Shown: in pieces, positions 1 through 33,661 of the stretch
Layout of the letters: each line of letters opens with the position of its first letter
Numbering within the stretch: the stretch's first letter is position 1
NCBI GenBank assembly: GCA_029932855.1
Contig: JAOZPG010000027.1
Coordinates: 1-33,661 of the forward strand
From: Bacteroidales bacterium
Lineage (GTDB): Bacteria; Bacteroidota; Bacteroidia; Bacteroidales; VadinHA17
Reading direction: 5' to 3'
Length of the DNA: 33,661 nucleotides
Program-made: the position numbers and the translations under genes
The notes under the pieces: generated by a model
The model's input: only the letters and a program-made list of their open reading frames with translations
The model's database searches: none
What the model was told of the DNA's origin: nothing

Positions 1-1
1 T

Positions 2-304
2 CCTTTGAATGATATTCTGGCTACGGCAATAAATGAAATGCCTGATAATAAAGAAATAGACTTCAGGCTATATCCAAACCCGGCAAGCACATATGCATAT
101 CTGGAGTTTGAGGCTTTCATGACAAATGAAATGCTTCTGGAAGTTTATAATGAACTTGGTACCCGGATGGAGTATATAATAATTGAAAAAGGGGAAAACA
201 ATTTCACCCTTAATACCGGCAGATATCCAGGAGGAATTTATTTTGTTAAACTATCATCCGGGAATATTAAGACCGGCACTAAGCGACTTGTAATAATTCC
301 TTAG
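2..304 (+). CDS. T9SS cargo protein, C-terminal sorting domain (5' end outside window)
   Basis: This is the 3' end of a larger gene: the frame is open to the left edge and the first codons show no credible start, only a TTG at position 5. The roughly 100 visible residues match the type A T9SS sorting domain. They start with an LYPNPAS motif and continue with short beta strands, the turn YPGGIYFVKL and a Lys-rich end (TGTKRLVIIP). In this family the domain guides a protein carrying a Sec signal across the outer membrane, where PorU usually removes it and the cargo is anchored to A-LPS or released. The catalytic or binding part lies outside the window, so the enzyme type is unknown. A strong hairpin follows 26 nt after the stop. 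Confidence is high for the domain and nil for the cargo function. Confidence 0.9.
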   Translation, partial: PLNDILATAINEMPDNKEIDFRLYPNPASTYAYLEFEAFMTNEMLLEVYNELGTRMEYIIIEKGENNFTLNTGRYPGGIYFVKLSSGNIKTGTKRLVIIP

Positions 305-329
305 CTTATAGTATCAGGGAGGCATAAAT

Positions 330-371
330 AATTAAAGCGCCTGGTGCTTCTGAAGCCCGGGCGTTTTAATT
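330..371 (+). terminator. Intrinsic terminator after the T9SS cargo gene
   Basis: Bases 330-344 pair with 357-371 (15 bp with two G-U pairs), and the inner arms 346-349 and 353-356 extend the stem to a CTG loop. The descending arm holds a TTTT run. The hairpin sits just after the stop at 302-304 and overlaps the presumed -33 region of the next gene. Confidence 0.75.
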
Positions 372-401
372 AGAATAATACCTGTAAAAAAGTTAATTTT
401 G
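370..401 (+). promoter_or_regulatory. Predicted Bacteroidota promoter for DUF3109-M20
   Basis: TAATTTTG at 394-401 matches the -7 consensus TAnnTTTG exactly. TTA at 370-372 lies 21 nt upstream as a weak -33 element. Transcription would start near 408, giving a leader of about 50 nt before the GTG at 458. Inferred from sequence only. Confidence 0.5.
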
Positions 402-457
402 TTTTTCTGAAAAACGACTGAACAGGAAGAACAATATTTAAAAAACCATCTGCACAA

Positions 458-1033
458 GTGTTGAGAATAGATGATACGATAATTAGCAGAGACCTGCTTG
501 AAAAGAAGTTTAAATGCAATCTTAAGAAATGCAGGGGAACTTGTTGTGTTTATGGAGATTCAGGAGCACCACTGGAAGAGGAAGAAGTACAGATACTTGA
601 AGATATTTATCCTTTTGTTAAACCATATATGAGGCAGGAAGGGATAGAGGCAGTTGAGAAGATCGGGACCAGTATGACCGATAAGGACGGAGACCTTGTT
701 ACCCCACTAATTGATGGTAAAGAATGTGCATACACTCAATTAATAAACGGCATATACCTTTGTGCAATAGAGGCAGCTTTCATGGACGGGAAAATAAAGT
801 TCCCTAAGCCAATATCCTGTCATCTTTTTCCCGTAAGAACAAAGAAGTTTACGGATTTTACAGCAGTGAATTATGAGCAGTGGAGCATTTGCAGGGATGC
901 CCGTAAACTTGGTGAGGAGGAAAATGTTGAAGTATGGGTTTTTCTGAAAGAACCGCTGATACGCAAATTTGGTAAAGAATGGTATAAGCAGCTTGAAATT
1001 GCTGCCAGAGAACTAAAAAAGCAAAACATATAA
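458..1033 (+). CDS. DUF3109 family cysteine-rich protein
   Basis: This 191-residue protein matches DUF3109, a Bacteroidota family related to the YkgJ-type CxxxC-rich proteins thought to bind zinc or an Fe-S cluster. All eight cysteines fall in short motifs: C20, C25, C29 and C30 (KCNLKKCRGTCC), then C90 (ECAY), C102 (LCAI), C121 (SCHLFP) and C145 (ICRD). No signal peptide or membrane segment is visible, so it is probably cytoplasmic. I chose the GTG at 458 because family members begin with an M-x-x-I-D-D-T-type N-terminus, as here (MLRIDDT). The M20 dipeptidase starts 15 nt after the stop, so the two are probably co-transcribed. The biochemical function is unknown. Confidence 0.88.
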   Translation: MLRIDDTIISRDLLEKKFKCNLKKCRGTCCVYGDSGAPLEEEEVQILEDIYPFVKPYMRQEGIEAVEKIGTSMTDKDGDLVTPLIDGKECAYTQLINGIYLCAIEAAFMDGKIKFPKPISCHLFPVRTKKFTDFTAVNYEQWSICRDARKLGEEENVEVWVFLKEPLIRKFGKEWYKQLEIAARELKKQNI

Positions 1034-1048
1034 ATAAAATACATTATT

Positions 1049-2422
1049 ATGGAACTTATCAATAAATATATCGAAGAAAACAAGGACAGGTTCCTTGATG
1101 AACTATTTAAGCTTATTCGTATTCCTTCCGTAAGTGCAAAGGAAGAGAATAAGCCGGATATGCTAAGGGCAACTGAGTATATCAAAAAGAGCCTGCTGGA
1201 TGCAGGGGCAGATAAGGCAGAAGTAATATCAACAGAGGGCCATCCTGTTGTTTACGCTGAAAAAAGCATTGATTCTTCTTTGCCAACAGTGCTGGTATAT
1301 GGCCATTATGATGTGCAACCGGCAGAGCCTCTGGAGCTATGGGCCTCTGAGCCATTTGAGCCTGAGGTGAGGGGCGGAAAGATTTATGGCCGTGGTGCGG
1401 ATGATGATAAGGGGCAGATGTTTATGCAACTAAAGGCTTTTGAGCTTATGAATAATACGGGAACCCTTCCATGTAATGTAAAATTCATGATAGAGGGAGA
1501 GGAAGAGATTGGCTCCCCCAGTTTAAAAAAGTTCTGTATCGACAATAAAGAAAAGCTGGCATCAGATATAATTCTTATTTCTGATACAACAATGATATCT
1601 ATGGCTGTGCCGTCTATTACAGTTGGTCTCAGGGGGTTAAGCTATATGGAGGTTGAACTTACAGGCCCTAACAGGGATCTTCATTCAGGCCTCTACGGTG
1701 GAGCTGTTCTTAATCCTATCAATGCTCTTACAAAGATGATAGCTTCACTTACAGATGAAAACAGGCATATTAGTATTAAGGGTTTTTATGATGATGTGAT
1801 AGAGGTATCTGATGAGGAAAGAAAAGAAATGGCCAAAGCCCCTTTTAGCCTTGAAGATTATAAGAAAGCTATTGATATAGACAAGGAAGTCGGAGAGGCA
1901 GGCTATAGTACTACCGAGCGTACAGGCATAAGACCATCGCTGGATGTAAATGGTATCTGGGGCGGTTATATCGAAGAGGGAGCAAAAACCGTTTTACCCT
2001 CAAAAGCGTATGCCAAGATATCGATGAGGCTTGTTCCTAACCAGAATTCCAGGAAGATAGACAAACTTTTCCAGGATCATTTCAGGGCTATAGCCCCTGA
2101 GGGAGTAAAAGTAAAGGTCAGAAGTCTCCATGGTGGAGAGGGCTATGTCAGTCCGCTTGATACTGTTGCCTACCAGGCCGCCAGCAAAGCCTGTGAGACA
2201 AGCTTTGGCAAGAAGCCTGTGCCTGTCAGGAGCGGGGGAAGTATTCCTATCGTTTCGGATTTCGAGGAGGTGCTTGGAGTAAAATCAATACTTTTGGGTT
2301 TTGGGCTTAGTTCCGATGCAATTCACTCACCAAACGAAAATTATCCATTATTTAATTTTTATAAAGGCATTGAGACCATAGCATTGTTTTATAACTATTA
2401 CAGTGAATTAATGAAAGGATAA
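1049..2422 (+). CDS. M20 family metallodipeptidase
   Basis: This 457-residue dipeptidase of the M20/M25/M40 clan resembles carnosinase-type and PepV-like enzymes that cut dipeptides using two metal ions. Expected ligands are present: H86 and D88 in YGHYDVQP, D118-D120 in GRGADDDKGQ (bridging Asp), the acidic run E151-E153 in GEEEIGS (general base plus ligand), D179 (ISDT), and a C-terminal His in DAIHSPNENYPL. H212 in the lid motif DLHSGLYGG fits the dimerisation domain role in substrate binding. There is no signal peptide, so it should act in the cytoplasm on imported peptides. Length is normal. It follows DUF3109 in a likely two-gene operon closed by the terminator at 2439-2477. Exact substrate preference cannot be read from the sequence. 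Confidence 0.92.
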   Translation: MELINKYIEENKDRFLDELFKLIRIPSVSAKEENKPDMLRATEYIKKSLLDAGADKAEVISTEGHPVVYAEKSIDSSLPTVLVYGHYDVQPAEPLELWASEPFEPEVRGGKIYGRGADDDKGQMFMQLKAFELMNNTGTLPCNVKFMIEGEEEIGSPSLKKFCIDNKEKLASDIILISDTTMISMAVPSITVGLRGLSYMEVELTGPNRDLHSGLYGGAVLNPINALTKMIASLTDENRHISIKGFYDDVIEVSDEERKEMAKAPFSLEDYKKAIDIDKEVGEAGYSTTERTGIRPSLDVNGIWGGYIEEGAKTVLPSKAYAKISMRLVPNQNSRKIDKLFQDHFRAIAPEGVKVKVRSLHGGEGYVSPLDTVAYQAASKACETSFGKKPVPVRSGGSIPIVSDFEEVLGVKSILLGFGLSSDAIHSPNENYPLFNFYKGIETIALFYNYYSELMKG

Positions 2423-2438
2423 TTAATAAACATATCAG

Positions 2439-2477
2439 AATGCCGGGACTCAATCACAGATCCCGGTATTTTTTTTT
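2439..2477 (+). terminator. Intrinsic terminator after the M20 dipeptidase
   Basis: Bases 2439-2448 pair with 2461-2470 (10 bp, one G-U pair) around a 12-nt loop, followed directly by a run of nine T. It separates the DUF3109-M20 pair from glnN. Confidence 0.85.
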
Positions 2478-2490
2478 GCTTAAAACTTAA

Positions 2491-2554
2491 AATAGGGGGG
2501 TATGTTAAATAAAAGTTGATAAATTTCACAATAGGGGGGGTAAATACAGGGGGG
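2491..2554 (+). repeat. Three G-tracts upstream of glnN (possible G-quadruplex or slippage site)
   Basis: G runs of 6, 7 and 6 lie at 2495-2500, 2534-2540 and 2549-2554 within otherwise AT-rich DNA. The first two share the unit AATAGGGGGG(G)TA at a 39-nt offset. Runs this long can each supply two GGG blocks, so a quadruplex on the non-template strand is possible from 2534-2554 alone. They are also candidates for slipped-strand length variation. No function is shown by the sequence. Confidence 0.6.
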
Positions 2555-2606
2555 TGTGCTTAAAAAAGCCTACTTTCGTAAAATTATTATCAAAATATAA
2601 AACGAA

Positions 2607-4796
2607 ATGGCAGAATTAAGGTTCAAAGCATTGGAGGAGGTGTTTTCACGTCAGCCCAAAGAAGTAATATTACCATCAAATGAAGTGACAGACTTTTTTG
2701 GTGAAAAAGTATTTGACCGCTTCAAAATGGAGAAATTCCTTAACAGGGAAGCATTCCAGGGGGTAATGAATGCTATTGACAAGGGCACTTCAATTGACAG
2801 GAAGATGGCCGACCAGGTTGCAATTGGAATGAAAGCATGGGCAGTCAGTAAGGGAGTTACTCATTATACTCACTGGTTTCATCCTTTAACTGATGGCACT
2901 GCTGAGAAACATGATGGTTTTATTGAGTTTGGAGATAATGGTAATATGATAGAGAATTTCTCGGGTAAATTACTGGTCCAGCAAGAGCCCGATGCTTCCA
3001 GCTTTCCCAGCGGAGGTTTAAGAAATACTTTTGAGGCCCGGGGGTATACAGCCTGGGATGTATCATCGCCTGCCTTTATTGTGGATACCACTCTTTGTAT
3101 TCCCACGGTCTTTGTTTCATATACAGGAGAAGCCCTTGACTATAAAGCGCCACTCTTAAAAACATTGAGCCTTATAGATAAGGCAGCCGTTGAAGTATGC
3201 CAGTATTTTGATAAAAACATTACTGATGTAGAGACTTCACTGGGTTGGGAGCAGGAGTATTTTCTCATTGATGAGGCTCTTTACCATGCGCGTCCCGATC
3301 TGATACTTACAGGCAGGACTCTTATGGGACACGGTTCATCGAAAGATCAACAGCTTGACGATCATTATTTCGGTTCAATTCCTGAAAGGGCAGGAGCCTT
3401 TATGAAAGATTTTGAGATTGAAGCATATAAACTTGGCATACCAGTTAAAACCAGGCATAACGAGGTAGCACCAAACCAGTTTGAATGTGCCCCTATCTAT
3501 GAAGAAGCTAATTTGGCCAATGACCATAACCAGCTTATAATGGACCTGATGAAAAGAGTTGCCAGGAGGCATAATTTCAGGGTGCTCTTTCATGAAAAAC
3601 CATTTGCAGGAATAAATGGTTCTGGTAAACATAATAACTGGTCGCTTAAAACAAATACCGGTGTTAATCTTCTTTCACCGGGAAAGAATCCTAAAACCAA
3701 TCTTCAGTTTCTTACTTTTCTGGTAAATGTGGTAAAGGCTGTTTATGAGAATCAGGATCTCTTGAGGGCCAGTATTCTTACTGCCGGTAATTCACACAGG
3801 CTGGGAGCAAACGAAGCACCTCCTTCCATTATCTCGGTATTTCTGGGATCACAACTCAGCTGTGTTTTAGATGAGATAGTTGAGAAAGTAAGCAGCAGGA
3901 AGATGACTCCGGATGAGAAGACTGAGATTAAGCTTGGAATAGGCAAGATTCCTGAGATATTACTTGATAACACCGACAGAAACCGTACATCTCCTTTTGC
4001 ATTCACAGGGAACAGGTTTGAGTTCAGGGCTGTGGGTTCCTCAGCCAACTGTGCAACGGCTATGATATCCTTAAATGCTGCGGTGGCAGCCCAGCTTATT
4101 AACTTTAAAAAGGAGGTTGATAAGATAATTGAGAAAGGTTTAACCAAGGATGAGGCAATATTACAGGTGCTGAAGCAATATATTCTATCATCAGAAAAGA
4201 TCAGGTTTGAGGGTGATGGCTATAGTGAAAAATGGAAAAAGGAGGCAAAAAAGAGAGGTCTTACAAATATTAACAGTGTTCCCGCCTCAATCTCAAAATA
4301 CCTCGATAAACAGGCAAAAAGAGCTTTAATAGATACAGGTGTTTTTGCTGAAAAAGAGTTGCGCGGAAGGGTTGAGGTTGAATATGAGAAATTTACCAAG
4401 AAGATACAGATAGAAGCCAGGGTCCTTGGTGACCTGGCTATTAATCATGTTGTTCCAACAGCTCTTACTTATCAGAATAAACTGCTGGAAAATGTCAAAG
4501 GCATGAAAGATATATTCCCGGAAAGTGTTTTTAAAGACTTGTCCGGAGCAAGGATAGACCTTATTAAGGAGATGTCGGAGAGAGTTACCAGCATTAAGGA
4601 ATATGTCAGGGAAATGATAGAAGAGAGGAAGATAGCCAATAAGATTGAAGACCTGAAGGAGAAAGCCTTTGAATATGACTCAAAGGTATTGCCCTACTTT
4701 GATAAGATAAGGTATGAGATTGATAAGCTTGAGTTAATTGTGGATAATGAGATATGGCCCTTACCCAAGTACAGGGAGCTTTTATTCACAAGTTAA
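2607..4796 (+). CDS. glnN: Glutamine synthetase type III (GSIII)
   Basis: Type III glutamine synthetase joins ammonia and glutamate in an ATP-dependent reaction and is the main GS form in Bacteroides. The 729-residue length equals the classic Bacteroides fragilis enzyme. Visible GS motifs are GWEQEYFL (213-220, metal-binding Glu), the block around HNEVAPNQFECAPIYEEANL (284-303), KPFAGINGSGKHNNWS (331-346, ammonia and nucleotide site) and NRTSPFAFTGNRFEFRAVG in the second half. The C-terminal 200 residues form the helical extension characteristic of GSIII. It is cytoplasmic and a dodecamer in characterised members. It appears monocistronic: a terminator precedes it and 113 nt separate it from the next gene. 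A TACTTTCG box at 2571-2578 could be a variant -7 element, and the ATG follows an A-rich leader without a Shine-Dalgarno. Confidence 0.97.
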   Translation: MAELRFKALEEVFSRQPKEVILPSNEVTDFFGEKVFDRFKMEKFLNREAFQGVMNAIDKGTSIDRKMADQVAIGMKAWAVSKGVTHYTHWFHPLTDGTAEKHDGFIEFGDNGNMIENFSGKLLVQQEPDASSFPSGGLRNTFEARGYTAWDVSSPAFIVDTTLCIPTVFVSYTGEALDYKAPLLKTLSLIDKAAVEVCQYFDKNITDVETSLGWEQEYFLIDEALYHARPDLILTGRTLMGHGSSKDQQLDDHYFGSIPERAGAFMKDFEIEAYKLGIPVKTRHNEVAPNQFECAPIYEEANLANDHNQLIMDLMKRVARRHNFRVLFHEKPFAGINGSGKHNNWSLKTNTGVNLLSPGKNPKTNLQFLTFLVNVVKAVYENQDLLRASILTAGNSHRLGANEAPPSIISVFLGSQLSCVLDEIVEKVSSRKMTPDEKTEIKLGIGKIPEILLDNTDRNRTSPFAFTGNRFEFRAVGSSANCATAMISLNAAVAAQLINFKKEVDKIIEKGLTKDEAILQVLKQYILSSEKIRFEGDGYSEKWKKEAKKRGLTNINSVPASISKYLDKQAKRALIDTGVFAEKELRGRVEVEYEKFTKKIQIEARVLGDLAINHVVPTALTYQNKLLENVKGMKDIFPESVFKDLSGARIDLIKEMSERVTSIKEYVREMIEERKIANKIEDLKEKAFEYDSKVLPYFDKIRYEIDKLELIVDNEIWPLPKYRELLFTS

Positions 4797-4816
4797 CAGC
4801 TTCCTTGAGGGTTTCC

Positions 4817-4834
4817 TTGCCTGGCGGCAGGCAA
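4817..4834. repeat. Short GC-rich hairpin after glnN
   Basis: TTGCCTG (4817-4823) and CAGGCAA (4828-4834) form a 7-bp perfect stem with a GCGG loop. No T-run follows, so it is not a clear intrinsic terminator. It resembles the GCCTG/CAGGC palindromes that recur between Bacteroidota genes, but I saw no second full copy in this window. Confidence 0.4.
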
Positions 4835-4874
4835 AGCTGTCTTCTATTTCTGATAACGGGAAAAAATAATTACT

Positions 4875-4890
4875 TTTAACATGCGTTAAA
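4875..4890. promoter_or_regulatory. 16-bp inverted repeat upstream of the PorE-like gene
   Basis: TTTAAC (4875-4880) and GTTAAA (4885-4890) flank ATGC, ending 19 nt before the ATG at 4910. The position would suit an operator or a start-proximal RNA hairpin. An imperfect -7-like TACTTTTA (4871-4878) overlaps it. Function is inferred from position only. Confidence 0.3.
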
Positions 4891-4909
4891 GTAAGTAAAC
4901 AGGTAACAA

Positions 4910-6892
4910 ATGAATAATAAAAGGATACTGCTATTTCTTTCTATAGCACTTATAATTTCATCTTCAACGATATTTGCCCAGAAGAAGAAGCTTCAGAGAG
5001 CAGATGATGCATTTGAGGCAGGTGAGTATTTCGATGCCATTGATCTTTATAAAGATGCTTATGCAGCAATAAGGGACAGATCTGTGAAGACAGGTGTGGT
5101 TTTTCATATTGCTGAATGTTACAGGCACACAAATCAATCTGCCAGGGCTGAATTGTGGTATAAGAAAGCTGTGGGTCAGGATTACCCCGATCCGCTTGCA
5201 GTGCTTTACTATGCTGAATCATTAAAGAAGAACGACAAATATGAAGATGCCATAACTGAGTTTACAATTTATAAGGACCTTGTTCCGGATGATCCCCGTG
5301 GAGATGAAGGAATAACATCATGTGAGCTGGCATTGCAATGGAAGGAAAATTCTGTCGGCTACAAGATTACCGATATGAAGTATTTTAATTCCAGACAAAG
5401 AGATTTTTCTTTAGCCTATGCCAGGGATGATTACAAGTCGGTTTATTTTACATCATCCAGGGAAGATGCTAATGGAAATAAAACACATGGTGCAACAGGT
5501 CAGAGTTTTACCGATATCTTTGAGAGCAAGCTCGACCGTAAAGGAAAATGGAGCGTTCCGCTTGCACTTGATGAAACGATAAACACTGAATTTGAAGAAG
5601 GGACTCCTTCAATAACGGGAGATTACAATACCATGTTTTTTACCCGGTGTGAAATGAGCAAGCGTAAGAAGCTGGGATGTGTTATTATGAGCACAACAAG
5701 AACAGCAGATGGCTGGGGAAAGGCCAAAGCACTTGACATCCTTCCCGACAGCCTTGTGGCTGCACATCCTGCAGTTTCGAAAGACGGACTTACATTATTG
5801 TTTGTGTCTAATATGAAGGGGGGATTGGGACTTAATGATATATGGAAAGTGGAACGCAGTCCCTCGGGTGACTGGGGGGAACCGGTAAACATGGGTCCGG
5901 AAATTAATACTGAAGGCAATGAGTTGTTTCCTTACATTCATGAAGACGGGAGTATCTATTTTTCTTCAGACAGGCATATGGGTATGGGAGGACTTGATAT
6001 CTTCAGGGCCACAGCTGTTGAAGGAGGAGGATGGAATGTTGAGAATATGAGGTATCCTATAAATTCATCTGCCGATGATTTTGGGATTATTTTTGAAGAT
6101 AAGCTGGAACGGGGATTTTTTAGTTCCACACGCAAGGGCAGGGGTAATGATGATATTTTTGCCTTTGCATTGCCACCTTTGAAATTTAAAATTAATGGCG
6201 TGGTTATTGACAGGCGGACTGAAAATATTGTCCCCAATGCAATTGTTAAGCTTATCGGCAGCGATGGTATAACCCTGGAAGATGAAACGGGTGATGACGG
6301 CAGCTTTGGTTTTAACTTAAAACCAAATACCGATTATATATTTTTGGCAACAAAACCAGGATACCTTATAACAAAAGGAAGGGAAACCACAAAAGGACAG
6401 GAGAAGAGTAAAGATTTCAGAATGACCCTTGAGATTGCAGCTATTGACAAGCCTATAGAATTGCCTAATATATTTTATGATTTTGGTAAATACGACCTGA
6501 GGCCTGAATCAATGGTTGCTCTTGATCGCCTGGTTGAAGTGTTGAACGATAATGCTAATATTACTATAGAGCTTGGTTCTCATACAGATATCAGGGATTC
6601 CGAGGAGTTCAATCTTCAGCTTTCACAGAAAAGGGCACAGTCGGTTATCGATTACCTGATAAGTAAAGATATAGCGGCAGACCGGTTAGTAGCAAAAGGA
6701 TATGGGGAGTCTATGCCTAAGATTGTGGATCCCAAGAATGAAAAAAATTATCCTTTCCTGAAAGACGGTGATGTTCTTGATGAGAAGTTCATAAATTCCC
6801 TGAAGACCAGGGAAGAGCAGGAAATAGTACATCAGCTGAACAGGAGGACAGAGATGAAGGTTCTGAGGACTGATTACGGGACTGTTGAATAA
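4910..6892 (+). CDS. OmpA-family protein with TPR, beta-propeller and regulatory domains (PorE-like)
   Basis: A signal peptide covers about residues 1-23 (cleavage near IFA-QKK). Four regions follow: TPR-type helices (about 25-140), a PD40/WD40-like beta-propeller (about 165-420, with SS-x-R and DIF/DIW strand ends), a carboxypeptidase-regulatory-like beta-sandwich (about 425-505, INGVVIDRRT onward) and a C-terminal OmpA peptidoglycan-binding domain (520-660; IFYDFGKYDLRPES, SHTD to D561, LSQKRAQSV with R575). This order and the 660-residue length match PorE of Porphyromonas gingivalis (PG1058), a periplasmic T9SS component thought to link the system to peptidoglycan. Similar multi-domain OmpA proteins exist outside T9SS, so the name PorE remains probable rather than certain. 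No lipobox is seen. purM starts 22 nt downstream, so some read-through is likely. Confidence 0.82.
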   Translation: MNNKRILLFLSIALIISSSTIFAQKKKLQRADDAFEAGEYFDAIDLYKDAYAAIRDRSVKTGVVFHIAECYRHTNQSARAELWYKKAVGQDYPDPLAVLYYAESLKKNDKYEDAITEFTIYKDLVPDDPRGDEGITSCELALQWKENSVGYKITDMKYFNSRQRDFSLAYARDDYKSVYFTSSREDANGNKTHGATGQSFTDIFESKLDRKGKWSVPLALDETINTEFEEGTPSITGDYNTMFFTRCEMSKRKKLGCVIMSTTRTADGWGKAKALDILPDSLVAAHPAVSKDGLTLLFVSNMKGGLGLNDIWKVERSPSGDWGEPVNMGPEINTEGNELFPYIHEDGSIYFSSDRHMGMGGLDIFRATAVEGGGWNVENMRYPINSSADDFGIIFEDKLERGFFSSTRKGRGNDDIFAFALPPLKFKINGVVIDRRTENIVPNAIVKLIGSDGITLEDETGDDGSFGFNLKPNTDYIFLATKPGYLITKGRETTKGQEKSKDFRMTLEIAAIDKPIELPNIFYDFGKYDLRPESMVALDRLVEVLNDNANITIELGSHTDIRDSEEFNLQLSQKRAQSVIDYLISKDIAADRLVAKGYGESMPKIVDPKNEKNYPFLKDGDVLDEKFINSLKTREEQEIVHQLNRRTEMKVLRTDYGTVE

Positions 6893-6914
6893 AATTCCAT
6901 CTGCAATAATCCCT

Positions 6915-8078
6915 ATGAAAGAAAGATATGCCAGCAGGGGTGTTTCTGCATCTAAAGAAGATGTACATAAAGCTATTTCCCGGATTAATAAAGGGATATT
7001 CCCAAATGCTTTTTGCAAGGTAGTTCCGGATATTCTTGGTAATGATCCTGACTGGTGTGATATAATGCATGCCGATGGTGCCGGGACCAAGTCATCACTA
7101 GCCTATATGTACTGGAAAGAAACCGGCGACCTTTCAGTATGGAAAGGTATTGCCCAGGATGCAATAGTGATGAATACCGACGACCTCTTGTGTGTGGGGG
7201 CTGTAAATAATATTTTGCTTTCTTCAACAATAGGCAGAAATAAAAAACTTATTCCAGGTGAAGTGATTGCTGCCATAATAAATGGTACAGAGGAGATACT
7301 TGAGGAACTAAGGGGGCTTGGAGTGTTGATTTATTCAACCGGCGGGGAAACAGCAGATGTGGGTGATCTGGTAAGAACAATAATTGTTGATTCTACGGTT
7401 ACCGCAAGGATGAAGAGGAAAGATATAATTGATAATTCAGGGATAAGAGAGGGGGATGTAATAGTAGCTTTGTCTTCTTCAGGGCAGGCAAGTTATGAGA
7501 AGGAATATAATGGAGGAATGGGAAGTAACGGACTCAGCTCTGCCCGCCATGATGTCTTTAATAACTACCTTGCCTCAAAATATCCTGAAAGCTTTGATCC
7601 TTCCATTCCCGGAGAATTGGTTTATTCGGGAAGCTATAAGCTTTGCGACAAGATTGAGGAACTGGGACTTGATGCAGGAAAGCTGGTATTGTCACCCACC
7701 CGAAGCTATGCTCCGGTTATAATAAAGCTACTTGAAGAGTTAAGGAATGAAGTACACGGACTGATACATTGTTCGGGAGGTGCACAGACAAAGATCCTGA
7801 ATTTTGTGGATAAGCTGCACGTTATAAAAGACAATATGTTTGATGTCCCCCCATTGTTTCGTATAATACAGGAAGAGTCAGGAACCAGCATGAAAGAAAT
7901 GTACAAGGTCTTTAATATGGGACACAGGTTTGAGATCTATCTGCCTGAGAAGTTTGCCGGACAGGTAATATCCATATCTCAGTCATTTAACATAGATGCA
8001 AAGATAGTGGGCCATTGTGAAGCTTCAGATGCTAACAGGCTTAGCATTCAGACTGGCAAGGAGGAACTTGTATATTAA
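6915..8078 (+). CDS. purM: Phosphoribosylformylglycinamidine cyclo-ligase (AIR synthetase)
   Basis: PurM closes the imidazole ring of purines, converting FGAM and ATP to AIR, in the cytoplasm. The protein is the Bacteroidota form: [14 protein letters not shown] near the N-terminus, the ATP/phosphate loop [20 protein letters not shown], and [11 protein letters not shown] later, as in the PurM/PurL fold. I start at ATG 6915 (387 residues), not the in-frame TTG at 6885, because family members begin just before the [11 protein letters not shown] motif and the TTG would overlap the preceding stop. It lies between the PorE-like gene and prfA. The purM-prfA-pyrF order is common in Bacteroidales. An 88-nt gap follows before prfA. 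Confidence 0.93.
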
Positions 8079-8166
8079 AAACAGGCTCAGTCATCAGTCT
8101 GGTTTACTTTACCTGCTTCAGAATAATTTTCTTAACTTCGCAAACCTTAAAATAATAGTACAAAGC

Positions 8167-9252
8167 ATGGCGGGAAACCTTATATTAGAGAAACTGGAGG
8201 GAGTAAAAGATCGTTTTGAAGAAATTCAGCGTCTTCTCGGGGAACCTGATATTATCTCCGACATGAAAAGGTATGTGAGGCTGAATAAGGAATATAAGGA
8301 ATTACAGCCTGTAATAGAAGCATTCAGTGCATATAAGGAAGTGCTTGATAATATACAATCGGCCAGAGATATGCTAAGCACAGAGAAGGATAGTGAAATG
8401 AGGGAGATGGCTAAAGAAGAGCTGGATGAGATGACCGGAAAGCTTGCTCCCATGGAAGAACAGATCAAACTTCTTCTTATACCTTCCGATCCTGAGGATT
8501 CTAAAAATGCCATGATAGAGATAAGAGCAGGCACAGGAGGTGACGAAGCAAGCATCTTTGCCGGTGACCTGATGAGGATGTACACTAAGTATGCTGAAAC
8601 AAAAAAATGGAAGGTTGACGTTAATAACTTTACTGAAGGTACGGTTGGGGGATACAAGGAGATAGTCCTGAAGGTGAGTGGTGAAGGCGTTTATGGGATA
8701 TTGAAATATGAATCCGGAGTACATCGTGTGCAAAGGGTGCCACAGACTGAAACACAGGGGAGAGTGCATACTTCTGCTGCATCTGTGGCAGTGTTACCTG
8801 AAGCCGAGGAATTTGACGTTGAGATAAAAGCTGAGGATGTAAGAAAGGATACTTACTGTTCTTCGGGACCGGGAGGGCAATCGGTAAATACAACTTATTC
8901 TGCTATACGTCTTACACATATACCAACAGGAATTGTTGTTACCTGTCAGGATCAGAAATCACAACTTAAGAACCTTGATAAGGCAATGGCCGAACTTCGT
9001 ACAAGGCTTTATGACCTTGAGTACCAGAAATACCTTAAAGAGATATCCTCAAAAAGAAAGACCATGGTATCCACAGGCGACCGTTCAGCAAAGATTCGTA
9101 CATATAACTATCCACAGGGCAGGGTTACCGACCACAGGATCAACCTTACCATGTATAATCTCCAGAATGTCCTGAATGGTGATATCCAGGAGATTATAGA
9201 TAAGCTACAGATGGCAGAAAATGCTGAACGACTAAAATCCAGCAATAATTAG
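8167..9252 (+). CDS. prfA: Peptide chain release factor 1
   Basis: RF1 recognises UAA and UAG at the ribosomal A site and triggers peptide release. The 361-residue protein has the tripeptide anticodon PxT as PQT (192-194) and the catalytic GGQ at 236-238 within [10 protein letters not shown]. The Ser after GGQ, where many bacteria have His, is usual in Bacteroidota as far as I recall. The open frame extends upstream to 8017, but that stretch overlaps purM and has no RF1 similarity. The ATG at 8167 ([10 protein letters not shown]) fits the family N-terminus. A TAACTTCG box at 8133-8140 could be a variant -7 element in the 88-nt gap. The stop codon overlaps that of the convergent M14 gene by 4 nt, and no terminator hairpin lies between them. 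Confidence 0.96.
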
Positions 9253-10514
9253 TCCTTATCCAGAAGGATGGTCATAAGAGTAAAGGCTGCTACTTCTCCT
9301 CTTTTCTTAATAACTTCCCTGTTGGTGTTATCACCAACTTCATAAGTGATAGCTTCCACACCCAGCTCATTTATAAACCAGTTAGATGAGTTCTGTCCCT
9401 CGCGGTCTGAGGGAACCGGCTCAATAGGATTATTGGTCATTACTTTATTTATTCCCTCAATGAACTCCCATGAAATTACTTTCTTCGATGGCAGATCTTC
9501 AGGTTTTTTCAGGTAGAAAAGATCAGTCAGTGTAGAATGAAAATCAATGGCATAGTGCAGGGTAGCGTTGTTTTTTTCAATTTCTTCTTTTATAAATTTC
9601 CTGAAAGCGTAAGTTTCAGGCTGATTAAAATGTCTCCAATCGCGGTTAAGGTCTATCCCTGAGGCATTATGTCTCCAGTGCCCGTTATCGACACCGTCGG
9701 GGTTCATCATTGGTACTACAATGGTTCTGAACTTCTTTCTGAACATCTTTGCCAGTTTACTGTCGCCTGCAATTGTTTCAACAAATGAGATCATCTCCTT
9801 AAAACCGGTAAGCTCCGGAGGATGCTGCCTGCTAAGTATAACCAACATATTCTTATCGTCTGAATCGGAAATGGACATTGCCTTTATTGGTCTTCCCTGG
9901 GTGCTTTTCCCGATAGTTATGCTTTTAATATATTTTTTTTGTGAAAGCTGATCGATCCACTCATAAGTAAAATCAGAACACATCATTTCCTGGGCTGACA
10001 CCCATAGGGTATCCGGACTGATATTAAGCCTGAATAAGGCTGACGGATCTTTTCTGGAACTTAATATCTCCGTTGTGTCAATCTGTACCCAGGTCTTCCC
10101 ATCATTGCTAAGTTTAGGGATATATCTGTGCCTGCCCTGCTGATAATTTAGTCTTATATAAATATCTTTTTCGCTATCTGCCCAAATCTTAAATGAATAC
10201 CAGGGACTCATATTGATGGGGTAATTCTCGGGTGTGATGCATATGGCCAGGGTAGAGTCATTTTCTGTTTTTATCCCGTTAAGTCTGGCTCCTGTAAAGT
10301 CATTTCTTACGCCAACACCTATTGCTGCGAAATCAAATATCCCTTTGTCCTGGAACTCAATATTTCTCGAGCGGGTGTCCACATAATTTGTATAGTTTGT
10401 ATACTCCGGCCAGTCAATTTTTATAGTTTGTCCAAATGAAATTGTGCCCGGCAAAAGAGCGATTGCTATTGATAGGAATATTGTTTTTTTCATCTTTTTA
10501 GTTATTGTATTCAA
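9249..10514 (-). CDS. Secreted M14 family zinc carboxypeptidase
   Basis: This 421-residue protein has a signal peptide (hydrophobic core about 11-24, cleavage near SFG-QTI) and should act in the periplasm or outside the cell. Residues 30-175 form an N-terminal beta-rich domain like that of cytosolic-carboxypeptidase-type M14 enzymes. The catalytic domain then shows the complete site: H231 and E234 in HPPE, N290-R291 in DLNRDW (C-terminal carboxylate binding), H326 in DFHST and catalytic E392 in YEVGDN. It therefore looks active and should remove C-terminal residues from peptides. No T9SS sorting domain is present at the C-terminus. Translation may begin at M1 or at M8 (MKKTIF, position 10493), which gives a more typical signal peptide. 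It runs against its neighbours and splits prfA from pyrF. Confidence 0.88.
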
Positions 10515-10853
10515 TCTTGTAAATTAAGTTTCGAAGTTAATAAAAAAGCTGACCGGTGCCTCGCGTTGGCTAGTAATTGATATTTTTCATGCCAGGCTAA
10601 AAACCTAACAGCCCGGGTTTTGACTAAAGACCCAAACATAAAGTATGCTGCTTAAGTAGCAGATAAGCAAAAAGATATACTTAGCTGAGTAATAAGTATC
10701 CTGTTCGATTTAGAAAGAGTTTTGTACGAAACCGTGCAATCATAAATAAAATACTGTTGAATATTCTTAAAGGTATTTTTATTTTTACAAAAGGAATATT
10801 AAAGAAAATAATTAATTTAGTTAAAGTCCGGGGAAAAATATAAAACGAATCAA
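10515..10853. other. 339-nt gene-free region between the M14 gene and pyrF
   Basis: No convincing reading frame or RNA gene is seen. The region must hold the divergent promoters. TAACTTCG on the minus strand at 10532-10539 is a possible -7 for the M14 gene. GAGTTTTG at 10717-10724 and TAATTTAG at 10813-10820 are imperfect -7 candidates for pyrF. A near-perfect palindrome lies at 10647-10662. AT content rises towards pyrF. Confidence 0.5.
10647..10662. promoter_or_regulatory. Palindrome TGCTGCTTAAGTAGCA
   Basis: The 16-mer is self-complementary apart from one symmetric G/T position. It lies between the divergent M14 gene and pyrF, where an operator would be expected. No family of regulator can be assigned. 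Confidence 0.25.
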
Positions 10854-11687
10854 ATGAATTATATAAAGTTGTTTGAGAAAATAAAGGAAAAAAGTAGTTT
10901 TTTGTGCATTGGCCTGGATTCAGATCCCCTCAAAATCCCGGAACATCTGAATGATCTTGAAGATCCTGTTTTTGAATTTAATAAACAAATAATTGATTCT
11001 ACCCACCAGTATACGGTTGCTTATAAACCAAATATAGCTTTTTATGAAAGCCGTGGTGTTGATGGCTGGATAAGTCTTCAGAAGACTCTTGATTATATCA
11101 GGGAAGTAGATGATGAGATATTTGTTATCGCTGATGCAAAGAGAGGTGATATTGGAAATACCTCAAAGATGTATGCCCGGACTTTTTTTGAAACAATGGA
11201 TTTTGATGCTCTGACAGTAGCTCCTTACATGGGAGTGGATTCGGTTGAACCTTTCCTGCAATATGATGATAAATGGGTTATACTTCTTGCTTTAACTTCA
11301 AACAGGGGAGCTGATGACTTTCAGTTTTTAAAAGACAGCAACAGTGGGGAAAGCCTATTTGAGAGAGTTCTTGCAAAAGGGAAAGAATGGGGCTCAAAAG
11401 ATCAGATGATGTTCGTGGCAGGGGCTACCAGGGCAGAAATGCTGGCAGATATAAGAAATATCATTCCCGATCATTTCCTGCTTGTGCCCGGTGTGGGTGC
11501 TCAGGGAGGCAGCCTTAAAGAAGTGGCCAGGTATGGGATGAATGATAAATGTGGATTGCTTGTTAACTCGTCAAGAGCTATAATTTTTGCTGATAATGGA
11601 GAGAATTTTGCGGCAGTAGCTAAAGAAAAGACAAAAGAACTGCAGATGGAAATGAAGCTCTACCTTACAGAAAAGGGAATAATCTAA
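10854..11687 (+). CDS. pyrF: Orotidine 5'-phosphate decarboxylase (type 2)
   Basis: PyrF removes CO2 from OMP to give UMP, the last step of de novo pyrimidine synthesis. The catalytic Asp-x-Lys-x-x-Asp motif is intact as DAKRGD (94-99, Lys96). The phosphate-binding GVGAQGG near residue 220 and the [11 protein letters not shown] strand complete the TIM barrel. The 277-residue length and the [12 protein letters not shown] segment place it in the longer type 2 family common in Bacteroidota. It is cytoplasmic. The gene is preceded by a 339-nt spacer and followed by 85 nt containing a GC hairpin without a T-run, so read-through into DUF2851 is possible. Confidence 0.96.
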
Positions 11688-11772
11688 AACATGATTTGTC
11701 TGGCCGGGCAATACCGGCCTGCTGGTCTTATCCTTATACAGGGATCTTTATTTTTCTATAATATTTCAATAT

Positions 11773-13047
11773 ATGACTGAGCCTTTTCTCCAGTTTTTGT
11801 GGAAACGCCGGCTGTTTTGGTCATCTATGAAGATTCAGCGAACAGGAGAACTGGTTAAAATAATTAATTGTGGAGAACAGAACCCGGATGCAGGTCCTGA
11901 CTTTTTCAATGCAAGGATTGAAATAAACGGAGTGCTGTGGGCCGGAAATGTTGAGATTCATTTAAAGGCATCAGACTGGTTAATCCACAAGCATGACAGG
12001 GACCCGGCTTATAATAATGTAATACTGCATGTATGCCTTGAGGATGACAGGGAAATATTTACTTCGGCAGGCAGAATAATACCTGCTCTGGAGATTAATA
12101 TTGATCCTGGCAGGCTCAGTCAATATTCCGGGCTTATGGAAAGCGAAGAATGGCTTGCCTGCAGGGATTCCATTAATAAAGTTGAACCTTTCAGGATAAA
12201 ATACTGGCTTGGGAGCATATTGGTGGAGAGGATTATTGAGAAGACAAAGGCATTTGAGAAAATACTTGGGGCAAACAGGAATGACTGGGAGGAAAGCTTT
12301 TACCAGGGACTGGCAAGGGCTTTTGGATTTAAGATTAATGCAGACCAGTTTGAATCGCTGGCGCGCTCACTTCCTTTGAGATATCTTTTTCATCACAGAG
12401 ACAGGCTTTTTCAATTGGAAGCATTATTATTCGGGCAGGCAGGATTTTTAACTGATAATACGGACGGTGATGAATATTTTCTTAGCCTGTCTAAAGAATA
12501 TAATTTCCTGAGAAAAAAATACAGTCTAAAAGCCATGGAGGTTCATCAATGGAAATTCATGAGGATAAGACCTTCAAATTTTCCGACTTTGAGAATTGCT
12601 CAGTTTGCTGCACTTATCAGTCATGCCGGTTCTTTGTTCTCCTCTTTTATTGGAGCTGCCGGAATAAAGGACATGCTTGAGCTATTTAACTTCCGCTTAT
12701 CTGATTACTGGAGGGATCATTACAGGTTTAATAAGATATCCACCGTTAGGGAGAAGGCATTAGGCAGAGAAGCTTCATTTTCCCTGTTGATCAATACGCT
12801 TATTCCTTTTATGTATTTGTATGGGAAGTCTACAGGCGATGAGGAACTTGCTGAAAGGGCAGTAAACCTGCTGGACGAGATACCACCTGAGAAGAATTCA
12901 ATAATAAGAAGTTGGGATGAAGCCGGCATACATGCAGACAGTGCTCTTTATTCACAGGCACTTATTCAATTAAAGAATAAATATTGTAATTTTAAACGTT
13001 GCCTGGAATGTGAGATTGGAAACCAGCTTCTGGCAGCTAATAAATAA
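11773..13047 (+). CDS. DUF2851 family protein
   Basis: This 424-residue protein matches DUF2851, widespread in Bacteroidota and of unknown function. The conserved N-terminal block is NPDAGPDFFNARI, then WAGNVEIHLKASDW, a His/Asp-rich HKHDRDPAYNNVILHV, and a mostly helical remainder with GQAGFL and RIRPSNFPTLRIAQFA. It ends with a conserved cysteine cluster, YCNFKRCLEC (C-x4-C-x2-C). There is no signal peptide or membrane segment. The spacing of PD and E-x-H within a beta-rich N-terminus recalls PD-(D/E)XK nucleases, but that is my inference, not an established assignment. The K+ channel gene starts 3 nt after the stop, so the two are co-transcribed. Confidence 0.9.
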   Translation: MTEPFLQFLWKRRLFWSSMKIQRTGELVKIINCGEQNPDAGPDFFNARIEINGVLWAGNVEIHLKASDWLIHKHDRDPAYNNVILHVCLEDDREIFTSAGRIIPALEINIDPGRLSQYSGLMESEEWLACRDSINKVEPFRIKYWLGSILVERIIEKTKAFEKILGANRNDWEESFYQGLARAFGFKINADQFESLARSLPLRYLFHHRDRLFQLEALLFGQAGFLTDNTDGDEYFLSLSKEYNFLRKKYSLKAMEVHQWKFMRIRPSNFPTLRIAQFAALISHAGSLFSSFIGAAGIKDMLELFNFRLSDYWRDHYRFNKISTVREKALGREASFSLLINTLIPFMYLYGKSTGDEELAERAVNLLDEIPPEKNSIIRSWDEAGIHADSALYSQALIQLKNKYCNFKRCLECEIGNQLLAANK

Positions 13048-13050
13048 TAA

Positions 13051-14067
13051 ATGAGAGACAGCAAGTTAAGAAATATAATTATCGCCCTGGGGTTACTTTT
13101 AATCATCATCATCATAGGTGTTCTTGGCTTTATGATAATAGAAAATTTTTCATTTGTTGAAGCTTTATTCATGACAGTCATTACCATGTCGACAGTTGGC
13201 TTCAATGAAGTGAGACCACTTGATACTTCGGGGATGTTGTTCACCTCGGGCTTGATTATTTTCAGCTTCGGGATATTTGTTTATGTGGTAACTTTGTCAA
13301 CCAGGTTCCTGGTCGAAGGTGTATTTAGAAATTATTATAAAGACAATAAAGTGAAAAAAAGAATAAAAAGATTGTCAGGCCACGTAATTGTGTGTGGCTA
13401 TGGCAGGAATGGGAAGCAGACAGTACTTGAACTGATGGGGCACAGACAAAAGTTTGTGATCCTTGAATCAAACAGGGATATTGCCGAAGAGATAAGGGAG
13501 GAAACCGATTATCTGTATATTGAAGGCGACGCTACCCATGAAGGGATACTTGAAGCAGCCAGAATAGACAAGGCTGCAGCATTAATTTCCACTCTTCCCA
13601 ACGATGCTGATAACCTGTTTGTAGTGATCACTGCACGACAGATGAATAAAGAATTGAAGATCATCAGCCGGGCATCTGAGGATAAAGCAGATTTTAAGCT
13701 AAAGAGGGCAGGGGCTGATAATGTGATAATGCCTGACAAGGTAGGAGGGCAAAGAATGGCCAAGCTGGTGATTCAGCCTGATGTGGTTGAATTCCTGGAG
13801 TATATTATGTTACAGGGAAGTGATGATGTTACTCTTAAAGAATTATCATGCACAAATATGGCTGTTTGTTTTACCGACAGGTCAATAGGAGAACTTGGAA
13901 TCAGAAATATTACCGGTGCAAATATCATAGGTTTGAAAAAAGGCGGAAAGTATGTTTTTAACCCCTCCCCTGATACTATGCTGTCATCCAGTGATTTCCT
14001 TTTTGTCCTGGGCAAACCCTCCCAGATAAGCAAGCTGCAGAATGTACTTATTAAAGGAGATGTATGA
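13051..14067 (+). CDS. Two-TM potassium channel protein with RCK (TrkA-N/TrkA-C) domains
   Basis: The protein (338 residues) has TM1 (about 8-30), a pore helix and filter (about 35-53), TM2 (about 62-84), then a cytoplasmic RCK domain with the Rossmann motif GYGRNG (116-121) and acidic E139 ending beta-2, suggesting NAD(H) or similar ligand binding. A TrkA-C domain follows (about 250-335). The architecture is that of MthK-type ligand-gated K+ channels. The filter reads TVGFN (48-52) instead of TVGYG. Because the third filter position is Asn rather than Gly, selectivity could be altered; related Bacteroidota proteins with GF-x-E filters exist as far as I recall. It should sit in the inner membrane. 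It is translationally close to DUF2851 (3-nt gap). Confidence 0.88.
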   Translation: MRDSKLRNIIIALGLLLIIIIIGVLGFMIIENFSFVEALFMTVITMSTVGFNEVRPLDTSGMLFTSGLIIFSFGIFVYVVTLSTRFLVEGVFRNYYKDNKVKKRIKRLSGHVIVCGYGRNGKQTVLELMGHRQKFVILESNRDIAEEIREETDYLYIEGDATHEGILEAARIDKAAALISTLPNDADNLFVVITARQMNKELKIISRASEDKADFKLKRAGADNVIMPDKVGGQRMAKLVIQPDVVEFLEYIMLQGSDDVTLKELSCTNMAVCFTDRSIGELGIRNITGANIIGLKKGGKYVFNPSPDTMLSSSDFLFVLGKPSQISKLQNVLIKGDV

Positions 14068-14126
14068 GTCTAAAGCTCAAAAGCATAGCAGTTCCTTATA
14101 TTGAAATAAACTTTTATTTGTTTTAA

Positions 14127-14156
14127 TTGATTTCTTTAAAAAAAACTCTATCTTTG
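14127..14156 (+). promoter_or_regulatory. Predicted promoter of rpsO
   Basis: TTG at 14127-14129 and TATCTTTG at 14149-14156 (exact TAnnTTTG) are separated by 19 nt, the textbook Bacteroidota layout. Transcription would start near 14163, leaving a leader of about 38 nt. Confidence 0.75.
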
Positions 14157-14200
14157 CAGTTCTTTAAAAATTAGGTAAAACAAAAAATACGGATATTATT

Positions 14201-14470
14201 ATGTACCTTACTGGAGAAAAGAAAACGGAAATTTTTAAGAAGCATGGAAAAGATGCATCAGACACTGGGAGTGCTGAAAGCCAGGTAGCCCTTTTTACAC
14301 ATCGTATTGCCCATCTTACAGGGCATTTGAAAAACAATAAGAAGGATTTTAGCACACAGCGGGCACTTCTTAAGCTGGTTGGTAAGCGCAGAAGCCTGCT
14401 GGATTATCTTAAAAAGAGGGATATTGAAAGGTATCGTGCAATTATTAAAGCATTGAATCTTCGTAAATAA
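14201..14470 (+). CDS. rpsO: 30S ribosomal protein S15
   Basis: The 89-residue protein is full length and collinear with S15, a primary binder of the 16S rRNA central domain. Typical segments are DTGSAESQVALFTHRIAHLTGHLKNNKKD (about 20-48) and the C-terminal KRRSLLDYLKKRDIERYRAIIKALNLRK. It has its own consensus promoter and a strong terminator, so it is transcribed as a short unit. pnp follows, the same order as in Escherichia coli and many other bacteria. In E. coli S15 represses its own translation; whether that happens here cannot be told, as the short leader shows no obvious pseudoknot by eye. Confidence 0.98.
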   Translation: MYLTGEKKTEIFKKHGKDASDTGSAESQVALFTHRIAHLTGHLKNNKKDFSTQRALLKLVGKRRSLLDYLKKRDIERYRAIIKALNLRK

Positions 14471-14475
14471 ATAAG

Positions 14476-14503
14476 AAAGGCAATTTACAGATTGCCTTTT
14501 TTT
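14476..14503 (+). terminator. Intrinsic terminator of rpsO
   Basis: AAAGGCAAT (14476-14484) pairs with ATTGCCTTT (14491-14499) around TTACAG and runs into T7. It lies between rpsO and pnp, so pnp depends on read-through or on a weak local promoter (TATCTTTT at 14505-14512). Confidence 0.9.
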
Positions 14504-14543
14504 ATATCTTTTTCAGGGTACTAAAAAGGAATTATTAAAAAAA

Positions 14544-16700
14544 ATGATGAACAAAGTAGTAGAGAAAAGTATTGATCTGGGAGATGGCAGAACTATAAGC
14601 CTGGAGACCGGGAAACTTGCAAAGCAAGCCGACGGGGCTGTTGTTGTTAAATTGGGAAAAACTATGCTCCTGGCAACTGTGGTTTCAGCCAGAGATGCAA
14701 AAGAAAATGTTGATTTTATGCCATTGTCGGTTGACTATAAAGAGAAATATGCGGCAATGGGGAAATTCCCGGGTGGTTTTATGAAAAGAGAAGCCAGGCC
14801 TTCCGATTACGAGATACTTATATCCAGATTAGTGGACAGGGCTTTGAGACCCTTGTTCCCTTCTGATTATCATGCTGATACATTTGTAAATGTAACAATG
14901 ATCTCAGCTGAGGCGGAAGTAATGCCGGATGCCCTGGCAGGACTTGCAGCTTCAGCGGCCATGACAATCTCAGACATACCTTTTGAAGGGCCTATCTCAG
15001 AAGTCAGGGTAGCCAGGATTGACGGTAAATTTAAGATCAATCCGGGATCTGCAGAAATGGAAAGAGCAGATATAGATATTATCGTTGCAGCCACCATGGA
15101 TAACATAATGATGGTTGAGGGGGAAATGAATGAGGTTTCTGAAGATGATATGCTTGAAGCAATTAAAGTTGCTCACGAAGCAATAAAAGTCCAGTGCCAG
15201 GTACAGCTTGACATCGCTAAAGAACTGGGAGTTACCAAAAGAGAGTACGAACACGAGAGAAATGATACTGAGCTTCAGGAAAAAATTCGTAAAGAAACTT
15301 ATGATAAGTTATACGAAGTAGCAAAAAGCAAAACTGCAGATAAACATCTTCGTTCAGAAAATTTTGATAAGATCAAGGAGGATTTCCTTGCACAGTATAC
15401 TGAGGAAGATGAAGTGGATATGGTTTTGGTTGACCGTTATTTTCATGATATTCATAAGGATGCAGTTAGAAATATGGTCCTTGATACACAGATAAGGCTT
15501 GACGGCAGGAAGACCAATGAGATAAGGCATATTTCGAGTGAGGTGGATTACCTGCCTGCAGCCCACGGATCGGCATTGTTTACAAGGGGGGAAACACAAT
15601 CGCTTACATCTGTGACACTTGGCACCAAACTTGATGAAAAGATAATTGACAATGTAATGTTCAAGGGAACAGAGAAATTTGTTCTGCATTATAATTTTCC
15701 TGCCTTTTCTACAGGAGATGCCAGGCCTAACCGCGGACTTAGCCGCAGGGAGGTAGGACACGGAAACCTGGCCCACAGGGCTTTGAAGAAAATGATTCCC
15801 ACAGGGAATGAAAATCCATACGCTATAAGAGTTGTGTCTGATATTCTTGAATCAAACGGATCATCTTCAATGGCAACAGTATGTGCAGGTACACTGGCAC
15901 TTATGGATACCGGAATAAAGATAAAAGAGCCGGTATCTGGTATCGCAATGGGAATGATATCAGATGCAAAAACCGGCAAGTATGCTATTCTTTCAGATAT
16001 ACTGGGTGATGAGGACCATCTTGGTGATATGGACTTTAAAGTAACAGGTACCAAAAATGGAATTACCGCTACCCAGATGGATATTAAGGTTGATGGACTT
16101 TCATATGAGGTGCTTGCAGAAGCACTTCAGCAGGCCAGGGAGGGACGTATGTATATTCTTGAAAAAATGCTGGAGACATTAAGCGAGCCAAGAGAGGATC
16201 TTAAACCTCATGCTCCAAGAATTGTTCAGATCACTATACCTAAAGATCTTATAGGTGCTCTTATTGGTCCCGGAGGAAAAGTAATACAGGAGATACAGGC
16301 AGAAAGCGGAACCACAATAGTGGTTGATGAAGTTGATAACAAAGGAATTGTGGACGTATTTGCAAATGATGGTGAAGCTATAAATAAGGCATTGGACAGG
16401 ATTAACCAGATAGTTGCAGTACCTGAAGTGGGAGAGACATATAAAGGTATTGTAAAATCGATTACCACTTTTGGGGCTTTTGTTGAGATCATGCCAAACC
16501 GTGAAGGACTGCTTCATATATCTGAAATTGAATGGAGAAGGCTGAAGACTGTTGACGAAGTGCTGAAGGAAGGACAGGAAGTAGAAGTTAAGCTTATTGA
16601 AATGGATGAAAGGACTAATAAAATGAAGCTTTCACGTAAAGCTCTCTTGCCCAGACCGGAGAGGACCCATCAATCAGACAGGGGAGGAAACAGGAACTAG
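14544..16700 (+). CDS. pnp: Polyribonucleotide nucleotidyltransferase (PNPase)
   Basis: PNPase degrades RNA from the 3' end by phosphorolysis. The 718-residue protein has two RNase PH domains joined by a helical domain (about 1-545), a KH domain (about 555-615, with [15 protein letters not shown]) and an S1 domain (about 628-700, [20 protein letters not shown]). Active-site segments [20 protein letters not shown] and [15 protein letters not shown] are present. Length is usual for the family. The start is one of two adjacent ATGs (14544, 14547). It follows rpsO across a terminator, so partial read-through is expected, and it ends with its own terminator at 16726. Confidence 0.98.
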
Positions 16701-16725
16701 CTTCATCAACTGAATTTAATATAAG

Positions 16726-16753
16726 AAAAAGGCCATTTATCTGGCCTTTTTTT
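16726..16753 (+). terminator. Intrinsic terminator of pnp
   Basis: AAAAAGGCCA (16726-16735) pairs perfectly with TGGCCTTTTT (16742-16751) around TTTATC. The T-run extends to 16753. The A-tract on the left arm would also allow termination in the opposite direction. Confidence 0.9.
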
Positions 16754-16814
16754 GTAGATTAATATTTCCTCAGAAAAATCTTAGTTTTATATAATAATAT
16801 TAATCCGGATTTTT

Positions 16815-17318
16815 ATGACGGGAAAGGAACTGAATAAAAAGATAGAGAGTATCTTTAAGGAAGTCAGGTTTACTCCGGGCCAATTAAGGTTTTTCAGGCC
16901 TGACAGGCTTATGAAAATGATTACAAAGCTGGATGGATACACAGGAGAATGTAAAAGCTGTAAAGACCATTTTAAAGATGCTGAAGAAATTATATTAAAG
17001 CTAGGAGATGTAAATGATATTCCTGAAGAGCTGGCATATAAGTATAATAATGTATTTAAGAATATAGCAGAACATTTAAAGGATGAGCACAATCTGGTGC
17101 TTCCTCGCTTTTATTCATCTGCATATAGCATAGCCGGTCTGTTTGCGGGGATTTTAATATGGCTGGCAATTTCATACTTTGCAGGAAGGTTTGAAAATTT
17201 TATTTTTGATAATAAGACTATGTTCCTTATATCAGGATTTGCTGGTTTAATTATTGGCAGATTGATAGGGGCAAAGAAAGACAGGGTGATCAGGGAGAAG
17301 GACCTCAGGATATATTAA
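16815..17318 (+). CDS. Conserved hypothetical two-TM protein with Cys/His motif
   Basis: I recognise this as a conserved Bacteroidota family without a name. The 167-residue protein has a charged helical N-terminal part (FTPGQLRFFRPDRL near 20-32), then C46, C49 and H52 in ECKSCKDH, and H87 and H92 in AEHLKDEHN. Two TM segments follow (about 103-123 and 134-153), and it ends with a basic tail. The two Cys and two or three His could bind one zinc; this is inference. It is not a CxxCH haem site. With no signal peptide, the N-terminal domain would be cytoplasmic. The deoxynucleoside kinase gene starts 19 nt downstream, suggesting an operon. No function is proposed. Confidence 0.78.
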   Translation: MTGKELNKKIESIFKEVRFTPGQLRFFRPDRLMKMITKLDGYTGECKSCKDHFKDAEEIILKLGDVNDIPEELAYKYNNVFKNIAEHLKDEHNLVLPRFYSSAYSIAGLFAGILIWLAISYFAGRFENFIFDNKTMFLISGFAGLIIGRLIGAKKDRVIREKDLRIY

Positions 17319-17337
17319 AAGACAGGTTTGCAATAAG

Positions 17338-17973
17338 ATGAAATATAAATATATTGTGATAGAGGGTAATATAGGTGCAGGGAAGACCTCGCTTGCTGCA
17401 AAGATTGCCGGGGAGTTGAATGCAAAGCTTATTCTCGAGCAGTTTGCTGATAATCCTTTTCTTCCAAAATTTTATAAAGATCCCGATCGTTATTCTTTTC
17501 AGCTTGAACTTTCATTTCTTGCAGACAGGTACAGACAGTTAAAGCAAGAACTTAGTAATCCCGATCTTTTTCATCCTTTTATTCTTGCCGATTATTACTT
17601 TATGAAATCATTGATCTTTGCAGGAGCAACCCTGAAAGATGATGAGTATAAGCTGTACAGGCAGCTATTTATGATTATTTACGAATCTTTGCCAAAGCCC
17701 GATCTCTTTGTTTACCTGCATGTTGACACTGAAAGATTGCTTGAGAATATTGATAAAAGAGGCAGGACTTACGAAAGCACAATAAAGAAGGAATACCTGG
17801 AAACCATTCAGAAGAGTTATTTTGATTTTTTCAGACAAAATACCTCCCTGAACTACCTTGTTCTGGACATTAACAATATTGATTTTCTGAAAAATGAGAA
17901 TGATTATGAGAGGATAAAAACGGCGATCTTTGATTCGGAGTCTAGTGCAGGCATAAGCCGTAAGATATTGTAG
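17338..17973 (+). CDS. Deoxynucleoside kinase
   Basis: The enzyme phosphorylates deoxyribonucleosides for salvage into dNTPs. The 211-residue protein has the P-loop GNIGAGKT (10-17), the substrate-site region around EQFADNPFLPKFYKDP and QLELSFLADRY, the catalytic-type DRYR segment (about 63-66), and a LID region RGRTYESTIKKEYL. Related proteins include deoxyadenosine/deoxyguanosine kinases of Gram-positive bacteria; the preferred base cannot be read from sequence alone. It is soluble. It shares a short transcription unit with the two-TM protein upstream. The next gene has its own promoter about 105 nt away. Confidence 0.9.
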   Translation: MKYKYIVIEGNIGAGKTSLAAKIAGELNAKLILEQFADNPFLPKFYKDPDRYSFQLELSFLADRYRQLKQELSNPDLFHPFILADYYFMKSLIFAGATLKDDEYKLYRQLFMIIYESLPKPDLFVYLHVDTERLLENIDKRGRTYESTIKKEYLETIQKSYFDFFRQNTSLNYLVLDINNIDFLKNENDYERIKTAIFDSESSAGISRKIL

Positions 17974-18019
17974 ATTAAATATTTTTACATAAATGATTTT
18001 TTTTTTATTGAAATCGTAG

Positions 18020-18027
18020 TAGTTTTG
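18020..18027 (+). promoter_or_regulatory. Predicted -7 element for the TPR/OmpA-like lipoprotein
   Basis: TAGTTTTG at 18020-18027 matches TAnnTTTG exactly and lies 50 nt before the ATG at 18078. No TTG is found at the usual distance; the upstream region is a T-rich tract (17998-18009). Confidence 0.55.
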
Positions 18028-18077
18028 TACATAAGACAGGAATTTTAAAGGAAGTAATAACACATAACCAATTTACA

Positions 18078-19790
18078 ATGAAAAGAATTAAAATTTTATT
18101 AAGTTTTATTTTTGCTGTATTGATCATGACAAGTTGTAACAGTATTAATAAAATGAGCAAGGATGCTGAGACTGTAGGTTACAAAATTGTCCCGGAGGTG
18201 CTTGAGACACATGCAGGCGAAGTTGAAATGACTCTTACAGGAACTTATCCTGAGAAGTATTTTTATAAAAAGGCAATTGTTACAATAACACCTGTTCTTG
18301 TTTATGAAGGCGGAGAGACTAGTTTTGAACCTGTGGTATTACAGGGCGAGGATGTTACTGAGAACAATAAAACCATTAGCGCTGCAGGTGGTACATTCAC
18401 TCACTCTGCCAAAATCGACTTTGCTGAGGGTATGAACAAGTCTGAACTTGTTCTGAGAATCAGTTCTTCAATGAAGGATAAGTCGTTAGATTTCCCTGAT
18501 GTAAAAGTTGCCGATGGTGTTTTAGCCACATCAACTTATTACTGGGCAAAGGGCGATGCTATCTTAATGAAAGATAAGTTCCAGAGGGTTATTGGAGAAT
18601 CTAAGATGGCAGATATAATGTTCCAGATAAATCGTTCAAATATCAGGAGTTCTGAGCTTAAGGGAGAAGACCTGGCTGTATTGAAAGATTATTTGAAGGA
18701 AGTTAAGGCAGCAGCAAACATGGAATTTGCCGGAACAGAGGTTTCTTCATATGCATCACCTGATGGCCCGCTTGATTTCAATGAGGAACTGTCAGGAAAA
18801 AGGGGTACAGGTGCTGAGAAGCTTGCCATGAGGGAGCTTAAGCGTGCAAAAGTTGAAGAGGCTCAGAATGAAGGCTTCGTTACCACCAAGACTACAGCAG
18901 AAGACTGGGAGGGATTCCAGGCGCTTATGGAAAGTTCAAACATACAGGATAAGGAACTTATACTGAGGGTTCTTTCAATGTATCAGGATCCGGTGGTTCG
19001 TGAAAACGAGATAAAAAATATTTCAGCTGCCTATGAAGTGATAGCCGATGATATTCTTCCACAACTGAGAAGATCAAAAATTATAGTTAATGTAAATAAG
19101 ATAGGATTCAGCGATGAGGAGATAATGGAATACCTTGATTCCAATCCTGACACTTTAGGAATTGAGGAAGCTCTTTATGCTGCCACACTTACTGAAGACC
19201 TTGACAAGCAGATGCAGGCCTATAAACTTGCAGAACAAAAAAATCCAAACTGTATTCGTGCGGTAAATAATGTAGGATACGTTTATATGCAGAAGATGGA
19301 GATTGAAGAAGCAAAGGCTGCCTTTACAAAGGCTCAGGCACTTAATGACAATGATGTTGTTAAGAATAACCTTGGTTTTGCTGCATTACTCAGTGATGAT
19401 GTTGCAGCTGCAAAGGAATATTTTACATCAGTTGAAAATCCTGGTAAAGAAACTAACGCCGGACTTGGCATCATAAGTATTATGGAAGCCAATTACGCAG
19501 ATGCAGTTAACTACTTTGGTACAGACCCAAGTTATAACGGTGGTCTTGCAAAACTCCTGAACGGAGATGCTGAAGGTGCAAAAACAATGCTTGATAATCT
19601 TGATATTGATTCTGCATGGTTGTTTTACCTGAAAGCCGTTGTTGGTGCAAACCTTCAGAATGAAGATTATACTTTCAACAACCTTCGTTCAGCATGCGAG
19701 AAAGATGCTGAAATGAAAGCTAAGGCTAAGAATGACCTTGAGTTTGCAGCATATTTTGAAAATGATGATTTCAAAGCTATAGTTGAATAG
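18078..19790 (+). CDS. Outer-membrane lipoprotein with OmpA-like domain and TPR repeats
   Basis: A lipoprotein signal peptide ends in a lipobox before C20 (LIMTSC). Residues 30-165 look beta-rich. About 168-320 resemble an OmpA C-terminal domain (IMFQINRSNIRSSELK, then YASPDG in place of the usual HTD, and NEELSGKRG), with a longer insertion than normal. From about 365 to the end are tetratricopeptide helices (AVNNVGYVYMQKMEIEEAKAAFTKA, KNNLGFAALLSDD). Similar proteins are common and often abundant in Bacteroidales outer membranes, but I know no established function. It has a consensus -7 box and a very strong terminator, consistent with high expression as a single gene. It may bind peptidoglycan through the OmpA-like fold and partners through the TPRs; that is inference. 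Confidence 0.8.
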   Translation: MKRIKILLSFIFAVLIMTSCNSINKMSKDAETVGYKIVPEVLETHAGEVEMTLTGTYPEKYFYKKAIVTITPVLVYEGGETSFEPVVLQGEDVTENNKTISAAGGTFTHSAKIDFAEGMNKSELVLRISSSMKDKSLDFPDVKVADGVLATSTYYWAKGDAILMKDKFQRVIGESKMADIMFQINRSNIRSSELKGEDLAVLKDYLKEVKAAANMEFAGTEVSSYASPDGPLDFNEELSGKRGTGAEKLAMRELKRAKVEEAQNEGFVTTKTTAEDWEGFQALMESSNIQDKELILRVLSMYQDPVVRENEIKNISAAYEVIADDILPQLRRSKIIVNVNKIGFSDEEIMEYLDSNPDTLGIEEALYAATLTEDLDKQMQAYKLAEQKNPNCIRAVNNVGYVYMQKMEIEEAKAAFTKAQALNDNDVVKNNLGFAALLSDDVAAAKEYFTSVENPGKETNAGLGIISIMEANYADAVNYFGTDPSYNGGLAKLLNGDAEGAKTMLDNLDIDSAWLFYLKAVVGANLQNEDYTFNNLRSACEKDAEMKAKAKNDLEFAAYFENDDFKAIVE

Positions 19791-19814
19791 AATAATATTT
19801 TTGACAATTGCGAG

Positions 19815-19843
19815 AGGGGTGTCCGGATGGACACCCCTTTTTT
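19815..19843 (+). terminator. Intrinsic terminator of the TPR/OmpA-like lipoprotein gene
   Basis: AGGGGTGTCC (19815-19824) pairs perfectly with GGACACCCCT (19829-19838) around GGAT, followed by T6. The T-run touches the stop codon of the convergent methyltransferase gene (19842-19844), so it separates the two units very tightly. Confidence 0.93.
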
Positions 19844-20372
19844 ATGCTTTTTGCTTCATGTGGAAATCCCATAAAACAATAGCGGTGCTGATGGCAATGT
19901 TAAAAGAGTGCTTGGTACCAAACTGGGGAATCTCCACGCATATATCGCTCATATCCACTATCTCCTGGGCTACCCCCCTTACTTCATGTCCGAAGACAAA
20001 AGCATATTTCTTATTACTGTCAGGCTGGAAATCTTCAAGGCTTACAGATGCCTGCACCTGTTCAATGCTTATTATCTTAAAATTTTCTTTCTTTAGTTCA
20101 TCAACAGCTTCAGATGTTTTTTCGAAGTATTTCCAGTCAACAGAGTCGCTTGCACCAAGAGCGGTTTTCTGAATATCCCGGTGAGGAGGACAGGCCGTGA
20201 TGCCGCACAGGTATATTGACTGTACAAGAAAAGCATCAGCTGTTCTGAATATAGAACCTATGTTATTCAAACTTCTTACATTGTCGAGTACAATGATGAC
20301 AGGGCTTTTATCAGCTTTTTTGAAGTCTTCAATATTTTTTCTTCCAAGTTCCGAGTTAAGAAGTTTTTGCAT
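19842..20372 (-). CDS. SpoU/TrmH family RNA 2'-O-methyltransferase
   Basis: This 176-residue SPOUT enzyme transfers a methyl group from SAM to a ribose 2'-OH of tRNA or rRNA. The three family motifs are present: N37-x-G-x-x-x-R43 in NNIGSIFRTAD, FGHEVRGV in the middle, and IPQFGTKHSFNIAISTA at the C-terminal knot (Phe in place of the more common Leu in SLN). It is a short form without the N-terminal substrate-binding domain found in RlmB. Which RNA it modifies cannot be decided. It is transcribed divergently from sucC, sharing the 100-nt spacer, and converges on the lipoprotein terminator. Confidence 0.9.
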   Translation of the reverse strand: MQKLLNSELGRKNIEDFKKADKSPVIIVLDNVRSLNNIGSIFRTADAFLVQSIYLCGITACPPHRDIQKTALGASDSVDWKYFEKTSEAVDELKKENFKIISIEQVQASVSLEDFQPDSNKKYAFVFGHEVRGVAQEIVDMSDICVEIPQFGTKHSFNIAISTAIVLWDFHMKQKA

Positions 20373-20413
20373 CTGTTTGTGTTTTCTGCTTTATATTATT
20401 TACAGGAGAACTG

Positions 20414-20445
20414 TTGTGTAAAAATAGAAAAAATGAGTAATTTTG
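20414..20445 (+). promoter_or_regulatory. Predicted promoter of sucC
   Basis: TTG at 20414-20416 and TAATTTTG at 20438-20445 (exact TAnnTTTG) are 21 nt apart. The upstream in-frame TTG at 20443 lies inside the -7 box, which supports the ATG at 20473 as the start. Confidence 0.7.
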
Positions 20446-20472
20446 AGCTTTCAAAAAATAAATCAATACACT

Positions 20473-21660
20473 ATGAATATTCATGAATACCAGGGGAAGG
20501 CAATACTTAAGAATTTTGGAGTAAAGATACAGGAAGGCTTAGTTGTCGATACTCCCGAGAAAGCAGTTGATGCTGCAAAAGAACTCCAGAAAGCAACAGG
20601 AACAACAATGTGGGTGATGAAGGCCCAGATACATGCAGGAGGAAGAGGGAAAGGAGGCGGAGTTAAACTTGCCAAATCACTTGAAGAGGTTAAGCAACTT
20701 GCCAAAGACATGATTGGCATGACCCTGGTAACTCATCAAACAGGTCCCGATGGCAAACTGGTAAGGAAGGTGCTTGTTGCCCAGGATGTTTACTATCCCG
20801 GAGAGGAAGAAACAGAAGAGTATTATATGAGTGTATTACTTAACAGGCAGACAGGAAGGAATATCATTATGTATTCAACTGAAGGTGGTATGGATATTGA
20901 AACGGTTGCTGCTGAAACCCCACATCTTATTTTTAAAGAAGAGATTGATCCAAAAGTTGGGATAATGCCTTTTCAGGCTCGCAGGATAGCCTTTAATCTG
21001 GGCCTCTCAGGAAATGCATTTAAAGATATGCTTAAGTTTGTTACAGCACTTTATACTGCTTATGATAAGACCGACAGTTCCATGTTTGAGATAAACCCGG
21101 TGCTTAAAACAACAGATGCACAGATACTGGCCGTAGACTGTAAGGTGAATCTTGATGATAATGCCCTGTTCCGTCATAAGGACTATCAGGAGCTTCGTGA
21201 TCTTTCAGAGGAGGATCCTGCCGAAGTTGAAGCCGGCAAGTACGATCTTAACTTTGTAAAGATGGATGGTAATGTCGGCTGTATGGTAAATGGTGCAGGA
21301 TTGGCCATGGCTACCATGGATATTATTAAGCTTTCAGGAGGAGATCCTGCCAACTTCCTTGATGTGGGTGGTACTGCAAATGCAGAGACTGTTGAAGCAG
21401 GCTTCAGGATCATTCTGAAAGATCCCAATGTAAAGGCAATACTGTTGAATATCTTCGGAGGAATTGTTAGATGTGACAGGGTTGCCCAGGGGGTTGTTGA
21501 TGCCTATAAAAGCATAGGCGATATCAATATTCCTGTTATTGTACGTTTGCAGGGAACCAATGCCGAGGAAGGTGCTGAGTTGATAGATAAGTCGGGACTG
21601 AAAGTTCATTCTGCAATAAGCCTGCAGGATGCAGCTAACCTGGTAAAGGAATTGGTTTAA
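20473..21660 (+). CDS. sucC: Succinate-CoA ligase subunit beta
   Basis: SucC provides the nucleotide-binding and part of the CoA-transfer site of succinyl-CoA synthetase, linking succinyl-CoA to succinate with ATP or GTP formation. The 395-residue protein begins with the classic [12 protein letters not shown], has the ATP-grasp glycine loop [14 protein letters not shown] (about 53-66), metal-binding EINPV near 217, and the C-terminal ligase domain with GGTANAETV and [15 protein letters not shown] use ATG 20473, since the longer frame begins in the promoter. The enzyme needs the alpha subunit SucD, normally encoded directly downstream, but here the next gene is arcA on the other strand. The stop codons of sucC and arcA overlap by 4 nt with no terminator. 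Confidence 0.96.
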
Positions 21661-22910
21661 GTTCTTACAATCGGCATTGTCATACACCTGGCACCCCCTC
21701 CGCCACGTGCCAGTTCCGATCCGTCAAGCGCTATTACAAACTTGGAGTCATCTGAGGGATGAATGCTTCCGTTGAGCAGTTCATTTGCTGTAATTATCTT
21801 GTAGCCATGATTGTTTAGTTCGTCCATGGTATATTCGTTACGGGCATATCCAAGTACCTTGCCCGGTCCCAGTGCAAAGAAATTGGCTCCGCTATGCCAT
21901 TGTTCCCTTTCCTGTATCCACAGGTCCCTGGTTCCCCCGGTATGTATCGGCTTCAGGTCAATTCCCAGCGATTTTAGTCCCGCCGGCAGGTTATCTACAT
22001 AGTTTATTGATTTCACCTTTCCGTTTTCAATATCTATCCTTACGGTCTGATATTTATTCTTCTTAAGGATGAGGGGTTCAAACACCATGCAATATTCCCG
22101 GTCTAATAAGGTAAAGACCATATCCAGATGAATGAAAGATTCCGGAGCAGATGGTAGTTCCTGTACCAGTATATGTTTTTTTAGCGATTTATCCTGCTTT
22201 ATATTGTCAATTATAAAATCAATTCCCTGTGATGAAGTCCTCATACCTTTACCTATAAGCAGGATATCCTCTCTTGCGCTTAAAATATCTCCTCCCTCAT
22301 AACGTATCTTTTCTGCCGCCGGAATATCTTTTGAAGGAGTAATAATCTTATTACTGAAAGAGGGATGATAAGTGAAAATAATTTCCATTATCCTGGCTTC
22401 CCGGGCCCTTACCATACTGGCCATTTTTGAAACGAAGATGCTGTTATTATGTACAACAGCCGAATCCCTGGTGAAAAAGAAATTATGCAATGGCTTAAGG
22501 CTGAACCTTTCCTTACTGAGAAAATTGGATAATGTGTCGGGAGTCTTGGGCAGGCCTTTAATAAGTACATCAGCCAGATCTTTGGTGTTTAATTCTTCAA
22601 GCTCCCTGTTAATGTTTTTTTGCTCGGTACCAAGGCATATATTGTTTAACAATGATTTACGTGCAGCAGGGATATCAAGCACTTCCCTGAGAAGATCTGA
22701 CACCTCAAGGCATTGTGCAAACTTAGCCAGCACAGCACTGAATTGCCTGTATTCCTGCAATGCAACCGACAGGTTAAGGATATCACTGTAAAGAGCCCTT
22801 TCGGCATTCTCGGGATTCATATTTTCAACCTCCGGGCCGGGAGTATGGATGATCACTGTTCCTATAGTATCAATCTCCGAAAATATTTGGGGTGTAATCG
22901 TATTATTCAT
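21657..22910 (-). CDS. arcA: Arginine deiminase
   Basis: ADI hydrolyses arginine to citrulline and ammonia. All catalytic positions are present in this 417-residue protein: FTRD (146-149), EGGD (205-208), H261 and D263 in FIHLDMVFTLLD, and the nucleophile C409 in GGARCMTMPIV. The helical insertion typical of bacterial ADI (about 40-140) is also seen. It is cytoplasmic, with no signal peptide. No ornithine carbamoyltransferase, carbamate kinase or arginine antiporter gene is nearby, so this is not a complete arginine deiminase operon within the window. An imperfect -7-like TATCTTTA lies on the minus strand at 22957-22964. The RDD gene lies 104 nt upstream on the same strand. Confidence 0.94.
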   Translation of the reverse strand: MNNTITPQIFSEIDTIGTVIIHTPGPEVENMNPENAERALYSDILNLSVALQEYRQFSAVLAKFAQCLEVSDLLREVLDIPAARKSLLNNICLGTEQKNINRELEELNTKDLADVLIKGLPKTPDTLSNFLSKERFSLKPLHNFFFTRDSAVVHNNSIFVSKMASMVRAREARIMEIIFTYHPSFSNKIITPSKDIPAAEKIRYEGGDILSAREDILLIGKGMRTSSQGIDFIIDNIKQDKSLKKHILVQELPSAPESFIHLDMVFTLLDREYCMVFEPLILKKNKYQTVRIDIENGKVKSINYVDNLPAGLKSLGIDLKPIHTGGTRDLWIQEREQWHSGANFFALGPGKVLGYARNEYTMDELNNHGYKIITANELLNGSIHPSDDSKFVIALDGSELARGGGGARCMTMPIVRT

Positions 22911-23014
22911 TATTTCTTAGCTTTTAAGCCTTTCCTGCCAGTACATATTATTTTCGTAAAGATATCTAAGATCATTGGGCATTATATTTCCACATCAAAG
23001 CTTCTGTGGAGCAT

Positions 23015-23518
23015 TTAATCACGAATTACCAGGCAGGCTGCCATCATATCATGTAAAGCCTGTTTCTTTTCAGTGAAGCCGGCCAGAATGAAACCGATAT
23101 AAAATATCATTACAGATATTATCTTGCCAAAATACCTGCCTGTAGCCCTCCCAAAAGAAATGCGGTTCCCATCAAGGTCTGTAACTTTCAGGCTTAAAGC
23201 CATCTTACCAAGTGTCCCCTGGGTTTTTGAAGATTCCATAATGGCAAAATAAAGCCAGTTTACAAGTATAGTAGTAATTAACAGTCCTATGATCGAACCT
23301 ACTATACCTGCAATACCTGTGGCAGAACCTATATCAAACTCACTCGTATCACTTAAACTTATCGCAGAAAATATGATTCCTCCAATAAAGGGGATTGCTA
23401 CCAGAAAACTCACAACGCCTAAAATCAGATCATCAATCAGGTAGGCTACAAACCTGAGCCAGAAGCCTGCGTATTTAACTTCTTTTGTTTCGGGAGTTAA
23501 TGTTTCCATTTTTTGCAA
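23015..23518 (-). CDS. RDD family membrane protein
   Basis: This 167-residue integral membrane protein carries the RDD signature, with an Arg and paired Asp in the first TM region (FWLRFVAYLIDDLILG), a long hydrophobic stretch, and a third conserved part TQGTLGKMALSLKVTDLDG before the last TM. RDD proteins are small inner-membrane proteins; a few are linked to Na+/H+ exchange, most have no assigned role. M4 (METLTPE, 23509) is an alternative start. The gene precedes arcA on the same strand; a weak hairpin (TCCACA 22989-22994 with TGTGGA 23005-23010) lies between them without a T-run. A TATCTTTA box at 23535-23542 is a weak promoter candidate. Confidence 0.85.
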   Translation of the reverse strand: MQKMETLTPETKEVKYAGFWLRFVAYLIDDLILGVVSFLVAIPFIGGIIFSAISLSDTSEFDIGSATGIAGIVGSIIGLLITTILVNWLYFAIMESSKTQGTLGKMALSLKVTDLDGNRISFGRATGRYFGKIISVMIFYIGFILAGFTEKKQALHDMMAACLVIRD

Positions 23519-23859
23519 TATTTGGTTAATGCATTAAAGATACATTATTTTACAAAACTCCTTCCCGTGACCGGATAGAGCTAGCAAAATCGCTATATAT
23601 GAAATGTAAATGCGTATTTGCAGTGATAATATCCATATCCTATTTTATTTTAATAAATATCTCGTGATTCAGACAGGCGTGATTATTCGCTCTCAAGCTC
23701 GCTCATGATCCGGTGGATGGTCGTTGCAAACACAAAAACCCAATGCTTCACTTTGTTCAGCCTTGTTTTTTATTTTTCCAACTGCTTTCAAAAGCAAGCT
23801 TTTGACGCAGCTGTTAAAATAAAAAAGCCAACATTGAAAAATGTTGGCTTTTTGTGTTG
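23519..23859. other. 341-nt gene-free region between the RDD gene and tRNA-Pro
   Basis: Open frames here are short and implausible. The region holds the RDD leader, an inverted repeat CAAAAGC-AA-GCTTTTG at 23789-23804, and the terminator at 23821-23853. The part from 23660 to 23780 is richer in G and C than its surroundings and explained by nothing I recognise; it could be the trailer of the tRNA transcript or a decayed repeat. Confidence 0.5.
23821..23853 (-). terminator. Intrinsic terminator downstream of tRNA-Pro (bidirectional form)
   Basis: AAAAAGCCAACATT (23822-23835) pairs perfectly over 14 bp with AATGTTGGCTTTTT (23840-23853), with a plus-strand GAAA loop. On the minus strand it begins 7 nt after the tRNA 3' end and runs into six T and more, so it should terminate tRNA-Pro. 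The plus-strand reading also ends in T5. Confidence 0.88.
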
Positions 23860-23933
23860 TCGGGGTGGCGGGATTCGAACCCACGACCTCGTCGTCCCGA
23901 ACGACGCGCGCTACCGGGCTGCGCTACACCCCG
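23860..23933 (-). tRNA. tRNA-Pro (anticodon CGG)
   Basis: The 74-nt minus-strand sequence folds as a full cloverleaf. The acceptor is CGGGGTG/CACCCCG with discriminator A, the D stem GCGC/GCGC, the anticodon stem CGTCG/CGACG with loop TTCGGGA (anticodon CGG, reading CCG), the variable loop AGGTC, and the T arm GTGGG-TTCGAAT-CCCGC. CCA is not encoded (CAA follows the discriminator), so it must be added by the CCA-adding enzyme. A hairpin terminator follows immediately. Confidence 0.96.
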
Positions 23934-23969
23934 TTAAATCAATACTTGCTGAGTATCAATTTGCAACTG

Positions 23970-23977
23970 CGAAAATA
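23970..23977 (-). promoter_or_regulatory. Possible variant -7 element for tRNA-Pro
   Basis: TATTTTCG on the minus strand matches TAnnTTTG except for C at the seventh base and lies 36 nt before the tRNA 5' end. A TTA occurs 20 nt further upstream. The tRNA could also be cotranscribed with the GT9 gene, 72 nt upstream. Confidence 0.35.
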
Positions 23978-24005
23978 GAAAATATTAGCCTTCTTTCTAA
24001 CAGAA

Positions 24006-25115
24006 TTAAAGAAGTTTTAAAGATTTAATTTTTTCATAAACCATTTCCGGCTTTATCCATTGTAAACATGCCAGGTCACCTCTGGCACATTCTCCCTTAC
24101 CATATACTGTGCATGGTCTGCAGCTTAATTCTGATTGTGGGATTTGTATGGAATATTCAGCAGGCTGATTTAATGCGCTGAAACCCAGGTCGGGATGAGT
24201 GCCTCCCCAGATAGAAATGGTAGGGGTGCCAGCCAGTGCGGAGATATGCATATTGGCAGAATCCATGCTGATCATGAATTTAAGTTTTGAGATTAGCTGT
24301 ATCTCTTGTTTCAGGCTGAGCCTGCCTGTTATGTTTGTGGAATTTTCAACATTGCTCAAAAGTTTGTTGATGGCAGTTTTTTCATTTTCTCCCCCGCCAA
24401 AATAGAAAAACCATGCTTTGTGTTCTTTATTTATAAGATTCATGAGATCAGCGAAATTCGACAGATCCCAGCGTTTCAGGCTATGTTTTGCCATAGGAGC
24501 GATGCCTATCCATGTATTTGTATCGCCAGCAATATTCCATGACAAGATCTTTTTGTCAAGCAAAGAGCTGTTCCCGGAAATCGAAAAGCCTTTGTATTGC
24601 TCTTTTGCGTTTTTACTGTCAGCTACAGGATCTACATTTCCCTTAGCCCCGGTCTTTAGTCCGGCCTTCCTGAAAACCTCCAGGTATCTGTCTGTGCTGT
24701 GAGTGAGCTTTTTTCGTGATATGCCTTTTATGTAATCTTTTTTTTGCTTTCTGTCTTTATTGATCATATGGACTTTCAATCCCGACAGCTTAAACAGGCT
24801 GGTGAGGATATGGGAACGTATCACCCCGTGCAGATCGATAAGTGAAACAAAGCGATGGAGTTTTTTCAGTTGCCGGTAAAGCTTAAGAAGGCCTCCAGGA
24901 CCTTTATAATCCTTATAGAAGTCTGCAGGAAAAACTTCAAGCCGAGGGATATTGTCAAAGAATGTTACAAATCGTGGTGAACTGACAAGGGTGATATGAA
25001 GGCCGGGGTTATTGTCAATGACCCGGCGAATTGCAGGTACTGTAAGTGCAACATCCCCCATTGCCGAAAACCGGAATATAAGGTAGTGCTTTAATGGCTG
25101 CTCTGCCTGCTTCAA
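24006..25115 (-). CDS. Glycosyltransferase family 9 protein (heptosyltransferase-like)
   Basis: GT9 enzymes such as WaaC, WaaF and WaaQ add sugars to the LPS core at the inner face of the cytoplasmic membrane. The 369-residue protein has the N-terminal Rossmann entry YLIFRFSAMGDVALTVPAIRR (about 11-31), the linker IGIAPMAKHSLKRW (about 203-216, the GxxP-x-K/R site) and the nucleotide-sugar site MISMDSANMHISALAGTPTISIWGGTHP (about 283-310), where D-S-A-x-x-H is diagnostic. A late cluster of four cysteines (SCRPCTVYGKGECARGDLACL, about 333-354) is common in this subfamily. The sugar donor cannot be told. The DUF6165 gene lies 52 nt upstream on the same strand and is probably in the same transcript. 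Confidence 0.9.
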   Translation of the reverse strand: MKQAEQPLKHYLIFRFSAMGDVALTVPAIRRVIDNNPGLHITLVSSPRFVTFFDNIPRLEVFPADFYKDYKGPGGLLKLYRQLKKLHRFVSLIDLHGVIRSHILTSLFKLSGLKVHMINKDRKQKKDYIKGISRKKLTHSTDRYLEVFRKAGLKTGAKGNVDPVADSKNAKEQYKGFSISGNSSLLDKKILSWNIAGDTNTWIGIAPMAKHSLKRWDLSNFADLMNLINKEHKAWFFYFGGGENEKTAINKLLSNVENSTNITGRLSLKQEIQLISKLKFMISMDSANMHISALAGTPTISIWGGTHPDLGFSALNQPAEYSIQIPQSELSCRPCTVYGKGECARGDLACLQWIKPEMVYEKIKSLKLL

Positions 25116-25167
25116 TCTGCTGAGTTATTAAATTTGTTTTTGGTCTGCAACATATTTTGCAAATCCG

Positions 25168-25539
25168 TTAATAGTCTTCGTACGACTTTTCCTCAATGAT
25201 CTGAGAACCTGTTTGTTCGTTTATTTTCTTTTTCAGACGCGATCTTTCATCGTTGTTAATATATACCTGGCGCACGGTATGTATGAATTCTTTACCAAAA
25301 TTCTTTTGTCTTTCATATTCACGGCACTGATCCTCAATCTCCCACAATCTAAGGTTTACTTCTTTAAGCTCTTTATACAGGGTATCTTCTTTTGACAGAA
25401 TTTTTGTTGATGCTTCATTCAGTATTTTATACTCGTTTTTTATGTTCACCAGCTTAGCCTCATCCTTAATTTTCTTTAGCTTTATTTCAAGTATTGTCAG
25501 TTTATCAACAATTTCTCCGTTCGAAACGTCTATTTTCAT
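25168..25539 (-). CDS. DUF6165 family protein
   Basis: The 123-residue protein begins MKIDVSNGEIVDKLTILEIK and continues as charged helices (LKEVNLRLWEIEDQCREYER, NDERSRLKKKINEQTGS, ending EEKSYEDY). I recognise it as the DUF6165 family, small and probably coiled-coil, of unknown function, often found near glycan and LPS genes. The frame is open to 25593, but that upstream start is a TTG that coincides with the -33 box, so I take ATG 25539. It sits just upstream of a GT9 gene, which suggests a role in surface glycan assembly. It has no signal peptide or membrane segment. Confidence 0.85.
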   Translation of the reverse strand: MKIDVSNGEIVDKLTILEIKLKKIKDEAKLVNIKNEYKILNEASTKILSKEDTLYKELKEVNLRLWEIEDQCREYERQKNFGKEFIHTVRQVYINNDERSRLKKKINEQTGSQIIEEKSYEDY

Positions 25540-25563
25540 AGTAGTAGTTATCTGTGATTGTGG

Positions 25564-25593
25564 TAAAAATAGCGAAAAAGACCAGACAATCAA
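25564..25593 (-). promoter_or_regulatory. Predicted promoter of DUF6165-GT9
   Basis: On the minus strand, TTG (25591-25593) and TATTTTTA (25564-25571, one mismatch to TAnnTTTG) are 19 nt apart. The leader before ATG 25539 would be about 20 nt. Confidence 0.55.
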
Positions 25594-25645
25594 TGACTCT
25601 TATACCGGTTATCGAATCAGAGAAGTGGCTGCCTGTTATTAATGA

Positions 25646-27055
25646 TTACCAGTCATCAGTCCTGAATGATGAGGCCGGCAGTCCTCCTGTATTAAAAAGA
25701 TCACCTATTACAAAATCATCAAAAGCATAGCGTACTGCAACAGGCTTGCTGACAGAAGGTGAAGACAGGCTGATGCCCTCTTTAGTAATAACTGCTTTCG
25801 CAGGGTAAAAATGCTTATTACTGCCTGCGATCATAAAATTATTTAGTTCTTTCCCATAACTTGTCAATCCATTCTTTGCATTTAGAAAAGTTAATTTGAC
25901 AATCCCACCATCAATTATCATTTTATCAAGCACAGGACTCTCGCATTCGAAACCCCCTTTGCCATATGTCCTGGCCAGTGCCAGGTAAGCCAGCCTGTTT
26001 CCTGCTGCTTCTTTATTAGCCGGATGTATGCAGTCACGTTCTCCGCAGTCCATTAAACAGGCCATGCCTGAATTAGGGATAAGTTTTGAAGCTTTTAACT
26101 GTGCTTCTCTCAAAAATGCTGAATTAATTTCTATTTTCTTATAATCATAAGGGGCGATCTGAGCATAATAGAAAGGGAATTCCCCGATATCCCACTCATC
26201 TCTCCAATCCCTGACAAATGCAGGTAAAAGTTCATCATAATGGGCCGGATCCCACCTGTTTGTTTCACCCTGATACCAGATAACTCCACGAATAGAATAG
26301 CCAACAATAGGATTTATCATAGCATTAAAAAGTACAGCAGGTAATTGTTTGGAAAAGTCTTCTTTCGTTTTTTCAGGAAAATCTATCCAGTCGAAATTTT
26401 GCAGGTCTTCTTTGCTAAACCATGGTTCTATCCGGGTTCCACCCCAACTCGAACAGATCAGTCCTACAGGAACTCCTAAGTCCTGTTGAAGCTTTTTCCC
26501 ATAAAAATAGGCCGTGGCACTAAAGCCTGAAACATTTTCAGGTATACATTCCTTCCATTCTCCTGAAAAATCATCCAGTCGTTGAAAGCTTTTATCTTTT
26601 TTGACGGTAATCAGTCTTATCAGGTTGTTTTCCGAGCTGCTAATAGCTTCTGTTGAACCTGCAACAGGCTGATTACGAAAGCCTTTCATGGGCATTTCCA
26701 TATTTGATTGTCCCGAGCAAAGCCAAACTTCACCTATTAAAATATCCTTTAATACTAAAACAGAACCATCAGATATTGTAAGGTCATAAGGCCCCCCTGC
26801 AGAAGGGGTCAGTATTTTTATGTCCCAGTTTCCTTTGCTGTCAGCCCTGGTTGAATATTCCTTATCATCCCAGGAACTAACTATTTTCACAGTTTTGCCA
26901 GGAGAAGATTTGCCCCAGATTTTAGCATTTGTTTCTTGCTGCAAAACCATATGATCGCCAAAAATGGAGGGAAGGCTTATTTCAGCATGGAGTGTGGCAG
27001 ATAAAAAGAAGATATTTAAGAGTAGTCCTGTCTTTGAGAGTCTGATTTTATTCAT
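25646..27055 (-). CDS. Sialate O-acetylesterase-like SGNH hydrolase (SASA family)
   Basis: SASA-type SGNH hydrolases remove acetyl esters from sialic acid and other glycans. This 469-residue protein has a signal peptide (about 1-24, cleavage near LHA-EIS) and should be periplasmic or surface-exposed. An N-terminal beta domain (DHMVLQQETNAKIWGKSSPG) precedes the catalytic block with nucleophile S117 in CSGQSNMEMP. Further motifs are SSWGGTRIEPW, GVIWYQGETN and the late Asp-x-x-His of ERDCIHPANKEAAGNRLA. All expected catalytic positions are present. No sialidase, SusC/D pair or other polysaccharide utilisation genes lie nearby, so the substrate may be another acetylated glycan, such as hemicellulose. 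No T9SS sorting domain is seen. It has its own promoter. Confidence 0.9.
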   Translation of the reverse strand: MNKIRLSKTGLLLNIFFLSATLHAEISLPSIFGDHMVLQQETNAKIWGKSSPGKTVKIVSSWDDKEYSTRADSKGNWDIKILTPSAGGPYDLTISDGSVLVLKDILIGEVWLCSGQSNMEMPMKGFRNQPVAGSTEAISSSENNLIRLITVKKDKSFQRLDDFSGEWKECIPENVSGFSATAYFYGKKLQQDLGVPVGLICSSWGGTRIEPWFSKEDLQNFDWIDFPEKTKEDFSKQLPAVLFNAMINPIVGYSIRGVIWYQGETNRWDPAHYDELLPAFVRDWRDEWDIGEFPFYYAQIAPYDYKKIEINSAFLREAQLKASKLIPNSGMACLMDCGERDCIHPANKEAAGNRLAYLALARTYGKGGFECESPVLDKMIIDGGIVKLTFLNAKNGLTSYGKELNNFMIAGSNKHFYPAKAVITKEGISLSSPSVSKPVAVRYAFDDFVIGDLFNTGGLPASSFRTDDW

Positions 27056-27076
27056 GTTTGATATATTAATTCCTTA

Positions 27077-27107
27077 TAAAATTAATATATTCTGTCTTCC
27101 CTCCAAA
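27077..27107 (-). promoter_or_regulatory. Predicted promoter of the SASA-family esterase
   Basis: On the minus strand, TTTG (27104-27107) and TAATTTTA (27077-27084, one mismatch to TAnnTTTG) are separated by 19 nt, the usual distance. The leader would be about 15 nt. It lies in the 63-nt gap after the priA stop. Confidence 0.55.
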
Positions 27108-27118
27108 GTCTGAATTTA

Positions 27119-29419
27119 TTATTGCGGGTCAACATCCGGAATGATCTGTAATTGTCTGAACTCCCTGTTGCTCTCCAGTTTCCCGATGTTTTCTTTTAAG
27201 AATATTTTAACATTCTTAAAGCTTTGCCTGCGGTCAACTTTGATAAGGAATGATTTAAGATGCCATAATTGTATCCTGCTTATCAACGGGAACTCCGGTC
27301 CCAGAACAATTATTCCAGGCATATTTTTATTCCTGAGCAAGTCTCCCAGATATGCGGAGGCTTTGTTTAATATTGCAGGATCTTTATGTTTTAAGCTAAT
27401 ATTTATCAGCCTGTAGTAGGGTGGATATTTAAATGCTTTCCTTTCTTCCATCTGCTGGCGGTACATTTTTTTGTAATCCCCATTTATCACCCATTTCAAA
27501 ACTTCATTTTCCGGGTCCGAGGTCTGAATGATTACCTTGCTGTCATGAAGGAACCTGCCTGCCCTGCCGCTAACCTGGGTAAGCATCTGGAAACTTTTTT
27601 CATAAGCCCTGAAATCAGGGAAGAATAACAGGTTATCGGCATTAAGCACTCCTACAAGCTTTACATTCTCAAAATCAAGTCCTTTTGACACCATCTGTGT
27701 ACCAATAAGTATATCACTTTTACCTGCTTCAAAACCGGAGATGATCCTGTGATATGCCCGTTTGGTACGTGTTGTATCATAATCCATACGTGTTATCCTT
27801 GCTTCGGGAAAGACCATATGGGTTTCTTCTTCAATTTTTTCAGTACCGAAGCCCTTTGTTTGGATATCAGTTGATCCGCATTCAGGACAGGCTTTGGGCA
27901 TATTTATGGAAAGGCCGCAATAATGACAATTAAGCTGGTTTGAGTATTTATGAAAAGTGAGATTTACATCGCAATTATTGCAGCGGGGTATCCATCCGCA
28001 TTGCTTGCACTGAATATACGGAGACCATCCCCTGCGGTTCTGGAAGAGGATCAGCTGCTTTTTCTTTTCCAGGGTTTCCGAGATGGCATCATATAGTTCA
28101 GGTGTATAGTGCGAAACCATTTTTTTCTTCTTGTATGCTTCCCTGGTATTGGCAAGTATTGATGTAGGCTGACGCATATTACCGTGACGCTCAAACAGTT
28201 CACAAAGAGCATATTTCCCTCTTTCTGCATTATAGTAAGATTCTAATGAGGGTGTGGCAGTTCCCAGAATTGCTTTTGCCTTATGCAGGTATGCGAGGTA
28301 CAGGGAAGTATCCCTGGCATGATACCTGGGAGCCGGGTCCTGTTGCTTATATGAGTTTTCATGTTCCTCATCAATAATAAGCAATCCAAGGTTTTTGAAG
28401 GGCAGAAAAACCGAGGAGCGAACACCAAGTATTATCTTATAGCTGTCAGTGCCGGTCTGTCCCAGCATGGTTTTCCATACTTCCGATCGTTCAGCGTCGC
28501 TGAAACGTGAATGATAAACCCCCACCATGTTCCCGAAGTAGCTTCTGAGTTTTGAGATTATCTGGCTTGTAAGTCCTATTTCAGGAAGAAGGTATAATAC
28601 CTGCCTGCCTTTTTTAATCTCTTCCTTTATAAGATGTGTGTATATCTCTGTCTTTCCGCTTGAGGTTACGCCGTGAAAAAGAACAGTGTCGTGAGTTTTG
28701 AAACTGTCTTTGATCTCTTTCAGTTTCTGATTCTGTATCCTGGTGAGTTTTTTCAGGCTTTTTAGCTTTAGCCCTTCATAATCATGGAACCTTGAGCTTT
28801 CCTTATATATCTTTTCCAGTATATCTTTTTTTAACAGGGCTTCAAGAGCAGCTTTATTTATAAGCCTGTCACTGAGCAGTACACTCATTTTTATTTCTGA
28901 ATCCAGCCCTTCTTTTTCTTCTGCATGAAAAAGTAATCCTTCCAGGCTTTGTTTTTGTTTTGGGGCCCTGTTAAGCTTATCAAAAACAATGTTTAAGGCA
29001 TCCTCTGCCATGTATTTCCCCTTTAGCTTAATATATGCTTCAAGCCTGGGTTTGTATTCTCTCCCGGGCTCATCATTTATGCTTTTGCTTTCCGGCCTCA
29101 GTCCTGCAGGAAAGGCTGCTTTGAATATCTCTCCCCTGCTGCACATGTAGTACGACGACATCCAGTCCCACAGATCCATCTGTTCGGGCAGGACCTGGGG
29201 GTATTTGTCAGAAAGAGAAATAATTTGTTTTGGGCTGTAAGCTTGTGGAGTCTCATTATGGACTTCATGTACCAGGGCTGTATAGAGCTTGTTTTTACCG
29301 AATGGCACCAAGGCCATCATCCCCGGTCTGATGAGATCTCTAAGTTCTTCAGGAACGCAGTATGTGAAACTTCCCTTTAGCTTAAGCGGAAGAATAAGCT
29401 TTGCATATAAACCCGGCAT
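27119..29419 (-). CDS. priA: Primosomal protein N' (replication restart helicase PriA)
   Basis: PriA reloads the replicative helicase at stalled forks. The 766-residue protein has an N-terminal DNA-binding domain (FTYCVPEELRDLIRPGMMALVPFG), Walker A at 250-257 (GVTSSGKT), DEEH at 350-353, the helicase motif GTATPS, and eight zinc-binding cysteines (471, 474, 480, 483, 498, 501, 511, 514). C-terminal motifs TQMVSKGLDFENVKLVG and QVSGRAGR complete the helicase core. It is cytoplasmic and full length. pfkA ends only 6 nt upstream, so both are likely translated from one transcript, an unrelated pairing in function. Confidence 0.97.
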   Translation of the reverse strand: MPGLYAKLILPLKLKGSFTYCVPEELRDLIRPGMMALVPFGKNKLYTALVHEVHNETPQAYSPKQIISLSDKYPQVLPEQMDLWDWMSSYYMCSRGEIFKAAFPAGLRPESKSINDEPGREYKPRLEAYIKLKGKYMAEDALNIVFDKLNRAPKQKQSLEGLLFHAEEKEGLDSEIKMSVLLSDRLINKAALEALLKKDILEKIYKESSRFHDYEGLKLKSLKKLTRIQNQKLKEIKDSFKTHDTVLFHGVTSSGKTEIYTHLIKEEIKKGRQVLYLLPEIGLTSQIISKLRSYFGNMVGVYHSRFSDAERSEVWKTMLGQTGTDSYKIILGVRSSVFLPFKNLGLLIIDEEHENSYKQQDPAPRYHARDTSLYLAYLHKAKAILGTATPSLESYYNAERGKYALCELFERHGNMRQPTSILANTREAYKKKKMVSHYTPELYDAISETLEKKKQLILFQNRRGWSPYIQCKQCGWIPRCNNCDVNLTFHKYSNQLNCHYCGLSINMPKACPECGSTDIQTKGFGTEKIEEETHMVFPEARITRMDYDTTRTKRAYHRIISGFEAGKSDILIGTQMVSKGLDFENVKLVGVLNADNLLFFPDFRAYEKSFQMLTQVSGRAGRFLHDSKVIIQTSDPENEVLKWVINGDYKKMYRQQMEERKAFKYPPYYRLINISLKHKDPAILNKASAYLGDLLRNKNMPGIIVLGPEFPLISRIQLWHLKSFLIKVDRRQSFKNVKIFLKENIGKLESNREFRQLQIIPDVDPQ

Positions 29420-29425
29420 ACATAA

Positions 29426-30406
29426 TTATATAGAAAGGATATTTGCTATCTCCAGCATTTCCTTACTTATTTCTTTGTGTAATTTAACAGCTTTCCTGAA
29501 GGGTACCAGGGCTATCTTATCGTGTTGTATACCAACCATTGAGCTCTTTTGGTCATCGCAAAGAGCTTCAACTGCTGCATAACCAAGGCGACTGGCAGAA
29601 ACCCTGTCGAACGAAGTGGGGGATCCTCCTCTTTGTATATGTCCCAAAACGGTTACCCTTACCGAATAGTCTTTGAAATCTTTTTTTACTTTATCGGCTA
29701 TTTGAAATGCACCACCCTCTTCTTCTCCTTCGGCAACAATGATGATGTTACTTGATTTTTTCCTTTTAAACCCATCCTCAAGCTGGCTTTTTAGTGAAGC
29801 AAGCTGGTTCTTGATCTCAGGAATAAGTATAGCTTCCGCACCACAGGCAATACCGCTTCTTAAAGCAATAAAACCGGATTCCTTTCCCATAACCTCTATA
29901 AAAAATAACCTGTTGTGTGCAGAAGCAGTATCCCTTATTTTGTCAACAGCCTCAGCAACCGTATTCAGTGCAGTGTCATAACCTATGGTATAGTCTGTCC
30001 CGTAAATATCATTGTCGATGGTTCCGGGAACACCAACAAAGGGAATGTCGTATTCTTCATTGAATATCCGGGCACCGGTAAATGTTCCGTCACCACCAAT
30101 CACAACAACCCCGTCAATATTATTTTTTTTAAGATTTTCGTATGCTTGTTTTCTTCCCTGGCTTGTTTTGAATTCATGACATCGGGCGGTTTTTAATATG
30201 GTCCCTCCTCTTTGAATTATATCACTTACAGAGTGAGATTTAAGTTGCTTGAAATTTTCTTCTATCAATCCTTTGTAGCCATGCCTTATACCTATTACTT
30301 CAAGCTCATTATATATTGCTGTCCTTGTAACAGCCCTGATTGCCGCATTCATTCCAGGAGCATCACCTCCCGAGGTAAGCACCCCTATTTTTTTTATCCT
30401 TGTCAT
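29426..30406 (-). CDS. pfkA: ATP-dependent 6-phosphofructokinase
   Basis: PfkA phosphorylates fructose 6-phosphate, the committed step of glycolysis. The 326-residue protein has the nucleotide loop LTSGGDAPGMNAAIRA (10-25), GGDGT (104-108; Gly here indicates ATP rather than pyrophosphate use), PGTIDND (127-133) with the catalytic Asp, and MGKESGFIA near 170. Length and spacing match bacterial group I enzymes. It is cytoplasmic. It leads a two-gene unit with priA. A TAATTTCG box on the minus strand at 30434-30441 could be a variant -7 element. Confidence 0.96.
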   Translation of the reverse strand: MTRIKKIGVLTSGGDAPGMNAAIRAVTRTAIYNELEVIGIRHGYKGLIEENFKQLKSHSVSDIIQRGGTILKTARCHEFKTSQGRKQAYENLKKNNIDGVVVIGGDGTFTGARIFNEEYDIPFVGVPGTIDNDIYGTDYTIGYDTALNTVAEAVDKIRDTASAHNRLFFIEVMGKESGFIALRSGIACGAEAILIPEIKNQLASLKSQLEDGFKRKKSSNIIIVAEGEEEGGAFQIADKVKKDFKDYSVRVTVLGHIQRGGSPTSFDRVSASRLGYAAVEALCDDQKSSMVGIQHDKIALVPFRKAVKLHKEISKEMLEIANILSI

Positions 30407-30556
30407 CTCAGTTTCTCTATATTATTTGTGACACGAAATTAGTCAAATTTTGTCTAATATTTCATATACATTTTCAGCTAAAATTCTAATGCAGACAGAT
30501 TGATTCTGAGTGACTGAAATAAGCTATCAGTTAAACAGATAAAATGTTTTGAATTA

Positions 30557-31435
30557 TTATTTGGTATAGGAGATAAGTTTGTTCTTAATATCTTTTAAGA
30601 GCCATGAGGGTGTAGATGTTGCACCTGAAATACCAACTGAACTGCAATTTTCTGTCATTGATTTTTTTAGCTCGTTAACATTTGAAATAAAGAATGAACG
30701 GGGATTGGCTTCTTTGCAAACTTTAAACAGAACCTTTCCATTCGAACTGTTTTTTCCACTGGCAAATAGTATTACATCGTGCTTTTTAGCAAATTCCTGG
30801 AGGTTTTCTTCCCTGTTTGCTACCTGCCCGCATATGGTCTGATGGAACTTAAGCCTGGCTTTGTTCTCCAGTTGTGTTTCCTTGATCTTTTTCTCTATTT
30901 TCTTTTTTATCGCTTTAAAGGCCTTCTTGCTTTTTGTGGTTTGTGAATACAGGAATACAGGCCTGGTAAAATCTATCTTTTCAAGGCTGTCTTCCTCGTC
31001 AATCACTATTGCCTGTCCCCGGGTTTGTCCTTCAAGCCCTATTATCTCGGCATGACCCTCCTTTCCAAAGATAACAATCTGGTCCTGGTCCTTATTTATG
31101 TTGTTAAACCTGGTTTTTATCCTGTTTTGAAGCCTGGAAACTATGGGACAGGTTGCATCTATAAGCTGTATGTTGTTCTCCCTGGCTATTTTGTATGTTT
31201 CAGGTGGTTCCCCATGAGCCCTCAGCATAACAGTAACATTTTTCAGCTTTCGGTATTCATCATAGCTTATGGTTATTAGCCCCTTTTTCTCCAGCCTTCT
31301 TATCTCTTCGCCATTATGTACTATCTCTCCAAGGCAATAGATGCTTTCATTTTCCCTGAGCTCTTCCTCCGCTCTTTCAATGGCTTTCTCAACCCCAAAA
31401 CAAAAGCCTGCATTCTTATCTATCTCTATCCTCAT
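30557..31435 (-). CDS. ispH: 4-hydroxy-3-methylbut-2-enyl diphosphate reductase
   Basis: IspH (LytB) makes IPP and DMAPP in the last step of the MEP isoprenoid pathway, using a [4Fe-4S] cluster. The three cluster cysteines are C12 (AGFCFGVEKAI), C96 (DATCPIVSRL) and C202 (QTICGQVANRE), with H41 and H74 in the substrate pocket motifs. Its presence indicates the MEP rather than the mevalonate route. The 292-residue length is normal for the Bacteroidota form. Its ATG overlaps the cmk stop by 4 nt, so the two are translationally coupled, as in other Bacteroidales. Confidence 0.96.
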   Translation of the reverse strand: MRIEIDKNAGFCFGVEKAIERAEEELRENESIYCLGEIVHNGEEIRRLEKKGLITISYDEYRKLKNVTVMLRAHGEPPETYKIARENNIQLIDATCPIVSRLQNRIKTRFNNINKDQDQIVIFGKEGHAEIIGLEGQTRGQAIVIDEEDSLEKIDFTRPVFLYSQTTKSKKAFKAIKKKIEKKIKETQLENKARLKFHQTICGQVANREENLQEFAKKHDVILFASGKNSSNGKVLFKVCKEANPRSFFISNVNELKKSMTENCSSVGISGATSTPSWLLKDIKNKLISYTK

Positions 31436-32130
31436 TTTGTCAGTTTCTCCTCAATAATGTTCATCAGCCATTTCATTTGTTCCTCAATGCTTATGTTGCT
31501 GTTGTCGAGCGCAATAGCATCATCAGCTTTTTTAAGGGGACTTATTTCCCTGCCCGAATCTATTCTGTCTCTCTCAAGTATGTTATTCTCAATTTCCTTA
31601 AAGCTCACATCCATGCCTTTTTCAATTAACTCATCATACCTTCTTTGAGCTCTTATATGAGCACTTGCTGTCATAAATATTTTCAGGTCGGCCTGCGGAA
31701 AAACCACAGTACCAATATCCCTTCCATCCATAACTATCCCTTTGTCTTTACCCATATTCCTTTGTATGGCTACCATTTTCTCCCTAAGCTCTTTTATCTT
31801 ACTCACGGGACTAACATAATTTGAAACATAAACAGTTCTTATTTTTTCTTCCACGTTTTTCCCGTTCAACAATGTCTCAAACAGATGGCTACCGGAGTTA
31901 TATTGAAAAGAGATATCAATATTGTCTAAGTCATTTATAAGTTCATCAGTCTTAATCTTATCACCTGCAATAAGATTATTTTCCAGGCAATATAGGGTTG
32001 CTGCCCGGTACATGGCCCCTGAATCGATATAGGTATATCCCAGCATTTTTGCAATTTCTTTTGCAAATGTGCTTTTCCCGGTTGAAGAGTAACCGTCAAT
32101 TGCTATGATTATCTTTTTTTTCTCGTTCAC
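31432..32130 (-). CDS. cmk: Cytidylate kinase
   Basis: Cmk phosphorylates CMP and dCMP. The P-loop is IDGYSSTGKST, followed by YIDSGAMYRAATLY (CMP site), then GRDIGTVVFPQADLKIFMTAS and the LID around RAQRRYDELIEKG. I use GTG 32130 (232 residues), which fits the family N-terminus; the longer frame starts at a TTG (32169) that lies inside the -7 box TAGGTTTG. The gene sits between porQ and ispH, an order I recall from Porphyromonas gingivalis and other Bacteroidales. Its stop overlaps the ispH start by 4 nt. It has its own promoter, although read-through from porQ is possible (no terminator seen). Confidence 0.95.
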   Translation of the reverse strand: MNEKKKIIIAIDGYSSTGKSTFAKEIAKMLGYTYIDSGAMYRAATLYCLENNLIAGDKIKTDELINDLDNIDISFQYNSGSHLFETLLNGKNVEEKIRTVYVSNYVSPVSKIKELREKMVAIQRNMGKDKGIVMDGRDIGTVVFPQADLKIFMTASAHIRAQRRYDELIEKGMDVSFKEIENNILERDRIDSGREISPLKKADDAIALDNSNISIEEQMKWLMNIIEEKLTK

Positions 32131-32166
32131 GCGTTTAAAAAGGTTCAGGATGTAAAAATTATTTAA

Positions 32167-32198
32167 CAAACCTACATAAAGTTACAGAAGAAAAACAA
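32167..32198 (-). promoter_or_regulatory. Predicted promoter of cmk-ispH
   Basis: On the minus strand, TTG (32196-32198) and TAGGTTTG (32167-32174, exact TAnnTTTG) are 21 nt apart. The -33 element lies just after the porQ stop. The leader to GTG 32130 would be about 30 nt. Confidence 0.7.
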
Positions 32199-32199
32199 T

Positions 32200-33246
32200 T
32201 TAATATTCCTTCAGGTTTACTGCAAGTGAAAAATGATTTGATGCGCCTGCAAGGTGGTAGCTTGCCCGTCCATATGATAAACTAAATTTCCTGAGCCTCA
32301 TTTCAAAGCCCCAGGAAAAACCCACCATTGATATCCTGGAAGCTACCTGTAGTTCCTGGCGTCTTAGGTAATTATAACCAAAGTTCAATGAGAATGCATC
32401 TGCAGGACTGAACTCTACACCCAGTAATAAATGTTTTAATAAATTATCCCCGAATTCTTCAATCTGGCTTCCTGTTTGTTCTGAATCATAAATAGAACCC
32501 TGGCCGGGGATGTTGTTATCATCATCCGGAGATAATTTAAATCTTTCAAGTTGTTGTGCTGTAAAAATAAATCTAAAGGGAGCATGCTTAAGCTTCTGAG
32601 AAGCTCCCAGCCTGATCTCAAAAGGTAGTGATTCATGATTTCCTTTATTGTATGCCTTGATCTGAAAGCCTGCATTTTTAATTACCAGTCCGGCAGAAAA
32701 TCCTCCATCCCTGGAAATGTAATTTGCTCCAAGGTCTATAGCAAATCCTAAAGAAGTATATCTTTCAAGGGTGGATAGGATTGGTTTGAAGTTAATGCCT
32801 GCCCTGAAAAGGCTGTCAATGCTTCTTGAATATATCAGGTTTAAAGAATATTCCGAAGCACTGAATTCTCCTGTTATGTTACCTGCTTCATCTGCCTGTA
32901 TGAACTCGCCATAATTTATATATTGTATGCCTGCGGCAAAGCTCCCCAGTTCCCCGTAATCTCTGGAATAACTGGCATATCCATAGTTTATGTCCGAAAA
33001 GTAGTTAACGTAATTAATTAACATTGTCTGATCCATTTCCGGACTTAATAGTGCCGGATTATGAAAAGCAAGGCTCAGGTCTCCTTCAGGAAGAGAGACG
33101 ATCTTACCTCCGTAAGCAGCGATCCTGGCAGAGCTGGTCAGATTCAGGAAATCATAGCTGTGCCGGCCGGCCAGCTGAGAATAAACGGAGGCTGAAGCTG
33201 TTGACAGTATGAGTAACAAGAGTAAGGTTTTTCTGAAGTCTGACAT
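32200..33246 (-). CDS. porQ: Type IX secretion system protein PorQ
   Basis: PorQ is an outer-membrane beta-barrel of the T9SS attachment complex (with PorU, PorV and PorZ), which cuts the sorting domain and joins cargo to A-LPS. The 348-residue protein has a signal peptide (about 1-23, cleavage near VYS-QLA), the PorV/PorQ-type start YDFLNLTSSARIAAYGGKIVSL, FHNPALLSPEMDQTMLINYVNY, and alternating strands to the end (FSLAVNLKEY). The neighbours cmk and ispH match the usual PorQ context. It fits with the sorting domain at the left edge and the PorE-like protein. No clear promoter was found upstream; the AT-rich stretch 33247-33360 must contain it. Confidence 0.9.
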   Translation of the reverse strand: MSDFRKTLLLLLILSTASASVYSQLAGRHSYDFLNLTSSARIAAYGGKIVSLPEGDLSLAFHNPALLSPEMDQTMLINYVNYFSDINYGYASYSRDYGELGSFAAGIQYINYGEFIQADEAGNITGEFSASEYSLNLIYSRSIDSLFRAGINFKPILSTLERYTSLGFAIDLGANYISRDGGFSAGLVIKNAGFQIKAYNKGNHESLPFEIRLGASQKLKHAPFRFIFTAQQLERFKLSPDDDNNIPGQGSIYDSEQTGSQIEEFGDNLLKHLLLGVEFSPADAFSLNFGYNYLRRQELQVASRISMVGFSWGFEMRLRKFSLSYGRASYHLAGASNHFSLAVNLKEY

Positions 33247-33405
33247 TTTTCTCCGCTGATAATTATCTCTGCTATTAGTAGTAATATGGAATTAAATATA
33301 TCAATTTAAACGAATTCTTTTAATCTATAGTGTATTAAAAACTATTTATACGCAAATTGTTTTTTTTTGATCCTCGTAAAGTCTGGGCCTGAACCCGCAC
33401 AATAG

Positions 33406-33552
33406 AATTTTAATGCATTGAAAGGACTTGGGGCTACTGTGAGACTGGTAATCCTGCCTAAGGAAAGCCATGGTTACCAGGCTAAAGAAAGCATATTACA
33501 TATGTTGTGGGAGCAGGACAGATGGCTTGAAAAATATCTGAAGAATAAATAA
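33406..33552 (+). pseudogene. Remnant of an S9 (prolyl oligopeptidase-type) peptidase, C-terminal end
   Basis: The frame reads NFNALKGLGATVRLVILP, then KESHGYQAKESILHMLWEQ, DRWLEKYLKNK and a stop. This matches the last 50 or so residues of Bacteroidota S9 peptidases, including the catalytic His in ESHGY. A TAG (33403-33405) closes the frame just upstream and no start codon or further S9 domain is present. The in-frame codons before the TAG (33385-33402, GPEPAQ) resemble the expected G-T-x-P-x-Q segment only weakly, so decay may extend a little further left. The fragment lacks the Ser and Asp of the catalytic triad and cannot be active. A hairpin follows the stop at once, probably the original terminator. 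Confidence 0.8.
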
Positions 33553-33553
33553 A

Positions 33554-33579
33554 GCCGTATCAACTTGTTTTGATACGGC
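33554..33579. terminator. Hairpin between the S9 remnant and tRNA-His
   Basis: GCCGTATCAA (33554-33563) pairs perfectly with TTGATACGGC (33570-33579) around CTTGTT. T-rich but interrupted tracts follow on both strands, so it could end the former S9 gene (+) and the tRNA-His transcript (-). Confidence 0.65.
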
Positions 33580-33592
33580 CTTATTTCACTTG

Positions 33593-33661
33593 GGTGGAAG
33601 ACCGGGGTCGAACCGGCGACCTCTGGAACCACAATCCAGCGCTCTAACCAACTGAGCTACA
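33593..33661 (-). tRNA. tRNA-His (anticodon GTG), 5' end outside window
   Basis: The minus strand shows the D arm GCTC-AGTTGGTTA-GAGC, the anticodon arm CTGGA-TTGTGGT-TCCAG (anticodon GTG), variable loop AGGTC, the T arm GCCGG-TTCGACC-CCGGT, the 3' acceptor strand CTTCCAC and discriminator C73, the base expected for tRNA-His. Only positions 6-7 (TG) of the 5' acceptor strand lie in the window, so the extra G-1 cannot be seen. CCA is not encoded (CAA follows C73). Position 6 T faces position 67 T, a possible mismatch. Confidence 0.95.

Follow-up and report, generated by a model that had tools for sequence, protein, structure and literature searches.

Conserved Histidine, Acidic, and Cysteine Residues in a Bacteroidales DUF2851 Protein with a Predicted PD-(D/E)XK-like Domain

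The DUF2851 Gene and Its Neighbors

The window analyzed here is the whole 33,661-nucleotide stretch of contig JAOZPG010000027.1 from a Bacteroidales bacterium (assembly GCA_029932855.1). On its forward strand, positions 11773–13047 encode a protein of 424 amino acids plus a stop, as judged from the open reading frame call and a Pfam match. Residues 3–376 match PF11013 (DUF2851) with an E value of 2.2e-138 and 461.8 bits, above the curated cutoff of 25 bits, and the identity and boundaries that the initial annotation assigned to this gene are correct. This is the only DUF2851 match in its own genome. The sequence elements on which that annotation built its case are all present: GPDFFNARI occupies residues 41–49, WAGNVEIH with its E-x-H occupies residues 56–63, a His/Asp-rich stretch follows at about residues 64–88, and a C-x4-C-x2-C cluster (C405, C410, and C413) lies at the end. 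This cluster is outside the Pfam model of the family, which reaches no further than residue 376. Three further conserved residues, E3, H86, and C130, had been overlooked. In the portions of the literature available to our search, DUF2851 is mentioned only in a table of PMC3861447, and an earlier assignment in surveys of the PD-(D/E)XK superfamily is possible. The string PF11013 also occurs in Plasmodium papers, where, judging from their titles, we took it for gene identifiers.

The gene directly upstream (10854–11687, forward strand; 86 bases from DUF2851) is pyrF-like, and its product is presumably OMP decarboxylase. A TrkA-type K+ channel gene lies 4 bases downstream of DUF2851 on the same strand. 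Neighborhoods were counted over 145 loci, with a pyrF-like gene scored when it lay on the same strand within two genes upstream; the names given to neighbors (pyrF, TrkA-type, PspC-like, 3′-5′ exonuclease-like, TrmH-like, prs, and maf) are our own assignments from the gene sequences, except where similarity searches supplied them. A pyrF-like gene is found upstream in 33 of the 145 loci, directly adjacent in 29 of them, and the pairing reaches very diverged lineages (L038, L040, L042, L046, L048–L050, L053, and L054). Together with a prs-like gene downstream in 3/145 loci and a maf-like gene upstream in 2/145, this could point to nucleotide metabolism instead of a nuclease role, with DUF2851 and PyrF acting together and DUF2851 serving nucleotide or pyrimidine metabolism as a metal-dependent enzyme. 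We regard such a function as improbable, given that the arrangement is missing in 112 of the 145 loci, that the TrkA-type (37 loci) and PspC-like (31 loci) neighbors carry no such link, and that the fold matches described below are mostly nucleases. The pyrF link is old and real enough to note; it does not fix the function. In L047, L051, and L052, the most diverged members, DUF2851 is followed immediately by the prs-like gene, which has the same orientation and which we take to encode PRPP synthetase. We also considered the 3′-5′ exonuclease-like gene (upstream in 12/145 loci) and the TrmH-like gene (7/145) as functional links and rejected both; the exonuclease cases that could be placed fall mostly in one genus.

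Distribution of the Family

A family search found DUF2851 in 216 of 296 sampled genomes of the phylum. Among the 20 genomes listed without a match, 18 belong to one family, and there are 60 further genomes without a match. The control set of 14 named genomes contains one with DUF2851, Bacteroides ihuae. Outside the phylum, the family occurs in Thermomicrobium roseum, and the table of PMC3861447 lists it for Akkermansia. This wide occurrence counts among the points in favor of the function proposed below.

A role in mobile elements, defense, or phage biology was considered and set aside, as neither PADLOC, viral contigs, nor the phage and plasmid matches gave any sign of one. PADLOC returned no match for the three members submitted, and no relative turned up when viral contigs were scanned by pattern; both null results fit a chromosomal role. 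In PHROGs the window protein had no match, and of three members searched a single one had a weak match (E 0.22). The matches in a phage collection amount to three records and those among plasmids to five. The three phage-collection records (MT835991.1, MT839630.1, and MT839555.1), all faecal, unannotated, 4–14 kb long, and labeled "Bacteriophage sp.", encode DUF2851 and may be bacterial fragments.

At one locus (L059, 2601–5321, reverse strand), a complete DUF2851 and a DNA methylase domain (N6_N4_Mtase, E 7e-10) are fused in a 907-amino-acid frame. Because the G+C content is 0.736 on one side of the junction and drops to 0.58 on the other, an insertion or misassembly is possible, and we give this single case little weight as a functional clue.

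Residue Conservation

Conservation was counted in an alignment of 143 proteins including the window protein, mostly from Bacteroidota, which is a sample of the family. One search, in which at least 591 relatives were found and the best 80 retained, contributed 74 sequences, and other family searches contributed the remainder. The other six of the 80 loci were excluded from the count (L069, L072, L079, L091, L123, and L132); in the last of these, a stop interrupts the match at about residue 402. A smaller alignment of 67 proteins agrees with the larger one.

Fourteen positions are identical in 143/143 proteins: D43, E61, H63, H72, H74, C130, W10, G34, G41, G58, G185, N189, P271, and R274. Another five (E3, P267, C405, C410, and C413) are kept in 142/143. 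For E3 and the three cysteines, the one protein lacking them in the alignment is L032 in each case; its DUF2851 gene (5457–6632, forward strand) is broken into two frames, and the C-x4-C-x2-C is present in the second of these. On the forward strand of the window, E3 is encoded at 11779–11781, the P42-D43 pair at 11896–11901 (P42 in 137/143), E61-x-H63 at 11953–11961, and H72-x-H74 at 11986–11994. H86 (12028–12030) is kept in 139/143 and is Gln in the other four (L039, L071, L107, and L111). The fourth invariant cysteine, C130, is encoded at 12160–12162 and the C405-x4-C410-x2-C413 cluster at 12985–13011. The two remaining cysteines of the protein serve as an internal control: C33 is kept in 4/143 and C88 in 1/143. 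The residues of the PD and E-x-H elements are thus invariant or nearly so, and the signature is more than chance. No lysine is invariant among the 143 aligned proteins, the best kept being K157 (121/143). The annotation had read the E-x-H as an E-x-K in which Lys is replaced by His, and the alignment agrees, with His at position 63 in every protein.

Predicted Fold of the N-Terminal Domain

An AlphaFold2 model of the whole protein, computed from 75 aligned sequences, has a pLDDT of 94.4 and a pTM of 0.86. When residues 1–126 (11773–12150, forward strand) were modeled alone, the pLDDT was 91.7 and the pTM 0.84, and the secondary structure elements are nearly identical to those of the whole model. 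DSSP assigns to this isolated domain an alpha-beta-beta-beta-alpha-beta core: a helix at residues 3–11, strands at 27–32, 44–51, and 54–65, a short helix at 68–71, a strand at 83–90, a short strand at 105–107, and a helix at 112–123. In the model, E3 lies in the first helix, D43 directly precedes strand 44–51, E61 and H63 sit on the neighboring strand 54–65, and H86 sits on strand 83–90. The predicted order of elements and the positions of D43, E61, and H63 are those of the PD-(D/E)XK placement, in which the Asp and the Glu of the PD...ExK signature lie on neighboring strands.

Structural searches with this domain point the same way, with low scores throughout. The best Foldseek match, the Bax1 endonuclease (E 0.083), lacks significance, and the whole model yields nothing usable against the PDB (best E 0.75) or viral structures (best E 0.16). 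VIA-align returned 42 PDB entries at Z ≥ 2, every one with a Z below 4, and 38 of the 42 are, by our own assignment, of the PD-(D/E)XK type. We take these to include Can1, Can2, Cdn1, Hjc, Bax1, McrC, DdmD, SPARDA, 3dnx (MmcB-like), and 1y88 (Mrr-like) and the restriction enzymes BsmI, PaqCI, MspJI, AspBHI, AgeI, EcoRII, EcoT38I, and BspD6I, and presumably also SfsA, TIP26 (Tk-TIP26, 2czr), XisH, and cap-snatching viral endonucleases including influenza PA. Three entries (1nmo, 2yyb, and 5vjn) are in our judgment clearly not nucleases, and one of the 42 (8zue) could not be placed by class. The highest Z, 3.9, belongs to Can1 (83 aligned residues, 3.3 Å), which the whole model likewise retrieves for residues 1–111 at Z 3.9. 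Such low Z values can reflect just a common arrangement of elements, and any one match would be unconvincing alone; the structural argument is the consistency of the list.

Sequence comparisons were uninformative. Profile–profile comparison of the N-terminal domain with UPF0102 and PDDEXK_1 gave no match, and the profile of an unrelated neighbor family scored higher against it, at 24.6. No other Pfam or NCBIfam family was found in 40 DUF2851 members; a superoxide dismutase hit (NCBIfam, E 0.13) is far below the family cutoff and was set aside. HMMER searches of PDB sequences with the protein or with a 40-sequence profile returned nothing at E ≤ 10. The annotation had named two outcomes that would refute its reading, a predicted fold lacking the alpha-beta-beta-beta-alpha core and poor conservation of the PD/E-x-H residues, and neither was seen. 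The PD-(D/E)XK-like reading is therefore supported at the superfamily level, by the core and by the conservation of the PD and E-x-H residues; the support does not extend to a close relative, given the Z values below 4, the Foldseek E value, and the null profile comparison. What was reported from the sequence stands as an observation and a good hypothesis.

The genome of the window itself has, on contig C37, an intact PDDEXK_1 match at 57250–58110 and near it a second one (60942–61637, reverse strand) with an in-frame TGA and TAA. The second may be an AddA-like gene that has been disrupted, or its stops may be errors of sequencing.

The absence of the catalytic Lys counts against a nuclease, since the fold may not cut. 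SfsA and the TBP-interacting protein are PD-(D/E)XK-fold members thought to bind without cutting, and both SfsA and TIP26 are among the structural matches. The N-terminal domain could likewise have the fold without the activity and bind nucleic acid or a structural metal, a reading that the lack of any invariant lysine favors. We rate it as unlikely, with a chance large enough to be kept in mind, because D43, E61, and three histidines are kept in 143/143 proteins, even very diverged ones, which would be unusual for a dead active site. The catalytic Lys of ExK is replaced in some accepted PD-(D/E)XK members.

The Helical Domain and the Four Cysteines

Residues 131–421 (12163–13035, forward strand) are predicted to form a nearly all-helical C-terminal domain. 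Its best-kept stretch is R266-P-x-N-F-P-x-x-R274 (12568–12594), with R274 and P271 present in 143, P267 in 142, R266 in 135, and N269 in 127 of the 143 proteins. In the model, C130 lies at the start of the domain, just before its first helix, and C405, C410, and C413 lie before its last helix. The four cysteines probably hold a metal and may come together in a single metal or Fe-S site.

HhH-GPD glycosylases emerged as a lead for this domain. EndoIII and MutY of this group carry a [4Fe-4S] loop, and MagIII has no cluster. With the whole model, VIA-align placed MagIII on residues 137–409 (Z 4.6, 162 aligned residues, 5.2 Å) and returned a second MagIII entry at Z 4.1 and TAG at Z 2.7. The top row of the same search is an unrelated Fanzor chain (Z 4.7), designed helical proteins reach about 4, and a Z of 4.6 at 5.2 Å is within noise for helical proteins. 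In profile comparison, the cysteine tail aligns with the Fe-S loop of EndoIII-like proteins at a score of 26.4, against a best of 21.6 for 44 unrelated profiles; EndoIII-like sequences alone scored 20.3 against DUF2851, and 1 of 20 shuffles reached 25.9. Masking the four cysteines lowers the HhH-GPD score from 26.4 to 14.4, and because this removes the profile signal we demoted HhH-GPD to a lead. Pursued to its end, the lead would make DUF2851 a repair enzyme in which a PD-(D/E)XK-derived nuclease with a transition-metal site rebuilt from histidines is coupled to a diverged HhH-GPD-like Fe-S helical domain that recognizes damaged or uracil-containing DNA, the fourth cluster ligand coming from the interdomain linker. 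We would call this specific picture a long shot.

Proposed Function

The reading we prefer, and hold with slightly more confidence than doubt, is that DUF2851 is a two-domain nuclease that depends on metal, its active site being rich in His, and that it also has a four-Cys metal or Fe-S site. The PD-(D/E)XK-type domain would comprise residues 1–126 and would in all likelihood act as a metal-dependent phosphodiesterase (nuclease). E3, D43, E61, and H63, helped by H72, H74, and H86, may bind one or two metal ions in an active site that would work without a conserved lysine; so many histidines suggest that the metal is Mn, Fe, or Zn and not just Mg. The His that replaces Lys at position 63 may orient the water that attacks or the leaving group, or stabilize either of them. 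A metal or Fe-S site at C130, C405, C410, and C413 would tie together the two ends of the helical domain, which itself may bind nucleic acid; R-P-x-N-x-P-x-x-R would be the likeliest contact, and R266 and R274 are the first candidates. The role of such an enzyme would presumably be chromosomal housekeeping, in DNA or RNA maintenance. In this account the conserved residues, the secondary structure, and the likeness of the fold to the superfamily come from computation, whereas the two metal sites, the meeting of the four cysteines, the catalysis, the substrate, and the cellular role are inferred.

Should cutting by DUF2851 be confirmed, the family would be an example of PD-(D/E)XK nucleases that dispense with the lysine. 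The combination of EXH, EXK, and nuclease was not found in the literature searched. With a predicted fold, precise candidate metal ligands, and a putative four-Cys site beyond the Pfam model, an unassigned family becomes readily testable.

Comparison with Known Systems

The possible points of resemblance to the HhH-GPD glycosylases (EndoIII and MutY) are the MagIII match to the helical domain (residues 137–414, 162 residues) and a C-terminal cysteine loop that can be aligned with the C-x6-C-x2-C of EndoIII. DUF2851 differs in that no HhH hairpin is recognizable and in that the fourth cysteine precedes the domain.

The annotation had also drawn an analogy to the Fe-S nucleases AddB, Cas4, and Dna2. 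Like them, DUF2851 has a nuclease-type core, here a predicted one, and four invariant cysteines, of which three lie toward the C terminus and the remaining one at a distance; that part of the analogy stands. The arrangement does not. In AddB and Cas4, as described in the part of PMC3466216 available to us, one Cys is N-terminal and three are C-terminal to the nuclease core. In DUF2851, all four follow the core, with C130 first and the other three some 275 residues further on, so what they flank is the helical domain, which is separate from the core, and this is not the staple arrangement reported there. That DUF2851 is a true member of the iron-staple nucleases is hardly credible on these grounds; its spacing (C-x4-C-x2-C) differs, the ExK lysine is lacking, and the PDDEXK_1 profile comparison was negative. 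QxxxY is the RecB-type motif, and no conserved Gln was found between residues 63 and 185 among the 143 proteins, so this motif is missing as well.

Set against the PD-(D/E)XK nucleases, of which Can1, Bax1, 3dnx, 1y88, and BsmI are structurally closest, DUF2851 departs in its invariant His for Lys, in the extra histidines H72 and H74 (invariant) and H86 (near-invariant), and in structural scores that are low throughout. It shares with them the predicted order of the fold, an Asp at the start of a core strand, a Glu-x-basic on the next strand, and an acidic residue in the first helix.
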